Positions 1-64,000 of a stretch of DNA of 64,000 bases are shown one piece after another; the stretch's first letter is position 1; each line of letters opens with the position of its first letter. Source of the stretch: Archangium primigenium (GTDB taxonomy: Bacteria; Myxococcota; Myxococcia; Myxococcales; Myxococcaceae); NCBI RefSeq assembly GCF_016904885.1, contig NZ_JADWYI010000001.1:5270001-5334000 (forward strand), in the 5' to 3' direction. The position numbers and the translations under genes are program-made. The notes under the pieces are model-generated. The model was not told the origin of the DNA. It made no database searches and saw nothing but the letters and a program-made list of their open reading frames with translations.

Positions 1-2
1 GC

Positions 3-638
3 GGCGAGCGGCTCGCCAGTGCCCGGCGGACCTTGCTGGAGGTGCGCCGCCTGCAGTCGCTTCGCTCCGACATGCGGGGCGGCATCTGTCCGCATCCCCA
101 CGCGTTCTTCGATCTGCTGCGCCGCCTCTACTTCGAGACGTGCTGCTATCTGGAGCAGGAGCCCGGCGAGACGCTCCCGGCCTATCTGCACGAGGACCTG
201 GGCCAGGGGTTGTGGGGCTGGATGGATCTGCTCAACCGCGTCTTCCGGCCCGAGGACACGCGGCTCACCTACAAGCCCTTCGAGCAGCGCGACGGGCAGT
301 TCGTGCTCTCGCCCCTGCCCGAGCTGGAGGAGGGCGCCTCGAGCGAGCTGTACCTGCTGGTGCGGGGCGCGGATCCCAACAAGCCCCCGTCCATGGAGGG
401 CGTGAAGGTGGCGAGCCCCGCGCGGCTGCCCACGGTGCGCCGACTGGCCCTCCGGGGCATCGCGTTCCAGCACGTGCCGCACACGTCCTTCCCGCACGCC
501 TTCGGTCCGGAAATCTCCTGGTACAAGCTGGCGATGGGCGAGGAGTGGCAGTTCGCCCAGCGCGACAACGGCATGGCCTTCTACGTCACCCCCGCGCTCC
601 AGGGCATGCAGGTCTTCCTCTTCTGGCGCAGGGCTTGA
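3..638 (+). CDS. tssK: T6SS baseplate protein TssK (C-terminal part, cut by window edge)
   Basis: The reading frame is open from the first bases of the window, so the true start lies to the left. The visible 211 residues resemble the C-terminal half of TssK, the trimeric adaptor that joins the type VI baseplate to the TssJLM membrane complex. Whole TssK proteins are about 440 aa, so roughly half is missing. The ATG at 33 is internal and should not be taken as a start. One base separates the stop from tssE, and the downstream operon (tssE, hub, tssF, tssL, tssM, tssJ) supports the call. Family assignment is from overall resemblance and context, not from one diagnostic motif. Confidence 0.8.
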   Translation, partial: GERLASARRTLLEVRRLQSLRSDMRGGICPHPHAFFDLLRRLYFETCCYLEQEPGETLPAYLHEDLGQGLWGWMDLLNRVFRPEDTRLTYKPFEQRDGQFVLSPLPELEEGASSELYLLVRGADPNKPPSMEGVKVASPARLPTVRRLALRGIAFQHVPHTSFPHAFGPEISWYKLAMGEEWQFAQRDNGMAFYVTPALQGMQVFLFWRRA

Positions 639-639
639 G

Positions 640-1035
640 ATGGCGCGTCCCTCGTTCCTCGACAAATTCATCCCGCCCGCCCATGGCTCGGACGCCGAGG
701 GGGAGCTGGTGCGCGTGCGGCAGAACCTGGAGTCCGTGCTCAACACCAAGGAGGGGTACGGCTACTTCGTCGAGGGCTTCGGGCTGGGTCGCTACACCGA
801 GCGCTTCGGCACCCGGGAGTTGATGCAGACCCTGACGGACGAGCTGCTGCATGTGGTGCGCCACCAGGAGCCGCGCCTGCAGGAGCCGGAGCTGGAGCTG
901 CGCGGCCGGGACTCCGGGTTGTGGTTGCACTTCGTCCTGACTGGCATGCTCCACGGCGCTCCGTGTACCCTGCGTCTTCTGTTTCACACCGTGAGTGGAC
1001 AGGTCCGGGTGGACGAAGAGGACGAGGAGCGTTGA
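640..1035 (+). CDS. tssE: T6SS baseplate wedge protein TssE (gp25-like)
   Basis: 131 aa, the usual size for TssE, the gp25-like wedge protein that links the baseplate to the first sheath ring. The middle shows the gp25-type pattern of an early 'GLGRYTERFGTRE' segment, a regular helix, then a C-terminal beta region 'LWLHFVLTGMLHG' and 'LRLLFHTVSGQVRV'. The start lies one base after tssK. Its TGA stop overlaps the ATG of the hub gene (TGATG at 1033-1037), so translation is probably coupled. Confidence 0.82.
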   Translation: MARPSFLDKFIPPAHGSDAEGELVRVRQNLESVLNTKEGYGYFVEGFGLGRYTERFGTRELMQTLTDELLHVVRHQEPRLQEPELELRGRDSGLWLHFVLTGMLHGAPCTLRLLFHTVSGQVRVDEEDEER

Positions 1036-2684
1036 TGGAGCGCGTCTTCCAGGATCGACTGGCGGTCAGCCTGACCCTGCGCATGGGCGGCAAGACCCAT
1101 GACATCGACGCGGGCCACCTCAAGCGCTTCACCCTGGAGCTGTCCAGCTGGGGGTTCGAGGGCGAGGTCGAGTTCGTGTTGACGGACAACCAGGCCAAGG
1201 GGGGCCAGGACAAGGACGTCCTGTTGCCGGACTTCCTCAAGCCCGACCTGGTCGAGGTGTCGCTCTCGCTGTCCGCCGTGCTCCCGGAGACCTCGGCCAA
1301 GCCCACCCACACCGCACTGGAGCTCAAGGGGCTCGCCACCGACAAGACGCTCGTGGAGGAGAGTGTCGCCACGGACGCCTCGGAGGTGGTGCTCCATCGG
1401 CGCTATGGGCTGCGCTTCCAGGACGCGGCGCGGCTGCTGTGGCGCCAGCACCACCCCTGCGCGCTCTACACGTCGAAGACCGTCCGGGACATCCTCGAGG
1501 AGCACAAGGGCGAGAAGATCGCGCTCGCCTACGATTGGGACGCGGGCCTCGGCGCCACGCACCCCATGCTCTTCGTGGGGCTGGAGCCCGGCAGTGGCAT
1601 CAGCTTCTATGACTGGGTGCTCTGGTACGTGCACGAGCACACGGGCGTGTTCACCTACGACTACGCCGCCCACGGCTACAAGTTCGCGGGCGCCAAGGAG
1701 GCCTCGGGCACGCCGATGGCGCTGCACGCGGACAACCTGGCCGGGCTGGAGGTGTTGCTGCCCGAGATCATCCGCCACGACGTGACGGTGCTCAACGCCA
1801 CGGCCGAGAGTCCCCAGACCCAGGTGGTGAGCCAGAAGAACGCCGTGACCGGCATCCGTCAGGACGTGCTGCTGTGCACGCCCATCGCGGACGAGATGCA
1901 GGCCCAGGTGAACCTGGAGACGGCGCGGCTCAAGGCGCGCGAGCCGGAGCTGGAGCTGGTGTGGCGCTCCTTTCCGGAGAAGGCCTTCACGCCCGGCGCG
2001 CTCGTCAAGCTGCCGGCGAGCGCGGCCTGGGGCGCCGCGGGCGTGGCCCAGGACGCCGTGCTGCGCGTGCGCGGCCTGCACCTGTGGGGCGAGGTGACGG
2101 AGGAGCAGGGGAGCGAGGAGGTGTACGGCGATGACGCCGCCCTGTTCACCTTCGGCATGTCGACCCGGCTGGAAGCCAAGGAGAATGCCCACGTGGAGCT
2201 GCCCGCCTGGCAGCCCCCGCGCTACCCCCGCTACGTGGAGGGCTTCATCGTCAGCGAGCAGGGCGACACCAAGGACGAGACGTGGCAGGCGTACACGGAC
2301 TCGGCCACGTCGCTGGACGGGTACAAGGTCAAGATTCCCCTCTTCGCCAACCAGATCATCCCCACGCCCTTCAACCCCAACCTGCTGCCGGGCCACTTCT
2401 ACTTCCCCGCCTACAAGGGTGAGCGGGTGTTGGTGGGGCTGGGGTTCCAGAAAGCGTGGATCAAGCGCTTCCTGGACTGGCGCGCGGGCGCGCGCATGCC
2501 CCAGGATGGGCAGGGCGTGCAGCTCTTGGTGGGCAAGACCCCGGAGAATGGCACCGCGCTCAAGCACTTCTACGCGGACGACAAGCCCGTGTTCCTCATG
2601 CAGCGCACCCACGACAAGGACACCCAGAAGATCCAGCTCAACGAAGGCACGCTGCTCATCCAGGTGAAGGAAGAGCCGTCGTAA
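1035..2684 (+). CDS. vgrG: VgrG-like T6SS hub protein without its own needle
   Basis: 549 aa. The start chosen is the ATG at 1035, which overlaps the tssE stop; the frame is open further upstream but that part lies inside tssE. Residues about 1-390 look like the gp27-type hub and residues about 400-545 like the gp5 OB-fold, with 'PGHFYFPAYKGERVLVGL' matching the usual VgrG segment before a beta-helix. Canonical VgrGs continue into a triple-stranded beta-prism; here the protein ends right after the OB region and the prism is encoded by the next gene. A diverged paralogue lies at 12749-14689. The role as spike hub is inferred from similarity and operon position. Confidence 0.75.
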   Translation: MERVFQDRLAVSLTLRMGGKTHDIDAGHLKRFTLELSSWGFEGEVEFVLTDNQAKGGQDKDVLLPDFLKPDLVEVSLSLSAVLPETSAKPTHTALELKGLATDKTLVEESVATDASEVVLHRRYGLRFQDAARLLWRQHHPCALYTSKTVRDILEEHKGEKIALAYDWDAGLGATHPMLFVGLEPGSGISFYDWVLWYVHEHTGVFTYDYAAHGYKFAGAKEASGTPMALHADNLAGLEVLLPEIIRHDVTVLNATAESPQTQVVSQKNAVTGIRQDVLLCTPIADEMQAQVNLETARLKAREPELELVWRSFPEKAFTPGALVKLPASAAWGAAGVAQDAVLRVRGLHLWGEVTEEQGSEEVYGDDAALFTFGMSTRLEAKENAHVELPAWQPPRYPRYVEGFIVSEQGDTKDETWQAYTDSATSLDGYKVKIPLFANQIIPTPFNPNLLPGHFYFPAYKGERVLVGLGFQKAWIKRFLDWRAGARMPQDGQGVQLLVGKTPENGTALKHFYADDKPVFLMQRTHDKDTQKIQLNEGTLLIQVKEEPS

Positions 2685-2729
2685 CAGGACAGCGGAGCCG
2701 CGGGCTCCCCACCCACGAGGCGAGGAACC

Positions 2730-3332
2730 ATGGGCAAGCTCGTCTGCACCGTCGAACTGGACAAGGAGAAAGGCGTCACCGTAAAGGTGGAGAACGCCGA
2801 TGATCAGATCACCCAGACGGTGGTGATGGACGGCACGAGCATCACCATCACGGTGAAGGGCTCCTCGGAGACGAGCACCTACGTCCAGAAGCAAGACAGC
2901 GTCACCATCACCTGCAAGGACTTCACCGTGGACGCCACCGGGACGCTCACCCTCAAGTCGCAGAAGGAGTCGAGCTGGACGAGCCAGGACACGCTGTCCT
3001 TGGAGAGCACCAAGGACATGGCCTTCACCTCCAAGGCCAAGCTCACCCAGAGCGCGACCCAGGACGCCAAGCTCACCTCCAACGCCAACGTGGCCGTGGA
3101 GGCCGCGTCCAAGCTGGACATGAAGGCCATGCAGACGAGCCTCACGGCCTCCGCGGGCGACAACAAGCTGGAGGGCGTCAACCTGAAGATGGCGGGCACG
3201 GCCCAGGCGGAGCTGTCCGCGCCCATGACCAAGGTGGCCGCGCAGGGCAAACTCGGGCTCGAGTCCTCGGGCCTCGCGGAACTCAAGGGCTCGATGACCA
3301 CCGTGGGTGGTTCGCTCGTGAAACTGGGGTGA
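2730..3332 (+). CDS. Separate beta-prism needle protein of the T6SS spike
   Basis: 200 aa made almost entirely of short alternating strands rich in Thr, Ser, Lys and Val, with recurring units such as 'SVTITCKDFTVDATGTLTL' and 'MAFTSKAKLTQSATQDAKL'. This is the pattern of the gp5/VgrG C-terminal beta-prism (DUF2345-like). It has no signal peptide, membrane segment or PAAR domain. It starts 45 bases after the hub gene with a good ribosome site (GAGGCGAGG before the ATG). I infer that it trimerises and docks on the hub encoded just upstream, forming a two-chain VgrG. It could instead be a spike-tip adaptor or cargo. Confidence 0.65.
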   Translation: MGKLVCTVELDKEKGVTVKVENADDQITQTVVMDGTSITITVKGSSETSTYVQKQDSVTITCKDFTVDATGTLTLKSQKESSWTSQDTLSLESTKDMAFTSKAKLTQSATQDAKLTSNANVAVEAASKLDMKAMQTSLTASAGDNKLEGVNLKMAGTAQAELSAPMTKVAAQGKLGLESSGLAELKGSMTTVGGSLVKLG

Positions 3333-3339
3333 GTGGGCG

Positions 3340-4989
3340 GTGAGCGACGCATCCGAACGCATCTACCTGGACTACTTGAACGAGCTGGACGCGCTCGAGC
3401 GCTTCCGGCAGCGCTTCCTGGAATCCCATCCCACCGTGCCCCTGGACCGGGAGGATCCGCATGTGCGGCGCCTCATCGAGTCCATGGCGTTCTTCTCGGT
3501 GCAGACCCGCCTGGCCACGCAGCACAACCTGCGCTCCACCTGGCTGCGGCTCTTCTCCTCCTTCTTCGACTTCCTGCTCAAGCCCCTGCCCGCGGTGGGC
3601 CTCGTGCAGGCCCTGCCCGCGGAGAAGATGACGGAGACGCTGGAGCTGGCGCGGGGCACCGAGCTGCGGCTGACGCCCTCGCATGGGGCGCCGGGCACGT
3701 TCCGCACCCGGCGCGCGCTGCGCGTGCTGCCCATCGCGCAGCAGGGCGCCGAGGTCGTCCGCCTGGCCGATGGCCGCTGGCGGCTCATCCTCCGCTACGC
3801 GTCCGCCTTTCCCCGGCGGGATCCCGTGGGCGTGTTCAGCCTGCACGTGCGCCACCTGGACGAGTACCGACCCTCGCTCGCCGTCTTCCACGCGCTGCGC
3901 CAGCACCTCAAACAGGCGAGCGTGGTGTACGACGCCCCGGCCAATGACGGCACGCAGGGCCTGCCGTGTGAGTTCGCCTTCGGCGGCAGCCCCCCGGAGC
4001 AGGAGGACTCGGCCCGCTACGAGCACCCCGTGCAAGCGGTGCGCTCCTTCTTCCAGATGCCCGAGCAGGGCCTCTTCCTGCACGTGACGGTGCCCTCGGC
4101 GCGCAAGGAGTGGAGCCGCTTCAGCCTGTGCCTGGACCTGGACCGCGCCTGGTCGGTCGGCCGCTCGGCGCATCCGGACTTCCTCCACCCCTTCGTGGTG
4201 CCCGTGGAGAACCTCAAGGCCGAGCCTGCCCAACCCATCAGCGCGGATGGCACCCGCTCGGAATACGCCATCCGGGGGATGTCCGCCGGCCGGGATTCCC
4301 AGCTGCACTCCATTACCGGGGTGTTCGTGCTGGGTCGCTCGGGGCGCATGCCCATGCGTCCGGCCTTCCTACCGGGCGAGGGGCCAAGCTACGAAGTGGA
4401 TGAGGGTCTCGACGAGGAAATGCGCCCGCGTCACAGTCTGCTCGTGCGCATGCCCGAAGCCTTCTCCGAGCCCAGCAAATTGTTGGTGGATGCCCTGTGG
4501 TACCAGCCCCAGTTCGTCTCCAACGCCGTGGGCCGGGTGACGGTGTCCACGCCGGGCCGACACGTGGAGGGGTTGGGGTGGCAGCTCGTGGGTCGGCTCC
4601 AGCCGCACCGGGACAGTGGCCTGCGCCATGACGTGGCGGGCCTCACGCGGCTGCTGGCCTGGAAGGTCAAGTCCACGCTCGAGCGCGATGAGCTGGCCGC
4701 GCTGCTCAACTACCTGGGCACGCCCGTCGAGGAGCCCTTCCGCCGCGTCCTGCCCTGGCTGCGCGAGCTCAAGGCCACGGTGGCGCCGGATGGGGCGCTG
4801 CGCGGCGCGGGCCTGCTGCACGTCTACGAGATCCTCCTGGAGCCCTTCGACGCCAGCGCCGAGCCCCTGGTGGCGTGTTTCCTGGAGCAGGTGCAGCGCC
4901 TGTTGAGTGCCTGGAATGGCGAGGCCACGGTGGTGCTGCGCGCCTCCGTGGCCGGGGCGGGTGCCTTTCCCCTGGCGGTCTCCTCATGA
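3340..4989 (+). CDS. tssF: T6SS baseplate protein TssF
   Basis: 549 aa with a GTG start at 3340, a few bases after the needle gene. The N-terminus has the TssF pattern: 'YLDYLNELDALERFRQRFLESHP', then 'DPHVRRLIESMAFFSVQTRLA' and 'LLKPLPAVGLVQ'. TssF with TssG builds the wedge of the baseplate. The protein is a little shorter than most TssF (580-620 aa) and its C-terminus is diverged. TssG normally follows TssF, but here tssL follows with an ATGA overlap, so tssG is elsewhere or unrecognised. Confidence 0.78.
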   Translation: MSDASERIYLDYLNELDALERFRQRFLESHPTVPLDREDPHVRRLIESMAFFSVQTRLATQHNLRSTWLRLFSSFFDFLLKPLPAVGLVQALPAEKMTETLELARGTELRLTPSHGAPGTFRTRRALRVLPIAQQGAEVVRLADGRWRLILRYASAFPRRDPVGVFSLHVRHLDEYRPSLAVFHALRQHLKQASVVYDAPANDGTQGLPCEFAFGGSPPEQEDSARYEHPVQAVRSFFQMPEQGLFLHVTVPSARKEWSRFSLCLDLDRAWSVGRSAHPDFLHPFVVPVENLKAEPAQPISADGTRSEYAIRGMSAGRDSQLHSITGVFVLGRSGRMPMRPAFLPGEGPSYEVDEGLDEEMRPRHSLLVRMPEAFSEPSKLLVDALWYQPQFVSNAVGRVTVSTPGRHVEGLGWQLVGRLQPHRDSGLRHDVAGLTRLLAWKVKSTLERDELAALLNYLGTPVEEPFRRVLPWLRELKATVAPDGALRGAGLLHVYEILLEPFDASAEPLVACFLEQVQRLLSAWNGEATVVLRASVAGAGAFPLAVSS

Positions 4990-5624
4990 AACTCGAGCAT
5001 TGGCAGAACATCCTCCGGACCTACCGGCAGGTGCGCGCCCTGTTGGATCAATCGCTGCCGCCCGAGCCCGCCTCGGCGCAGGAGCGCATCCAGGTCCGGG
5101 TGGGCGCGCAGGGCCTGGCGCTGTTGCAGCAGCAGCTGCTCTTCGACGTGGACGCCCTGCGCGCGGCGCTGGGGGCGGCCTACGGGGAGCAGGAGCTGGA
5201 GGAGGCGCTGCGGCCCTTCGTCTACCTCATCGACGAGAAGGTGCGGCGCCGGCTCGCGGACGAGGAGCAGATGGAGTGGCCCATGCTCCAGTTCAAGCTG
5301 TTCGGCACCGACGCGGGCGGCGATCGCTTCTACGAGCTGGCCGACGAGAAGCTGCAGCAGCGCACCGCCTCGGCGCTCGTCTTCGAGATGCTGCACTTCT
5401 GCCTCACCGCGGGCTTCGAGGGCCGCTACGAGGGCAACACCGCCCGGCTGCGCGAGTACAAGACGCGGCTGGCGGCGCGCATCCCCAAGCCCGAGGCCAT
5501 GCCGGCGCCGCCGCCCGTCGAGGCCCAGGCCCCGCTCGTCCATGCCTTTCCCTGGCGCTACTACGCGGCGTCCTCGCTGTTGGTGGTGACGCTCCCCGTC
5601 ATCCTGTGGTGGTTGTCGCGATGA
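4986..5624 (+). CDS. tssL: T6SS inner-membrane protein TssL (DotU family)
   Basis: 212 aa from the ATG at 4986, which overlaps the tssF stop. The cytoplasmic domain carries the DotU pattern, including 'LRPFVYLIDEKVRRRLADEEQMEWPMLQFKLFGT' and 'FYELADEKLQQR'. A single hydrophobic helix near the C-terminus (about residues 187-208, followed by WWLSR) makes it a tail-anchored inner-membrane protein, as expected for TssL. It has no C-terminal peptidoglycan-binding domain. Its stop overlaps the next start (ATGA at 5621-5624). Confidence 0.85.
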   Translation: MKLEHWQNILRTYRQVRALLDQSLPPEPASAQERIQVRVGAQGLALLQQQLLFDVDALRAALGAAYGEQELEEALRPFVYLIDEKVRRRLADEEQMEWPMLQFKLFGTDAGGDRFYELADEKLQQRTASALVFEMLHFCLTAGFEGRYEGNTARLREYKTRLAARIPKPEAMPAPPPVEAQAPLVHAFPWRYYAASSLLVVTLPVILWWLSR

Positions 5625-5932
5625 AGGACAAAGTGCAGACGACACGGGAGGCCCCCGGGGCCCGGGCCCAGCTGGCCCGCCTGGAGCAGCTCATCCACAC
5701 CGAGCTCGGGCGCTTGAGCGCGGGCGTGGTGCCCTTGCTGGACGAGGTGCGCGCGGGCGTGGGCGCGATCGAGCCGGAGGCGGGTGGCACCCGGCTGGCT
5801 CCCGCCGAGCACGAGGCGCGCCACGCGAAGCTGCTCGAGTCGCTGGAGGGTCTGGAAGAAGTGCTGGAGGCGCTCCAGCTGGCCGCGCGTTCGGGCCGCC
5901 CCGCCGCGGGCACGAGCCGGGGGGAGGGCTGA
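5621..5932 (+). CDS. Small helical protein of unknown function between tssL and tssM
   Basis: 103 aa, starting at the ATG that overlaps the tssL stop. The sequence is charged, has no signal peptide or membrane segment and looks helical, with heptad-like 'LARLEQLIHTELGRLSAGVVPLLDEVRAGV' and 'LLESLEGLEEVLEALQLA'. I do not recognise the family. Placement between tssL and tssM with tight coupling on both sides suggests a cytoplasmic accessory of the membrane complex. Confidence 0.7.
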   Translation: MKDKVQTTREAPGARAQLARLEQLIHTELGRLSAGVVPLLDEVRAGVGAIEPEAGGTRLAPAEHEARHAKLLESLEGLEEVLEALQLAARSGRPAAGTSRGEG

Positions 5933-5935
5933 ACC

Positions 5936-8900
5936 GTGGTATCGCCCCAAGACATCATCGTTTCCCAGGTGCTGGGCGCCGAGCCCACGCAGGCCCTGAG
6001 CTCGGGCGTCAAGGCGCTCAACACCGAGGTCACCGCCGTCAAGAGCAGCTTCACGGTGCTCCAGAAAATCTGGGCGCTCGTGGGGCCGGTGCTCCCGTGG
6101 GTGTTGCTCGCGCTCGTCGTGGGCCTCGCCGTCTTCTTCACCTGGAAGTTCTTCAAGCGTCGGCGCGGCGGCGGTCGGCCCGCGGCGGCCACCGAGAGCG
6201 GCCCGCCGCCCATGGACGGCCACCGTCTGGCCCAGGTGCGCAGCGCGTTCCTGTCCGGACTGCCGCTCGTCAACCGCGCCGCCGTGGTGGATCTGCCCAC
6301 CGTGGTGGTGTTCGGTCCGGCGGGCAGCGGCAAGACGCAGCTCATCGGCCTGGACGTGGACTGGCAGCGCCAGGCCCGCCAGTACCTGCCCAGCTACACG
6401 TCGGATCCCCTGCTGCAGGTCTACCTGGGGCCGGACTGCGTGGTGCAGGAGGTGTCGGCGCCCCTGCTCGAGGACGAGACGCTGCCGGCCCGCGCGGCCC
6501 TGCGCCGCATGTGGAAGCGCTGCTTCAGCCACCGGCAGAAGGGCATGGCCGTCATCGCCCTGGACGTGCGCTGGCTGTCCGATACGCCTCCCGACGAGCA
6601 GCGGCGCTACGCGCAGCTCCTGCGCGGCAAGCTCAACCTCATGTCCGAGGCCTGCGGCGGTCCCGTGGAGACGCGCCTGTGCCTGACGCACATGGACGGG
6701 CTGGAGGGCTTCGAGGACTTCGCGCGGCTGCTCAAGACGCACGGCGTGTCGCTCGCCTTCGACATCCCCAAGCGGGGTGAGGAGGACAGCCTGTCCTCGC
6801 TGCTGCAGGGCCAGGAGCAGTACCTCGCCCTGGGCCTCACCTCGCTGCCCGTGGATGCCTTCGAGCGGCTCGAGCACTTCTACTCGCAGGGGGGCCGCTC
6901 GTTCTCGGGCCTGGGCCGCTTCGTCACCGCGCTGCTCGAGGGAGACACGCTCTCGTTCAAGCCGCGGCTCACGCGCGTCTACCTGTCCTCGCTCACGCCC
7001 GAGGCGCGCGCCAGCGGCACCCTGTCCGTGGTGGCCGAGGCCAATGCCAACGAGGCGCTGCGCCGGCTCTACCTGAGCACCCACCTGCGGCGCGCCGCGG
7101 CGATCGCCGCCGTGTTCTGTCTGCCCGTGGTGGCCGCCTACGTGCACTTCTACCTGCTCCTGGGCGAGGCCCAGGACGAGGTGCAACGGCTCGAGGACAC
7201 CGTCTCCCAGCTGCGTGAGCAGGGCATCGAGGGCCGGGGCGAGGTGGTGGAGGAGCTGGTGAACCACGCCGCGGACGCGCTGCTGCACCTCAAGGGCGCC
7301 GAGCGCTGGTGGCCCCCGCTGCGCACCAGCTTCCCCCAGGAGACCCTGGCCCTGCGCCAGCGCCTGGCCACGGGCATCCGGGAGAGCCACCTGCGGCCCG
7401 CGCTCGAGCGCTGCCGCAAGAACCCCGAGGACTGCCGCCCCGAGCAGGTCGTCTACCTGCTGTCCACCCTGCATGCCTCCAACAAGGACGGGCTCGGCAC
7501 CTTCGTCAACTCCAGCCTCCACGTCCAGTCCTCGCGTCGGCACGTGATCGCCGCGCCGTCCGAGACGGCGGGGAGCACCACCGCGGCCAGCCGCACGTGG
7601 ATCTCCGCGCTCGACCTGAGCGAGCCGCTCATCGCCACGTACGTGCTCGCCAGTGACTCGCCCTGGGAGCGCAACCCGCCGTGTCGCAAGGACGCGACCG
7701 TGCAGCTGTCCGGCAACGAGGAGCCCTGGTCGTGCTGGCCCTTCACCGAGCGGCTGACGTTCGAGAGCCAGCTCAAGCCGTGGATGGAGCACTTCCTCTT
7801 CCTGCGCCAGGCCCTGGAGGCCAAGGACATCGCCCGCCTAGACCTGCGCCGCGCCGAGCGCGAGCGGCTGCAGGCGCAGCTGGCCGACCTGGACGTCTAC
7901 GCCTCGCTGTCCACCGTGCTCAACCTGTTCGACACGTCGAAGGTCCAGGTCAACACGCGGCACTTCCACGGCATCGAGACCACGGTGGACGTGCTCGCGT
8001 GGCTGCAGCGCAACCGCGAGACGCTCGCGGGCATCCTGCGCATGGAAGAGGAGGCCTACGCGGGCCTGCTCGCGGTGGAGAAGATGGGCCCCTCCGAGCT
8101 GCTCACGCGCGATGGGCTCTGGCTGCCCGGCAGCAACAAGGGCCCCTACCGCGTGGAGCTCCTGCAGCAGTCCTTCGAGTTCCGGCCGCCCCAGCTGTCG
8201 CGGGACCTGCTCCAGGCCCTGCTCGACACCCAGGATGCCAACGGGCGGCTCACGTTGAATGGCCAGGCCCCCATCCGTCCCGGACAGATGGTGCTCAGCC
8301 GCACGCCCTTCGAGACCGACCTGCGGCCCCTGGTGGACGAGTTCACCCAGCGGCTCAAGGACGCGCAGCTGCCCACGGAGGAGTCCGCCAAGCGCTCCCA
8401 GTACATCCGCAAGCGCGTGGACGTGTTCTCCCAGGGCTACCGCGATGGCCTCTTCTACAGCGTGCGCCACTACCGCTTCAGCGCCCCGCGCAAGCTGCTG
8501 CTCGATGAGCTGGGCCGGCTGTCCCAGCCGTCCTCCGAGCAGGTGGACATGCTGCGCGACGTGGCCGCGCGCGCCAACCTGGAGACGCTGGAGGGCCCCT
8601 ACTACGAGCCCCTGCGCAACGCCGTGGCCCCCTTCCGGCCCGTCGTTCAGCTGATGGTGGCCGACAAGAGCGGCTTCTACACGGCGCTCGCGCCCTATCA
8701 GGCCCTGGTGGCGCAGATGCGCGACGAGCTGGATGCCGGCTCCGCGCCTGGCGCCGTCAAGCCGGGCGCCGCGCCCGCCGCCAAGTCCGATGCCGAGGCC
8801 CCCGCGCCCGGCGCGGAAGGCACCAACGCCCAGCTCGCGGACCTGCTCTCGCCGCTGGAGAAGGTCGCCCTCGCCATGATGTTGGAGGAGGAGGGCTCCT

Positions 8901-9727
8901 ACCTGCGCAAGGCCCAGGCCTGGCTGGATCAGCAGGGCATCACGGGCGACCTGCGCCAGCCCTTCCTCGAGCCCTTCATCGCCGTGCAGAAGCTGGGCAA
9001 GGAGGAGCTGGAGAACACGCTCGCGCGCCAGTGGTCGGAGGCCTCCGGGCGCATGCTGCGGCCCCTGCTCACGCGCTACCCCTTCAACGCCAGCGCCAAG
9101 GAGGACGTGGATCCGAGCGAGCTGGAAGTGCTGCGGCGCAAGGACGGCGCCTTCTGGCACTTCGTGGACCAGGTCTTCTCCCGGGTGTGCATGGAGCGGG
9201 GCACCCAGTGGGCCCTGCGCGGCACCCTGCGCGACAAGCTGCAGCTGCCCGAGCCGCTGCTGCCCACCCTCAGTCAGCTCTCGCGCCTGTCCAAGCTGCT
9301 CTGGGACGAGGAGGGCCGGCCCCGGCCGCTGATGCTCAAGGTGCAGCCCCAGCCGCTGCCGCCTCCACCCATGCCGGGCGTCTTCGTCACCATGTCCTCG
9401 CTCAAGTGCGGCAAGACGACCGCCTACGGCTTCAACCAGAGCCCCACCTGGCAGGACTTCCCGCTCAGCTGGTGGGATCAGCAGGTGTCCTCCATCGTGC
9501 TGGAGTTGCGCTCGCCCGCGCGCGATGATCCCAAGTTCCTGTCGTTGCCCTGGAACCGCTCCGTGTGGAGCTGCTTCCGTTTGTTCGAGGAGGCCCTGGT
9601 GACGTCGGATCAACGGCGGCAATGGAGCCTGGTGTTGCAAGGAAACAACGTGAGCAAGCGGGGCGTGGAGATTGGCTTCGGACTCAAGGGCGACCCGTGG
9701 ATGCCCTTCCGCGAGGTGCCGCGATGA
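5936..9727 (+). CDS. tssM: T6SS inner-membrane protein TssM (IcmF family)
   Basis: 1263 aa from a GTG at 5936. TssM spans the periplasm and anchors the secretion channel with TssL and TssJ. A membrane helix lies at about residues 50-72, followed by a cytoplasmic domain with a Walker A motif GPAGSGKT at residues 127-134. A second membrane helix lies near residues 383-408, then a long periplasmic region. The end ('SCFRLFEEALV...GFGLKGDPWMPF') matches the TssM C-terminal beta domain that contacts TssJ. An Ala/Pro/Gly-rich linker lies near residues 940-965. I see two membrane helices where many TssM have three. The stop overlaps the tssJ start. Confidence 0.9.
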   Translation: MVSPQDIIVSQVLGAEPTQALSSGVKALNTEVTAVKSSFTVLQKIWALVGPVLPWVLLALVVGLAVFFTWKFFKRRRGGGRPAAATESGPPPMDGHRLAQVRSAFLSGLPLVNRAAVVDLPTVVVFGPAGSGKTQLIGLDVDWQRQARQYLPSYTSDPLLQVYLGPDCVVQEVSAPLLEDETLPARAALRRMWKRCFSHRQKGMAVIALDVRWLSDTPPDEQRRYAQLLRGKLNLMSEACGGPVETRLCLTHMDGLEGFEDFARLLKTHGVSLAFDIPKRGEEDSLSSLLQGQEQYLALGLTSLPVDAFERLEHFYSQGGRSFSGLGRFVTALLEGDTLSFKPRLTRVYLSSLTPEARASGTLSVVAEANANEALRRLYLSTHLRRAAAIAAVFCLPVVAAYVHFYLLLGEAQDEVQRLEDTVSQLREQGIEGRGEVVEELVNHAADALLHLKGAERWWPPLRTSFPQETLALRQRLATGIRESHLRPALERCRKNPEDCRPEQVVYLLSTLHASNKDGLGTFVNSSLHVQSSRRHVIAAPSETAGSTTAASRTWISALDLSEPLIATYVLASDSPWERNPPCRKDATVQLSGNEEPWSCWPFTERLTFESQLKPWMEHFLFLRQALEAKDIARLDLRRAERERLQAQLADLDVYASLSTVLNLFDTSKVQVNTRHFHGIETTVDVLAWLQRNRETLAGILRMEEEAYAGLLAVEKMGPSELLTRDGLWLPGSNKGPYRVELLQQSFEFRPPQLSRDLLQALLDTQDANGRLTLNGQAPIRPGQMVLSRTPFETDLRPLVDEFTQRLKDAQLPTEESAKRSQYIRKRVDVFSQGYRDGLFYSVRHYRFSAPRKLLLDELGRLSQPSSEQVDMLRDVAARANLETLEGPYYEPLRNAVAPFRPVVQLMVADKSGFYTALAPYQALVAQMRDELDAGSAPGAVKPGAAPAAKSDAEAPAPGAEGTNAQLADLLSPLEKVALAMMLEEEGSYLRKAQAWLDQQGITGDLRQPFLEPFIAVQKLGKEELENTLARQWSEASGRMLRPLLTRYPFNASAKEDVDPSELEVLRRKDGAFWHFVDQVFSRVCMERGTQWALRGTLRDKLQLPEPLLPTLSQLSRLSKLLWDEEGRPRPLMLKVQPQPLPPPPMPGVFVTMSSLKCGKTTAYGFNQSPTWQDFPLSWWDQQVSSIVLELRSPARDDPKFLSLPWNRSVWSCFRLFEEALVTSDQRRQWSLVLQGNNVSKRGVEIGFGLKGDPWMPFREVPR

Positions 9728-10242
9728 GCCTCCGCGTGGGGCTCGTCGCCCTGGCGGCGCTCGTGCTGGGCGCCTGTGGGCCGAGTCGGATCAACCTGAG
9801 CATCAAGTCGCCCGTGGGCACCAACATGGGCCGGCCCCTGTACATGCTCGTGCGCCAGGTGGACCCCAAGCAGTACGCCAACGAGGCGTACTCCGAGGTG
9901 GCCTCGCGGGTGGGCTCCCCGGACGAGACCGTGCTGCAGACGTCCGTCATCTACCCGGGCACCATCCAGCGCTTCCAGGTGAAGGCGCCCAAGGATGGCT
10001 CGGTGGCGGTGTCCTTCCTCTTCACCGCGCCGGACGGCAACTGGCAGCTGCTGCTCAGCCCGCCCCTGTCGCGCTCGGTGGACGTGGAGCTGGCCACGAG
10101 CCGCATCCTGCGCGAGTCGATCTCCCAGGAGGACGCCAAGGAAGAGGCGCCCGCCGCGCCCGAGGGCAAGGCCCCCGAGGCCAAGGCGCCCGAGGGCATG
10201 AAGATGCCCGAGCTGCCCAACCCCCTGGGCGGCAAGAAGTAG
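9724..10242 (+). CDS. tssJ: T6SS outer-membrane lipoprotein TssJ
   Basis: 172 aa from the ATG at 9724 overlapping the tssM stop. A lipoprotein signal ends in the lipobox LGAC with Cys18. The mature part shows the TssJ transthyretin-like beta pattern ('LNLSIK...' then 'PLYMLVRQVDPKQY' and 'VAVSFLFTAPDGNWQLLLSPP'). The last 40 residues are a low-complexity Pro/Ala/Glu/Lys tail. TssJ tethers TssM to the outer membrane. It ends the plus-strand T6SS operon; one base separates it from the convergent coiled-coil gene. Confidence 0.82.
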   Translation: MSLRVGLVALAALVLGACGPSRINLSIKSPVGTNMGRPLYMLVRQVDPKQYANEAYSEVASRVGSPDETVLQTSVIYPGTIQRFQVKAPKDGSVAVSFLFTAPDGNWQLLLSPPLSRSVDVELATSRILRESISQEDAKEEAPAAPEGKAPEAKAPEGMKMPELPNPLGGKK

Positions 10243-10243
10243 C

Positions 10244-12499
10244 TCAGCCCCCCAGCGCCCGCACCTGGGCATGGAGGGCGTCCATCACCGCGCCCACCTG
10301 GGTGCGGGCCTGCTCCACCACCGGCGAGAAGGGATCGAAGTCCCGCAGGGACGCCTCCAGGGCGTCCACGGGCGCGAGCAGCTGGTTCTTCGCCGCGTCC
10401 ACCTGACCCGTCATCGCGTCGATGCGCTGGGACGCCGTGTCCACCACGCCCCCGGCGCGCTCCACGAAGGTGGCGAGCAGCTGCTCGATGCGCCGGGCCA
10501 GCTCGGCCTCGAGCCGGACGCGGGCCTCGCGCGCCTGCGCCAGCGCCTGATCCACCGCGGTGCTGGCCGCGTCCAGGCCCGTCTTCACCTGCTCGCGCGC
10601 CGTGGCCACCTGTTGATCGATCGTCTGGCCCACGGTCTCCACCTGTTGCATCGCGGCCTTCACGCCCGTGTCCAGGTTCTCTTGGAGCGTGGTGAGCTGC
10701 TCGGACACGTGCTGCTTGAGCGTGTCCACGCGCGCGACCACCTGCGCCTCCAGCTTCTCCACCTGCTGGGTGACCTGATCGCGCGCGGTGGCGATCTGCC
10801 GCGTCACCTGCGCCACCAACTGCTCCAGCTGCCCGAGCGCTTGATCGATCCCGCTCTGCACGGACTGGGTGAGCGTCTGGATCTGCTGCACGAGCTGCTG
10901 CTTGAGCGCGTCCACCTGGGCGAGCGCCTGGGACTGGAGCTGCTCCACCTGGGTGATGAGCTGGTCCTGCAGCGCCGTCATCTGCTGGCTCACCTGCTGG
11001 GTGAGGGTGCCGAGCTGGGTGGAGATCTGCTTCACCACGTTGTCGATGGCCGCCATGGCGGGCTTGACCAGGGCCTTGGGCAGGTCCGACGCGGGGATGG
11101 CGTCCAGCATCTGCACGGCCTTGGACAGCAGGGACTCCAGGGTGCCCACCAGGTTCTTGAAGAGCGTCTGGAGCTGCTCGAGCTTCTCGGGCAGGGCGGA
11201 GAAGACGGCCATGAGCTGCTTCTCCAGCTGGGCCACCGTGTCCATGAGGCTGTCGAGCACGGCGAAGGTGGCGTCGATCGTCTGGCGGATGGGGGACTTG
11301 ATGGACTCGACGGTGAGCAGCGCCGTCTTCATCAGGGCCTCCACGGCGCCCACGCCCTGGGTGATGACCGAGTCGATCTGCTCGCCCACCTGGGTGATGA
11401 GCTTCTCCACGGCCTCGATCTGCCCGAGCAGCGCGCGCACGGGCGTGCCCAGGGCCTGCTCCAGCGTGTCCAGGGCCTGATTGAGGCTCTTGCCGCCCGT
11501 CTCCAGGGTGGTGCCCACGGTGGTCTCCAGGGTCGCCAGCGTCTGGTCCACCGTCTGCGTGGCCCCCTCCAGCTGCGTCTTCACCGGGACGAGCGTCGCG
11601 CGCAGCTGGGCGATGCGCTCGCGCACCTCGGCCTTGGACGTTTCTCCGGTGGATTGGATCTCGTCATGGAGGCCTTGCAGGGTGTTCGCGGGCACGGCGA
11701 GGGTGGTGTCCAGCACCCCGAGCAGCCGCTGGGTCTCCGCCTGCACGGTCTCGCGCGCCTTGGCCGTCTTGCCGAACACCTGATCCGTCGCGGCGGTGAT
11801 CGTCTGGCTGGCGCCGCGAATCCGCTGCGCGACCTGGGTGCCCCCCGCGTCGAGCAGCTCGCGCAGCTGCTTCTCCCGCGCGGCGATCTGCTCCTCGAGC
11901 GCGCGCAGCTGCGCGTCCGCCTGGGCGCGGGCCTTCTGGAGCTGCTCGCGCGCGAGCGTCTCCGGCAGGCGCACCTTGCGCGTCTCCTCGTCCATCCGGG
12001 CGCGCACCTTGCGCAGCTCCTCCAGGGCCTGCTCCGCGTGGGCCTGGAGCGCCGCGTCCTGGGGGTTCTGCTTCGCCTTGGCCTTGACCCGGGCGTGCTC
12101 CTCCTCGTAGCGCTTCTCCAGCTCGAGCAGGGGCGCCTGGACCTTCTTCACCTCCTGCTCCACCCGGGTGGTGACCTGCGCCAGCTCCGCCTCGAGCTTC
12201 TTCTGGGCGGCGTCGAGCAGGGCCTCGAGGCCCTGCTTGCGCTGGTCGAGCGCGGCCTTGCCCTCGTCCAGCAGGGCCTCGCAGCGCGACTTCACCTCCT
12301 GGGTGAGGCCGTCGAGCTGCTGGGAGAAGGCCTGCTGCTTGCCCTTGACCTGCTGCTCGAGCGCCACGCAGCGCGTGGACACGGCGGGCTCCAGGGAGGC
12401 CACCGTGGCGCGCACCTTGCCCGCGGGGGCCTGCAGCTTCGCGCGAAGGGCGAGCACGTCCCCGGCCGTCTTGTCGAACTGGCTCCACAGGGCCTTCAT
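10244..12499 (-). CDS. Very long coiled-coil protein linked to the T6SS
   Basis: 751 aa, nearly all predicted helix, with continuous heptads dominated by Gln, Ala, Leu, Val, Lys and Glu. There is no signal peptide and no catalytic motif I can see. Recurring blocks of the form 'QVxxQVEKLEAQVxARVDTLKQ' fill residues about 430-690. Shape and composition recall tape-measure or apolipoprotein-like rods. The ATG at 12499 abuts the stop of the 74-aa coil gene with no gap, and both follow a VgrG-like gene. A structural accessory or exported cargo of the VgrG2 spike is my inference; function is not established. Confidence 0.7.
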   Translation of the reverse strand: MKALWSQFDKTAGDVLALRAKLQAPAGKVRATVASLEPAVSTRCVALEQQVKGKQQAFSQQLDGLTQEVKSRCEALLDEGKAALDQRKQGLEALLDAAQKKLEAELAQVTTRVEQEVKKVQAPLLELEKRYEEEHARVKAKAKQNPQDAALQAHAEQALEELRKVRARMDEETRKVRLPETLAREQLQKARAQADAQLRALEEQIAAREKQLRELLDAGGTQVAQRIRGASQTITAATDQVFGKTAKARETVQAETQRLLGVLDTTLAVPANTLQGLHDEIQSTGETSKAEVRERIAQLRATLVPVKTQLEGATQTVDQTLATLETTVGTTLETGGKSLNQALDTLEQALGTPVRALLGQIEAVEKLITQVGEQIDSVITQGVGAVEALMKTALLTVESIKSPIRQTIDATFAVLDSLMDTVAQLEKQLMAVFSALPEKLEQLQTLFKNLVGTLESLLSKAVQMLDAIPASDLPKALVKPAMAAIDNVVKQISTQLGTLTQQVSQQMTALQDQLITQVEQLQSQALAQVDALKQQLVQQIQTLTQSVQSGIDQALGQLEQLVAQVTRQIATARDQVTQQVEKLEAQVVARVDTLKQHVSEQLTTLQENLDTGVKAAMQQVETVGQTIDQQVATAREQVKTGLDAASTAVDQALAQAREARVRLEAELARRIEQLLATFVERAGGVVDTASQRIDAMTGQVDAAKNQLLAPVDALEASLRDFDPFSPVVEQARTQVGAVMDALHAQVRALGG

Positions 12500-12724
12500 T
12501 CAGGGCTCCAGCTCCGCGAACTCGGCATCCAGCGCGTCGATCTTCCCGGCGAGCCGCTGGCCCAGGCCCGTCACCTCGGGGCGCAAGGCGCCCAGGGCCG
12601 CCACGAGCTTGCCCGACAGGCCGTCCACGCCCGTGCGCAGGGCCGTCACCTGGGCCGTCATGCCGGTGTGGAAGGACTCCAGTTCTCCGCGCAGCTCCGC
12701 TACCTTGCCGCTCAATTGCCGCAT
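12500..12724 (-). CDS. 74-aa coiled-coil protein
   Basis: Starts at an ATG (12724) 24 bases after the VgrG-like gene and ends exactly one base before the ATG of the 751-aa coiled-coil gene. The protein is one amphipathic helix set ('MRQLSGKVAELRGELESFHTGMTA', 'LGQRLAGKIDALDAEFAELEP') that resembles the repeats of the larger neighbour. It may be a chaperone, a partner, or a separated head of the larger protein. I do not recognise a family. Confidence 0.6.
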   Translation of the reverse strand: MRQLSGKVAELRGELESFHTGMTAQVTALRTGVDGLSGKLVAALGALRPEVTGLGQRLAGKIDALDAEFAELEP

Positions 12725-12748
12725 GGGTGTGCTCCGTCCGCCCGGGGG

Positions 12749-14689
12749 CTACCGCAGTTTCTCCAGTGAGGCCTTGGCCGACGCCGCCGCCGCCGCGAGC
12801 TCACCCGTGCCCTGGTCGAGCCGCGCCGCCGCGCCGTTGAGGGTGCCCTTGGCCTCGGCCACCTTCGCGCCCACTTCCTTGCGCGCGCCACTCAAGGCCG
12901 TCTTGGCCTCCGCCTGGGCGCTCTTCATCTTCGCCCGCGTGGCGCCCATGGCCCCCTGGTAGGCCGTGGACGTCATCCCGATGGACTCGCCCACGGACGC
13001 CGTGAGGTCTCCCTTGGCGGCCTGCACCTGGGGCGAGACGTCATAGGTGGGCGTGGGCGCCGCCGAGGCCTCGCTCTCCTTCACCTGGATGAAGAGGTGG
13101 CCCTCGCCCATGCGCACCACCTGGGTGTCGCCCCCGGAGGTGCGCAGCATGCGCCAGACGGGCTTGTCGTCCTGGAAGTCGTGGGTGAGCGCCGTCTGGC
13201 TCTTCTTGTTCTGCCCGAGGAGGATCTGATCCCCCTGGCCGTCCTGCGGGGGCCGCACGCCTTCCTTCCAGTCCAGGAAGCGCAAGAGCTCGGCGCGCTC
13301 GTGGTGCAGCGCCACCAGGACCCGGGTGTTCTTGTAGGGCGGGAAGAAGAACTGCCCCGGGAAGTGGATGGGCTCGGCGAGCACGCTCACCGTCTTGTTC
13401 CACAGCGGCACCGTCATCCGGAAGGAGTGGATGGAGGTCTTCTCGTCCTCGGAGATGAGGTAGCGCCGGTCCTCGGGTTCGCCGCCCGGGCTGTGCACCA
13501 GGCCCTCGACGTGGATGGGGTAGCGGGGCGCGCGAAAGGCGGGCAGGGCGACGGCGGGCTCCGCCGCGGATTCCAGCTCCAGGGCCACGCGCGTCTGGAA
13601 GGTGGCGCTGGGGTTGGCCTGGCCCGCGTGCTGGCCCTCGTCGTCCGCGCGCGCCTCCAGCTCCACTGTCTGCACGCGCAGGTCCTCGTCCCGGCCCGTG
13701 AGGCCCGCGGCCCAGAGCGGGCCGGTGAGCTGCAGGCGCGCGCCCGGAAACACGTTCACGGGCGGGAAGTCCTTGAAGGCGAGCTGGTAGCGGGGCTGCC
13801 GCACCTGGAGCCGCGTCTTCTCCTGCTTCTGCCGCGCCTCGGCCCGCGTGGCGAGCGGCTCGCGCAGGAGCACGTCATGGGAGACGCCCGCGACGGCCTG
13901 GGGCTGCTCGAGCGCCTGGGTGGTGGGCGCGGCCGCCAGGGCGTTGAGCACCCGGGTGCCGTGCCGGATGGGCGCGGGCACGTGCACCCGCAGGGACTGG
14001 ACGGACAGGGGGCTCAGGTTCGCGGGCTGCCCCTCGGCGGGCTTGCTGTCCGTGAGCAGGTACTGGTTCTTCTGGGAGTCGTAGGTGAAGACGCCCTGGT
14101 GGGTGTGCACGTACCAGAGCACGAAGTCGTAGAAGCTCACCCCCGGCGCGTCCGCGCCCAGCGCGAGGCAGAAGAGCGGCTGCTTGATCTTGAGCGTGGC
14201 CCAGTCGAGCGACAGCTGGAGCGAGGCCTTGTGCGCCTCGAGGATCTCCGCCATCGACATGTCGGTGTGCAGCTCGGTGGGCCGGTGCTGGCGCCAGAGC
14301 ACCTGGGCGGGGTCGGCGAACTCCACCGTGTAGCGGCGGAAGACGCGGGCCTCGCCCTTCAAGGCCCCGTGGGTCTCCGCCTGGAGCCGACGGCCGCGCA
14401 CGAGCCCCCGCAGGACGAGGGGCGCGGGGGGCGGCTCCGCCTGGGGCCGGGCCTCGGACACGGCCAGCCGCACCTCGATGAGGTCCGGCTTCTGGAAGGC
14501 GAGGAAGAGGGGCGCGTCCTTCTTCTCCATCGTGGTCCAGAAGGTGAGCGACGCGCTGAAACCATGGGGGGCCATGCGCGCGGACACGTGCTTCACCTGT
14601 CCGCCCGGGATGGTGAAGGACTGGCCACCGGACGTGAGGGACAACTCCCATCGGAGTTCCTCTTGGAATGGCGTACTCACCGGGTGCAC
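12749..14689 (-). CDS. Second VgrG-like hub protein with a helical C-terminal tail
   Basis: 646 aa from a GTG at 14689; a GTG at 14680 (giving 'MSTPFQEELRWELSL') has a better placed AGGGGG ribosome site and may be the real start. Residues about 1-545 align along their length with the hub at 1035-2684: both share 'LLWRQH', 'SFYDxVLWYVH', 'GVFTYD', 'RYPxxVEG' and 'FFPxYKxxRVLV'. Instead of a beta-prism it ends in about 100 residues of Ala/Lys-rich helix ('AKMKSAQAEAKTALSGARKEV'). The helical tail and the two downstream coiled-coil genes suggest a spike whose cargo binds through coiled coils. That role is inference. Confidence 0.68.
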   Translation of the reverse strand: MHPVSTPFQEELRWELSLTSGGQSFTIPGGQVKHVSARMAPHGFSASLTFWTTMEKKDAPLFLAFQKPDLIEVRLAVSEARPQAEPPPAPLVLRGLVRGRRLQAETHGALKGEARVFRRYTVEFADPAQVLWRQHRPTELHTDMSMAEILEAHKASLQLSLDWATLKIKQPLFCLALGADAPGVSFYDFVLWYVHTHQGVFTYDSQKNQYLLTDSKPAEGQPANLSPLSVQSLRVHVPAPIRHGTRVLNALAAAPTTQALEQPQAVAGVSHDVLLREPLATRAEARQKQEKTRLQVRQPRYQLAFKDFPPVNVFPGARLQLTGPLWAAGLTGRDEDLRVQTVELEARADDEGQHAGQANPSATFQTRVALELESAAEPAVALPAFRAPRYPIHVEGLVHSPGGEPEDRRYLISEDEKTSIHSFRMTVPLWNKTVSVLAEPIHFPGQFFFPPYKNTRVLVALHHERAELLRFLDWKEGVRPPQDGQGDQILLGQNKKSQTALTHDFQDDKPVWRMLRTSGGDTQVVRMGEGHLFIQVKESEASAAPTPTYDVSPQVQAAKGDLTASVGESIGMTSTAYQGAMGATRAKMKSAQAEAKTALSGARKEVGAKVAEAKGTLNGAAARLDQGTGELAAAAASAKASLEKLR

Positions 14690-14730
14690 CCCCTGTCTCG
14701 CGCCAGCGCCTCGCCGCGCATCATCGCACT

Positions 14731-16125
14731 TCAGCCGCGCAGCGGGACGGTGAATTCGAGCCGCAGGAGCGTCCCGGCGAGCTCCGGCCGCAGCGCGGCG
14801 CGCAGGTGCAGGCCCCGCCCGCCGCCACCCGTGGGCACCACCTGTCCCCCCAGCTCACAGCCCGCGCCGGGAGTGCCCCCGGGCAGGAACGCCGCCGCGG
14901 CCCGGGCGCAGACGGTGGAGACCTCGTCCGGGGTGGCCTGGGCCGGCAGGCGCTCGGACACCTCCAGGGCGAGCCGCACGAGGCGGCCGGTGAGCACCTG
15001 GGCCGGCAGGAGCGTCACGTCCCGGCCCGCGTGCAGGGTGGGCGCCGCCAGGAGGCCCACCTGATCCGAGTCCGGCCAGCCGCTCACCCCCAGCAGGCCC
15101 CGGGCACGCAGCCGCTCCTGCTCCCGCAGGGACAAGGCCACCTCCGTCCCCGTGGGGGCGCCCGTGCCCCGCGTGCCCTTGGCGGGCGCGCGCAGGCCCC
15201 GACCCGGCCCCACCATGTGCGCGAGGCTGCGCGTGTCGCGGAAGCTCGCCGCCAGCATCGCCGCCACCGCGAACACCGGACTGGCCAGACAGGTGCTCCG
15301 CACGGTGCCTCGCCGCTCCGCCCGCATCACCACCGGGTTGACGGCGGCACACACCCAGCGGGAGGCCTCCTCGGCCCGGAGCGCGCTCCAGCCGCCCGGA
15401 TCGTCCGCGTCCAGGGGCAGCCCCACCACCAGGGGCACCGAGGCGCTCTCGCCCAGGGCCGCCAGGCGCGCGAGGGACTCGGGACGCGCATCCGCCTCCA
15501 GCAGGAAGCAGGCGTCGGGCAGGAGCAGGGGCGGCCCGTCCAGGCTCGCGGCGAGGGCCTCCTCCAGCCGGGAGGGCGCCACGTCGAGCACCTCCAGATC
15601 CATGCCCGTGCCGGGAGGACAGTGGCTCGCCAGCCAGTGCAGGCCCCGCCAGGCGGACTCCAGCCGCGCCACGAGCGGGTGGTGGAGCAGATCCTCCGCG
15701 GTGGCGTGGATCGCCTCGTCGATCACGGCGAGCGCGGCGCGCCGGGCCTCGGCCGCGGACCCGCGGACCTGCCGCAGCGCCTCGGCCAGCCGCCCCGTGC
15801 CCACGGTGGCCTGGAGCCGGGCGGCCTCCTCGGGGGCCAGGGGCCGCGTGCCCGAGAGCGCCTCGCGCAGCGCGCCCAGGGCCCTCAGGTCCGGCTGGGA
15901 CGCGAGGATCGCCTCGAGCGAGAAGTCCTCCAGGCGCTGGAAGGACAGGGGGTAGGGGCTCGCGTCCCCCGCGCCGAGGCGGTCGGCCACGGTGACGGAC
16001 ACATCCCGCGCGGCGAGCGCGAGCCGCTCGCCGAGGCCGTCCGCGGAGACGGTGAAGCGCTGGCCCGTGGGCTCGGGGTGGAACGCTCCCACGACGAGCC
16101 AGCGCAGCCGGTGGGCGGTGCTCAC
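14731..16125 (-). CDS. T6SS sheath-like protein: TssB-like and TssC-like domains in one chain
   Basis: 464 aa from a GTG at 16125. Residues about 1-95 match the TssB pattern, ending in 'FQRLEDFSLEAILASQPDLRALGALRE', close to the TssB motif around DFxPEAVxxQVPxLxxLxxLR. Residues about 120-460 match TssC, including 'LVARLESAWRGLHWLASHCPPG' (TssC: LExxWRGLxxL). TssB and TssC are normally separate genes of about 170 and 490 aa. Many conserved TssC positions are lost, so this may be a baseplate-to-sheath adaptor or a sheath terminator and not the main sheath. The start overlaps the aroG stop. Confidence 0.68.
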   Translation of the reverse strand: MSTAHRLRWLVVGAFHPEPTGQRFTVSADGLGERLALAARDVSVTVADRLGAGDASPYPLSFQRLEDFSLEAILASQPDLRALGALREALSGTRPLAPEEAARLQATVGTGRLAEALRQVRGSAAEARRAALAVIDEAIHATAEDLLHHPLVARLESAWRGLHWLASHCPPGTGMDLEVLDVAPSRLEEALAASLDGPPLLLPDACFLLEADARPESLARLAALGESASVPLVVGLPLDADDPGGWSALRAEEASRWVCAAVNPVVMRAERRGTVRSTCLASPVFAVAAMLAASFRDTRSLAHMVGPGRGLRAPAKGTRGTGAPTGTEVALSLREQERLRARGLLGVSGWPDSDQVGLLAAPTLHAGRDVTLLPAQVLTGRLVRLALEVSERLPAQATPDEVSTVCARAAAAFLPGGTPGAGCELGGQVVPTGGGGRGLHLRAALRPELAGTLLRLEFTVPLRG

Positions 16126-17195
16126 GCGGCGCGACGGTGGGGGATCACACCGCGCAAGAGTTCATTCGCCTGCCGCAGCATCTGCTCGGTGGTGTCCCAG
16201 TCCACGCACGCGTCCGTCACCGAGCAGCCGTAGCGCAGCTGGGAGAGATCCGCGGGGATGGGCTGGTTGCCCGCCTCGAGGAAGCTCTCCACCATCAGGC
16301 CCACCACCGAGCGGTTGCCCTCGCGCACCTGGTGCATCACGTCGCGCATCACCAGGGGCTGCAGCTCGGGCTTCTTGTAGGAGTTGGCGTGCGAGCAGTC
16401 GACGACGACGTTGGGCGGCAGCTTCGCCTTGGCGAGCGTCTGCTCGGCCAGGGTGATGGACACCGTGTCGTAGTTGGGCCGGCCGCCACCGCCGCGCAGC
16501 ACCAGGTGGCCGTGCGCGTTGCCGCGCGTGCGGATGATGGAGGAGACGCCGTTCTCGTTGAGCCCGAGGAAGCTGTGGGGGTGCGAGGCGGAGAGGATGC
16601 CGTTGACCGCCGCGTCCAGCGAGCCGTCCGTGCCATTCTTGAAGCCCACGGGCGTGGACAGCCCCGAGGCCATCTCCCGGTGGGTCTGCGACTCGGCGGT
16701 GCGCGCGCCGATGGCCGTCCAGGAGATGAGGTCGCCGTAGTACTGCGGCGCGATGGGATCCAGCGCCTCGGTGGCCGCGGGCAGGCCCAGCTCCGCCACG
16801 TCCCGCAGGAAGCGACGGCCGCGCTCCATGCCCTCCTCGATGTGGAAGGAGTCATCCATGCGCGGATCGTTGATGAAGCCCTTCCACCCCGTGGAGGTGC
16901 GCGGCTTCTCGAAGTACACCCGCATCACGAGGCACAGCGTGTCGCGCACCTCGTCGGCGAGCGCGCGCAGCCGGCGCGCGTAGTCCAGCCCCGCCTGCGG
17001 ATCGTGGATGGAGCACGGCCCCACGATGACGAACAGCCGCGGGTCCTTGCGCTCCAGGATGTTCATCAACGCGCGCCGCCCGGCGAGCACGGACTCGGCG
17101 GCGCGGTCGGTCATCGGCACGCGCTCCTTGATTTCCGCCGGGGTGGACATGCGGTCGATGCCGACGACATTCAGGTTTTCGGTGCGAGAGGTCAT
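16122..17195 (-). CDS. aroG: 3-deoxy-7-phosphoheptulonate (DAHP) synthase, class I
   Basis: 357 aa from the ATG at 17195. It makes DAHP from phosphoenolpyruvate and erythrose 4-phosphate, the first step of the shikimate pathway. Hallmarks of the AroF/G/H family are present: 'IVGPCSIHD' with the metal-binding Cys, 'KPRTSTGWKG', 'GARTAESQTHR', 'GFKNGTDG', 'DCSHANSYKK' (metal His), 'MVESFLEAGNQ' (metal Glu) and 'SVTDACVDW' (metal Asp). Length is normal. The frame is open further upstream to 17252, but that part lacks family similarity. Its stop overlaps the GTG of the sheath-like gene, an odd partner for a biosynthetic enzyme. Confidence 0.95.
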   Translation of the reverse strand: MTSRTENLNVVGIDRMSTPAEIKERVPMTDRAAESVLAGRRALMNILERKDPRLFVIVGPCSIHDPQAGLDYARRLRALADEVRDTLCLVMRVYFEKPRTSTGWKGFINDPRMDDSFHIEEGMERGRRFLRDVAELGLPAATEALDPIAPQYYGDLISWTAIGARTAESQTHREMASGLSTPVGFKNGTDGSLDAAVNGILSASHPHSFLGLNENGVSSIIRTRGNAHGHLVLRGGGGRPNYDTVSITLAEQTLAKAKLPPNVVVDCSHANSYKKPELQPLVMRDVMHQVREGNRSVVGLMVESFLEAGNQPIPADLSQLRYGCSVTDACVDWDTTEQMLRQANELLRGVIPHRRAA

Positions 17196-17270
17196 GGCGC
17201 TCGGATGCGGTGAGGCATTCACTGTAGCAGGCGGATGTGACGCGCAGGACACCCGCGCGCACCGCCCGTG

Positions 17271-18290
17271 TCAGTACACGTTGTACTTGCGGCGCAGGGC
17301 CTCGTGCTCCTCGGCGTTGCGCGAGGGGTGCAGGCGCCGCTGGGCATCGTGCAGGTAGTACCAGAACTCGTTGGCCTGGGGCTGGAGCGCGGCCTCGAGC
17401 GACGCCACCGTGGGCGAGCCGATGGGGCCGGGGGGCAGGCCCTTGCGGTGGCGCGTGTTCCAGGGGTCCGTGGTGTCGCGCAGGCGCTTGAGGAAGGCCT
17501 TGCGATCATTCCACTCCTCCAGCTCGTAGCGGGACGTGGCGTCCACGCCCAGGGGAAACCCCTTGTCGATCCGCTTCCAGAGGATGCCGGACACCACGGG
17601 GCGCTGCTCGGGCACGGGCTCCTCGCGCTCGAGCATGGAAGCCATCACCACCACGTCGTGCAGCGTGCGCCCCGTCTTGGCCAGCGCGTCCTTGCGCGGC
17701 ACGTAGAAGCGCTCGGCGAAGGTGTTCAGCTGCCGCTGGATGAGCTCCTCCACCTTGAACTCGCCCGGGATGACGCCGTAGGTCTCCGGGTAGAGGTAGC
17801 CCTCCAGGGTGCCCCGGGTGGGCAGCGGGAAGGGCGCCGTGAAGCGCTCGGGGTGGCTGGCGGCGGCCAGGTAGGCGCCCGGCTTGATGAGCTTCGCGGC
17901 GGCGAGGGCCTCGTCCGTGTCGCGCAGGCGCCAGCCCTCGATGACCACGAACGGCACGTCCTCCGGCAGGGGCGGGGCCTCGAGCGCGGCGGAGACCTCC
18001 TCCATGGTCATGGAGGGGCTGACCAGGTGCCGGCCCGCCTTGGGCGACAGTCCGCCGCGCCGGTACAGGTGCCAGCGCCACAGCCGCGCGTCGCGGATGA
18101 GCCCGCCCGAGACGAGTTGGGGCCCGAGGCCCCGGCCCGTGGTGCCCTTGGCCACGGCGAACTCCACGGCGGGAGCCCCCGGCGGGGCGACGGCCTGACG
18201 CACCCCTTGCTCCGCCCAGATGTACACACCACCCAATGCCAGGACCCCGAGCAGCAGCAGTCCACACAGCGCCAACACGAAACGCTTCAT
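17271..18290 (-). CDS. mltG: Endolytic murein transglycosylase MltG (YceG family)
   Basis: 339 aa from the ATG at 18290 (MKRFVLALCG); a GTG-type start at 18308 adds six residues before the membrane helix. One N-terminal membrane helix (residues 4-26) anchors the enzyme, with its catalytic part in the periplasm. Family motifs are clear: 'LEGYLYPETY' at about 162-171 and 'ASMLERE' at 217-223 with the catalytic Glu at about 221, then 'PLGVDATSRYEL' and 'GLPPGPIGSP'. MltG cleaves nascent glycan strands and sets their length. It lies upstream of aroG on the same strand with 75 bases between. Confidence 0.93.
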   Translation of the reverse strand: MKRFVLALCGLLLLGVLALGGVYIWAEQGVRQAVAPPGAPAVEFAVAKGTTGRGLGPQLVSGGLIRDARLWRWHLYRRGGLSPKAGRHLVSPSMTMEEVSAALEAPPLPEDVPFVVIEGWRLRDTDEALAAAKLIKPGAYLAAASHPERFTAPFPLPTRGTLEGYLYPETYGVIPGEFKVEELIQRQLNTFAERFYVPRKDALAKTGRTLHDVVVMASMLEREEPVPEQRPVVSGILWKRIDKGFPLGVDATSRYELEEWNDRKAFLKRLRDTTDPWNTRHRKGLPPGPIGSPTVASLEAALQPQANEFWYYLHDAQRRLHPSRNAEEHEALRRKYNVY

Positions 18291-18351
18291 GTCCGCGCAA
18301 GTTAGCACCGGCCCGCGCTCCCATGGCGGGCAAGCGGACGGGGGAGGGCGT

Positions 18352-19467
18352 TCAGGGCTGGCTCAGGCCCCGGCGCGTCACCAGGTACACCGCGAAGCTG
18401 CCCAGCCAGTGCCCTCCTTCATAGTGGGCGCCCGTCACCGACCGGAGCCCCGCCTCCCGGTGGCGCCGGGCCGCCGCCTCCAGCGTCCCCCGGCGCTTGT
18501 CCTGGGCGGGCAAGGCCGAGGCGATGCCCTCCAGCATCCAGGCCCGGCTCAGGTTGAGCCCATCCAGGTGCGCGAGCTTGGGATCTCCGGGGTCGGTGAC
18601 CACGGCGGGCTCCAGCCAGGCGTCCGCCTTCGGGGCGGACTTCGAGCCGACGGCCTGGGTGGGGAGGTCCGGCAGGAAGTCCTTGAGCCAGGTGGCGAAG
18701 CGCGCCGGGGGGAGCACGCGCCGCATGAGGTCCGCCTCGGCCAGGCAGGGGGAGAGGAAGTCGTGGCCCGAGGGCTCGTAGGCCAGGGGCGCCCGCCGGT
18801 CCTTCTCGTAGAAGTCCCGCGCCCGGGTCTCCACCAGGCCGCGCATGCCGTCGTCGCCCGCCCGGCGCGCCCAATCCAACACCAGGCCGAAGGCGAAGGC
18901 CGTCTGGTCGTGCTCCCCCACGCGGATGGGGCGCGAGAGCTTGGGCAGCCACTCGCGCAGGCGCTGGGCGGAGAGCGTCTCCAGGGGGGCGAGCGTGGTG
19001 ACCCAGCCGCGCGCCTGGGGGTCGTCCCACTCGCGCAGCTCCGCGGCGAGCTGCAGGAGCCACGCGAGGCCATAGGGGCGCTCGAAGGACACACGGCCCG
19101 GGGCGCCGAGGTAGCGCGTCTCGGCGGCGATGTTCTCGGGCGTCAGGCTCCGGGCCAGGGCCTCGCGGGCCTGGGCGGCGAAGGGCGCCTCCGGGTAGAC
19201 GCGCGCCAGCCGCGCCAGCAGCCAGTGGCCATGCACGGAGGAGTGCCAGTCGTAGCAGCCGTAGAAGGCGGGCGTGAGCTCCCGGGGCGGCCGGGCATCC
19301 GCGTCCCCGGCCATGACGTGGGCGATCTTGTTCGGGTACTCGCGGTGGACGCACTCGAGCGCGAGCCGCGCGAAGCGCTCCGCGGCCTCCGCGCTGAAGT
19401 CCGGAGGAGGGGCGGTCTGGGCGGTGAGGGTGCTCAAGACGAGGGCCAGCAAGGAGGTGGATGCCAT
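18352..19467 (-). CDS. DUF2891 family exported protein
   Basis: 371 aa with an N-terminal hydrophobic signal (residues 1-17, cut near AQTAPP). The body matches DUF2891: 'FARLALECVHREYPNKIAHVM', 'PAFYGCYDWHSSVHGHWLLARL', 'RPYGLAWLLQLAAELREW', 'EPSGHDFLSPCLAEADLMRRVL' and 'GGHWLGSFAVYLVTRR'. The repeated aromatic and His-containing helices suggest an alpha/alpha-barrel glycan-active fold, but no reaction is established for the family that I can state. It lies just downstream of the histidine kinase on the same strand. Confidence 0.85.
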   Translation of the reverse strand: MASTSLLALVLSTLTAQTAPPPDFSAEAAERFARLALECVHREYPNKIAHVMAGDADARPPRELTPAFYGCYDWHSSVHGHWLLARLARVYPEAPFAAQAREALARSLTPENIAAETRYLGAPGRVSFERPYGLAWLLQLAAELREWDDPQARGWVTTLAPLETLSAQRLREWLPKLSRPIRVGEHDQTAFAFGLVLDWARRAGDDGMRGLVETRARDFYEKDRRAPLAYEPSGHDFLSPCLAEADLMRRVLPPARFATWLKDFLPDLPTQAVGSKSAPKADAWLEPAVVTDPGDPKLAHLDGLNLSRAWMLEGIASALPAQDKRRGTLEAAARRHREAGLRSVTGAHYEGGHWLGSFAVYLVTRRGLSQP

Positions 19468-19478
19468 CGCCCCCGAGT

Positions 19479-21329
19479 CTAGCGGGCGGACGGCGGTTGC
19501 ATCGGCAGATCGATGGTGAAGGTGGCCCCCTGGCCAGGGCCCGGGCTGTCGCAGGTGAGGGTGCCGTCCATCTCGAGGGCGGCCAGGGCGCTCGTGTGCA
19601 GCCCGAAGCCATGGCCGTCCTTCTTGGTGGTGAAGCCCTGGGTGAAGATGCGCGGCAGGTGCTCCCGGGAGATGCCGGGGCCGTTGTCGGTCACCTGGAT
19701 GAGCAGCCGCTCCTCGGGCCGCGCGGCGATGCGCACGGTGAGTCGTTTGTCGGAGCGGGGCGTGTCGAGCAAGGCCTGGCGCGCGTTGCTCAGTAGGTTG
19801 AGCACGATCTGCAACAGCTTGTGCCGGTCCAGCATGACCTCGGGCAGCGCGTCGTACTGGCGCCGGATCTCCACGCCCGCGCGCTCGAGGGGCAGGGCGT
19901 GCAGGCGCAGGGCATCGTCGATGAGCTGGGTCACCGACACCCGCTCCACCGGGGCGGACACGCGCGCGTGCTGCTGCTGGGTGCTGATGATGGACTTCAC
20001 GTGCTCCAGCGCGTGGGCGAGCGTGTCCTGCTCGGCCAAGAGGGCGCGCTGCTCCTCGACGAGCTGGCTCGACACGGCGACGAGGTAGGCGGGCAACTGC
20101 TGGCCCCGAGGATCCCGCTCCAGGAACGCGGCGAGCGAGCCCCGGTGCGCGTGCAGCAACTCCACGGCGCGCGCCAGGCCCCCCACGCGCGAGGCGCGCA
20201 GCCGCTCGGTGACCAGGTGCACGGAGACGTTGACGCTGTTGAGCGTGTTGCCCACGTTGTGCAGCAGGCCGGTGATCGCCTCGGCCATGCCCGCCTTGCG
20301 CGAGACGTCCAGCAGGGTGCGATGCACCTCGGACAGCTTGGCCTCCGCCACCTTGCGCTCGGTGATGTTGCGGGCGAAGAGCGTGAGGCCCAGGGGCTGG
20401 CTATCCTCGCCGAACATGGGCTTGAAGGAGACCTCCACCGTCTCGTGCCGGCCGTCCGCGTGCACGAAGGTGTCCTCGCGGCGCACGCCCCGGCCACTGA
20501 ACGACTGGGCCATCATCCGGCCCAGCGCGGCGAGCTTCGCACTGCCCCGGGGAAAGAGCGGCTCGCCCGGTACGGGCTCCCGGCCCTCGCGGATCCGATA
20601 GGCCTTGCGCATCGCCGAGTTGACGACGAGCACCCGGCCCTCCACGTCGAGCGAGCACACCAGATCATCCGTGTTCTCGATGAGGGTGTGCAGCTTGTGC
20701 TCGCTCTCGCGCAGGGTGCGCAGGGCCTGCTCGCGCGCCTGATGGGCCTTGCGCCGGGCCGAGGAGTGCAGCCAGCTCACCACCCACAGGCACCCCATGC
20801 AGAAGGCCGCCGAGACGTTCATCATCCACAGGCGCACGGCCTCCGGCCCCCGCAGGTCCCCCCACAGCGTGAAGCGCAAGGGGTGGATGACGGCGATGAA
20901 CAGCGCCACGGGCAGGGTGATGAGGAGCCCGGCGCGCGGGCCGATGAGATAGACGGACAGCGCGGGCAAGAGGGTGATGGCCGCGTGGGAGGCGGACGCG
21001 GACCACTGGCTGGTGGACAGGGTGAACACCAGCATCGCCGCCATGGTCGCGCAGACGAGCGTCGCCGAGGCGTCCAGCGTGGACCTGTGGCGCAGCAGTC
21101 CCAGGGCGACGCCATTGGCGGCCAGCGACATGAGGATCACCGGGCCATGGACCCACGGCTGGGGGCTGACGGGCAGGAACAGCAGGATCATCCCGTCGAA
21201 CAGCATCAGCACGAGGGTGATGACGATGAGCAGTCGCGCGCGGCCCATCTCCTCGGGCGGCACCCGCTTGAGCTCGGGCGACAGGAAGCCGTCCATCCAA
21301 CGCCACGGCGATTGAGCGGTCTCCGGCAT
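19479..21329 (-). CDS. Membrane-bound PAS-containing sensor histidine kinase
   Basis: 616 aa from the ATG at 21329. Five or six membrane helices span about residues 28-190, then a PAS domain at about 205-330 ('HTLIENTDDLVCSLDVEGRVLVVN'). The phosphoacceptor region is the variant type 'GLLHNVGNTLNSVNVS' and not the usual HExRTPL. The ATPase part has an N box ('NLLSNARQALL'), 'DNGPGI' and 'GFTTKKDGHGFGLH'. There is no receiver domain and no adjacent response regulator, so the partner is encoded elsewhere. The gene is divergent from the DUF3592 gene across 94 bases. The signal is unknown. Confidence 0.88.
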   Translation of the reverse strand: MPETAQSPWRWMDGFLSPELKRVPPEEMGRARLLIVITLVLMLFDGMILLFLPVSPQPWVHGPVILMSLAANGVALGLLRHRSTLDASATLVCATMAAMLVFTLSTSQWSASASHAAITLLPALSVYLIGPRAGLLITLPVALFIAVIHPLRFTLWGDLRGPEAVRLWMMNVSAAFCMGCLWVVSWLHSSARRKAHQAREQALRTLRESEHKLHTLIENTDDLVCSLDVEGRVLVVNSAMRKAYRIREGREPVPGEPLFPRGSAKLAALGRMMAQSFSGRGVRREDTFVHADGRHETVEVSFKPMFGEDSQPLGLTLFARNITERKVAEAKLSEVHRTLLDVSRKAGMAEAITGLLHNVGNTLNSVNVSVHLVTERLRASRVGGLARAVELLHAHRGSLAAFLERDPRGQQLPAYLVAVSSQLVEEQRALLAEQDTLAHALEHVKSIISTQQQHARVSAPVERVSVTQLIDDALRLHALPLERAGVEIRRQYDALPEVMLDRHKLLQIVLNLLSNARQALLDTPRSDKRLTVRIAARPEERLLIQVTDNGPGISREHLPRIFTQGFTTKKDGHGFGLHTSALAALEMDGTLTCDSPGPGQGATFTIDLPMQPPSAR

Positions 21330-21423
21330 GTGTCGTTCCCGTGCCTGGCCCGGACCGCTCCGGGTCCTGGGGTGCGCGCTGTATCTGTATAGGATAGGGG
21401 GGCAAGTGCTGTATACGAGGGCC
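21330..21423. promoter_or_regulatory. Divergent promoter region, histidine kinase / DUF3592 gene
   Basis: This 94-base gap separates two diverging genes. It is locally AT-richer, with 'TATAGGATAG' near 21388 and a direct repeat of GCTGTAT at 21378-21384 and 21408-21414, 30 bases apart. The repeats could bind a shared regulator, and the TA-rich core could serve as a -10 region. This is a reading of the sequence only. Confidence 0.35.
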
Positions 21424-22188
21424 ATGCAGCTCGCCATTCCCCAGGCTCCCCGTCCGGTCCCCCTCACGCGTGTCCCCGGCGCCGTGTTCCGGCTCGTCCA
21501 GGTGGTGATCGTGGGCCTCGCGCTGATGGCCCTGGTCGTCGCGGGCACCTGGGTGGTGGGCCGCTTCCTGGTGGAGGAGCGCACCTTCCTCGCGCGGGCG
21601 CAGGAGGTCGAGGGCCAGCTCATGGCCTCCACGCTGCCGCCCAAGGACGAGCGCGAGGGCGCCGAGGCCCGGCTGGAGGTCATCTACTCGGTGGGCAAGG
21701 TGCAATACTCCGCCGCGGGCGTCCGCACGCGCGCCGAGTACGCCGAGGGAATCGGCCGCGGGGCCCGGGTGCTGCTCCTGGTGGATCCCCACGCCCCGGA
21801 CCGGCCCCGCGAGGCGGGCTACGTGCGCGAGCGCGCCCTGGGCCTGGGCCTGGTGCCCTGGGGGCTCGGACTCGGGGCGCTCGCCGCCGTGAGCCTCTTC
21901 GCCTGGGAGCTGCGGCGCACGCTGCGCGCCGAGCTGGCGCCCCTGCGCAAGGGCATGCTCGTGTGGCTCACCCCCGAGCAGCCCCTGGAGGAGTCGACCC
22001 GGGAGCGCTACTTCCCCGCCACCTACTTCAAGCAGGACCAGAAGCACTCCGTGCGGGCGCGCCTGGGGCCCCGCCGCGCCCCGGTGCGCAACGGCGACAA
22101 GGTCCTCGCCGCGGTGCTGTCCTCCCTGCCGGGGCAGGCCCGCGTCATCGACGAGGAGCTGGCCCGGCGCCTGGGGTGGGTGCGCTAG
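21424..22188 (+). CDS. DUF3592-type membrane protein
   Basis: 254 aa from the ATG at 21424. Two membrane helices flank an extracytoplasmic beta domain, the layout of DUF3592 proteins: helix 1 at about residues 25-46, beta region about 60-130 ('ARLEVIYSVGKVQYSAAGV'), helix 2 at about 138-160. A charged cytoplasmic tail of about 90 residues follows ('LTPEQPLEESTRERYFPATYFKQDQKH'). The function of the family is unknown. It is transcribed away from the kinase gene. Confidence 0.7.
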   Translation: MQLAIPQAPRPVPLTRVPGAVFRLVQVVIVGLALMALVVAGTWVVGRFLVEERTFLARAQEVEGQLMASTLPPKDEREGAEARLEVIYSVGKVQYSAAGVRTRAEYAEGIGRGARVLLLVDPHAPDRPREAGYVRERALGLGLVPWGLGLGALAAVSLFAWELRRTLRAELAPLRKGMLVWLTPEQPLEESTRERYFPATYFKQDQKHSVRARLGPRRAPVRNGDKVLAAVLSSLPGQARVIDEELARRLGWVR

Positions 22189-22271
22189 CGACTTCCGGGC
22201 CGGGCAAAAAATTGCTGGGGGTGGGGGGCCGTGACACACGTCTGTAGCCCTCGCCCTCGCCCGGAGGACCC

Positions 22272-23939
22272 GTGTCCATGCGCTCCCACCTCGCTCCGCT
22301 TCTGGCCCTGTTGCTGCCGCTCTCCGCCCAGGCCCGGAAGGATCCCGCCGAGGCCGCCTACCAGGACGCGCGCCGGTCCTATTACGTCCTCAAGGACGAC
22401 GCCGCGCGCCGCAAGCTGCGCCACCACTGGCTCAACGTGGTCCACAAGTTCGAGGCCGTGGCCCAGCAGCACCCCAAGAGCCCCCGCGCTCCGGACGCGC
22501 TGTACACCGCCGCGGATCTGCTCCACTCGCTCAGCCGCATCTCCTTCGTGGCCGAGGATCAGCAGGCCGCCATCGCCGACTACACCCGCCTGGTGGAGGG
22601 CCACCCGCGCCACCGGCTCGCCGATGACGCCGCGGCGGTGCTCGCGCGCATCTACTTCGAGCGGCTGGATCAGCCCGAGTCAGCGCGCCGGGTCATCACC
22701 CAGATGCTCTCGGCCAACCCCAAGGGGGACCGGGTGCCCGAGCTCAAGTCGCTCCTGGCCTCGCTGCCCGCCAAGGCGCCGCCCCCGGCCTCGCCCGCGC
22801 GCGTCAAGCCGCCGGTGAGCCCGCCCGCGACCGCCGTGGCGTCCGCGCCCCCGCCGACCGTCATCAAGGTGGACCTGAGCAAGCCCGAGACGTCGGCGGC
22901 CGGGGCCTCGCCCTCGCTGCTCGACGCCATCAGCCAGCAGGGCCGCGCGCCCGCGCCGCGCGGCGAGACGCCCGTGACGCCGCCGGCCCCGACGCCCGCC
23001 GCCGAGGCCGTGGCGGTGGTGGAGACGCCCGTGGCGCCCGCGGTGGAGACGCCGCCCGCCGAGGTGAAGCCGGTGGAGACCCCGCGGCCCGTGGAGCCCA
23101 AGCCCGAGCCGAGGCCCGCGCCCGCCGAGGTCCTGGCGGCGAACAAGCCCGTCACCGCGCCGGTGGACGAGCACATGGCCCAGGCGCGGCTCAAGGCCGT
23201 GGCCCGGGTGTCCAACAAGGCGGAGCTGACGCTCGCCGAGCAGCTGGGGCTCAAGGTGCGCCGGGTCGTCATCGACGCGGGCCACGGCGGCCACGACACG
23301 GGCGCCATCGGCCGCAAGGGCACCCGGGAGAAGGACGTGACGCTGGCCATCTCCCGCAAGCTCGCGCAGCAGCTGCGCGAGCAGGGCATGGAGGTGCTGC
23401 TCACGCGCGACGAGGATCGCTACCTCAAGCTGGAGGAGCGCGCCCACGTGGCCAACGAGGCGCGGGGCGACCTGTTCATCTCCATCCACTGCAACGCGGC
23501 CGAGAGCGGCAAGCTGCGCGGCATCGAGACGTACACGCTCAACACCTCGGCGGACCGCTACTCCATCCGCCTGGCGGCGCGCGAGAACGCCATGTCCGAG
23601 AAGGGCATCAGCGACCTGCAGTTCATCCTCGCGGACCTGGCCACCAAGGCCAACACCAGCGAGTCCACGCGGCTGGCCACCCAGGTGCAGAAGAACCTGG
23701 TGGGCCACCTGTCCTCGCACTACTCGGACGTGAAGAACCTGGGCACCAAGGAGGCGCTGTTCTACGTGCTGCTCGGCGCCAAGATGCCGGCCATCCTCGT
23801 GGAGACGGCCTTCCTGTCGCACGCCGAGGAGGAGAAGCGCCTGGCCTCGGAGGCGTACCAGGACGAGGTGGCCAAGGCGATCGCCCAGGGCGTGCTGGGC
23901 TTCGTGGGCGGCCGCGGCCCCGTGGCCAAGGCCCCCTGA
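22272..23939 (+). CDS. Periplasmic N-acetylmuramoyl-L-alanine amidase (AmiC-like, Amidase_3)
   Basis: 555 aa. GTG at 22272 is in frame two codons before an ATG at 22278; either could start. A signal peptide (about 1-21, ending SAQA) is followed by a helical TPR-like region to about residue 165, then a Pro/Ala/Glu-rich linker to about 310. The C-terminal catalytic domain carries the Amidase_3 zinc ligands: 'IDAGHGGHDTGAIG', the Glu of 'REKDVTLAI', 'ISIHCNAA', and the Glu of 'ILVETAFLSH'. It cleaves the bond between MurNAc and the stem peptide, for cell separation. No AMIN domain was recognised; the helical N-terminus may replace it. Confidence 0.92.
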   Translation: MSMRSHLAPLLALLLPLSAQARKDPAEAAYQDARRSYYVLKDDAARRKLRHHWLNVVHKFEAVAQQHPKSPRAPDALYTAADLLHSLSRISFVAEDQQAAIADYTRLVEGHPRHRLADDAAAVLARIYFERLDQPESARRVITQMLSANPKGDRVPELKSLLASLPAKAPPPASPARVKPPVSPPATAVASAPPPTVIKVDLSKPETSAAGASPSLLDAISQQGRAPAPRGETPVTPPAPTPAAEAVAVVETPVAPAVETPPAEVKPVETPRPVEPKPEPRPAPAEVLAANKPVTAPVDEHMAQARLKAVARVSNKAELTLAEQLGLKVRRVVIDAGHGGHDTGAIGRKGTREKDVTLAISRKLAQQLREQGMEVLLTRDEDRYLKLEERAHVANEARGDLFISIHCNAAESGKLRGIETYTLNTSADRYSIRLAARENAMSEKGISDLQFILADLATKANTSESTRLATQVQKNLVGHLSSHYSDVKNLGTKEALFYVLLGAKMPAILVETAFLSHAEEEKRLASEAYQDEVAKAIAQGVLGFVGGRGPVAKAP

Positions 23940-23943
23940 GACG

Positions 23944-24933
23944 TCAGACCGGCGTGGGGCGCTCGGGCAGGAGCATCCGCAGCAGCTCCGCCTCGCGCTC
24001 CCAGTCACCCGCCTCCGCGTTGTGCCAGAACGGCCCGGTGAAGAGCACCCCCCGGGCTCCCTGAATGCACCAGCGCAGCTCCGCCCACGTGCGGGTGGGG
24101 CGCTCGGTCTGGAGGCAGTCCTTCACCGTCTGGACGGGGAGCCCGAGGAACCGGGACGCGAGCCGCAGCCGCGTGTCCCACCAGAGCGTGTCCTCGGGCC
24201 GCTCCTCGATGAGCAGCACGCGCGCCTCGGGCATCGCCGCGAGCAGATCGCCCAGGAAGGCCTCGCGCTGCGCCACGGGCGGGCCGTCGACGAGGGCAGA
24301 CGCGTGTTCGGGGACCGTGGCCTGGTCGAGCAGATAGACTTCATCGAACAGGTGCGGCGCGGTGTTGCCCATGACGTGCTTGGGCTGGAGCCACTCCCGG
24401 GCGGTGCCTTCGCCCCAGGCGAGCGCGAGCAGGCCCGCGATCCGACCCCAGGAGCTGCCCGACGGCGCCCGGTAGTAGTCATTGGGGTAGCGCTGGAAGG
24501 GGACCTCGCTCCAGGCGGGAATCCCCAGGGCCTCCGCCGCGAGTTGCACGGGCGCCTCCACGAGCCAGAGGGCCTGGAGCAGCAAGGCCTCGAGCAAGAA
24601 CTCCGGGCTGTCCAGGCCGTAGTGGGGGCCGGTGGTGAGCACCACCACGGGCGCCCGGGGATTGCCCAGCCCCACCGACCAGGGGTTGAGCAGCTCCAGA
24701 TGGCCCCCGCCGCGAGCGAAGGGCGCCTGGGGAATCTGGAGGTCCTGGGCGGACAGGTGGCCGGTCCGAAAGACGCGCTCCAGGGCCTGGGACACGGCGC
24801 GTGCCACCTCCCGAAACGCCAGGTCCTGGGGGGACCGGGAGGCGTGACGGCTCCGCTCCTGGAGGTGCGCCGAGTACCGACGGGCACCGGCCTCGACCAC
24901 GGAGAGATACGAGGGCCCGCGTCCGCCATCCAT
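23944..24933 (-). CDS. Conserved-looking protein of unknown function
   Basis: 329 aa with good codon bias, convergent with the amidase gene with four bases between. No signal peptide or membrane helix. It has a mixed alpha/beta look: 'RAPVVVLTTGPHYGLDSPEFLLEALLLQALWLVEAPVQ', 'HLFDEVYLLDQATVP', 'ARVLLIEERPEDTLWWDTR' and 'GARGVLFTGPFWHNA', which may be strands of a Rossmann-like core. I do not recognise the family. Confidence 0.7.
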   Translation of the reverse strand: MDGGRGPSYLSVVEAGARRYSAHLQERSRHASRSPQDLAFREVARAVSQALERVFRTGHLSAQDLQIPQAPFARGGGHLELLNPWSVGLGNPRAPVVVLTTGPHYGLDSPEFLLEALLLQALWLVEAPVQLAAEALGIPAWSEVPFQRYPNDYYRAPSGSSWGRIAGLLALAWGEGTAREWLQPKHVMGNTAPHLFDEVYLLDQATVPEHASALVDGPPVAQREAFLGDLLAAMPEARVLLIEERPEDTLWWDTRLRLASRFLGLPVQTVKDCLQTERPTRTWAELRWCIQGARGVLFTGPFWHNAEAGDWEREAELLRMLLPERPTPV

Positions 24934-25112
24934 GCGCGGACGATAGGGGATTTGTCGTCTCGGCAGGGCACCCCGCCGGAGGGGCGAGCAGGTAGGCGGG
25001 GAATCCCTGGAATGTCAGATATCAGGCCTACACTCGAAGTACATGCCCCCACACATTCGACTCCGAATCACTGGAGCCGCCCTGGAGGGCGGTGCAGCGG
25101 AGGGTGGAAGCC

Positions 25113-26831
25113 ATGCCGAGTGGGCTGCGGAGCTGGGGATGTGTCCTGGGGTTGCTGGCGGTGGCGTGCGGTTCGGGCTCGGAGCCCGAGATGGCGAACA
25201 AGGCGCCGGTGGCCCCTGAAGAGGTGCCCGCGGTGCCGGAGCAGTCCGACGCCAAGGTCCTGTTTCGCTGGAGCGAGATCCTGCCCGGCTCGCAGTGCGC
25301 GGCGGGTGGCACGACGGTCGAGTCCGGCGCGGACGTGGACGCCAACGGCACGCTGGACGATGCCGAGGTGACGCAGACCTCGTCCTCCTGCCACGGCACC
25401 ATCCACACCGAGGCGGTGGCGGGAAGCCAGGTGCTCCTGCGGCTCGATCCCGAGCCCATCGGCACGCAATGCACCTACGGAGGCACCAAGGTGCGCAATG
25501 GCCTCGACGACAACGGCAACGGAGTGTTGGAGGAGGACGAGGTCGTGCAGACCCAGTTCGTCTGTTCCTCCGTCCCACCCTATCCGAGCAACTGGGCGGC
25601 CTCGTCTCTGTATGGAATCCCTTCAGGAACGCTCCCTGTCGGTGTCTGGCACCCCACGGGCAGGAAGACCACGATCTTCAAGGTGAATTCAGCCTCTCGA
25701 TTGAAGATCACGGTGTCGGACAACTTCGCGACCGGCATTTCAACCAATGGAGGCCAAGGGACCTACGAAGTCAGGATGAACGGCGGCAGGATGACGCCCG
25801 CGTGCTACCAAGCCCAGTACAGTTGGAATGCCTCCGGCTGGGCGAACAACTACCAGTTTCCTTTTTCGACCGTCTGCCTCACGGATGTGCTTCCAGCGGG
25901 ATTGTATGAATTCGACACGTGGGCCCAGGCGCATGTGGGTCAGGCAGTAGTTGGCAATGGCGTGAGCCAGCCCCTTCTCCTCGTGGAGGAACTCCAGCCC
26001 ACCAGCAATTACGGGCACTCACAGACAGGAGCTGCCTTCTCGACGACGAGCACGTCGTTCCAGCGCGCCTCTGGTCGAACAGTTTTTTTCACCAAGCAGA
26101 GCCCAGGGACATTGCTCAAGGTGACTCTCGCGGACACCCTTAGCGTCGGGTACAAGCAGAACGGAGGCTTGGGCACCGTCATGGTCCGATTGGACGACGT
26201 CGATACGTCGTGCGTCACCGGCAAGTACGATGCGCAAGGGACAGGTGGAAACCTTATTCATCCTTTTGTCATGACCTGTGTGTTGCCCAATGTTTCTACG
26301 GGTAGTCATAACCTCAGTGTCTGGGCCAGAGCGGACTCGGGTGGCGCGATCCAACTGGGATGGGGCCGGTCCGCTCCACTCCTCATGGTGGAGGAACTGA
26401 TCAACCAAAATATCTCTTACACTACCGCGTCTGGGGTAAGTGGCGAGATTGGCGGCGCCTGGTCAGGCGTTGGCGGAGGCCGGTGGCTGAGCCACACCGT
26501 GACATCTCCCGAGAAGACGTTGAGGGTGACGTACTCGGATACCTTCCGATCCGCGCTGGGATGTAATGGCCGATGGGGCTACTTCCAACTCTATGTCGAC
26601 AACCAGCCGGTGGGATGTGGCAATGGCCAGTTCGCGTACAACGCAGAGGCCAACCAGAACCATTATCACCCCATCAATCAGGTGTGCCTGGTGAAGAATT
26701 TGCCTCCAGGGCCCCATACCTTCTCCATCTGGTCGACGACGCGCTATGACGGAGACGGAACGATCTGTGGCACCAACTATTTTGGATGGCTCCGGGGCCA
26801 GTCCCTGCTGATGCTGGAAGAGCTGCCGTAG
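25113..26831 (+). CDS. Surface lipoprotein with calcium-like motifs and three tandem beta domains
   Basis: 572 aa from the ATG at 25113 (a frame-open start at 25092 is less likely). Lipobox LAVAC with Cys19. Two short repeats of the DUF7151 type follow ('GTTVESGADVDANGTLDDAEV', then 'KVRNGLDDNGNGVLEEDEVVQTQFVC'), each with a D-x-N-x-(N/T)-G loop. Residues about 160-572 are three tandem domains of about 135 aa, each with paired Cys and each closing on '(P/S)LLxVEEL' or 'SLLMLEEL'. From about 25600 the DNA is clearly poorer in GC than its neighbours, with A/T-ending codons. Cell-surface adhesion or recognition is a guess. Confidence 0.78.
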   Translation: MPSGLRSWGCVLGLLAVACGSGSEPEMANKAPVAPEEVPAVPEQSDAKVLFRWSEILPGSQCAAGGTTVESGADVDANGTLDDAEVTQTSSSCHGTIHTEAVAGSQVLLRLDPEPIGTQCTYGGTKVRNGLDDNGNGVLEEDEVVQTQFVCSSVPPYPSNWAASSLYGIPSGTLPVGVWHPTGRKTTIFKVNSASRLKITVSDNFATGISTNGGQGTYEVRMNGGRMTPACYQAQYSWNASGWANNYQFPFSTVCLTDVLPAGLYEFDTWAQAHVGQAVVGNGVSQPLLLVEELQPTSNYGHSQTGAAFSTTSTSFQRASGRTVFFTKQSPGTLLKVTLADTLSVGYKQNGGLGTVMVRLDDVDTSCVTGKYDAQGTGGNLIHPFVMTCVLPNVSTGSHNLSVWARADSGGAIQLGWGRSAPLLMVEELINQNISYTTASGVSGEIGGAWSGVGGGRWLSHTVTSPEKTLRVTYSDTFRSALGCNGRWGYFQLYVDNQPVGCGNGQFAYNAEANQNHYHPINQVCLVKNLPPGPHTFSIWSTTRYDGDGTICGTNYFGWLRGQSLLMLEELP

Positions 26832-26841
26832 TCCCGTACCC

Positions 26842-26898
26842 GGCCCCGAGCGCCAGCCTCCAGGACTGAACGTCCCCGAGGAACTGGCGCTTGGGGCC
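26842..26898. terminator. Long inverted repeat, probable terminator
   Basis: GGCCCCGAGCGCCAG at 26842-26856 pairs with CTGGCGCTTGGGGCC at 26884-26898, 15 base pairs with one G-U, around a 27-base loop. There is no T-run. It lies between the beta-domain lipoprotein and glnD and could end the first transcript. Confidence 0.55.
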
Positions 26899-26928
26899 TC
26901 GCCGTTCCTGGGACATGGTCGCGGGGCC

Positions 26929-29595
26929 ATGAGCCTTCCGCCCGTCCCGCCGCCGCCGCCGGCGACCCACCGTGAAACCCTCGGCTCGCTGCCCGTGTTC
27001 ACCCCGGGCGGGCCCGAGACCCGGCGGACCCGGGCCCGGGAGTTCCTGCGCGAGGCCCGCGCCCATGCCGAGGCCTTCCACCGGGGCGGCGCCGCGGGCC
27101 TCTCCACCAGCCGTCTGCTCGCCGCCGCCACCGACGCGCTCGTCCAGGGCCTCTTCACCGAGCTGTCCGCCGAGCTTCAGGCGCCCCCGGGCCTCGCGCT
27201 CGCCGCCCTGGGCTCCTATGGCCGCCGGGAGCTGTCCCCTCACTCGGACCTGGATCTGCTCCTGCTCAGGCCCTGGTCCGTCCCCGAGGCCGCCGCCGCG
27301 CCGCTCGCCCAGGCCTTCTCCACGCTCCTGTGGGACATCAAGTGCGCCGTGGGCTGGAGCACCCGCTCGCCCGAGGAGTGTCTGCGCGCCGCCGACGAGG
27401 ACCAGACCATCCGCACCGCGCTGCTCGATGCGCGCTTCGTCGCCGGGGACGCCACCGCCTGTGATGTCTTCAACCGCGACGTGCTGCCGGATCTGCTCTC
27501 GCACCAGGCCGACACGTACATCCAGGAGAAGGCCCGGGAGCTGCGCGCCCGCCGCGAGAAGTTCGGTGACTCCGTCTTCCTGCTCGAGCCCAACATCAAG
27601 CAAGGGGAGGGGGGTCTGCGCGATCTAGAGACCGCGCTGTGGATCGCCCGGGTGCGCTTCCATGCCCGGGGTCTCACCGGACTGCTCCAGCAGTCGCTCC
27701 TGCCCGCCGCCGAGGTGGCCCGGCTCAAGGCCGCGCGCGATTTCCTCCTGCGCATCCGCCACCACCTGCACTTCCTGCGCGGGCGCAAGGAGGACCGGCT
27801 CACGTTCGATCTCCAGGAGGAGGTGGCGCGCTTCCTCGGCTACCCCGAGGGCCCCGTGCTGCCCGTGGAGGCCTTCATGCGCGACGACTACCTCGCCGCG
27901 AGCGCCATCCGCCAGGCCGTGGACGCGCTCATCATCCGGTGCGAGGAGTTGAGCGCCGCGCGCCGCTCGACCCGCTTCTCCGAGCAGCCGCTCGGGCCGT
28001 TCCAGGCCCTCCACGGCAAGCTCACCCTGGCGGACCCGGGCCGCTTCACCCGCGAGCCCGCCACGCTGCTCGACTTCATGCGCACCGCCGAGGAGCACGG
28101 CCTGCCCTTGCACTCCGAGGCCCGCGTCCAGGCCTCCCTGGCCGTGCCCGCGCTCGAGGCCGCGCGCGCCACGCCCGCCGTGCTCGCCGCCTTCCGCGCC
28201 TTCTTCGCCCGGCCCGGCACCCGGGGCGAGCGCCTCTTCGAGCTGCATGATCTGGGCCTGCTCGGTGCGGTGGTGCCCGAGTTCGGCCGCGTCACCGCGC
28301 ACCACCAACACGACCTGTACCATGTGTACACCGTGGACGTGCACACGCTGTTCGCCCTGCGCCGACTCTACACGCTGCGCGCCGGAGAGCTCGTGGAGAC
28401 CGAGCCGGAGCTGTCCCGCGAGATGCGCGAGCTGACGGATCCCTTCCCGCTCTACCTCGGCATGCTCCTGCACGACGCGGGCAAGGGCATGGGGGGCGAT
28501 CACTCGGAGAAGGGCCGGGTGCTCATGGTGGCGCTCGGCGAGCGGCTGGGCCTGACCGCGCGGCAGCGCGAGGTGGCCGAGTTCCTCGTCCTGGAGCACC
28601 TGACGATGAGCCACACCGCGCAGCGGCGCGACCTGAGTGATCCCGCGCTCATCGCGGACTTCGCCCGGCGGGTGGGGGACGTGGAGAAGCTCACCTGCCT
28701 CTACCTGCTCACCTGGGCGGACATCAGCTCGGTGGGGCCGCGCATGTGGACGGCGTGGAAGGCGCAGCTCCTGCGCGAGCTGTATGACAAGACCCGCGCC
28801 CACCTGCTCGGCCGCGAGCCCATGGGAGGGCGCCAAGTGCGCGAGCGCTTCCACGCCCGATGGGCCCAGGTGTCCGGTGAGGCCCGGGCGCGGGAGCTCG
28901 CGGAGGTGATGCCCGAGCGCTACTTCCTGGGCACGGATCCCGCGCGCGCCGTGCTCCACGGACGGCTCCTGGCCCGGGCCCGGCGTCAGCCCCTGGCCGC
29001 CGCCCTGCGCCACCACCCGGACGCGGGCTCGAGCGAGCTCACCCTCGCGGCCCCGGACAGGCCCGGTCTGCTCGCGCTGCTCGCCGGGGTGCTGTCCGTG
29101 CACCGCATCGACATCCTCTCCGCGCGCATCGTCTCCACGGCGGATGGGCTCGCCCTGGATGTCTTCGACGTGCGTCCGCCCCAGGGGCCGCGCCTGGATC
29201 GCCCGCGCTGGCGCCAGGCCCGGGCGGATCTCCTGCGGGTGCTCCGGGGCGACCTGACCCTGGAGGCGCTGATGAACCGCCGCCGTCCGGGCGCGCTGCC
29301 CAAGCGGCACCTGCCGCCCGTGTCCCCGCGCATCACCCTGGACAACCGCGCCTCGCGCGACTTCACCGTGGTGGACGTGGTGGCGTTGGATCAGGTGGGC
29401 CTGTTGCATGCCCTGGCCTCGGCGCTCACCCGCTCGGGCGCGAGCATCGCCCTGGCCAAGGTGTCCACCGAGGCCCACCGCGCCATGGACTCGTTCTACG
29501 TCACCCAGGCGGGCGCGCGGCTGGAGGCGCCCGCGGAGCAGGCGGCGCTCGTGGCCACGCTCACCGAGGCGGTGGACGCGCTCGCGTCACGCTGA
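26929..29595 (+). CDS. glnD: [Protein-PII] uridylyltransferase / uridylyl-removing enzyme GlnD
   Basis: 888 aa. GlnD senses glutamine and adds or removes UMP on PII proteins. Order of domains: nucleotidyltransferase with 'GSYGRRELSPHSDLDLLLL' (about residues 95-113), a linker helical region with 'NIKQGEGGLRDLETALW', an HD domain with 'HDLYHVYTVDVHTL' and 'LLHDAGKGMGGDHSEKG' (about 458-525), and two ACT domains (about 702-775 and 810-888). All key parts are present and length is normal. It lies convergent with the TVP38 gene, three bases apart. A PII-like gene of another type lies at 31194. Confidence 0.95.
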   Translation: MSLPPVPPPPPATHRETLGSLPVFTPGGPETRRTRAREFLREARAHAEAFHRGGAAGLSTSRLLAAATDALVQGLFTELSAELQAPPGLALAALGSYGRRELSPHSDLDLLLLRPWSVPEAAAAPLAQAFSTLLWDIKCAVGWSTRSPEECLRAADEDQTIRTALLDARFVAGDATACDVFNRDVLPDLLSHQADTYIQEKARELRARREKFGDSVFLLEPNIKQGEGGLRDLETALWIARVRFHARGLTGLLQQSLLPAAEVARLKAARDFLLRIRHHLHFLRGRKEDRLTFDLQEEVARFLGYPEGPVLPVEAFMRDDYLAASAIRQAVDALIIRCEELSAARRSTRFSEQPLGPFQALHGKLTLADPGRFTREPATLLDFMRTAEEHGLPLHSEARVQASLAVPALEAARATPAVLAAFRAFFARPGTRGERLFELHDLGLLGAVVPEFGRVTAHHQHDLYHVYTVDVHTLFALRRLYTLRAGELVETEPELSREMRELTDPFPLYLGMLLHDAGKGMGGDHSEKGRVLMVALGERLGLTARQREVAEFLVLEHLTMSHTAQRRDLSDPALIADFARRVGDVEKLTCLYLLTWADISSVGPRMWTAWKAQLLRELYDKTRAHLLGREPMGGRQVRERFHARWAQVSGEARARELAEVMPERYFLGTDPARAVLHGRLLARARRQPLAAALRHHPDAGSSELTLAAPDRPGLLALLAGVLSVHRIDILSARIVSTADGLALDVFDVRPPQGPRLDRPRWRQARADLLRVLRGDLTLEALMNRRRPGALPKRHLPPVSPRITLDNRASRDFTVVDVVALDQVGLLHALASALTRSGASIALAKVSTEAHRAMDSFYVTQAGARLEAPAEQAALVATLTEAVDALASR

Positions 29596-29598
29596 GGC

Positions 29599-30375
29599 TC
29601 ACGGCGCGGGCGGCGGCGTGTCCTGGACGGCCGAGAGCACGGGCACCGGGGTCACCGCCACGCGGGGCGGCACGGGCGCCGGGGCGGGTTCCCCTTCGTC
29701 TTCGGGCGCCTGGTTGATCTCCTGGAAGATGCGGCGGCCGAGCACCGCGCCCAGCACGAGCGAAATCACCATGCCCACGCCCGAGGCCACCGTCGTCCAG
29801 GTGCGGCCCTGGGCGAGCCCGCTGCCGAACGAGGCGGTGAGCAGGGTGCCGGGGACGGTGCCGATGAGCACGCCGAGCACCACCGGCCAGAAGCGCGCCC
29901 CGGAGGCCGCCGCGGCGATGATCATCACGTCGGTGGGCAAGAGCGGATTGATACAGGTGAGCAGGGCGAACTTGAAGCCGTGCTTGCGCGCCGCGCGGGT
30001 GATGGCCGGGTAGCGCGGGCCCGCCAGGCGGCGCATCAAGCGCGTGCCCAGTCGGCGGGCCAGCAGGAAGAGGAGCGCCGAGGAGAGGAAGCTGCCAATC
30101 AGGCAATAGAGCGACGCCGCGGGGCCGCCGAAGACCATGCCGCCCACGGCGGTGAAGAGCTGGCCCGGCAGCAGCACGAGGGGCCGCAGGGCCAGGGCGA
30201 GCACGAAGAAGGCGGGAGCCCAGGGGCCGAGCGGCTTGAGGAATGCGCGCAGCTCTTCCTGGTTGACCACATCGGGACCGAGCAGGCGCAGCGTGGTCAG
30301 TCCCAGGACCGACAGCAGCACCGGCGCCAACACCTTGAGCCAGACCTTGCCCCGACCCTGCCCACCGTCCGCCAC
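29599..30375 (-). CDS. TVP38/TMEM64 (DedA-like, SNARE-associated) membrane protein
   Basis: 258 aa from a GTG at 30375, chosen because a strong ribosome site (GGGGAGG) lies seven bases before it; the frame is open further to 30528. Several membrane helices with the family core 'LRPLVLLPGQLFTAVGGMVFGGPAASLYCLIGSFLSSALLF' and 'FALLTCINPLLPTDVMIIAAAASG'. Members of this fold act in lipid scrambling or export. A Pro/Ala-rich cytoplasmic tail of about 45 residues ends the protein. Confidence 0.85.
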   Translation of the reverse strand: MADGGQGRGKVWLKVLAPVLLSVLGLTTLRLLGPDVVNQEELRAFLKPLGPWAPAFFVLALALRPLVLLPGQLFTAVGGMVFGGPAASLYCLIGSFLSSALLFLLARRLGTRLMRRLAGPRYPAITRAARKHGFKFALLTCINPLLPTDVMIIAAAASGARFWPVVLGVLIGTVPGTLLTASFGSGLAQGRTWTTVASGVGMVISLVLGAVLGRRIFQEINQAPEDEGEPAPAPVPPRVAVTPVPVLSAVQDTPPPAP

Positions 30376-30665
30376 GCCTACCTCCCCGCCGTGATCGCCG
30401 GGAAAAGTGCGACATCTATCGGGAATCGGCAACGCGACCTGGTGTGTTGTGAACAATGAAGCATCCGGGCGGGCAGGCCGTAGTCTCGCACGCACGGACA
30501 GCATTTTGTCCCAACCTCCCGGAATCATTGGGGTTTTGGGGGTGTTTCAGGGGGTGTGAACGGTTGCCGGAGTACAGAGCTTGCTTGCATCGGGGCGCCT
30601 CCGTCCCAAGGTTTCAAGCAAGGAGCACCCTCGTGGGGACGGGGAGAACGCAGGAGGAGACCGAC
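30376..30665. other. Intergenic region with leader of the KGG-repeat gene
   Basis: A 290-base non-coding gap between two diverging genes. Part of it (30440-30560) is AT-richer than the surroundings and probably holds both promoters. I could not place confident -35/-10 boxes. The KGG gene has a strong ribosome site, AGGAGGAG at 30651-30658, with a long untranslated leader if its promoter lies in the AT-richer part. Confidence 0.4.
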
Positions 30666-31154
30666 ATGCAACAGGACAAAGACAACAAGGGCAGCATGAC
30701 CGTGGCTGAGGCGGGGCGTAAGGGTGGCGAGACGGTGCGCAACGAGCGCGGCCGCGAGTTCTACGAGACCATCGGCCGCAAGGGCGGCGCGACGGTGAAG
30801 GCCGAGCGCGGCCGCTCGTTCTACGAGGAGATCGGCCGCAAGGGCGGCGAGACCGTGAAGGCCGAGCGCGGCGCCAAGTTCTACGAGGAGATCGGCAAGA
30901 AGGGCGGCGATCGGGTGAAGGCGACCCGCGGGCCGAACTTCTACGAGGAGATTGGCCGCAAGGGTGGGCAGAAGGTGAAGAAGCTCATCGAGGAGGGCAA
31001 GCGCGCGGCCCGCGCGGCCATGGAGGCCCAGCAGCAGGGTGGTGCCGCCACCGCGGCCGCCGCGCCCGCCACGCCCGCGGCGAGCACCGAGGAGCAGGCC
31101 CCGGCCGCCGCCACGCCCGAGCCGGGCACGCCCGACACGGGCCGCACGGAGTAA
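30666..31154 (+). CDS. KGG-repeat (GsiB/Con-10-like) stress protein
   Basis: 162 aa from the ATG at 30666. Four 20-residue repeats plus a fifth partial one carry the KGG motif of GsiB/Con-10 proteins: units of the form 'RKGGxTVKAERGxxFYEEIG' at residues about 18-97. The C-terminal third is Ala/Pro-rich and unstructured. Relatives are hydrophilic general-stress or conidiation proteins. In a myxobacterium a role in desiccation, stationary phase or sporulation is plausible but not shown by the sequence. Confidence 0.85.
   Translation: MQQDKDNKGSMTVAEAGRKGGETVRNERGREFYETIGRKGGATVKAERGRSFYEEIGRKGGETVKAERGAKFYEEIGKKGGDRVKATRGPNFYEEIGRKGGQKVKKLIEEGKRAARAAMEAQQQGGAATAAAAPATPAASTEEQAPAAATPEPGTPDTGRTE
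30718..30978 (+). repeat. 60-bp tandem repeats inside the KGG gene
   Basis: Four complete 60-base units (30718-30957) and the start of a fifth encode the KGG repeats. Units are very similar at DNA level, for example the repeated 'TTCTACGAGGAGATCGGC'. Period and frame are kept exactly, so the array can change copy number without a frameshift. Confidence 0.85.
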
Positions 31155-31193
31155 GCGTGACGTGGGAGGGGGGACCGGGTAGACATCCGGGCC

Positions 31194-31532
31194 GTGTACC
31201 TCCTGATCACGCTACTGGACCATGTGGACCAGCCTGAACGCGCCATCCGGCGGCTGCGGGAGTTTGGAATTCCCGAGCCGCTGGTCGTTCGGGCCCGGAG
31301 TGCCGAGGCCACGCTGTCGGCCGAGGTGCCCGTCTTCGCCGGCCTGCGCGGACTCGTGCTGGGCGCGGACGAGGACCGGCTGATTTTCTTGAGTGTGCTG
31401 GACACGGGCTCCGCCGAGGAGGTGGAGCGGCTGGTGAGCCGGGTCCAGTTGGAGATGGACGCGGATGACCCACCCATGGGCCGCCTGGTGGCCCTGCCGG
31501 TGATCGGCGCCCCCCTGCATCGGCGGGGGTGA
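31194..31532 (+). CDS. Small PII-like protein preceding two antiporters
   Basis: 112 aa from a GTG at 31194. The secondary-structure pattern is that of the PII/CutA fold: strand 'YLLITLLDH', helix 'PERAIRRLREFG', strands, strand 'DRLIFLSVLDTG', helix 'EEVERLVSRVQLEM', then 'GRLVALPVIG', which recalls the end of PII-like proteins. The classical T-loop with its uridylylated Tyr is absent, so it is not a GlnB/GlnK substrate of GlnD. It stands 33 bases before the first antiporter gene. I infer that it binds a nucleotide or metabolite and gates the antiporters. Confidence 0.6.
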   Translation: MYLLITLLDHVDQPERAIRRLREFGIPEPLVVRARSAEATLSAEVPVFAGLRGLVLGADEDRLIFLSVLDTGSAEEVERLVSRVQLEMDADDPPMGRLVALPVIGAPLHRRG

Positions 31533-31565
31533 CGGCGCGCGTCCGGCGGTGTAAGCACCCGAGCC

Positions 31566-32777
31566 GTGCAGGCGTTGCTCGTCCTACTCGCCATCGCGGC
31601 GCTCTCGCTGCTGGCCTCTGACCGACGGGTGTTGGACCCGGGCCGCTCGGCGGCGCTGGCCCAGCTCGCCGCCAGTGGTCTGCTCTTCCTCGCCCTGGGG
31701 GCGCTGGTGGGGCCGGACGCGCTGCGCATCTTCTCCCCGAAGGATCTGGTGGCCATGCAGCCCCTGCTGGCGCTCGGGCTGGGCGTGGCCGGGGTGAGCG
31801 TGGGGCTCAACCTGGAGCCCCGGCTCCTGCGGATGCTGCCGAAGGAAATCTACCTGGCGGCGCTCGCGCACTCGGGCACGGCCTTCCTGTGGGTGGCGCT
31901 CCCCCTGGCGGGGCCGTTGCTGTTCACCGCGGGGATGCCGGCCGGCGCGGTGGTGGGCGCGGTGGCGCTGCTGGGCGCGGCGGCGAGCCTGTCCTCGGGC
32001 CACTTCGCGGTGCTGGGCTACCGCACCGGGCGCATGGAGCGGCACCGGGGCCTGTCCGTGGCGCTGCTCACCATGCTGGACGACGTGGTGGGCCTGGGCG
32101 TGCTGATGATCGCGCTGTCCTTCGGGACCGCGGCGCTGCCGTGGGAGGGCTTGGGGCTCGTGGTGCTCACGCTGCTCCTGGGCGCGGTGTGCGGCGCGCT
32201 GCTCGCCTTCCTCATGCACGGGCTGAGTGACCTGGGCGAGCTGATGGCGGTGCTGCTCGGCGGGGTGGCGCTCGTGTCGGGGGCGGCGGCCTACCTGCGG
32301 ATGTCCACGCTGTTGGCGGGCGTGGCGTGTGGGGCCACGCTCATCTGGGTGGGCGGCCGCGCGGTGCATCAGGCGGCGCGCGTGCTCGGGCGCTTCGAGC
32401 GGCCGGCGTATCTGCTGCTCATCTTCCTGGTGGGCGTGCACGTGCACACGCGCGACCTGATGGCGTGGGCCCTGCTGCCCGCGTACCTGGGCCTGCGCTT
32501 CCTCGGGAAGATCCTGGGGGGGGCGCTCGCCCAGCGGGTGGCGGGCCACCGGCTGTCCCTGCCGCCCCGGTTGGGCTACGCGCTCATCCCCCAGGGCGGG
32601 CTCGCGCTGTGCCTGGTGGCCGAGTACCTCGTGCTGGTGCCGGGCTCCCTGTCGCAGCGGGTGTTCGACGTGGTGGTGGCGGGGGCGATCATCAACGAGC
32701 TCCTGGGCAACCGGGCCTTCCAACGGGTGCTCACGCCGCCGTCCCATGGGCGGCGGGGCTGGGAGGGCACACCATGA
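31566..32777 (+). CDS. CPA2-family cation:proton antiporter (first of a pair)
   Basis: 403 aa from a GTG at 31566. About twelve hydrophobic helices with the Na+/H+ exchanger pattern: 'ALGALVGPDALRIF', 'LGLGVAGVSVGLNLEPRLLRML', 'AVALLGAAASLSSGHFAVLGYR', 'LTMLDDVVGLGVLMI' and 'LGYALIPQGGLALCLVAEYL'. There is no C-terminal TrkA-N or other regulatory domain. The stop overlaps the start of the second antiporter (ATGA at 32774-32777), so the two are probably made together and may form a heteromer. Confidence 0.82.
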   Translation: MQALLVLLAIAALSLLASDRRVLDPGRSAALAQLAASGLLFLALGALVGPDALRIFSPKDLVAMQPLLALGLGVAGVSVGLNLEPRLLRMLPKEIYLAALAHSGTAFLWVALPLAGPLLFTAGMPAGAVVGAVALLGAAASLSSGHFAVLGYRTGRMERHRGLSVALLTMLDDVVGLGVLMIALSFGTAALPWEGLGLVVLTLLLGAVCGALLAFLMHGLSDLGELMAVLLGGVALVSGAAAYLRMSTLLAGVACGATLIWVGGRAVHQAARVLGRFERPAYLLLIFLVGVHVHTRDLMAWALLPAYLGLRFLGKILGGALAQRVAGHRLSLPPRLGYALIPQGGLALCLVAEYLVLVPGSLSQRVFDVVVAGAIINELLGNRAFQRVLTPPSHGRRGWEGTP

Positions 32778-34072
32778 GGGCGGTGCTGCTGCGGCTGCTG
32801 CTCTTGCTGGTGCTGCTCGCGGTCATCGCGCGGGCGCAGGTGTGGCGCGTGGACACGGGCACGTCGGTGGCGCTCGCCGCCGGGGCGCTGCTGTTGTGTG
32901 GCCTGTTCGCGGGCAAGGTGGCCAAGGGCGTGGGGCTGCCCCGGCTCACGGGCTACCTGCTGGTGGGCGTGGCGGTGGGGCCCTACGCGCTGGGCTTCAT
33001 CCCCGGCGCGGGCGTCAAGGGGCTGGAGCTGGTCAAGGGGCTCGCGGTGAGCCTCATCGCGCTGGTGGCGGGCACGGAGTTGCAGTGGGGGCTCATCCGC
33101 CGGGTGGGCGTGAAGGTGGCCACCCTGTGCTGCCTGGTGTGCGGGGTGACGTTCGTCGTCATCTGCGCGGCGCTCTTCTCGCTCAAGCCGTGGCTGCCGT
33201 TCCTCGCGCCCATGACGACGGGGCAGGCGCTCGCGGTGAGCGCGCTGGTGTCCATGGTGGTGGTGTCCTTCTCGCCCACGGTCACCATCGCCATCGTGCA
33301 GGAGACGAGCGCCCGGGGCTCCTTCACCGAATTCCTCATGGCCCTGGTCATCATCGGCGACCTGGTGGTCATGGTGGGCTTCGCCGTGGCGGCGGGCATC
33401 ACCCGCGCGAGCTTCGGCGGGGGGCTGGACGTGGGCGGACTGGTGGGCGGCGTGGGCTGGGAGCTGTTCGGCTCGGTGGTGGTGGGGTGCGTGCTGGCGG
33501 TGTGCATGCTGCTGTACATGCGGCGCGTCAAGCGCGAGCTGCCCCTGTTCCTCGTGGGGCTGTGCTTCGCCTCCGCGGAGGCGGGCGCGCGCCTGCACCT
33601 CTCGCCGCTGCTCGTGTCGCTGGCGGCCGGGGCGCTCATCGTCAACCTGGACGAGCGCGAGGGCGAGCGCATCCACCACGCCATCCAGCGCGCGGGGCTG
33701 CCCATCTTCGCGCTGTTCTTCGCCGCGGCGGGCGCGGGGCTCAAGCTGGACGCGCTGGTGACGGTGGGCCCGGCGGCGCTGCTGCTCGTGGCCCTGCGCG
33801 CCGTGGCCATCTACGGCTCGTGCCGCCGCTTCGCGCCCCCGGACGATCCCCGCCTGCGCCAGTACCTGTGGATGGGGCTCATCTCCCAGGCGGGCGTGAC
33901 GTTTGGCCTCGCGGCGCTCGTGAGCCGGACCTTCCCGGACTTCGGGGCCCAGGTGGAAGTCCTCATCGTGGCGATGATCACCGCCCACGAACTCATCGGT
34001 CCCGTGCTCACCCGGCGGGCCATCCAGCGCAGCGGCGAGTCCCATACGGACGACGCCCCGAACGTGGCGTAA
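32774..34072 (+). CDS. CPA2-family cation:proton antiporter (second of a pair)
   Basis: 432 aa from the ATG overlapping the previous stop. An N-terminal signal-anchor-like helix and about twelve further membrane helices; family segments include 'KGVGLPRLTGYLLVGVAVGPYALGF', 'SLIALVAGTELQWGLIRR', 'SMVVVSFSPTVTIAIVQET', 'LVIIGDLVVMVGFAVA' and 'LWMGLISQAGVTFGLAALV'. No soluble regulatory domain. It differs clearly in sequence from its partner, so the pair is not a fresh duplication. The substrate ion cannot be read from the sequence. Confidence 0.82.
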   Translation: MRAVLLRLLLLLVLLAVIARAQVWRVDTGTSVALAAGALLLCGLFAGKVAKGVGLPRLTGYLLVGVAVGPYALGFIPGAGVKGLELVKGLAVSLIALVAGTELQWGLIRRVGVKVATLCCLVCGVTFVVICAALFSLKPWLPFLAPMTTGQALAVSALVSMVVVSFSPTVTIAIVQETSARGSFTEFLMALVIIGDLVVMVGFAVAAGITRASFGGGLDVGGLVGGVGWELFGSVVVGCVLAVCMLLYMRRVKRELPLFLVGLCFASAEAGARLHLSPLLVSLAAGALIVNLDEREGERIHHAIQRAGLPIFALFFAAAGAGLKLDALVTVGPAALLLVALRAVAIYGSCRRFAPPDDPRLRQYLWMGLISQAGVTFGLAALVSRTFPDFGAQVEVLIVAMITAHELIGPVLTRRAIQRSGESHTDDAPNVA

Positions 34073-34088
34073 GCGGAGACCCCCTACC

Positions 34089-34703
34089 ATGGCGTCAGCG
34101 GCCCCCATCCTCGAGGTCAATGCCGAGCACCCCCAGCCCCGCCACGTGCAGCGGGCGGTGGAGGTGCTCTCGGGCGGGGGGCTCATCGCCTACCCGACGG
34201 ACACCTACTACGGCCTGGCGTGCGACCTGGGCTCCAAGAAGGGCATCGAGCGGCTCTACCAGCTCAAGGGGCGCGATCGGAAGAAGCCCCTGTCCTTCCT
34301 GTGCCCGGACCTGTCGGACGTGGCCAAGTACGCGCACGTGAGCAACTTCGCCTACCGGACGATGAAGGGCCTGACGCCCGGGGCCTTCACCTTCATCCTC
34401 GAGGCCACGCGCCTGGTGCCCGAGGTGATGATGAGCAAGCAGAAGCAGGTGGGCATCCGGGTGCCGGACTCGGAGCTGGCGCGGGCGATCGCCGCGGGCC
34501 TGGGCCGGCCGCTCGTCACCACGTCCGCCACGGACGCGGAGGGCGAGCCCCTCACGGACGCCCGGAGCATCAAGGACGCGCTGGGCCACGGGTTGGATCT
34601 CATCCTGGACGCGGGCGTGACGCTGTTGGAGGCCAGCACCGTGGTGTCGCTCATCGGCGACCAGCTCGAGGTGCTGCGCCAGGGCAAGGGCGAGCTGGAC
34701 TGA
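34089..34703 (+). CDS. Sua5/YciO/YrdC family protein
   Basis: 204 aa. The YrdC fold is clear: 'GGLIAYPTDTYYGLACDL', 'LYQLKGRDRKKPLSFLCPDLSDVAKYAHVSN', 'LTPGAFTFILEATRLVP', 'QVGIRVPDS' and 'RPLVTTSATDAEGEP'. Family members with the KRxxxxP and SxN motifs make threonylcarbamoyl-AMP for tRNA t6A. Here the motifs read KGRDRKKP and 'TTSATD', closer to YciO than to TsaC/Sua5, so the t6A activity is uncertain. It follows the antiporters by 16 bases and precedes xerD by 10. Confidence 0.85.
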   Translation: MASAAPILEVNAEHPQPRHVQRAVEVLSGGGLIAYPTDTYYGLACDLGSKKGIERLYQLKGRDRKKPLSFLCPDLSDVAKYAHVSNFAYRTMKGLTPGAFTFILEATRLVPEVMMSKQKQVGIRVPDSELARAIAAGLGRPLVTTSATDAEGEPLTDARSIKDALGHGLDLILDAGVTLLEASTVVSLIGDQLEVLRQGKGELD

Positions 34704-34713
34704 GGAGCGGCGG

Positions 34714-35685
<972 letters not shown>

Positions 35686-36055
35686 CCGCCGGCGTGGGGT
35701 GCACGCCCGGGCGCGGGTGTCCGGACGCCTCGCCCCCCGGGGCAAAGACAGACACAATCCCCAACGCTCGCCTCCGCTCCGGGGGCGGAACGCGGCGCGC
35801 GTGAACACTCGTCGGCCCTCGGAGGCCGGCTCGTCCTTTCCGCCCGGTCCCCGTTCATGCAATGACAGACTTCGACGGGAATTCCACCGGCGGCGCAGAA
35901 CTGCGAGAGCACCATCCCCGTTGGTGAGACTGTGTTTGAATATCTGTCTTTGCGTCTTTTTCGGACTGCGCGCATTGAAAGACTATCGGTACAGTGGTTT
36001 TCGCTGTCACGGCCGCCGTGCACAGGGGCCCAGCCCGAAAGAGAAGGAGCGCGAC
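35686..36055. other. Long intergenic region upstream of the FG-GAP lipoprotein gene
   Basis: 370 bases without a gene. The first half is GC-rich like the genome. Bases about 35925-36015 are AT-richer and probably hold the promoter; they include TTGAATATCTG at 35936-35946, also found before the small secreted protein gene at 60660. A GAGAAGGAG ribosome site lies at about 36042-36050. I see no RNA gene or convincing terminator. Confidence 0.4.
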
Positions 36056-39000
36056 ATGAAATCCAAACGCAACATTCCGGGTTTCGTTCCAGGACGAGGA
36101 CGAAGCAATGGTCGTGGGACGTTCTTCCTGGCCCTGGCGACGCTCGTGGCGAACGGGGGGTGCACGAGCAAGGATTCGCCCGCCGAGGGCGTCATCCCCT
36201 CCAAGGCCCCGGCCTCGCGCGCGGACAAGGTCGCGGAGCGCTGTGTGGTGCGGGCGCCCTTCGTGGGCAACTTCGAGCCCGAGGTGCAGTGGGCCTGGAC
36301 GGGCAGCCCCACGCTCGCCGAGCACAAGCAGGTGATGATGACGCCCTCGGTGGTGGACGTGAACGGGGATGGCGTCCCGGACGTGATCTTCAGCACCTAC
36401 GCGGGGGGCAACTACACCACCGACGGCGTGCTGCGCGCCATCAGCGGCAATGACGGCCACGAGTTGTGGGCGGTGTCGGATCCCACGCTGCGCGTGAAGG
36501 CCGCCGCCAGCATCGCCGCCGGTGACATCGACGGGGATGGCAAGGTGGAGATCTGCGGCGTGCCCGAGAATGGCCGCGGCGTCATCTGCTTCGAGCACGA
36601 CGGCACCTTCAAGTTCCGCACCGCGCCGGGCGCCAACGACTACAACGAGTGGGGCGGGCCCTCGCTGGCGGACCTCGACGGGGACGGCACCGTGGAGATC
36701 CTCGACGGCAACCGGGTGTACTCCCACACCGGCGTGCTCAAGTGGGTGGGCTCGGACGGCATGGGCGGCGCCCAGGGCACCGGCCCCGTCTCCTTCGCGG
36801 TGGACATCGACGGGGACGGCAAGCAGGAGGTGGTCAACGGCCGGGCCATCTACCGGCACGACGGCACGCTCAAGTGCGCCAACACCTTCATCCCCCATGG
36901 CCTGGCGGGCGTGGCCAACTTCGACGCGGACCCCGCGGGCGAGGTGGTCGTCGCGGGCTACGGCAAGGTGAGCCTGTTGGATGACAACTGCGCGCTCTTG
37001 TGGACCCGGGACGTCCACGTGACGGGCCATCCGCAGAACGAGGCGGGCCACGGCGGCGCGCCCAACATCGCGGACTTCGACGGGGACGGCAAGCCGGACA
37101 TCGGCCTGGCCGCCGACTGGAACTACACCGTCTACAAGTCGGATGGCAGCGTGTTGTGGACCCTGTCCACCCAGGACTACAGCTCGGGCCGCACCACCTC
37201 CACCACCTTCGACTTCGAGGACGACGGCAAGCTGGAGGTCATCTACAGCGACGAACTGCACCTGCGCATCCTCGATGCCGCCACGGGCACCGTGCGCTGG
37301 CAGATCAACAACAGCTCGGGCACCACGCACGAGTACCCCGTGGTGGCGGACGTGGACGCGGATGGCGCGGCCGAGCTGCTCGTCATCACCAACAACCACG
37401 CGCCCCCGGGCGGCACCAACGGCCTGCGCCTGTTCCATGACAAGAAGGAGGGCTGGGCGCGCGCCCGTCCCATCTGGAACCAGCACGCCTACTCGGTGAC
37501 GAACGTCAACGACGACGGCACCATTCCCTCGCGCCCCACGGCGCACTGGCGCCACACGGCCCCGCTCAACCTCTTCCGCTCCAACGTGGCCAACTACCCG
37601 GCCAACGGGGACGGGGGCGTGCCGGCCGCGGATCTCACCGTCTCCGCGGTGACCACGTCGTGTGACGGCTTCGGCGCGCTGGTGCTCGGCGCCCGGGTGA
37701 GCAACCAGGGCGAGGTGCCCGTGCCCGCGGGCCTCAAGGTGTCCTTCTACCGGGGCAATCCCGCCGCGGGCGGCACGCTGCTCGGCGTGGCCACCCTGAC
37801 GGACGCCGTGCCCGCGGGTGGCAGCGTGCTCGCCACCGTCTCCGTCACCACGCCCCTCACCGGCACCTCGGACGTGTGGGTGGTGGCGGACGATGACGGC
37901 GCGGGCAAGGGCCGCGAGACCGAGTGCCGCAAGGACAACAACGCGACCTCCGCCCCGAAGGATCTCACCTGCCGCCCCACGCCCACCAACAAGCCGCCCG
38001 TGGCGCTCTGCCGCGACGTCACCGTGGAGGCGGACGGCCAGTGCCTCGCGCGCTCCAGCGTGAACCACGGCAGCTATGATCCGGACAACGCGCCCTCGCC
38101 GCTCGTGGTGACCGAGGATCCCTCGGTGTCCTTCGGCCTGGGCAGCCACTCGGTGACGCTCACCGCGTGGGATGGCGAGGCCAACGCCTCGTGCGTGGGC
38201 ACCATCTCCGTGGTGGACACGACGAAGCCGGCGCTCGAGTGCCCCGCCTCGCAGCAGCTCGACTCCTGCGCGGCCACGGGCGCCGTGGCCTCCTACACGC
38301 CCACGTCCGTGGACAACTGCGGCGGGGCCACCGTCAGCTGCTCGCACCCCTCGGGCGCCAACTTCCCCGTGGGCGACACGAACGTCACCTGCACCGCCCA
38401 GGACAAGTCCGGCAACACCAACTCCTGCCAGTTCAACGTGAAGGTGCGCGGTGACATCACGCCGCCCACGCTCTCGTGCCCCACCGCGCCGGTGCGGGCG
38501 AGCACCTGCGCGGCCGGTGGCACCCAGGTCTCCTTCACCACCTCGGCCACGGACACCTGCGGCGGGGCCACCGTCACCTGCTCGCGCGCCTCCGGCTCCA
38601 ACTTCCCCGTGGGCTCCACGCCCGTCACCTGCACCGCGCGGGATCCCGCCGGCAACACCTCCTCGTGCGCCTTCTCGGTGGACGTGACGCAGGGGGCCGG
38701 GGGTGACGGCGACGGCGGCGGCGCGCCCATCCCTGGCGCCAGCAAGGGCCTGGTGCTCTGGTCGCCCAACTCGCGCTACGCCAACGTGTCCCTGTCCAGC
38801 TGCGCCGCCAACGCCACCGACGCGTGCGGCAACCCGCTGCCCCTGGACACCTACGGCCGCATCCTCTGGGTGTCCTCCGACGAGGACGAGGTCGACGAGG
38901 AGCGCGACGGCCTGCGCACCTGCTACGACATGGCCGAGCTGAACGCCTCGTCCGTGAAGCTGCGGGTCGAGCGCGCCAACGGCAACGGCAATGATCAGCG

Positions 39001-39190
39001 CAGCAACGGCCGCGTCTACACGGTGCACTACGCGGTGACGAGCAAGTCCGGCGCGACCACGCAGAGCACCTGCCAGGTCAGCGTGCCCAACAACCCGCTC
39101 CAGGCGGCGGTCGACAGCGGCACCCGCTTCTGCCTCGGCGCCGGGTGCCCGAGCGGCACGGCCATCGGCAGCCCCACGTGCAAGAAGTAG
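36056..39190 (+). CDS. Large lipoprotein with FG-GAP/VCBS repeats and two HYR domains
   Basis: 1044 aa from the ATG at 36056. A long N-terminal basic stretch precedes a signal helix and a lipobox-like NGGC with Cys36. Residues about 95-500 hold repeated 'D-x-DGDG-x-x-(E/D)' loops (VDVNGDGVPDVI, GDIDGDGKVEI, ADLDGDGTVEI, VDIDGDGKQEV, ADFDGDGKPDIG) of an FG-GAP beta-propeller, probably binding calcium. A CARDB-like domain follows (about 525-640). Two HYR domains (about 720-880) are near copies that share 'CGGATV(S/T)CS', 'NFPVG' and 'VTCTAxDxxGNTxSC'. The end is a Cys-containing domain. A surface adhesion or polysaccharide-contact role is likely for such layouts. Confidence 0.85.
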   Translation: MKSKRNIPGFVPGRGRSNGRGTFFLALATLVANGGCTSKDSPAEGVIPSKAPASRADKVAERCVVRAPFVGNFEPEVQWAWTGSPTLAEHKQVMMTPSVVDVNGDGVPDVIFSTYAGGNYTTDGVLRAISGNDGHELWAVSDPTLRVKAAASIAAGDIDGDGKVEICGVPENGRGVICFEHDGTFKFRTAPGANDYNEWGGPSLADLDGDGTVEILDGNRVYSHTGVLKWVGSDGMGGAQGTGPVSFAVDIDGDGKQEVVNGRAIYRHDGTLKCANTFIPHGLAGVANFDADPAGEVVVAGYGKVSLLDDNCALLWTRDVHVTGHPQNEAGHGGAPNIADFDGDGKPDIGLAADWNYTVYKSDGSVLWTLSTQDYSSGRTTSTTFDFEDDGKLEVIYSDELHLRILDAATGTVRWQINNSSGTTHEYPVVADVDADGAAELLVITNNHAPPGGTNGLRLFHDKKEGWARARPIWNQHAYSVTNVNDDGTIPSRPTAHWRHTAPLNLFRSNVANYPANGDGGVPAADLTVSAVTTSCDGFGALVLGARVSNQGEVPVPAGLKVSFYRGNPAAGGTLLGVATLTDAVPAGGSVLATVSVTTPLTGTSDVWVVADDDGAGKGRETECRKDNNATSAPKDLTCRPTPTNKPPVALCRDVTVEADGQCLARSSVNHGSYDPDNAPSPLVVTEDPSVSFGLGSHSVTLTAWDGEANASCVGTISVVDTTKPALECPASQQLDSCAATGAVASYTPTSVDNCGGATVSCSHPSGANFPVGDTNVTCTAQDKSGNTNSCQFNVKVRGDITPPTLSCPTAPVRASTCAAGGTQVSFTTSATDTCGGATVTCSRASGSNFPVGSTPVTCTARDPAGNTSSCAFSVDVTQGAGGDGDGGGAPIPGASKGLVLWSPNSRYANVSLSSCAANATDACGNPLPLDTYGRILWVSSDEDEVDEERDGLRTCYDMAELNASSVKLRVERANGNGNDQRSNGRVYTVHYAVTSKSGATTQSTCQVSVPNNPLQAAVDSGTRFCLGAGCPSGTAIGSPTCKK

Positions 39191-39232
39191 CCGTCCCCCA
39201 GGCCCGCGTGGCCTGAGTGACACCCGAGGACA

Positions 39233-39267
39233 GCGGGGCCCGGGAGCACACCGCTCCCGGGCCCCGC
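39233..39267. terminator. Bidirectional terminator hairpin
   Basis: A perfect 15-base-pair inverted repeat, GCGGGGCCCGGGAGC at 39233-39247 and its complement at 39253-39267, around a 5-base loop. It lies between two converging genes and can serve both, although neither side has a T-run. Confidence 0.7.
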
Positions 39268-39275
39268 GTCGCGTG

Positions 39276-40361
39276 TCAGGGCACGGGCACGCGGTCGCCC
39301 AGCTTCTCGCGGCGGATGAGCAGCAGCTCGCGCACGATGATCTGCGCGGTGGCCATGAGCGGCACCGCGAGCACCGCGCCGATGATGCCGGCCAGCTCCC
39401 CGAAGAAGACGACCGCGAACAGGGTGAGCAGGGGGTTGACGTGCACGGTGCGCCGGAAGATGAGCGGCGCGAGCACGTTGCCCTCGAGCAGGCCGTACAT
39501 GAGGAAGTAGCCGAAGACGGCCAGCGCCTTCCAGGAGCCCACCGTGGCGAGGGTGATGAGCGTGACGACGCCGCCGGCCACGATGGGGCCCGCGTAGGGC
39601 ACCAGGCTGGAGAAGCCGCTGGCGATGCCCAGGGGCAGGAAGAAGGGCACCCCGAGCAGCGCCAGGCACGTGGAGGTGAGCGTGGTGTTGATGGTGCAGA
39701 TGAGCACCAGGCCGCTCAGGTAGCCGCCCGTCGCGCTGTACACCTTGTCGAGCACGCCCTCGTAGCGGGGCCGACGCTCGGGCAGCGTCTGGGACAGCAT
39801 CCGCTGCACCAGCCCGGGCCCGAACGCCAGCATGAACACGGTGAGGAAGAGGATGGTGACGAACGCGCCGAGCAGGCTGAACACGCCCGTCACGGCGTGC
39901 AGGGCGCTCACCGCCAGCGTGCCCGAGGCCAGCTCCGAGGGGTTGTCGCTCTGGCGTTTGATCTGCTGCAGGACGTTGAAGCGCGCGTCGATCATCTGGA
40001 AGGCGCGCGAGGAGCGGATCTTCTCCGTCAGCTCGGGGGCCTGCTCGGTCAGCGACTGGCCCTGGGTGACGGCGGCGGGCACCACGATGAGGCCCAGGGC
40101 GGACACGGCCAGCACCAGCGTGAGCAGCACCACCGCGATGGCGGGGCCCCGGCGGATGCGCGTGCGGCTCATCAGCAACACCACCAGGTGGTTGAGCGCC
40201 ACGGCGATGAGCGCGGCGAGCCCGGTGAGGATGAGGGCGAACTCCGCCTTGATGACGAGCACCACCAACGCCGCGACCATCACCACGGCGAAGCACACCG
40301 TGAAGGCCGTCTTGAGGGTGACCTGCGAAGGTTGGCCTATCGACGAATCGCTTCCCGCCAC
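39276..40361 (-). CDS. AI-2E/PerM family membrane permease
   Basis: 361 aa from a GTG at 40361, chosen because GGGAGGAAG lies five bases before it; a GTG at 40391 is also in frame. About eight membrane helices with the family layout: paired N-terminal helices, a long soluble helix region (about 100-150), and the conserved C-terminal core 'LGIASGFSSLVPYAGPIVAGG' and 'VHVNPLLTLFAVVFFGELAGIIGAVLAVPL'. Members are exporters or channels; few substrates are known. It stands alone. Confidence 0.88.
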   Translation of the reverse strand: MAGSDSSIGQPSQVTLKTAFTVCFAVVMVAALVVLVIKAEFALILTGLAALIAVALNHLVVLLMSRTRIRRGPAIAVVLLTLVLAVSALGLIVVPAAVTQGQSLTEQAPELTEKIRSSRAFQMIDARFNVLQQIKRQSDNPSELASGTLAVSALHAVTGVFSLLGAFVTILFLTVFMLAFGPGLVQRMLSQTLPERRPRYEGVLDKVYSATGGYLSGLVLICTINTTLTSTCLALLGVPFFLPLGIASGFSSLVPYAGPIVAGGVVTLITLATVGSWKALAVFGYFLMYGLLEGNVLAPLIFRRTVHVNPLLTLFAVVFFGELAGIIGAVLAVPLMATAQIIVRELLLIRREKLGDRVPVP

Positions 40362-40496
40362 GATGTCTTCCTCCCGCGCTTGACCGCGCACACCACCGCC
40401 ACAGGGTGTGTCGTGCCAAGGGGGGCGGCAAAACGTATCGCCGCGCCCGCTCGGTTTCCCGCTCGATGCGTCCGGTGGTGGACGTCGCGGACAGGG

Positions 40497-40907
40497 TCAG
40501 TCGAAGGCGACGCAGGACAGGGAGTCGATGCGCAGCACGGCCTCCTGCTGGAAGCGTTGTTTGTACTCCTCGCGGATGGCGTTGATCTCCCCGGAGATCG
40601 CGGCGGAGCCGTCGTGCAGCAGCACGATGAGCTTGCTGGGCTCGTACACCAGCTCGCCCGTGTCCATGCGGTACTGGCCCCGGGCCTCGAGCACGGTCAG
40701 GCCATCCTTGAAGCGGGGCGTGACGACGGTGTCGACGAAGCCCTGGAACTCCGCGTCGGTGATGGGCGCGGCGTTGGCCCGGTCGAGACCGAAGAAGAGC
40801 TCCGTGCGGTAGAGCTCGTTGCCCACGGCGCACGTGGCCTGCTCGGGGCCACAGGCCGCGAGGGCCAGCGACACGGCGAGCACGAAGGGAAGGGGAGACG
40901 GGTTCAT
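40497..40907 (-). CDS. DUF3574 lipoprotein
   Basis: 136 aa from the ATG at 40907. Lipobox LAAC with Cys19. The mature part matches DUF3574: 'ELYRTELFFGLDRANAAPITDAEFQGFVDTVVTPRFKDGLTVLEARGQYR' and 'SKLIVLLHDGSAAISGEINAIREEYKQRFQQEAVLRID'. Function unknown. It is divergent from the amidase gene across 59 bases. Confidence 0.82.
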   Translation of the reverse strand: MNPSPLPFVLAVSLALAACGPEQATCAVGNELYRTELFFGLDRANAAPITDAEFQGFVDTVVTPRFKDGLTVLEARGQYRMDTGELVYEPSKLIVLLHDGSAAISGEINAIREEYKQRFQQEAVLRIDSLSCVAFD

Positions 40908-40966
40908 GCATCCAACTCCGGGGTGACGGGGGAAAATGCGCTTTACTCCGGTCCGGAGGATCTCCC

Positions 40967-42781
40967 ATGGCCGGTTCATCTCGCAGGCGGTTTTTGTCCC
41001 AGGGCGCAATCGGATTGGTGGGGGCGGTGGCCGCCGCCCGGGCGGAGGGGGCGTCGTCCGATGCGGGCGTCCCGGCCTCGCCGCCCGGGGCCCCGCCCGC
41101 GTTCGGGACCGCGTCCGCGGTGGGGCCGGAGGTGACGGCGGCGAGCTTCGCCGCGGCCGGCCCGCTCCTGCAGGTGTCCCTCTCCCCGGAGGAGTGCGCC
41201 CAGGCGGCCAGCAACTGGCGGGGCATGATGGCGCCTCTCCTGGAGCGGCGCACGGGACCGCGCCGGGTGGCGCTGGAGCCGGAGCTGGCGCCCGCGTCGC
41301 GCTGGGAGCCGCTGCCGCCCGGGGGCAAGGTGGTGCGGGCCCAGGACCGGTTCGTGCGCTCCGCCAAGGGGGCGGCGGGGCCGCTGCCCACGCGGGACGA
41401 GGACATCGCCTTCGCGCCGCTCTGGCGGCTGTCGCGCTGGGTGGAGTCCCGGGCCCTGACGTCCGAGCGGCTCACGCGGCTGTACCTGGAGCGGCTCGGG
41501 CGCTTCGATCCGAAGCTCCAGTGCGTGATCACCCTCACGCCCGAGCTGGCGCTGGAGCAGGCCCGGCGCGCGGACGCGGAGATCGCCGCGGGCCGCTACC
41601 GGGGGCCGCTGCATGGCATCCCCTGGGGGGCGAAGGACTTGGTGGACACGGCGGGCATCGCGACGACCTATGGGGCCGAGCCCTTCCGGAATCGAGTGCC
41701 CACCACGGACGCGACGACGGTGGCGCGGTTGCACCAGGCGGGCGCGGTGCTCGTGGCGAAGCTGAGCCTGGGGGCGCTCGCGCTCAACGACATCTGGTTC
41801 GGCGGCGAGACGAAGAACCCGTGGCTCCTGGAGGAGGGGGCCTCGGGCAGCAGCGCGGGGCCGGGCGCGGCGGTGGCGGCGGGGTGCGTGGGCTTCGCGC
41901 TGGGCAGTGAGACGGGCGGCAGCATCGTCTCGCCCTCCATGCGCTGCGGGGTGACGGGGCTGCGGCCCACCTTCGGCCGGGTGCCGAGGACCGGGGCCAT
42001 GACACTGAGCTGGTCACTCGACAAGCTGGGCCCCATGACGCGCGGGGTGGAGGACTCGCTGCTGGTGCTCGCGGCGCTCGCCGGGCCGGACGCGGGGGAC
42101 GTGTCGAGCGTGCGCGCGCGGTTCGACTTCGACGCCAACGCCCCGGTGAAGGGCCTGCGCGTGGGCTATGTCCCCGCGTGGATGAAGGAGGCGCCGGCGA
42201 CGGACGTGGACCGGGCCGCGCTCGCGGCGCTCGAGCGGCTGGGATTGAAGCCCGTGGAGGTGAAGCTGCCGGACTGGCCCTATGCCTCCCTGCAGGTCAT
42301 CCTCTTCGCGGAAGCCGCGGCGTCCTTCGAGGAGCTGACGCTCGGGCACGGCGTGGACGCGCTGGGCATGCAGGTGCCCGACGCGTGGCCCAACCTCTTC
42401 CGCCAGTCGCGCTACCTGTCCGCGGTGGACTTCGTGCAGGCGGACCGGCTGCGGCGCAAGGTGGCCCAGGAGATGACGCGGGTGATGGGGGAGGTGGACC
42501 TGCTGCTCGTGCCCTCGCTGCGCGAGGAGATGCTCACCCTTTCCAACCACACGGGGCACCCGTCGCTCACGGTGCGCACGGGCTTCGTGGAGGTGTCCCA
42601 GGCCCGGAGTGACTGGGCGCCGAACCCCGCGAAGCCCCTGCCCACGTTCTCGCCGCCGCGCCGCGTTCCCCACGGCGTCACGCTGATTGGTCGGCTCTTC
42701 GACGAGGGGACCCTGGGCCGGGTGGGCATGGCCCTGGAGAAGGCCTCGGGCGTCGCGGACGCGCGGCCCCCGGGGTTCTGA
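40967..42781 (+). CDS. Tat-exported amidase-signature family enzyme
   Basis: 604 aa with a twin-arginine signal 'SSRRRFLSQGAIGLVGAVAAARA', so export of the folded enzyme is expected. The amidase-signature core starts at about residue 150. The catalytic Ser-Ser-Lys triad is visible: Lys223 in 'GIPWGAKDLVDT', a Ser of 'GASGSSAGPG' (295/296) and Ser319 in 'SETGGSIVSPS'. The N-terminal 120 residues after the signal are not part of the core. Substrate is unknown; relatives include Asp/Glu-tRNA amidotransferase A, but the Tat signal and lack of gatB/C exclude that role. A GGAGGA ribosome site precedes the ATG. Confidence 0.9.
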   Translation: MAGSSRRRFLSQGAIGLVGAVAAARAEGASSDAGVPASPPGAPPAFGTASAVGPEVTAASFAAAGPLLQVSLSPEECAQAASNWRGMMAPLLERRTGPRRVALEPELAPASRWEPLPPGGKVVRAQDRFVRSAKGAAGPLPTRDEDIAFAPLWRLSRWVESRALTSERLTRLYLERLGRFDPKLQCVITLTPELALEQARRADAEIAAGRYRGPLHGIPWGAKDLVDTAGIATTYGAEPFRNRVPTTDATTVARLHQAGAVLVAKLSLGALALNDIWFGGETKNPWLLEEGASGSSAGPGAAVAAGCVGFALGSETGGSIVSPSMRCGVTGLRPTFGRVPRTGAMTLSWSLDKLGPMTRGVEDSLLVLAALAGPDAGDVSSVRARFDFDANAPVKGLRVGYVPAWMKEAPATDVDRAALAALERLGLKPVEVKLPDWPYASLQVILFAEAAASFEELTLGHGVDALGMQVPDAWPNLFRQSRYLSAVDFVQADRLRRKVAQEMTRVMGEVDLLLVPSLREEMLTLSNHTGHPSLTVRTGFVEVSQARSDWAPNPAKPLPTFSPPRRVPHGVTLIGRLFDEGTLGRVGMALEKASGVADARPPGF

Positions 42782-42802
42782 GCCTGCGAGCCGCCGCTCG
42801 GG

Positions 42803-43129
42803 TCACAGATACGCGTTGAGGAACTGGGACAGGAGGTCCTTGGACGGCACGCCCTCCTTCACGGCCACGCGCTCGCCCCGCTTGAAGACCATCATCACCG
42901 GGATGCGCTGCACCCCCTGGGCCTGGGCGAGGGCGCGGTTCTCCTCGATGTTCAGTTTGGCGATGGTCAACTGGCCCGCGTAGTCCTCGGCGAGCTCGTC
43001 CAGGATGGGCGAGAGCCGATGGCAGGGACCACACCAATCCGCCCAGAATTCCACCAGGATGGGGCCCTCGTTCTTCAGCACGAGCGCATCGAAGCTGTTC
43101 TCGGACAGGTGAAGGATCTTGTCGCTCAT
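42803..43129 (-). CDS. trxA: Thioredoxin
   Basis: 108 aa from the ATG at 43129. Classic thioredoxin fold with active site WCGPC (Cys33, Cys36) in 'PILVEFWADWCGPCHRLSPIL' and the cis-Pro loop 'QRIPVMMVFKRGERV'. No signal peptide, so it is cytoplasmic. Here the residue after CGPC is His where Lys is usual. It lies convergent with the amidase gene and downstream of the BP74-like gene on the same strand. Confidence 0.93.
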   Translation of the reverse strand: MSDKILHLSENSFDALVLKNEGPILVEFWADWCGPCHRLSPILDELAEDYAGQLTIAKLNIEENRALAQAQGVQRIPVMMVFKRGERVAVKEGVPSKDLLSQFLNAYL

Positions 43130-43202
43130 GGCTGGCGCCCCGGGCTGGAAAGGTGCGCGCCGCCCGCCCCAATCGCGAGGGCCGGGACGGCGCGCCCCTG
43201 GA

Positions 43203-43541
43203 TCAGGGGGTGACTTCCCGCACCAGCCTGGAGTCCCAGGGGCACCAGTGGGCGCCCGGGAGGAACGCGCCGCCCGCCTCGTCCAGGTGATCCTGCACGT
43301 ACTGCATGTTGGCATCACAGACCTCGATGGCCATCATGAAGAAGCTGATGGTCGCCGGATCGAGGTGGAAGTCCCACTTGGGGTTGTAGGGCTGCCGACG
43401 CTTGATGAGCCGACCGTGGACGTGGATTTCGTTCTTCTCCTTCCCGGCGAGGATGTCCCGCGCCTTCTGGATCCTCGCCTCGTCGGTCACCTCGAAGATG
43501 AACTCCTGACCCTGTTGCTGCATGAATGCGAAATACGCCAT
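43203..43541 (-). CDS. BP74-like protein
   Basis: 112 aa from the ATG at 43541. The sequence resembles the BP74 N-terminal domain first named from a Dictyostelium calmodulin-binding protein: 'AYFAFMQQQGQEFIFEVTDEARIQKARDILAGKE', 'IHVHGRLIKRRQPYNPKWDFHLDP', 'FFMMAIEVCDANMQYVQDHLDEAGGAFLPG' and 'WCPWDSRLVREV'. The match is from memory of the family's pattern. No signal peptide. Function in bacteria is not known. The 183 bases upstream are AT-richer and may hold its promoter. Confidence 0.72.
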   Translation of the reverse strand: MAYFAFMQQQGQEFIFEVTDEARIQKARDILAGKEKNEIHVHGRLIKRRQPYNPKWDFHLDPATISFFMMAIEVCDANMQYVQDHLDEAGGAFLPGAHWCPWDSRLVREVTP

Positions 43542-43724
43542 GGGTGTCGCTCCTGTGACCGTCAAGGCTCGGCGTGAATGCCGATTCGTGAAGCGCGCGA
43601 GCTGTATGTCCTGGCGCGGGATGTCTCCATAGAGAATTTGTTGAATTGACTGGCACCCGCGAATGTGCGGAGGGCCGCTCCCTTGGAGGGACACGCAAGC
43701 CCATCCCACCCGCCACCGCGAGCG

Positions 43725-44906
43725 TCAGCCCACGACCACGGGCAGCCCGTAGGGGTTCGTCCTGGCGGGCCCGCTCGACGCGCGCGACTCCTGCTCCGTG
43801 CGCACCCGCGCCACGCCCGTCGCCATGAGGCGCCGCAGGGCGCGGTACGCCGCGAGCTCGCCCATGGCCGCGTTGCGCAACACCTCGCGCACGCTCCGGC
43901 TGTTGCGCAGCTTCGCGTGCAGGTACAGATCATCCGCCGTCAGGCTCGGCGGGAGCGGGCGGGGCAGGGGCTCGAAGCTCAACCGCCCATCCAGCGCGAG
44001 CACCTCCTCGGCCAGGGCCACCGTCAGCCGCACCTCGGCCTCCCGGTAGAGCGCGTGTGCCTCGGGAATGGGCGCGCGCTCCAGCGCCTGGGCGGCCACC
44101 GCCACCGCCTCCTCGTAGCGGCCCGCCTCCACCAGGCGCCGTGCCTGGGCGAGCAGCTCCGCCAGGCCCGCGTCCGCCGACACCACGGGGGCCTTGCACG
44201 GGGACAGCGCGCCCCGGCGGTAGAGCCGCAGCACCCAGCGCGCCGCGTGCACCGCGCCCTCGTTGGACGCCGCGAGCAGCTCCCCGAGCGTCCGGCCCTG
44301 CTCGGCCAGCCGCAAAAGCTGCTCTTCCTCGGCCGCCGCCGTCTCCACCAGGAACTCGCGCCGCGCCGCGAACGTCGTGTCCGGCCCCGCGAAGAGCGTC
44401 CAGAACACACTCCACTCGCGCAGCCGCGTGCGCGCGTCCCGGTGCAACTCCCGCAGGCCCAGCCGCGGCAGCGCCACCGCCTGGCCCTGACCCTGGAGCG
44501 CGGCGGGCCGCCCGGGGATGAACTCCACCTCGCCGGACTGCCAGCCATAGCAGTCGAAGAGCGCCTCGCGGGCCTTGTGCTCCATGGCCTCGATCAGGCG
44601 CGTGCGCTCCACCAGGCCGCGCTCCACCAGGAAGGCACCCAGTGGCACCCGCGCCGCCTCCGAGGCCTCGAAGGCCATGGCCGCGCGCGAGGCGTCCAGG
44701 ATGCGCAGCCGGGCGAGCACCTGCCCGAGGTGCTCGCGCGGATCGCTCGAGCTCTCGCCCACGAGGTACCCATCTCGCAGGAAGAACTGGCGCCGCACGG
44801 CCGCTCGCTCGACCCTCAGCGTTCCTTCCACGCCCAGGGCGTCGAAGAACGCGGGCATCAACAATGTCAGACCATAGCTGGCCAGGCTGCCCTTGAAGCG
44901 CTCCAT
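43725..44906 (-). CDS. DUF4388-domain protein
   Basis: 393 aa from the ATG at 44906. The N-terminal part matches DUF4388 (PATAN-like), common in myxobacteria and other deltaproteobacteria: 'GTLRVERAAVRRQFFLRDGYLVGESS', 'LGQVLARLRILD', 'PLGAFLVERGLVERTRLIEAMEHKAREALFDCYGWQSGEVEFIPG'. The rest is helical with a TPR-like pair near 'AGRYEEAVAVAAQALERAPIPEAHALYREAE'. Such proteins often accompany signalling or motility systems, but nothing here fixes the partner. Confidence 0.75.
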   Translation of the reverse strand: MERFKGSLASYGLTLLMPAFFDALGVEGTLRVERAAVRRQFFLRDGYLVGESSSDPREHLGQVLARLRILDASRAAMAFEASEAARVPLGAFLVERGLVERTRLIEAMEHKAREALFDCYGWQSGEVEFIPGRPAALQGQGQAVALPRLGLRELHRDARTRLREWSVFWTLFAGPDTTFAARREFLVETAAAEEEQLLRLAEQGRTLGELLAASNEGAVHAARWVLRLYRRGALSPCKAPVVSADAGLAELLAQARRLVEAGRYEEAVAVAAQALERAPIPEAHALYREAEVRLTVALAEEVLALDGRLSFEPLPRPLPPSLTADDLYLHAKLRNSRSVREVLRNAAMGELAAYRALRRLMATGVARVRTEQESRASSGPARTNPYGLPVVVG

Positions 44907-45122
44907 GGAAACCCAGGATAGCGGAGACCGAGGCTGTCCTCAACCCCCTGAATTCACGGGGAAATGGGTGTCACGGGCCCAACGTGCAAGCCGTCCTGGC
45001 GCCGGGGGAGCGGCCAGGCGGGCCTGAACGGAAGTGCCGCTTGCGCCCGCCGGAAAGTTGCAGGGTGGACGGGGGTGTGCGAACCACCACTGTCACCCTT
45101 TTCGATGGTGGGCGTGGAGCCT

Positions 45123-46136
45123 ATGCGGATTCTATCGGGCGTGCAGTCCTCGGGACGACTGCACATCGGCAACTACTACGGCGCCATCCGGCAGTTCGTG
45201 CAGCTCCAGGAGGAGGGCGAGGCCTTCTTCTTCATCGCCAACTACCACTCGCTCACCTCCCTGCGCGACCCGAAGCTGGCCGAGGCCTATACGCGCGAGG
45301 CCGCCATGGCCTACCTGTCGCTGGGCCTGGATCCCAAGAAGGCGGTGCTCTTCCGCCAGAGCGACGTGCGCGAGGTGCTGGAGCTCTACTGGCTGTTGGG
45401 CACGGTGGTGCCCGTGGCCAACCTCGAGCGCGCCACCAGCTACAAGGACAAGATCGCCAAGGGCATCAGCGCGGACTTCGGTCTGTTCGCCTACCCGGTG
45501 CTGATGGCCGCGGACATCCTGCTCTACAGCCCGGACGTGGTGCCGGTGGGCAAGGATCAGATCCAGCACATCGAGTTCGCCCGCGACTGGGCGGTGAAGT
45601 TCAACCTCACCTACGTGCCGGGCTACGACCCGCAGGACCCCGAGGGCAAGGAGAAGGGCCACGCCCCGGGCCTGCTCAAGCTGCCCGCGGCGCGCGTGCA
45701 GGAGGACACCGCCACGGTGCCCGGCGTGGACGGACAGAAGATGTCCAAGTCCTACGGCAACACCATCGAGCTGTTCGGCGAGGAGAAGGACATCAAGAAG
45801 CGCATCATGGGCATCAAGACGGACTCCACGGCCGTGGAGTCGCCCAAGCCCACCGAGAACGCGCCGCTCTACGATTTGCTCAAGCTGATGGTGCCCCCGG
45901 AGCAGTTCCCCGAGGTGGACGCCTCGTGGCGCGCGGGCGGCAAGGGCTACGGCGACTACAAGAAGCTGCTCTTGGCCGCCTACCTGGAGGCGTTCGCCCC
46001 GGCGCGCAAGCGCTACGCGGAGCTGGCCAACGATCCGGCCGAGCTCGAGCGCATCCTCGCGGATGGCGCCGACCGGGCCCGTGCCGAGGCCGCGCGTCTC
46101 ATGCAGCGCGTGCGCCGCGCCATGGGCGTTCCCTGA
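45123..46136 (+). CDS. trpS: Tryptophanyl-tRNA synthetase
   Basis: 337 aa from the ATG at 45123; an in-frame ATG at 45105 lacks a ribosome site. Class I aminoacyl-tRNA synthetase of the bacterial TrpRS type. The HIGH motif reads 'GRLHIGNYYGA' (residues 11-21) and the KMSKS motif is at 206-210 ('DGQKMSKSYGNT'). 'FLFAYPVLMAADILLYSPDVVPVGKDQIQHIE'-type tryptophan-site residues are intact. It is the first gene of a plus-strand run with scpA and scpB. The 216-base gap before it holds no clear T-box or attenuator. Confidence 0.95.
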   Translation: MRILSGVQSSGRLHIGNYYGAIRQFVQLQEEGEAFFFIANYHSLTSLRDPKLAEAYTREAAMAYLSLGLDPKKAVLFRQSDVREVLELYWLLGTVVPVANLERATSYKDKIAKGISADFGLFAYPVLMAADILLYSPDVVPVGKDQIQHIEFARDWAVKFNLTYVPGYDPQDPEGKEKGHAPGLLKLPAARVQEDTATVPGVDGQKMSKSYGNTIELFGEEKDIKKRIMGIKTDSTAVESPKPTENAPLYDLLKLMVPPEQFPEVDASWRAGGKGYGDYKKLLLAAYLEAFAPARKRYAELANDPAELERILADGADRARAEAARLMQRVRRAMGVP

Positions 46137-46175
46137 AGCCCTGGCCGTTGACGGACTTCACGTGAAGGACTCCAG

Positions 46176-47066
46176 GTGAGCACTGGCGGACGCCGCGACG
46201 ACCTCCCCGTCGAGGAACCCCTCGATGTCGAGGCGGACGTCACCCGTGCGCCCGCCGGCGACGCCTTCCGACTCGCCCTGCCCAACTTCGAGGGTCCGCT
46301 CGACCTGCTGCTCCACCTCATCAAGGAGCACCGGCTCGACATCCTCGACATCCCGCTGGCGCTCGTGACCGAGAAGTACCTCGAGTACCTGGAGCGCATG
46401 CGGGAGATCAACCTGGACATCGCCGGTGAATTCCTGGTGATGGCCGCCACGCTCGCCCACCTCAAGAGCCGCATGCTCCTGCCCCGGCAGGAGACCGCGG
46501 ACCAGGGCGGGGTGGTGGACGCCGTGGCCGAGCTGCAGCAGGAGGACGTGGGCGATCCGCGCGAGGAGCTCGTCCGCCGGCTGCTCGAGTACCAGAAGTA
46601 CAAGGACGCCGCCGAGCAGCTCGCGCGCCAGGATCTGCTCGACCGGGACGTCTTCCCGCGCCGCGTGCCCGTGGAGGCGGTGCCCATCCCCGAGGAGGAG
46701 GTGGGCCTGCAGGAGTTCAGCGTCCTCAAGCTCATCGAGGCGCTGGACCGGGTCATGGAGCGGCTGGCGCCCAAGCTCCAGCACGAGGTGGTGCGCGAGA
46801 AGGTGAGCCTGTCGGAGGCCATGCAGCGCATCGCCCAGCGGATCAAGGAGGCGGAGGCGGGAACGTGCACCTTCGCCAGCCTGTTCGACGAGACACGCAC
46901 CCGCCAGTCCGTGCTCATCACCTTCCTGGCCCTGCTGGAAATGGTGAAGCGCCGCCTGCTCAAGGTGCGGCAGGACGAGCCCCTGGCCGACATCTTCCTC
47001 ACGCCCAATGGCGACGCCCTGGAGCGGCTGTTGCCCACGGAGGTAGACGAGAGTGAGTACCGGTAA
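46176..47066 (+). CDS. scpA: Segregation and condensation protein ScpA
   Basis: 296 aa from a GTG at 46176. ScpA is the kleisin that closes the SMC ring. Family segments are clear: 'FRLALPNFEGPLDLLLHLIKEHRLDILDIPLALVTEKYLEYLERM' near the N-terminus (binds the SMC neck), 'EFLVMAATLAHLKSRMLLP' and the C-terminal winged helix 'SLFDETRTRQSVLITFLALLEMVKRRLLKVRQDEPLADIFL' (binds the SMC head). The last 14 bases overlap scpB. The smc gene is not in the window. Confidence 0.93.
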   Translation: MSTGGRRDDLPVEEPLDVEADVTRAPAGDAFRLALPNFEGPLDLLLHLIKEHRLDILDIPLALVTEKYLEYLERMREINLDIAGEFLVMAATLAHLKSRMLLPRQETADQGGVVDAVAELQQEDVGDPREELVRRLLEYQKYKDAAEQLARQDLLDRDVFPRRVPVEAVPIPEEEVGLQEFSVLKLIEALDRVMERLAPKLQHEVVREKVSLSEAMQRIAQRIKEAEAGTCTFASLFDETRTRQSVLITFLALLEMVKRRLLKVRQDEPLADIFLTPNGDALERLLPTEVDESEYR

Positions 47067-48048
47067 CCCTGGAGACCCCGGGGAGGAGAACGACGACGGG
47101 CTCGAGGACAAGCCGCCGCGCGCCTCGGGCGGGCCCAGTCCCTTCACCGAGGAGGAGATCGCCGCCGTCACCGGCCCGGGTGACCCGGACGAGCTGGAGG
47201 ACTCGGAGACGGCCACCATCGAGGCCGACGAGGCCCCGGATCTCCACACCTCCTTCGACAAGCTCGTCCAGAAGAGCCGCAACCTCTCCGCGGAGCGCGT
47301 GCGCACCGTGGTGGAGAGCGTGCTCTTCGTGGCCGACAAGCCCCTGGACCTCCACCAGCTCTACGAGGCCACCGGCATCGACCGGGAGAAGATCCAGGAG
47401 GCGCTCAACCAGATCTCCGGCATCCACCGCGACGGCATCAGCGGCCTGGTGCTCTATGAAGTCGCCGGCGGCTGGCAGTTCCGCACGGATCCCCATTCCG
47501 CGGAGTACGTGCGGCGTTATCTCCGGGTGAAGCCCCAGCGCCTCACCCGCGCCGCCGTGGAGACGCTCGCCATCATCGCCTACCGCCAGCCGGTCACCCG
47601 GCCCGAGGTGGAGGACATCCGCGGCGTGGACTGCGGCGCCGTCATCAAGGCGCTGCTCGACCGCAAGCTCATCAAGATCCTCGGCAAGAAGGAGGAGGTG
47701 GGCCGCCCCATGCTCTACGGCACCAGCCGCGAGTTCCTGGAGTTCTTCGCCCTCAAGGATCTGTCGGCCCTGCCCACGCTCCGGGAATTCCACGAGCTGA
47801 CCCAGGAACATCAAGAGATTGTGGAAAAGGAGCGCCCAGCGGTCCCCGGCGCCAGTGGTACGGTGGAGGCGTTGGCGGATCCGGAGTTCCAGAAACGGAT
47901 GGACAAGAGCGTGGCGGCGTCGGAGGCCGCGCTCGCGGAGTTGGAGGAAGCCATGAATGCCGCGGACATCACGCAAAAGGCCGCCACCAATCTCTTGAAC
48001 CCGACCCCCCCGCCCACCGAGGGCGAACCGGGGTCCGAGCCCGCATAG
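47053..48048 (+). CDS. scpB: Segregation and condensation protein ScpB
   Basis: 331 aa from a GTG at 47053, overlapping the end of scpA. The central tandem winged-helix part (about residues 85-250) is typical: 'RVRTVVESVLFVADKPLDLHQLYEATGIDR', 'GGWQFRTDPHSAEYVRRYLRVKPQRLTRAAVETLAIIAYRQPVTRPEVEDIRGVDCGAVIKALLDRKLIKI...' region with 'GRPMLYGTSREFLEFF'. It is longer than most ScpB (about 190 aa), with an acidic N-terminal extension and a helical C-terminal extension. It dimerises and binds ScpA. Confidence 0.92.
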   Translation: MSTGNPGDPGEENDDGLEDKPPRASGGPSPFTEEEIAAVTGPGDPDELEDSETATIEADEAPDLHTSFDKLVQKSRNLSAERVRTVVESVLFVADKPLDLHQLYEATGIDREKIQEALNQISGIHRDGISGLVLYEVAGGWQFRTDPHSAEYVRRYLRVKPQRLTRAAVETLAIIAYRQPVTRPEVEDIRGVDCGAVIKALLDRKLIKILGKKEEVGRPMLYGTSREFLEFFALKDLSALPTLREFHELTQEHQEIVEKERPAVPGASGTVEALADPEFQKRMDKSVAASEAALAELEEAMNAADITQKAATNLLNPTPPPTEGEPGSEPA

Positions 48049-48068
48049 CCGGGCGGAAGGTGTAGGAC

Positions 48069-50198
48069 ATGGCAGAACGTTTGCAGAAGTACCTGGCCCG
48101 CGCGGGAGTGTCTTCGCGCCGGCACGCCGAGGAGCTCATCACCAGTGGCCGCGTGACGGTCAACAACGAGAAGGTGACCGAGCTGGGCTCCAAGGTGGAG
48201 CCGGGGGACCTGGTGGGCGTGGATGGCTCGCTCGTCACCCCGCCCGAGCAGTCCTCGTACTACCTGCTCTACAAGCCGGTGGGCGTCGTGACGACGCTGT
48301 CGGATCCCCAGGGCCGCCCCACGGTGGCCAACTACCTGGAAGAGACGGGCAAGCGGCTGTTCCCCGTGGGCCGGCTGGACTACGACGCCGAGGGCGCGCT
48401 GCTCATCACGGACGACGGGGCGCTCGCGCACAAGCTCACGCACCCGAGCTTCCAGGTGCCGCGCACGTACCTGGCCAAGGTGAAGGGCACCCCGGACGCG
48501 GCCACGCTCGAGAAGATGCGCGGCGGCGTGCGGCTGGAGGACGGCATGGCCACGCCCGTGTCCGTGGAGGTGTTCGAGCGGGCCGAGCGCAACACCTGGC
48601 TGACGATCGTGGTGGCCGAGGGCCGGCCGCACCTCATCAAGCGCCTGTGCGCCGCGGTGGGCGCGCCCGTGGTGCGCCTGTACCGTCCGTCCTACGGCGG
48701 CGTGTCGGTGGATGGCATGCGGCCCGGTGAGCTGCGGCCGCTCGGCGACAACCAGGTGCGCCTGCTGCAGGACGTGGCGGACGGGAAGACCTCGCCCACC
48801 GAGCGCGAGCTCAAGCTGCCGCCCCGGCGCCATGGCCGGTCGGCCCCGGGCTTCGAGGCGGCGGACGATGAGGACGATGACATCGCGACCGAGCACGTGC
48901 CCGCGCTGGCGCCGTCGCGTCCGGCGCGCAAGCCCGCGCGGGGCGCGGCCGCTCCGGCGCGAGCCGCGGCGGGAGGTCCTCGGGGCGAGGGCGGTTCTCG
49001 CCCCGCGTTCCGGAGCGCGACGGGGGGCCGGGCCGAGCGCAAGACCTGGACGCCTCGCGAGGACGAGCAGGAGGAGTTGCCCCTCGGTGAGGAGAGCAGC
49101 GAGGCGCCGACGGAGCGGGCGCAGCGGTCGGTCCGCAAGAGCTTCAGCATGAACCGCGACGAGCGTCCGGCCCGCAAGACCTTCGGTGCGGATCGCCCCG
49201 AGCGGCCCGCCCGCAAGAGCTTCGGCGCGGACCGTGACGAGCGGCCTGCTCGCAAGACCTTCGGTGCGGATCGCCCCGAGCGGCCCGCCCGCAAGAGCTT
49301 CGGCGCGGACCGTGACGAGCGGCCCGCCCGCAAGACCTTCGGCGCGGATCGCCCCGAGCGGCCCGCTCGCAAGACCTTCGGTGCGGATCGTGACGAGCGT
49401 CCTGCCCGCAAGACCTTCGGTGCGGACCGTCCCGAGCGTCCTGCTCGCAAGAGCTTCGGCGCGGACCGTGACGAGCGTCCTGCCCGCAAGACCTTCGGTG
49501 CGGACCGTCCCGAGCGTCCTGCTCGCAAGAGCTTCGGTGCGGACCGTCCCGAGCGTCCTGCTCGCAAGACCTTCGGTGCGGACCGTGACGAGCGTCCTGC
49601 CCGCAAGACCTTCGGTGCGGACCGTCCCGAGCGTCCTGCTCGCAAGAGCTTCGGCGCGGACCGTGACGAGCGGCCCGCTCGCAAGACCTTCGGTGCCGAC
49701 CGTCCCGAGCGGCCTGCCCGCAAGAGCTTCGGCGCGGACCGTGACGAGCGGCCCGCTCGCAAGACCTTCGGTGCCGACCGTCCCGAGCGGCCTGCCCGCA
49801 AGAGCTTCGGCGCGGACCGTGACGAGCGGCCCGCTCGCAAGACCTTCGGCGCGGATCGCCCCGAGCGGCCCGCTCGCAAGAGCTTCGGCGCGGATCGCCC
49901 CGAGCGGCCCGCCCGCAAGAGCTTCGGCGCGGACCGTGACGAGCGGCCTGCCCGCAAGACCTTCGGTGCCGACCGTCCCGAGCGCAAGTCGTTCGGCTCG
50001 GATCGTCCGGCCCGCAAGCCCTTCGGGGCGGGGCGGCCCGAGCGGGAGGCCCGGTCCGAGAGTCCGTCCTTCGGCTCGAACCCCAGCGCCGAGCGCCGGG
50101 TGCCCGCGCCGAAGCCGCGCACGGAGCGCCGGGAATGGTCGCCTCGCGGTGGTGGGGATGCGCCCCGCGGCCGGGGCGGCCCCCGCAAGGGTCGCTGA
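48069..50198 (+). CDS. rluB: RluB/RsuA-type pseudouridine synthase with a giant basic repeat tail
   Basis: 709 aa, against about 250-290 for ordinary family members. An S4 RNA-binding domain (residues 3-60, 'LQKYLARAGVSSRRHAEELI') is followed by the synthase domain with catalytic Asp104 in 'GRLDYDAEGALL' and 'KPVGVVTTLSDPQGRPT'. It probably modifies 23S rRNA (the RluB position by context; RsuA or RluE type cannot be excluded). From about residue 245 the protein is disordered, and residues 370-639 consist of 21 copies of a 13-aa unit rich in Arg, Asp and Phe. The ribosome site GGAAGG precedes the ATG; it follows scpB by 20 bases, a neighbourhood common in bacteria. Confidence 0.9.
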   Translation: MAERLQKYLARAGVSSRRHAEELITSGRVTVNNEKVTELGSKVEPGDLVGVDGSLVTPPEQSSYYLLYKPVGVVTTLSDPQGRPTVANYLEETGKRLFPVGRLDYDAEGALLITDDGALAHKLTHPSFQVPRTYLAKVKGTPDAATLEKMRGGVRLEDGMATPVSVEVFERAERNTWLTIVVAEGRPHLIKRLCAAVGAPVVRLYRPSYGGVSVDGMRPGELRPLGDNQVRLLQDVADGKTSPTERELKLPPRRHGRSAPGFEAADDEDDDIATEHVPALAPSRPARKPARGAAAPARAAAGGPRGEGGSRPAFRSATGGRAERKTWTPREDEQEELPLGEESSEAPTERAQRSVRKSFSMNRDERPARKTFGADRPERPARKSFGADRDERPARKTFGADRPERPARKSFGADRDERPARKTFGADRPERPARKTFGADRDERPARKTFGADRPERPARKSFGADRDERPARKTFGADRPERPARKSFGADRPERPARKTFGADRDERPARKTFGADRPERPARKSFGADRDERPARKTFGADRPERPARKSFGADRDERPARKTFGADRPERPARKSFGADRDERPARKTFGADRPERPARKSFGADRPERPARKSFGADRDERPARKTFGADRPERKSFGSDRPARKPFGAGRPEREARSESPSFGSNPSAERRVPAPKPRTERREWSPRGGGDAPRGRGGPRKGR
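49176..49985 (+). repeat. 39-bp tandem repeat array in the pseudouridine synthase gene
   Basis: Twenty full 39-base units and a shortened 21st, each encoding K(S/T)FGADR(D/P)ERPAR. Units alternate mostly between the D-type and P-type forms. DNA units differ mainly by silent C/T changes (GCC/GCT, GCG/GCC), so they were homogenised by recombination or slippage. All six frames stay open through the array, which creates false long open frames on both strands. Confidence 0.95.
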
Positions 50199-50231
50199 GC
50201 CTTGGGCGGTGACGCGCGCCGCTGATATAAG

Positions 50232-50270
50232 CGGGCTCTGGAATCTTCCGCTTTTCCATTCCGGAGCCCG
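50232..50270 (+). promoter_or_regulatory. Hairpin covering the ribosome site of the HEAT lipoprotein gene
   Basis: Bases 50232-50244 (CGGGCTCTGGAAT) pair with 50258-50270 (ATTCCGGAGCCCG), 13 base pairs with one G-U, around a 13-base pyrimidine-rich loop. The 3' arm ends directly at the ATG and contains the GGAG that would serve as ribosome site. It could therefore act as a translational switch, or as a terminator for the gene upstream. Confidence 0.55.
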
Positions 50271-52397
50271 ATGAGAACCAGCGCGCGTCACTTCTTCATC
50301 ACCCTGGCCCTCCTCGGCATCGCCGGTTGCAGTGGCAACCGGGATCAGCTCCTGGCGGATCTGCAGAGCCCTCGCCCGGAGGTCCGGGCCCTCGCCGTGA
50401 AGAAGCTGGCCGAGGAGTCGCAGTCGGACGACCTCCCGCTCTTCACGCGCGCGGCCAAGGACATGGCCGCCATCGTCCGAGGCGAGGCCGCCGTGGCGCT
50501 CGGCAAGAGCCAGGATCCCCGCGTGGTGGATCTGCTCGGCGAGCTGCTCGAGGACTCCGACGTGGACGTCCAGGGCAAGGCCGCCATGGCCCTGGCGCAG
50601 GTGAAGAACGACAAGGCCAAGGGCTACCTCACGCTGCAGTACGGCCGCCGGGGTCGGCAGACGCGTCAGGTGATCGTCGAGGCGCTCAAGCAGGCCAACG
50701 TCCCCGGCGCCATGGCCGAGGTCGTCGCCGCCGAGTCCAAGGGCATCTGGAACCGCAACCTGCTCACGCTCGGAGAGGGCTCGCTGCCCGAGCGCGTGGG
50801 GGCCGCCGAGGAGCTGGGCAAGAGTGGCCGGGGCGAGGCGTTCACCCGGTTGATGCCGCTGGTGCGTGACAGCCAGGTCGTGCTCGCCGCCGCGGCGGTG
50901 CGGGGCCTGGGTGACCTGGGCGACAAGCGCGCCACCGCCGCCATCCTGCCCCTGCTCGACGAGAGCTTCCCGGAGCTGCGCGAGTCGGCCATCACCGCGC
51001 TCGTGCGGCTGCAGGAGCCCCAGGCCACCGCCCAGCTCCAGGCCGTGGCGGTGGACAAGGGCGCCGTGAGCCCGCTGGCCATCGACGCGCTGCTCGAGCT
51101 GCCCCGGCAGGCCACCACCGACGCGGCCCTGTGCACCGTGGCGCTCGACGCCGTGGCCGTGGACGCGGTGCGCGCGGCGCGCGCCATGCGCGAGCGGGGC
51201 GGCTGTCCGCTCGAGCCCATCGCCGAGCGGCTCTCGCGGCCGTCCTCCGCCTCGGGGGGACTGCAGGCCGTGGTGGGCCTGGGGCCCTCGGCCAAGGAGC
51301 TGCTGCCCAAGGTGCTGCCCTGGCTCACCCAGGGCGAGGCGCCGCTGCGCACGCTCGCCGTGGACGCCGTCGCGGCCATCGGTGATGCCTCGGCCACGCC
51401 CGCCCTCCAGAAGGCCTATGCCCAGGAGCTCGCGGCGGTGCAGGCCCTGCGGCAGGACTGGGTTCCCCAGGCGCTGCCGGAGACGTACGGGGTGGGGTTC
51501 GATCCCAACGCGCCCGTGCTCGGGGAGGAGAACAACCCGATGCGCAAGAAGAAGGAGCGGCACGCCACGCTCATGTCCCGGGTCAAGGCGCTCAACCAGG
51601 CCAAGTCGCGCGAGCTGGGCCGCCCCACGGTGCAGCCGCGCGTGCCCACCGAGCTGTTCGACGACGTGGAGCCCCTCCGGCTGGAGCCGCTCGCGGCGCT
51701 GCTGCGCGCGCTCGGCTCGCTCAAGACGCCCGACGCCATGGACGTGCTCAAGGGCTTCGCGGGGGACTCCAGCGTGACGCTGCGCACGGCCGCGCTGGTG
51801 GGGCTCACGCGGCTGGGGCCCGAGGGCGTGGCCGTGGCCAGCGGGGGCATGTTCGAGTCCGACCGCGAGCTGCTCAAGGAGCTGGCGCGGGCGCTCGCCG
51901 AGCAGGGGGAGGCGGGACAGACCGCCCTGGTGAAGCTGCTGCCGCAGGTCGGCGGCGAGAAGCTGGTGCTGCTCGATGCGCTCATGCGCGGCGCGGTGCC
52001 CCCGTCCGCCGCGCCCGCGCTGCGCGAGGTGGTGGAGCAGGGCGGACCGGAGTCCGTGCTGGCCGCCACGCTGCTGGGCCGGATCAAGGCCCGGGAGGCC
52101 GTGCCCACGCTCGTCAAGGCGCTCAAGGATCCGAGCAGTCCGGGCCGCCGCGAGCTGCTCACCGCGCTGGGCGAGATGGGCGACGGCTCCGTGTCCGACG
52201 TGGTGGCGCGCGACCTGTACCATGATCTGCCGGAGATCCGCGCCGCGGCCGCCTCCGCGCTCGCGCGCATGGGCACGCGCACCCCCGCCGTCTCCGAGGC
52301 CCTGGATGCCCTCAAGGGCGACTACTACCGCCGGGTGCGCGAGAGCGCCGAGGCGGCCCTGGCCAAGACGGTGACCGCGACGGAGGGCTCGCGCTGA
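50271..52397 (+). CDS. HEAT-repeat lipoprotein
   Basis: 708 aa. Lipobox IAGC with Cys20. Nearly the whole mature protein is HEAT/PBS-lyase-like helical repeats, for example 'EVRALAVKKLAEES', 'AIVRGEAAVALGKSQDPRVVDLLGELLEDSDVDVQGKAAMALAQV', 'AVRGLGDLGDKRATAAILPLLDESFPELRESAITALVRL', and again near the C-terminus 'EIRAAAASALARMG'. An insert at about 415-460 is charged. It is a protein-binding scaffold on the cell envelope; the partner is unknown. Confidence 0.85.
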   Translation: MRTSARHFFITLALLGIAGCSGNRDQLLADLQSPRPEVRALAVKKLAEESQSDDLPLFTRAAKDMAAIVRGEAAVALGKSQDPRVVDLLGELLEDSDVDVQGKAAMALAQVKNDKAKGYLTLQYGRRGRQTRQVIVEALKQANVPGAMAEVVAAESKGIWNRNLLTLGEGSLPERVGAAEELGKSGRGEAFTRLMPLVRDSQVVLAAAAVRGLGDLGDKRATAAILPLLDESFPELRESAITALVRLQEPQATAQLQAVAVDKGAVSPLAIDALLELPRQATTDAALCTVALDAVAVDAVRAARAMRERGGCPLEPIAERLSRPSSASGGLQAVVGLGPSAKELLPKVLPWLTQGEAPLRTLAVDAVAAIGDASATPALQKAYAQELAAVQALRQDWVPQALPETYGVGFDPNAPVLGEENNPMRKKKERHATLMSRVKALNQAKSRELGRPTVQPRVPTELFDDVEPLRLEPLAALLRALGSLKTPDAMDVLKGFAGDSSVTLRTAALVGLTRLGPEGVAVASGGMFESDRELLKELARALAEQGEAGQTALVKLLPQVGGEKLVLLDALMRGAVPPSAAPALREVVEQGGPESVLAATLLGRIKAREAVPTLVKALKDPSSPGRRELLTALGEMGDGSVSDVVARDLYHDLPEIRAAAASALARMGTRTPAVSEALDALKGDYYRRVRESAEAALAKTVTATEGSR

Positions 52398-52522
52398 ACG
52401 GGCCCGGCGCGGCCCCGGACGTCGGCCGCGCGACGCATGTCCGGCCGGCGGCGCCCGGCCCGTGTCACTCAGCCCACACCGTCCTTTAGGGCCTGGGCGG
52501 CGATCCGGTGTATGGCTGGGGA

Positions 52523-53344
52523 ATGACGCGACACGCATTGCTTGGCCTCGTGGCGTTGTTCCTGGTGGGATGTGCCTCCCAGCGGCTGGCGGGCCGGGAG
52601 CTCGACGTGGTGAAGCGGCCCGCCTTCATCTCGCGCATCGAGCTGGACGCCGGTCCCCACAGCCTCGTGTTCCGCGAGGACGACTCCTACCGGGAGAAGC
52701 TCAAGAAGCTCGAGCCGAAGGAGGCGGACCGCCGGCTGCAGTCGAAGCTGGCCTCCTCGGTGACGCGCTTCGAGGTCTCCGAGCGCCTCCGGGTGACCAC
52801 CTTCCGGCAATTGCCCCGCGAGCAGCCGTGGCTCAACGCGGTGGACCCCGCCCGGGTGGCCTCGGTGCTGGAGAGCTTCCTGGTGGAGGAGGTCCCGGCG
52901 AACGCCCCGGACTACGATCTGCTCGCCCCGCTCGGCACGGACGCGGTGGTGGAGTTCGTCATCCAGGACTACGGCATGCGCAGCAAGAAGGGCCGCGCGG
53001 GGGCGTACGTGCGCGGCTACACCCGCATGTTCTGGCTCAAGAACAAGCGGGAGATCTGGCGTCACCCCTTCGGCGTGGACCGGGTGGAGCAGGGCGCCGA
53101 GACCCTGGATCCCTTCAAGGTGGGCAAGGAGCCCTCCCTGTTCCGCCAGGCCATGACGGAGATGCTCGACGAGCTGTCCACCGAGTTCGCCCAGGAGATG
53201 ACCCCGGACGATCGCCAGGAGGCCACGCCCGTGGTGCCGGACGCCGGACCGGAGGCCGACGCCCAGGGACGCGAGCGGCCGTTGCAGCAGAAGCCCGAGC
53301 CCCCCGAGCCCGCACCGGGCGAGCTGCCGGATCCCGACTCCTGA
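52523..53344 (+). CDS. Lipoprotein of unknown function
   Basis: 273 aa from the ATG at 52523; an earlier in-frame ATG at 52508 would spoil the signal. Lipobox LVGC with Cys17. The mature part has an alpha/beta look ('FISRIELDAGPHSLVFREDDSYREKLKKLEPKEADRRLQSKL', 'DAVVEFVIQDYGMRSKKGRAGAYVRGYTRMFWLKNKREIWRHPFGVDRVEQG') and a Pro/Glu-rich tail. The middle recalls lipoproteins that carry a TolB-like or LpoB-like domain, but I cannot assign it. It follows the HEAT gene by 125 bases. Confidence 0.72.
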   Translation: MTRHALLGLVALFLVGCASQRLAGRELDVVKRPAFISRIELDAGPHSLVFREDDSYREKLKKLEPKEADRRLQSKLASSVTRFEVSERLRVTTFRQLPREQPWLNAVDPARVASVLESFLVEEVPANAPDYDLLAPLGTDAVVEFVIQDYGMRSKKGRAGAYVRGYTRMFWLKNKREIWRHPFGVDRVEQGAETLDPFKVGKEPSLFRQAMTEMLDELSTEFAQEMTPDDRQEATPVVPDAGPEADAQGRERPLQQKPEPPEPAPGELPDPDS

Positions 53345-53365
53345 CGGCTGTGTCGGCCAAAGGAC

Positions 53366-53384
53366 GCCGAGGCCTGTCCTCGGC
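53366..53384 (+). terminator. Short hairpin after the lipoprotein gene
   Basis: GCCGAGG at 53366-53372 and CCTCGGC at 53378-53384 form a 7-base-pair stem with a 5-base loop, 22 bases after the lipoprotein stop. There is no T-run. Weak candidate for a terminator ahead of the hybrid kinase gene. Confidence 0.3.
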
Positions 53385-53423
53385 CTGGGGGACACAAGAC
53401 GCCGGGCCAGGGGGGGTGACACA

Positions 53424-55466
53424 GTGGGCTACATGGCTTCCGGCGGACGAGAGTCTCAGGCCGAGGTGTCCTGGCTCGTGGGGGGCGGGGAGCTGGGGGC
53501 GCTCATCCGCGCCCGGGACTGGTCCCAGACGCCGCTCGGGCCGCTCGCCAGTTGGAGCGCCAGTCTGCGCCTCGCGGTGACGCTCTGTCTGGGCTCGATC
53601 GCGCCCATGGAGATCCTCTGGGGTCCCGAGCTCATCCAGCTCTACAACGATGGCTGTCGGCGGCTGCACGGACACCGGCACCCGGCGGCGCTGGGCCTGG
53701 GCTTCCGCACGCAATGGGCACGGGACTGGCCAGAGGCCAACCACCTGCTCGACCGCGCGCTCGGCGGCGAGCCCCTCCAGGTGGAGGACGCGCGCTTTCT
53801 GCCGGACCACGCCGTGTCGATGGTCCCCCTGCGCGACGAGTGTGGACGGGTGGCGGGGCTCGCGCTGTCGTTCCTGGCGCGCACGGAGCGCGACTCCCGG
53901 TGGGTGACGGACTTCCATCGCGAGCAATTGCGCCGGCTGCTCGGCCGCGCGCCCGCGGCCATCATCGTCTTGAGCGGGCCGGAGCTGGTGCTCGACTTCG
54001 TGAACACGAACTTCGCGGCGCTCGTGCCCCGCCGCCCCCTGTTGGGGCGGCCCCTGCTGGACGTGTTTCCCGAGTTCCGGGGGCAGTCCTTCCTCCAGCA
54101 GCTGAGCGCCGCCTACCGCGACGGCGTGGACTTCACGGGCGTGGAGATGCCGGTGCGGGTGGATCCGGAGCGCACGGGGGTGCTCGAGGATCGCTACCTC
54201 AACTTCTCCTGTCAGCCCATCAAGACGCCCGACGGCCGGGTGGAGTCCATGCTCATCGCCCTGTTCGACGTCACCGGGTGGAACCAGGCCCAGCGCGAGC
54301 GCGAGGCCCTGCTGCGCAGCGAGCAGACCGCGCGCGCGGAGGCGGAGAACGCCAACCGGCGCAAGGACGAGTTCCTCGCCCGCGTGTCCCATGAGCTCGC
54401 CACGCCCCTGCTGAGCATGCGGTTGTGGCTCGACGTGCTCCAGGCCGACCCGCGGCGCACGTCGGAAGCCCTCGCGTCCCTGCGGCAGAGCACCCAGGTC
54501 CAATCCACCCTCGTGCATGATCTGCTCGACACCACCCGGGCCCTCAGCGGCAAGCTGAGCGTGTCGCTGGAGGCGTGTGAGCCCACCGAGCCCCTGAACG
54601 CGGCCCTCGCGGACATCCGCCCCATCGCCGCGCGCAAGGGCGTGGCGCTCCACGTGACGCTGGAGGAGACGGGGCTCGTCCTGGGGGACTCGGAGCGGCT
54701 GCACCAGGTGGTGTGCAACCTGCTGTCCAACGCCGTGAAGTACACGCCGCCCGGAGGCCGGGTGTTCGTGCACCTGCGGTCCGACCGGGAGCAGGTCCTG
54801 CTCACCGTGCGGGACACGGGCAAGGGCTTTCCCGCCGAGTTCGCGCCCCTGCTCTTCGAGCCCTTCCGTCAGGAGGAGGAGGGGACGACCCGCACCCATG
54901 GGGGCCTGGGGCTGGGGCTGTCCATCGCCCGGCAATTGGTGGAGCTGCATGGCGGGCGCATCGACGCGTCCAGTCCCGGCCCGGGCCAGGGCGCCACCTT
55001 CACCGTGCGCCTGCCCTGCATGACGGACGTGCCGGACGGCGTGCCCCTGCCGCCCCCCCATGGCATCGAACGGCGGCTCGCGGGCTCACGGCTGCTGCTG
55101 GTGGAGGATGATCCGCTCACGGGCCTGGCGGTGCGCTCCGTGCTCGAGCAGCACGGGGCCCAGGTGCTCGTGGCGGAGAGCGCCGCCATCGCCCTCGAGG
55201 TGCTGCGCCGCACCCGGGTGGACGCCATGCTGTGTGACATCGCCATGCCCGGGGAGGACGGCTACGGCCTCATCCGCAAGGTGCGCGCCCTGGAGTCCCC
55301 CACGCGCCAGCTGCCCGCCGCCGCCTTCACCGCCCACATGCGCGAGGAGGATCGCGCCCGCTCCCTCAGGGCGGGCTTCCAGCTGCACATCGCCAAGTCC
55401 GTGGACGCCGCGCAGCTCGTCACCCAGGTCCACTCGCTGCTGACCGGGTTTCCCTGGACGCTCTGA
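53424..55466 (+). CDS. Soluble hybrid histidine kinase with C-terminal receiver domain
   Basis: 680 aa. GTG at 53424, or ATG at 53433 three codons later. No membrane helices. Two sensory domains of PAS/GAF-like look fill residues about 40-290 ('LRLAVTLCLGSIAPMEILWGPELIQLYNDG', then 'IVLSGPELVLDFVNTNFAALVPR'). The kinase core has His323 in 'RVSHELATPL', an N box with Asn436 ('NLLSNAVKYT'), 'DTGKGF' and 'GGLGLGLSIARQL'. A receiver domain follows at about 555-670 with Asp605 ('AMLCDIAMPGEDGYGL') and Lys658. It is an orphan hybrid kinase; the next phosphorelay partner is elsewhere. Confidence 0.9.
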   Translation: MGYMASGGRESQAEVSWLVGGGELGALIRARDWSQTPLGPLASWSASLRLAVTLCLGSIAPMEILWGPELIQLYNDGCRRLHGHRHPAALGLGFRTQWARDWPEANHLLDRALGGEPLQVEDARFLPDHAVSMVPLRDECGRVAGLALSFLARTERDSRWVTDFHREQLRRLLGRAPAAIIVLSGPELVLDFVNTNFAALVPRRPLLGRPLLDVFPEFRGQSFLQQLSAAYRDGVDFTGVEMPVRVDPERTGVLEDRYLNFSCQPIKTPDGRVESMLIALFDVTGWNQAQREREALLRSEQTARAEAENANRRKDEFLARVSHELATPLLSMRLWLDVLQADPRRTSEALASLRQSTQVQSTLVHDLLDTTRALSGKLSVSLEACEPTEPLNAALADIRPIAARKGVALHVTLEETGLVLGDSERLHQVVCNLLSNAVKYTPPGGRVFVHLRSDREQVLLTVRDTGKGFPAEFAPLLFEPFRQEEEGTTRTHGGLGLGLSIARQLVELHGGRIDASSPGPGQGATFTVRLPCMTDVPDGVPLPPPHGIERRLAGSRLLLVEDDPLTGLAVRSVLEQHGAQVLVAESAAIALEVLRRTRVDAMLCDIAMPGEDGYGLIRKVRALESPTRQLPAAAFTAHMREEDRARSLRAGFQLHIAKSVDAAQLVTQVHSLLTGFPWTL

Positions 55467-55483
55467 GCCCGGCGGGTGCGCCC

Positions 55484-56734
55484 TCAGAACAGGGCGTGCT
55501 CGGCCAGCAGCACCGCGAGCCCCAGCACGAAGCTCACCAGCGTGATGGGCAGGCCCACGCGCAGGTAGCCCATGAAGCTCAGGGACACCTTGTCGCGCGC
55601 GGCCTCGAAGACGATGAGGTTGGCGACGCTGCCCACCAGGGTGAGGTTGCCCGCCAGCGTGGAGCCCAGCGCCAGCACGTGCCAGCCGAGCACCGGATCC
55701 TGGAGCGTGGGCACCCAGGGGCGCGCGAGCATGACGAAGGGCACGTTGCTGAAGAGGTTGCTCGCCACGAGCGTCAGCCCCGCGAAGCCCAGCGTCTCGC
55801 GCCACGGCGGCCCGGACATGACGGGGGCGAAGAGCTGGTGGATGTCCTCCGCCCAGCCCGCCTTGTTCACCCCGTAGACGACCACGAAGAGGCTGGCGAA
55901 GAAGAGCAGCAGCACCCAGTCCACGCGCTCGAGCGCCTGGCGGGGCTCCACCCGCCGCGCCAGCGTCATCACCACCGCGGCCCCGGTGAGGGCGCTCCAG
56001 CTCATGGGCAGGCCCGCGAAGAAGGCTCCCACCACGCCCACGAGCGTCACCAGGGTGAGCCCCAAGAGGGGGCGATCCACCTCGGTGGCCGCGGGGTGGG
56101 TGGTGAAGCGCTCGTGGGACAGCTCGCGCCGGAAGACGAACAGCAGGCCGGCGATCACCACGGCGGTGGACACCACGGCGGGCAGCGCCATGTAGGCGGC
56201 GAACTGGGCATAGGGCAGCCGGGAGGCGCCCTGGATGAGCATGTTCTGCGGATTGCCGGTGAAGGTGGCCACCGAGCCCGCGTTGGAGGCCATGCACACG
56301 GCCAAGAGGTACGGAATGGGCGGCAGGCGCGCCTCCTCCACCACCACGAGCACGAGCGGCGTGAGCATCAGGCACACCGTGTCGTTGACGAGGAAGGCGG
56401 ACAGGAAGGCGCTGGTGGCCGCCACCGCCACGAGCAGGAGCCGCGGCGTGTGGGCCTTCTGCAGCGCGAAGGCCCCGGCCGCGCGGAAGAAGGACGCGCG
56501 CGCCAGGTAGTCCGCGAGCAGCATCATCCCCAGGAGCAGCACGAGCGTGTCCATGTCCACGGCGTGCCGCTCGGGGTCATCGCTGTAGTTGAAGACCTCG
56601 TGGGGGGTGACGACGCCGGCCACCACCATGAGCACCGCGCCCACCAGCGCGCCGCCGGGACGATCCAGGCGGGGGAAGGGCAGGCGGATGCCCGCGATGA
56701 AGACATAGGTGAACAGGAAGATCGCGAGGGCCAC
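55484..56734 (-). CDS. ArsB/NhaD or SLC13-type membrane transporter
   Basis: 416 aa from a GTG at 56734; the ribosome site is weak, and the frame continues upstream without similarity. About eleven membrane helices in two related halves, with 'FLSAFLVNDTVCLMLTPLVL' and 'ASNLFSNVPFVMLARPWVP', which are the paired N-D/N-V helix-break motifs of the ion transporter superfamily. 'ASNAGSVATFTGNPQNMLI' is typical of this group. Substrate could be arsenite, Na+ or an organic anion; no ars genes are nearby. It is divergent from rtcA. Confidence 0.85.
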   Translation of the reverse strand: MALAIFLFTYVFIAGIRLPFPRLDRPGGALVGAVLMVVAGVVTPHEVFNYSDDPERHAVDMDTLVLLLGMMLLADYLARASFFRAAGAFALQKAHTPRLLLVAVAATSAFLSAFLVNDTVCLMLTPLVLVVVEEARLPPIPYLLAVCMASNAGSVATFTGNPQNMLIQGASRLPYAQFAAYMALPAVVSTAVVIAGLLFVFRRELSHERFTTHPAATEVDRPLLGLTLVTLVGVVGAFFAGLPMSWSALTGAAVVMTLARRVEPRQALERVDWVLLLFFASLFVVVYGVNKAGWAEDIHQLFAPVMSGPPWRETLGFAGLTLVASNLFSNVPFVMLARPWVPTLQDPVLGWHVLALGSTLAGNLTLVGSVANLIVFEAARDKVSLSFMGYLRVGLPITLVSFVLGLAVLLAEHALF

Positions 56735-56803
56735 GGGGCGCGGGACAGTAGCCCAAAGCGTTCTGTTACGCTGCCCTCCGTGCACGGAAGGGACAGGACT
56801 GGC

Positions 56804-57874
56804 GTGGGAACGGTGGAGCTGGATGGAAGTGAAGGGGAGGGCGGCGGGCAGATCCTCCGCTCGGCGCTGTCGCTGTCCCTCATCACCGGGCGCCCCTTCC
56901 ACCTGGTGAACGCGCGCGCCCACCGCGACCCCCCGGGCCTGCGCCCCCAGCACCTCGCGTGCGTGCGGGGCGCGCTGGCGCTCGGCGGGGGCCGGTGCGA
57001 GGGCGCCCAGGTGGGCGCGAGCGAGCTGCACTTCGAGCCGGGCCCGGTGCGCCCCGGCGACTACGTCCTGGAAGTCGGCACCGCGGGCAGCACCCCGTTG
57101 CTGTTCCAATGTTTGGTCTACCCCCTGGCCCTGGCGGGGGGCGGCTCCCTCACCCTGCGGGGCGGGACGCACCTGCCGCACAGCCCCAGCTACCACTACC
57201 TCTCCGGCATCTGGCGGCCCATGGCGCGGGCGTACGGCCTGGACACCACGCTGCGCCTGGTGCACGCGGGCTTCTATCCGGAACGCGCCGGCGAGTTCGT
57301 CGCCGAGGTGGCCCCCGTGGACGCACCGCCCGGGCTCGTGGAGTGGACGGCGCGCGGCATGCTCCGGGACATCGCCGTGGGCTCGTTCGTGGGCGGGCTG
57401 CCCTTTGGCATCGCCGAGCGCCAGTCCCAGGCGGCCGTGGCGGCGCTGCGCGAGCACGGCCTGCCCAGTCACGCGGAGAACCGGCCCCTGTCCACCCTGC
57501 ACTCGCGCGGCTCGGTGACCTTCGTGCTGGCCCAGTTCGAGCGCTCGCTCGCGGGCTTCACCGCCCTGGGTCGGCGGGGCCTGCCCGCCGAGGACGTGGG
57601 CCGCGCCGCCGTCGACTCGCTCGCGCGCTTCATGGAGAGCGGGGGCGCGGTGGACGCGCACCTGGGAGACCAGATCCTCCTGCCCGCGGCGCTGCTGGCC
57701 GCCGGCCGCCTCGGCCCCGCGTCCCCCGGCACCACCCGCTTCACCCCGGAGCGCGTGACCGAGCACCTCACCACCCATGCCCGGCTGCTCGAGCGCTTCC
57801 TGCCCGTGCGCGTGACGGTGGACGCCGAGGGCACCGTGGAGGTCGCCCCGACCTCCGCCCCCGCCAATCATTGA
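56804..57874 (+). CDS. rtcA: RNA 3'-terminal phosphate cyclase RtcA
   Basis: 356 aa from a GTG at 56804, preceded by AGGA; a GTG at 56780 adds eight residues. It converts RNA 3'-phosphate ends to 2',3'-cyclic phosphate through an adenylated enzyme. Family motifs: 'LDGSEGEGGGQILRSALSLSLITGRPF', 'LEVGTAGSTPLLFQCLVYPL', 'GGTHLPHSPSYHYL', 'ERQSQAAVAALREHG' and 'DAHLGDQILLPAALL'. The adenylated His lies in 'VTEHLTTHARLLERFLP' (about residue 321). In many bacteria it sits with rtcB and rtcR; neither is beside it here. Confidence 0.92.
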   Translation: MGTVELDGSEGEGGGQILRSALSLSLITGRPFHLVNARAHRDPPGLRPQHLACVRGALALGGGRCEGAQVGASELHFEPGPVRPGDYVLEVGTAGSTPLLFQCLVYPLALAGGGSLTLRGGTHLPHSPSYHYLSGIWRPMARAYGLDTTLRLVHAGFYPERAGEFVAEVAPVDAPPGLVEWTARGMLRDIAVGSFVGGLPFGIAERQSQAAVAALREHGLPSHAENRPLSTLHSRGSVTFVLAQFERSLAGFTALGRRGLPAEDVGRAAVDSLARFMESGGAVDAHLGDQILLPAALLAAGRLGPASPGTTRFTPERVTEHLTTHARLLERFLPVRVTVDAEGTVEVAPTSAPANH

Positions 57875-57958
57875 CGGGCCAACGAACGGTTCGCACTTCC
57901 CGTCCGTCTAGAAAAGCACAGTCGGGTTTTTCCAGGGAGGCGTCACAGGCCCTAGATT

Positions 57959-58024
57959 CGGGGGGTGACGGATAACTCCGTCTTTCTCGTGAAGCGAGAA
58001 GCCCTGTTCGAGTCCGTCCCCCCG
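57959..58024 (+). other. tRNA-like cloverleaf fold (not a canonical tRNA)
   Basis: A perfect 7-base-pair closing stem (CGGGGGG at 57959-57965 with CCCCCCG at 58018-58024) encloses two hairpins: ACGGA/TCCGT at 57968-57981, and TTCTC/GAGAA at 57984-58000 whose 7-base loop carries GAA after a T. The third part contains TTCGAGT, a T-loop-like string, but its flanks do not pair, and the first hairpin lacks the D-loop GG. It may be a decayed tRNA, an old integration scar or a structured leader of the peptidase gene that starts 28 bases later. Confidence 0.35.
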
Positions 58025-58051
58025 TAGACGCAGTCCCCCGAGGAGAAGTGC

Positions 58052-59848
58052 ATGGGAATGAGCAAGTTCGGCCCCGTCGTCGTTTGGCTCGCGTGTGCCA
58101 CGTCCGCGTACGCGGAGGCGCCGCTCAAGGGCAAGGTGCAGGACCGGGAGGTGTGGATCACCATCGGCACGGACGCGCTGGCACCGGTGCGCACGGCGCT
58201 CTCGGGTCAGGGGCTGCGGCTGGCCGCGCCCACCTTCGAGAAGGGCGGCGTGGCGGTGCTGCGCGTGAGCGAGTCCCAGGTGGAGAAGCTCTCGGGCGCG
58301 ATGCACCAGGGGCTCAACCGCTGCGCGGGCTTCATCGCCCATGACTCGCAGGCGGAGGCGATGGCCGCCGCCGAGGCCGCCCACCAGCCCCAGACGCTGG
58401 GCATGGCGCTGGCGGCCAGCTACACGCTCAACAACGCCGCCTCGGTGAACGCGCTGCTCGAGGACATCCAGGAAATCAACATCCGCAACACCATCAACTC
58501 CCTGTCCACCAACTGGACCAACCGCTACTACAACGTGCAGAACGGCGCGGACGCGTCCACCTGGCTCAAGAACCAGTGGACGACCCTGGCCAACGGCCGC
58601 TCGGACATCAAGGTCGAGTTCTTCACCCACTCCTGGAAGCAGTCCTCCGTCATCGCCACCATCCAGGGCTCCACGCACCCCAACGAGGTGGTGGTGCTCG
58701 GCGGCCACCTGGACTCCATCAACCAGAGCAACCCCTCCACGGGCGTCGCGCCCGGCGCGGATGACGATGCCTCGGGCATCGCCTCGGTGACGGAGATCTT
58801 CCGCGTGGCGGTGGCCAAGGGCTACAAGCCGGCGCGCACGGTGAAGTTCATGGCCTACGCGGGCGAGGAAGTGGGCCTCTACGGCTCCAAGGCCATCGCC
58901 AACTCGTTCAAGAGCGCGGGCACCAACGTGGTGGGCGTGCTGCAGCTGGACATGACCAACTACAAGGGCTCCAGCTATGACTTCGCCATGGTGACGGACA
59001 ACACCAACGCCCAGCTCAACGCCTTCACCACGAGCCTCATCGGCAAGTACCAGCCGGGCCTCTCCTACACCAACATCACCTGCGGCTACGGCTGCTCGGA
59101 CCACGCCTCGTGGACCGCCGCGGGCTACCCCGCCTCGATGCCCTTCGAGGCCACCATGTCCACGGACAACAAGAGCATCCACACCCCCAACGACACGCTG
59201 TCGGTGACGTCGGGCAACGCGAACAACTCGGTCAAGTTCGCCAAGCTCGGCGCGTCCTTCCTGGCGGAGCTCGCCAAGGGCGCCACCACCGGCAACACGC
59301 CGCCCCCCGTGGACAGCGGCGGCGGTGGTACCCTGCCCACGGCCTCCTACGACAGCACGTACAAGGCGCCGCGCTGCGCGGCGGCGGGCATCGGGTGTGA
59401 CTCCGGCACGCTGCTCAACGGCCGCGGCACCATGAGCCCCTCCGAGGCCAACGCCCCCAACACCATCGCCGCGGCGGCTTGCGCCGACAGCTCCAAGGGC
59501 ACCTACCGCACGGACGAGTCCAACGAGCGCATCCGGGTGAGCACCTCGGACGGGGCCACCCTGGCCGCGGGCAAGACGGTGACGGTGGAGGCCACGGTGT
59601 ATGCCTACTCCACCACGGCCGACAAGCTGGACCTGTACTACTCGGCGAGCGCCACCAGCCCCTCGTGGAAGCTCATCGGCACGTACAGCCCGAGCAGCAC
59701 GGGGCTCACCACCATCTCCGCCTCGTACACGCTGCCCACGGGCGGCGTGCAGGTCGTGCGCGCCCGCTTCCGCTACAACGGCTCCGCGTCCTCCTGCACC
59801 GCCGGTGACTACATCGACCACGACGACCTGGTCTTCGCGGTGCAGTGA
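58052..59848 (+). CDS. Secreted M28 zinc aminopeptidase
   Basis: 598 aa. ATG at 58052, with another at 58058; AGGAGAAG ribosome site. Signal peptide about residues 1-21 (ATSAYA). A propeptide-like region runs to about 120. The peptidase domain has all metal and catalytic residues of the Vibrio/Aeromonas-type leucine aminopeptidase: His219 ('GGHLDSI'), Asp238 ('GADDDASG'), Glu272 and Glu273 ('AYAGEEVGLYGS'), Asp300 ('QLDMTNYKG') and His377 ('IHTPNDT'), plus the CGYGC disulfide. A Gly-rich linker leads to a C-terminal beta domain (about 410-598). An extracellular enzyme suited to predatory feeding. Confidence 0.93.
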   Translation: MGMSKFGPVVVWLACATSAYAEAPLKGKVQDREVWITIGTDALAPVRTALSGQGLRLAAPTFEKGGVAVLRVSESQVEKLSGAMHQGLNRCAGFIAHDSQAEAMAAAEAAHQPQTLGMALAASYTLNNAASVNALLEDIQEINIRNTINSLSTNWTNRYYNVQNGADASTWLKNQWTTLANGRSDIKVEFFTHSWKQSSVIATIQGSTHPNEVVVLGGHLDSINQSNPSTGVAPGADDDASGIASVTEIFRVAVAKGYKPARTVKFMAYAGEEVGLYGSKAIANSFKSAGTNVVGVLQLDMTNYKGSSYDFAMVTDNTNAQLNAFTTSLIGKYQPGLSYTNITCGYGCSDHASWTAAGYPASMPFEATMSTDNKSIHTPNDTLSVTSGNANNSVKFAKLGASFLAELAKGATTGNTPPPVDSGGGGTLPTASYDSTYKAPRCAAAGIGCDSGTLLNGRGTMSPSEANAPNTIAAAACADSSKGTYRTDESNERIRVSTSDGATLAAGKTVTVEATVYAYSTTADKLDLYYSASATSPSWKLIGTYSPSSTGLTTISASYTLPTGGVQVVRARFRYNGSASSCTAGDYIDHDDLVFAVQ

Positions 59849-59859
59849 GGTCTGACGCT

Positions 59860-59892
59860 CCGCCCTTCCCAGACATTCATGGGGGAGGGCGG
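59860..59892. terminator. Terminator hairpin between converging genes
   Basis: CCGCCCTTCCC at 59860-59870 pairs with GGGGAGGGCGG at 59882-59892 (11 base pairs, one G-U). It lies between the stops of the aminopeptidase gene and the secreted cysteine-rich protein gene and can serve both. Confidence 0.55.
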
Positions 59893-59901
59893 GGCGGGTT
59901 G

Positions 59902-60423
59902 TCAGGACTTGCAGTTGACCGGGAACGAGGTGTTGAGGATCCACTGCCCCTGGGGCGAGAGGACGAAGCCAAAGGCGAGCTTGTCGCACTGGGTCCTGCG
60001 CTTGTCCTTGCACGTGCCGTCGGCGTTGGTGCTGTCGCAGGAGAACGCGCCAATCAGATCCACGCCCGAGCCCAGCACCTTGTTGACGGGCACCTCGTGG
60101 TACGCGCTCGTGCCCGAGCAGTTGAGGCTGGGAATGCCCTCCTTCGACTCGTAGTTGCGCCAGACGCCCAGGTAGGCCTCGGGACTGGTGTAGAGCGTCT
60201 TGCCCGCCTGACCAGACGCCGGCTGCGCGGGAGGCCTCTTGCCGAGGATGTGCTGCGTCAGGTGTCCTCCGCTTCCCGTGTTGTTGTCGGCCACGCCGCT
60301 GTTCTTCACCGTGGGCAGGGTACGGCACTCCGCGGCGAGGGCATGCAGGGGCCACCCACAGACCATCGTGGCGACGAGCAGGATGCGTCCAGCGGAGTGA
60401 CGACTCTTGTTGCGCTCAACCAT
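59902..60423 (-). CDS. Secreted cysteine-rich protein, possible RNase A-like (BECR-fold) domain
   Basis: 173 aa with a signal peptide (cut near Ala31). The mature protein has six Cys (33, 102, 129, 138, 146, 171), enough for three disulfides. 'GSGGHLTQHILGKRP' (His54, His58, Lys62), then 'GKTLYTSPEAYLGVW', and the end 'FGFVLSPQGQWILNTSFPV' recall the layout of bacterial RNase A-like toxin domains (GGHxxxxHVGK near the start, a final strand before TxxP). The likeness is by eye and the middle does not match closely, so the RNase role is tentative. It may act outside the cell on prey or competitor RNA, or be another secreted protein altogether. Confidence 0.7.
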   Translation of the reverse strand: MVERNKSRHSAGRILLVATMVCGWPLHALAAECRTLPTVKNSGVADNNTGSGGHLTQHILGKRPPAQPASGQAGKTLYTSPEAYLGVWRNYESKEGIPSLNCSGTSAYHEVPVNKVLGSGVDLIGAFSCDSTNADGTCKDKRRTQCDKLAFGFVLSPQGQWILNTSFPVNCKS

Positions 60424-60699
60424 GGCACTCTCCTTGCGTCGAGTTGCTTCGAGGTGAAAGCACCGCGTGCGGTGTCTTCGCGTGCGATCCTCAGCGCAAA
60501 CATCCGCCCGTCAGGGATGAAAGCAACAGGCGGGCGGCGCAGCGCTCCGCGTGACACCGATAGAGTCGCCTGTGTCTCGTCTGCCTTCCCATTCCCACGC
60601 AATCCAAGAGAGGGAGGGTAAGGACTTGCATCGGCAGACAGGCCGACGCAGGTTTCCTATTGAATATCTGACAATGGACGCAAGTCTGAAGGAGGGAAT
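60424..60699. other. Divergent intergenic region between two secreted-protein genes
   Basis: 276 bases between genes that point away from each other. Bases 60590-60690 are AT-richer and include TTGAATATCTG at 60660-60670, 30 bases before the ATG of the small secreted protein. GGAGGGAAT forms the ribosome site right before that ATG. Nothing else is evident. Confidence 0.4.
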
Positions 60700-60969
60700 A
60701 TGCGATGGCTACTGGCATCCGTGGTGGGCGTCACGCTCCTGCTGTCAACCCAGGCCCACGCCGCGAACTGGGGTGATCTGAAGGACGATGGCTGCAAGGG
60801 CGCGAATGTCCATCGGTTCTCCGCGGTCCTCTGGAACATTCCCTGGGGCTCGAACTGGGAGGCCACCTGCGCGGAGACGCCCATCCTGGACTGGGGCCCG
60901 CCGACCCGCTGTGTGACCAACCTCAACGTGTGGGGCGAGTGGGACCGTCCAGATCCCACCTGCAAGTAG
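60700..60969 (+). CDS. Small secreted cysteine-containing protein
   Basis: 89 aa from the ATG at 60700 with an excellent ribosome site (GGAGGG). Signal peptide about residues 1-22 (TQAHA). The 67-residue mature part has four Cys and many Trp ('DGCKGANVHRFSAVLWNIPWGSNWEATCAETP', 'TRCVTNLNVWGEWDRPDPTCK'), so a compact disulfide-bonded domain is likely. No known family recognised. It is divergent from the cysteine-rich protein gene and may share its control. Confidence 0.75.
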   Translation: MRWLLASVVGVTLLLSTQAHAANWGDLKDDGCKGANVHRFSAVLWNIPWGSNWEATCAETPILDWGPPTRCVTNLNVWGEWDRPDPTCK

Positions 60970-60987
60970 CCGCACGGGGAATACGGC

Positions 60988-61012
60988 CCGACACCCCTCG
61001 CACGGGTGTCGG
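60988..61012 (+). terminator. Terminator after the small secreted protein gene
   Basis: CCGACACCC at 60988-60996 pairs with GGGTGTCGG at 61004-61012 (9 base pairs, 7-base loop), followed by CCCTTCTTGT. It has the look of an intrinsic terminator and lies between converging genes. Confidence 0.65.
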
Positions 61013-61036
61013 CCCTTCTTGTAAGCGCATGGGACC

Positions 61037-61780
61037 TCAGGCCAGGTGTTTCTCCGCGAAGACGCGCATGGCGTCCCGGATGAAGCCCGCCGCCCCCTCC
61101 GCGTGCCGCTCGTAGACGGCGGCGAAGCGGGCATCCGTCACGTACATCTCGCCCAGGTTGATGTAGGCCTCGCGGTTGGGTGTCCAGAAGAAGGACGTCC
61201 ACGTGTAGTGCCGGCGCACCAGGGACTGCACGGTGTCACTGGCCACGTCCTCGCCCCGCACGTGGGCCTCGGCGAGCGCCTGGGCCACCCGCTCGTGCTC
61301 CGCCATCCGCTCGCGCTGGGCCTCGCGGCTCAGCGCCGCCCACTTGCGCGTGCTCTCGTCATGGGCCTCGCGGCCCCATCGCTCGACCACTTCCTGCTCG
61401 TGCTGGCTGTGGTCGAACCCATCCAGAATCTCCTCGGCCATGAGTGCCTCTCCTCGCGTCAGCTTGTGAATCGTCGTCTCCACCGACTGGATCCGCCGCT
61501 CCAGCCGATGCCGCTCCTCACGCAGCCAGGACAGGTGCGTGCGCAGGGCCTGGGTGGTGTCGCGCTGCCCCTCGAGCACCTCGGCGATGGCGGGCAGGCC
61601 CAGTCCGAGCTCCCTCAGCAGCAGGATGCGCTGCAGGCGCACGAGCGCCGCCTGGTCGTAATAGCGGTAGCCATTGCTTCCGGTCCGGCTGGGCTTGAGC
61701 AGCCCCACGTCGTCGTAATGACGAAGCGTGCGGCTCGTGGTGCCCGCCAGGCGAGCGATGTCCTGAATGGACCACTCCAT
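61037..61780 (-). CDS. MerR-family regulator with TipAS ligand-binding domain
   Basis: 247 aa from the ATG at 61780. N-terminal winged helix of MerR type ('SIQDIARLAGTTSRTLRHYDDVGLLKPSRTGSNGYRYYDQAALVRLQRILLLRELGLGL'), a dimerising coil (about 80-120), and a C-terminal helical TipAS domain ('EEILDGFDHSQHEQEVVERWG' to 'YVTDARFAAVYERHAEGAAGFIRDAMRVFA'). TipAL of Streptomyces binds thiopeptide antibiotics through this domain. The Cys that captures thiostrepton is not apparent here, so the ligand may differ. Its own promoter carries a MerR operator, so self-regulation is likely. Confidence 0.9.
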   Translation of the reverse strand: MEWSIQDIARLAGTTSRTLRHYDDVGLLKPSRTGSNGYRYYDQAALVRLQRILLLRELGLGLPAIAEVLEGQRDTTQALRTHLSWLREERHRLERRIQSVETTIHKLTRGEALMAEEILDGFDHSQHEQEVVERWGREAHDESTRKWAALSREAQRERMAEHERVAQALAEAHVRGEDVASDTVQSLVRRHYTWTSFFWTPNREAYINLGEMYVTDARFAAVYERHAEGAAGFIRDAMRVFAEKHLA

Positions 61781-61814
61781 CGGGCGCCTCCTGGGGTTCG
61801 CTCCAACGACGATC

Positions 61815-61846
61815 ACGGTACGGCTTGACGTTGCGTCAAGGTCAAC
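61815..61846 (-). promoter_or_regulatory. MerR-type promoter and operator of the TipAS regulator gene
   Basis: Read on the minus strand, a -35 box TTGACC (61846-61841) and a -10-like TACCGT (61820-61815) stand 20 bases apart, the over-long spacer typical of MerR-controlled promoters. The spacer holds a perfect 7-7 inverted repeat, CTTGACG-3-CGTCAAG (61824-61840). It lies 35-66 bases before the ATG. Confidence 0.72.
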
Positions 61847-61872
61847 CCCCTTCGCACCGAGCCGCGTCGCGC

Positions 61873-62058
61873 TCACTCCACGGCGGGACGTGGCCGGAAG
61901 AGGGCGCAGCGGAGCACGGGCTGGGGCGGATACTTGTTGGGCAGGAGCGGGCAGAGGATGAAGGTGGACGTCTTCGTCCGCACGTACTTCGGCGGAGCCG
62001 CGCAGCGGTGGCACAGGCTGGTGGGGAAGGGCAGGTCGGGGGGAGCGGTCTCATCCAC
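61873..62058 (-). CDS. 61-aa cysteine-containing protein
   Basis: GTG start at 62058. Four Cys occur as CHRC (residues 16-19), then single Cys near 36 and 50, a spacing that could bind one zinc ('SLCHRCAAPPKYVRTKTSTFILCPLLPNKYPPQPVLRCALF'). Codon use looks native and the frame is closed on both sides by non-coding sequence. I do not recognise a named family. It may be a small zinc-ribbon-like protein. Confidence 0.6.
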   Translation of the reverse strand: MDETAPPDLPFPTSLCHRCAAPPKYVRTKTSTFILCPLLPNKYPPQPVLRCALFRPRPAVE

Positions 62059-62440
62059 GGGGCTCTCCTGGGGCCGGGAAAGGGGGCGGATGCTACCCGG
62101 CCCGCCCCGCTTCCCCTAGACGGTCTAGGGCACACTCGCCCAGCCCGTCGAGGGAAAGGCGGGACACGGCTCCGGATTCCCACGGGAGTAACGGAAGGCT
62201 GGCGCACCCGCTCGCTCGGCCGTAGACTGGGCAGCCAGTCACCGACGTGACAGTGTATCGCGATGGCGCCTACATAGACGGACGATGTGAACCCCATGCC
62301 CCGTGTTTGTCTTTGATTTTTGTCTGTCTTTTGTTTTCGATGTCTATTTTGAGTCTGTGTTTATCTGCAATCATTAACAAACAATCGCCGGAATGATAGG
62401 GATTGATGGTGGTGTCCACCCGGCATAGGATGCCCAGCAC
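62059..62440. other. Long intergenic region with an AT-rich tract
   Basis: 382 bases without a gene. The first 230 have ordinary GC. Bases 62297-62405 are strikingly AT- and T-rich on the plus strand, with runs such as TTTGATTTTTGTC and TTTTGTTTTCGATG, then ATCATTAACAAACAATCG. This probably holds the promoter of the AAA+ gene. It could also be a protein-binding or horizontally acquired patch. Confidence 0.45.
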
Positions 62441-64000
62441 ATGGCCGTTTCCGACGCCGCGACCGGGACCCTCGACTTCTCCACACCGCTTCTCTGCCAG
62501 CAGCTCTGGAACGGCGACTACCAGGTGTTCCCCGTGGCGGCGCCGGAGCTGGCGAGCCATGCGGCCTCGCTGGAGGCCTGTCTCACCGAGCAGCGGCTGT
62601 TCCTCGAGGAGCACCTGTCCCAAAGCGCGCCCGAGGAGCTGGCCCGCTTCTCCCTGCCCGAGCGGGTGCGGCTGGAGTTCCTCGAGCTGCCGGTGACGCG
62701 GGGCGATGTGCCGAAGCGGCTCGCGCGGCCCCTGCCCATCGAGCTGGCCGTCGTCGTCATCCCGTTCGCGGACGAGACGTGGGTGTCCGTCCCGGTGCTG
62801 GATCACACTGTCTTCGTGGGCCGCGAGCAGGACGTGCGCGAGACGGTGCGCGCCGACGTGGAGCGACTGCTCGCCGCGCGGGAGCTGTCCGGGCCCGAGC
62901 TGCTGAAGCTGTTGCCGCCCCGCGCGACGACGCTGGAGACGCTCGCGCTGTCGCTCCGGCGAGGGGAGCCGGGGGACAAGGCGCGCGCGGAGCGCAAGCG
63001 GCGGGACGAGAAGCTCCAGAAGGATCAGGCGCACGAGGTGCTCCGCTCCGTCTCCACGCCCCTGCATCCCCGGGACGAGGCGCGCCACGGGCCCCCGCTG
63101 GTGGGGCGGGACACCGAGCTGGCCCTGATGGGCACCCTGGTGGGCGGCGAGAAGCGCCAGGGCGTGCTGCTGGTGGGCCCGGAGCTGGTGGGCAAGACGG
63201 AGCTGCTCCTGGCGTTCATGCGCGCGGAGCACAAGGCGGGGCGGGCGCGGCCCGTCTTCGCGACGAGCGGCTCCCAGCTCATCGCGGGCATGTCTGGCTT
63301 TGGCCAGTGGCAGGAGCGGGTGCTCCGGGTGATGCGCGCCGCCCAGCAGCTCGACGCGATCCTCTACTTCGAGAACCTGGGCGAGCTGCTGGCCCAGCAC
63401 TCCACCGAGTCCATCAACCTTCCCGGCGCGATGAAGCCCTTCCTCGACGAGGGCCGGGTCCGGGTGGTGGGCGAGCTCACCCCCGAGGCGTTGGATCTCC
63501 TGGAGAACCAGCACCCGGGCTTTCTCGCCGCGTTCTCCCGCGTGCGCCTGGAGCCCCTGGGGGCCCGGCCGACCCGCGAGGCCCTGCGCCTGCGCGCCGC
63601 GTGGCAGCAGCGGGCCGAGCCCACGCGGCCCTCGCTCGCGGAGGACGCGGTGGAGCCGCTCGTGGAGCTGGCCGAGCGCTACCTGCCGGGCCGGGCCCTG
63701 CCGGGCAAGGCGGTGCGGTTGTACGAGGAGCTGCGCGCGGGCCTTCACCAGGAGCGCACCGGCGATGGTCAGGTGCCCCGGCTCACCCGGACGCGGCTCT
63801 ACTCCCTCTTCAGCCTCAAGACGGGCGTGCCCGAGTTCCTGCTGCGCGAGGATCGCGCGCTCCTGGCCTCGGACGTCGAGGCCACCTTCCGCCGCCAGCT
63901 CGTGGGGCAGGAGCTGGCCGTGCGCCGGGTGGTGGAGACGCTGTGCATGGTGAAGGCGGGGCTGCAGCCCCAGGGCAAGCCGCTGGCCACCTTCCTCTTC
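62441..64000 (+). CDS. ClpB/ClpA-like AAA+ ATPase with degenerate first site (cut by window edge)
   Basis: 520 residues are visible from the ATG at 62441; the frame is open to the last base. There is no Clp-N repeat domain; residues 1-215 are a different N-terminal region. The first AAA module starts near 'PLVGRDTELALMGTLVGG', has Walker A 'GPELVGKTELLL', but the Walker B region reads 'AILYFENLGELL', so the DE pair is EN and hydrolysis is doubtful. The pore loop is 'AGMSGFGQWQERV' in place of AGxKYRGxFE. The second module begins at about residue 475 ('LVGQELAVRRVVETLCMVKAGLQP...PLATFLF'). Disaggregase-like remodeller; T6SS ClpV is possible but not shown. Confidence 0.78.
   Translation, partial: MAVSDAATGTLDFSTPLLCQQLWNGDYQVFPVAAPELASHAASLEACLTEQRLFLEEHLSQSAPEELARFSLPERVRLEFLELPVTRGDVPKRLARPLPIELAVVVIPFADETWVSVPVLDHTVFVGREQDVRETVRADVERLLAARELSGPELLKLLPPRATTLETLALSLRRGEPGDKARAERKRRDEKLQKDQAHEVLRSVSTPLHPRDEARHGPPLVGRDTELALMGTLVGGEKRQGVLLVGPELVGKTELLLAFMRAEHKAGRARPVFATSGSQLIAGMSGFGQWQERVLRVMRAAQQLDAILYFENLGELLAQHSTESINLPGAMKPFLDEGRVRVVGELTPEALDLLENQHPGFLAAFSRVRLEPLGARPTREALRLRAAWQQRAEPTRPSLAEDAVEPLVELAERYLPGRALPGKAVRLYEELRAGLHQERTGDGQVPRLTRTRLYSLFSLKTGVPEFLLREDRALLASDVEATFRRQLVGQELAVRRVVETLCMVKAGLQPQGKPLATFLF

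What the first reader, a model, noticed from the sequence alone, without database searches (positions are those of the whole stretch)
1035..3332. A two-gene VgrG: hub/OB protein and beta-needle encoded separately
In known T6SS spikes the gp27-like hub, gp5 OB-fold and beta-prism are one polypeptide. Here the hub ends after the OB region and a 200-aa protein of needle-like repeats follows as its own gene. The split means needles could be exchanged or loaded separately, as in phage and eCIS spikes. The two parts are seen in the sequence; their assembly is inference.
Basis: partly seen in the sequence, partly recalled or inferred. Interest (0 to 1): 0.7.

Follow-up and report, generated by a model that had tools for sequence, protein, structure and literature searches.

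The report
Francisella-type two-protein T6SS spike in myxobacterium
This soil predator makes the spear tip of one of its type VI "harpoons" from two separate proteins, a base and a needle, as the pathogen Francisella does; so the split is real but not unprecedented, and it reveals a Francisella-like harpoon that is widespread in harmless myxobacteria.

Summary
The split is real. A 549-aa hub (1035-2684) and a 200-aa needle-repeat protein (2730-3332) are separate genes, each with its own start, inside a complete T6SS cluster. In 195 Myxococcota genomes I found 53 adjacent hub+needle pairs and no fusion. In the paralogous cluster of the same genome the two genes lie about 8 kb apart in opposite operons. 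The hub's only PDB sequence match is Francisella PdpA (E=5.9e-7), and the best fold matches to its partial model are PdpA. The cluster also has an IglI-family protein, an IglG-like PAAR, an IglE-like TssJ and a sheath closest to IglB. This is therefore a T6SS-ii-like system outside Francisella. Exchangeable needles are not supported: hubs outnumber needles (2:1 or 3:2 in 50 of 53 genomes), because a second hub with a helical tail and a coiled-coil neighbour, but no needle, is conserved. Three-plus-three assembly is inferred, not shown; the needle model failed (pLDDT 33) and the OB fold was not confirmed.

The parts
1035..2684 (+). hub1: gp27-like / PdpA-like spike hub, 549 aa, ends without a needle
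   Evidence: PDB profile hit PdpA E=5.9e-7 (66); Foldseek top hits 6u9e/g/f E 1e-10 (64); VIA Z 12.9 to PdpA (65)
2685..2729 (+). intergenic stretch with own ribosome-binding site (GAGG 2722-2725) of the needle gene
2730..3332 (+). needle: 200-aa beta-prism-like protein with repeats of 8/16/24 residues, short-VgrG-like
   Evidence: eCIS spike 4.4e-5, VgrG 7.1e-5; DUF2345 in 9/21 members, best 7.7e-9; Francisella VgrG 0.02/0.016; period
3..638 (+). TssK, C-terminal part (gene starts upstream of window)
640..1035 (+). TssE (gp25-like)
3340..4989 (+). TssF
4986..5624 (+). TssL/DotU
5621..5932 (+). conserved small protein of the operon, unknown
5936..9727 (+). TssM (start may be 5969)
9724..10242 (+). 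TssJ, IglE-like lipoprotein
   Evidence: IglE_N 9.9e-30; NF041245 8.5e-9
12749..14689 (-). hub2: second hub (39% identical), 646 aa, no needle; about 95-aa helical tail instead
10244..12499 (-). 751-aa helical/coiled-coil protein that always follows hub2 (with 74-aa ORF 12500-12724)

Best explanation
The two genes encode the two halves of the central spike of a Francisella-type (T6SS-ii-like) type VI secretion system in a myxobacterium. The hub (PdpA-like, gp27 fold) would form the trimeric adaptor between the tube/baseplate and the needle. The needle protein (short, VgrG/gp5-C-like) would form the trimeric beta-prism seated on it, capped by the IglG-like DUF4280 PAAR protein encoded upstream (L014:14224-14583), and the assembly would be fired by sheath contraction. 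Shown: separate genes, conservation of the split, sequence and fold relation of the hub to PdpA, prism-like repeats of the needle, T6SS-ii marker genes in the same cluster. Inferred: trimerisation, 3+3 docking, secretion, and any role of the second, needle-less hub as an alternative or cargo-carrying hub using the same needle.
For: Hub profile (25 sequences) against all PDB sequences: PdpA E=5.9e-7, the only hit at E<=1 (6.4e-4 with 5 sequences). Foldseek of the partial model: three PdpA entries first (7.9e-11 to 1.6e-10), then eCIS spikes, VgrG1, T4 gp27; VIA Z 12.8-12.9 over 203-215 residues to PdpA. Needle profile: eCIS spike All3320 4.4e-5 and VgrG 8gra 7.1e-5, both in their C-terminal parts; DUF2345 up to 7.7e-9 in 9 of 21 homologues; the single sequence finds Francisella VgrG first, E=0.02. 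A weak needle match falls on residues 604-723 of a one-piece VgrG, beyond its GPD, OB and gp5 trimerisation domains. Cluster: IglI family 9.7e-79, IglG-like PAAR 8.4e-16, IglE-like TssJ. Sheath TssC closest to IglB: 499 bits against 440 or less for all others; in the canonical cluster of the same genome IglB is the worst match. Split in all 53 adjacent pairs, and hub and needle unlinked in the paralogous clusters of about a dozen genomes.
Against: The needle model failed (mean pLDDT 33), so the prism is not shown structurally. Needle matches are weak, and designed beta-propellers scored as well as the eCIS spike (4.1e-5), so beta-repeat composition alone can give such values. Hub model confident only in parts (mean pLDDT 48.6); the C-terminal third that should hold the OB fold and the needle seat is not modelled. 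Shallow profile-profile comparison with the genome's own VgrGs gave nothing. The Hcp-like gene matched neither Hcp nor IglC. NCBI's IglG and IglE models are hit below their curated cut-offs.
Confidence: 0.85

Rival explanations
1. A normal one-piece VgrG gene broken by a stop codon or a sequencing error.
For: In the window hub and needle are in the same reading frame, separated by one stop.
Against: All 53 adjacent pairs in the survey are split; the spacing is out of frame in 29 of 53; own ribosome-binding site in 29 of 30; in the paralogous clusters the genes are 7-8 kb apart on opposite strands.
Confidence: 0.01
2. The 200-aa protein is not the needle but a secreted beta-repeat cargo or adhesin carried by the hub.
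For: Weak, composition-driven matches and a failed model; beta-repeat proteins of other kinds also score.
Against: Conserved length of about 198-218 aa and one copy per system, always with TssE/TssF or TssK/TssL genes; period of 8/16/24 as in VgrG prisms; DUF2345 and eCIS/VgrG matches; no other needle candidate in the cluster.
Confidence: 0.08
3. The complete orphan VgrGs at 5.499-5.503 Mb serve this system, and hub/needle are accessory.
For: They are complete (GPD, OB, gp5 C-terminal) and carry no T6SS genes beside them.
Against: A canonical T6SS (TssA-M, ClpV) at 4.14 Mb lacks a VgrG gene and is their natural user; hub and needle sit inside the structural operon; the hub resembles PdpA, not GPD-type VgrG.
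Confidence: 0.05

Closest known systems
Francisella T6SS-ii spike PdpA-VgrG (PDB 6u9e/6u9f/6u9g)
   Same: Hub and short needle are separate gene products; hub related by sequence (E=5.9e-7) and fold; same IglI, IglG-like, IglE-like and IglB-closest sheath partners.
   Different: Hub 549 aa against 820; the match starts near PdpA residue 164-213, so PdpA's N-terminal part has no counterpart here. Hub and needle genes adjacent here. TssE, TssF and a weak TssG are recognisable here. A second, needle-less hub exists. Non-pathogenic predator.
Phage T4 gp27 + gp5 (and Mu/P2-type hubs)
   Same: Hub and prism on separate chains; gp27 fold (Foldseek E 6e-5, VIA Z 10-10.6).
   Different: In gp5 the OB fold lies on the needle chain and a lysozyme is inserted (own knowledge); the 200-aa needle here has no room for both.
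Canonical T6SS-i VgrG
   Same: Same role and overall fold of hub; needle repeats of 8/16/24 residues.
   Different: One polypeptide with GPD, OB and gp5 C-terminal domains; none of these Pfam models hits the hub.
Split vgrG loci of Acinetobacter (PMC6838775)
   Same: Separate N- and C-terminal VgrG genes in a T6SS.
   Different: Described there as separate VgrG domains in some Acinetobacter strains; sequences not compared here.
eCIS spikes (All3320, AlgoCIS, PVC, Afp8)
   Same: Needle and hub folds similar.
   Different: One polypeptide and no TssJLM membrane complex.

Membership tests
Francisella-type T6SS (T6SS-ii) | Spike made of PdpA-like hub and separate short VgrG | tested here: met
Francisella-type T6SS (T6SS-ii) | IglI present | tested here: met
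   NF041244 E=9.7e-79, 265 bits over cut-off 100; also cluster c and G187
Francisella-type T6SS (T6SS-ii) | IglG-type PAAR (DUF4280) | tested here: met
   PF14107 1.7e-33 over cut-off; NF041248 8.4e-16, below its curated cut-off; only copy in the genome
Francisella-type T6SS (T6SS-ii) | IglE lipoprotein as TssJ | tested here: met
   PF22361 IglE_N 9.9e-30 over cut-off; NF041245 8.5e-9 below cut-off
Francisella-type T6SS (T6SS-ii) | Sheath closest to IglA/IglB | tested here: met
   TssC profile: IglB 499 bits, next 440; control cluster a: IglB lowest. No tree with references was built
Francisella-type T6SS (T6SS-ii) | No ClpV in the cluster (ClpB used) | tested here: met
   none seen among the genes called in 5250001-5284689 and around cluster c; distant cluster G187 carries a ClpB-like ATPase, 1093 bits ClpB against 785 ClpV. 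Which ATPase works with this cluster was not tested
Francisella-type T6SS (T6SS-ii) | IglC as tube protein | tested here: inconclusive
   Hcp-like alignment matched neither Hcp nor IglC chains
Canonical T6SS-i VgrG | GPD hub, OB and gp5 prism in one polypeptide | tested here: not met
   no Pfam GPD/OB hit in 25 hub homologues; separate genes
Extracellular contractile injection system (eCIS) | No TssJLM membrane complex; one-piece spike | tested here: not met
   TssJ, TssL, TssM in the operon
gp27-like hub fold | Tandem beta-barrel hub fold | tested here: met
   Foldseek E 1e-10 to 6e-5 against PdpA, eCIS, VgrG1, gp27; Z 10-13, on a partial model, residues 5-396
OB-fold in the hub | OB domain between hub and prism | tested here: inconclusive
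   no Pfam hit; C-terminal region below pLDDT 50

The most novel reading that the evidence does not exclude
A Francisella-type T6SS in predatory myxobacteria has one shared needle and interchangeable hubs: a plain hub, and a second hub that carries a helical tail and a 456-751-aa coiled-coil partner as cargo or as a replacement for the beta-needle. The exchangeable unit of the spike would then be the hub, not the needle.
Probability: 0.25. Interest if true: 0.75.

Novelty: new variant of a known kind. Interest (0 to 1): 0.5.

Why it matters
The reviews and papers read here tie T6SS-ii to Francisella, a dangerous pathogen. A related machine in harmless, culturable myxobacteria (53 of 195 sampled Myxococcota genomes carry the hub) would let its spike, its PAAR-like tip and the role of IglI be studied safely, and suggests that this subtype is not a pathogen invention. 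The extra needle-less hub makes testable whether spike hubs, rather than needles, are swapped. In the papers found here only the single T6SS cluster of M. xanthus is described for myxobacteria; most subscription journals were not searchable.

Tried and rejected
Single-sequence Pfam, NCBIfam and PDB searches of the hub: nothing; homologues were needed. AF2 of the needle with 4 sequences: pLDDT 33, useless, so no fold search was made with it. hhalign of hub and needle against two-sequence VgrG or eCIS profiles: no signal above decoys. Hcp-like proteins against PDB: only chance hits. Hub and IglI on plasmids and hub on viral contigs: no relatives. Broken-gene artefact: rejected. Tape-measure role for the coiled-coil protein: considered; the hub2 tail is at the tip-side end of the chain and T6SS sheaths are far longer than 68-113 nm (own knowledge), so not adopted. 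Hub tree: hub1 is one clade; whether all hub2, including the distant one, share one origin is not resolved because of long branches.

Full report
What is in the sequence. The window is G000:C1:5270001-5334000 of a 9.5-Mb genome whose nearest named relatives by this gene are Archangium. Its first 10 kb is a T6SS operon: TssK end, TssE, hub, needle, TssF, TssL, a small protein, TssM, TssJ. The hub ORF runs 1035-2684 and overlaps the TssE stop; the needle ORF runs 2730-3332 with its own GAGG and ATG.

Is the split real? Profiles of hub and needle were run over 195 Myxococcota genomes. There are 116 hubs and 66 needles; 53 needles directly follow a hub on the same strand after 13-65 bp, none fused, and the spacing is not kept in frame (24/21/8 for the three frames). 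A Shine-Dalgarno core stands before the needle in 29 of 30 genomes (24% background). In the second cluster of this genome (8.47-8.49 Mb) hub3 lies between TssE and TssF on one strand and needle2 between TssK and TssL on the other; the same arrangement recurs in other genomes. So the two are independent genes.

What the hub is. Alone it matches nothing. A 25-sequence profile against all PDB chains gives exactly one hit, Francisella PdpA, E=5.9e-7. The AF2 model is partial (residues 1-130 and about 300-395 usable), yet Foldseek ranks the three PdpA entries first (about 1e-10), then eCIS spikes, VgrG1 and T4 gp27. The structural aligner gives Z about 13 to PdpA; other gp27-like hubs score 10-13, so that aligner supports the fold, not PdpA in particular. 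The part after residue 396, where the OB fold and needle seat should be, is not modelled with confidence.

What the needle is. It has repeats spaced by 16 and 24 residues (z 3.8), the same family of spacings (8/16/24) as the C-terminal prism of the genome's canonical VgrG. Nine of 21 homologues match DUF2345, a domain of VgrG C-termini (own knowledge), best 7.7e-9. The profile matches the C-terminal parts of an eCIS spike (4.4e-5) and of a T6SS VgrG (7.1e-5); the single sequence matches Francisella's short VgrG first (0.02). Designed beta-propellers score equally, so these are supportive, not decisive. A weak hit (E 1e-4) in another myxobacterium falls on the C-terminal repeats of a one-piece VgrG. 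The AF2 monomer model failed, which is no surprise for an intertwined trimer.

Which system it belongs to. The cluster upstream of the window carries an IglI-family protein (9.7e-79), an IglG-like DUF4280 PAAR protein, TssB, TssC and a divergent TssG-like protein (weak, E 0.019); TssJ is IglE-like. The TssC profile is closest to IglB (499 bits against 440) while TssC of the canonical cluster at 4.14 Mb is farthest from IglB. A distant phylum member (G187) has the same set plus a ClpB-like ATPase in the cluster; Francisella uses ClpB for sheath disassembly (PMC5924787). These are the marks of T6SS-ii. In that system the spike is known to be PdpA plus a short VgrG (PMC5924787; PMC9600919, citing Yang et al. 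2019). The two-gene spike is thus what one expects of this subtype, not a new invention. The premise that T6SS spikes are always one polypeptide was mistaken; split vgrG loci are also reported in Acinetobacter (PMC6838775).

Where complete VgrGs come in. Two complete VgrGs lie at 5.499-5.503 Mb with no T6SS genes around them. The canonical cluster at 4.14 Mb (TssJ-K-L-M, TagF, TssA-B-C, Hcp, TssE-F, ClpV) has no VgrG gene, so they most likely serve it. This pairing is inference.

Exchange of parts. The counts point the other way: hubs to needles are 2:1 in 37 genomes, 3:2 in 13 and 1:1 in 3. The extra hub (hub2, window 12749-14689, minus strand) lies about 9 kb downstream on the opposite strand. 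It has the hub core plus about 95 residues of Ala/Glu/Lys-rich helical tail, is never followed by a needle, and is followed by a 456-751-aa coiled-coil protein in all 14 Myxococcaceae loci examined and, by its ORFs, in G187. I propose, as inference, that hub2 is an alternative hub that shares the single needle and carries the coiled-coil protein.

Mechanism, with status of each step. Hub trimer on the baseplate: inferred from homology. Needle trimer seated on hub: inferred from order, repeats and the PdpA-VgrG precedent. DUF4280 cap: inferred. Firing by sheath contraction: inferred from the presence of the T6SS core genes. Non-fusion and separate starts: shown by sequence.

Limits.

Noticed in passing
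window 12749-14689 (-) and 10244-12724 (-): Second hub with helical tail, followed by a long coiled-coil/apolipoprotein-like protein; arrangement conserved in all 14 Myxococcaceae loci examined and in the distant genome G187, never with a needle.
   Followed up: partly
window 14731-16125 (-): 464-aa protein next to hub2 that looks like a fused, shortened TssB-TssC (VipA match at 24-91, VipB match at 131-194 only); a similar ORF lies at L103:562-1977.
   Followed up: no
L014:5706-12470 and L018:11454-20000: Giant proteins (2254 and at least 2849 aa) of HYDIN/ASH Ig-like domains flank the two T6SS-ii-like clusters.
   Followed up: no
L014:12477-14156, L017:9545-11230, L089:15943-17664: Protein of about 560-573 aa, similar at the N-terminus to AMP-binding enzymes (weak Pfam match in the first), kept beside the T6SS-ii-like clusters, also in the distant genome.
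   Followed up: no
G000:C1:5499000-5502700 (L015, L016): Divergent pair of orphan complete VgrGs, far from any T6SS cluster.
   Followed up: partly
L019 and L020: Two further contractile-injection-like clusters with one-piece spike proteins (538 and 491 aa).
   Followed up: no
L017:18324-18974 and L017:19049-19693, plus L014:18778-19353: Tube-like (Hcp-position) proteins that match neither Hcp nor IglC; cluster c has two of them.
   Followed up: partly
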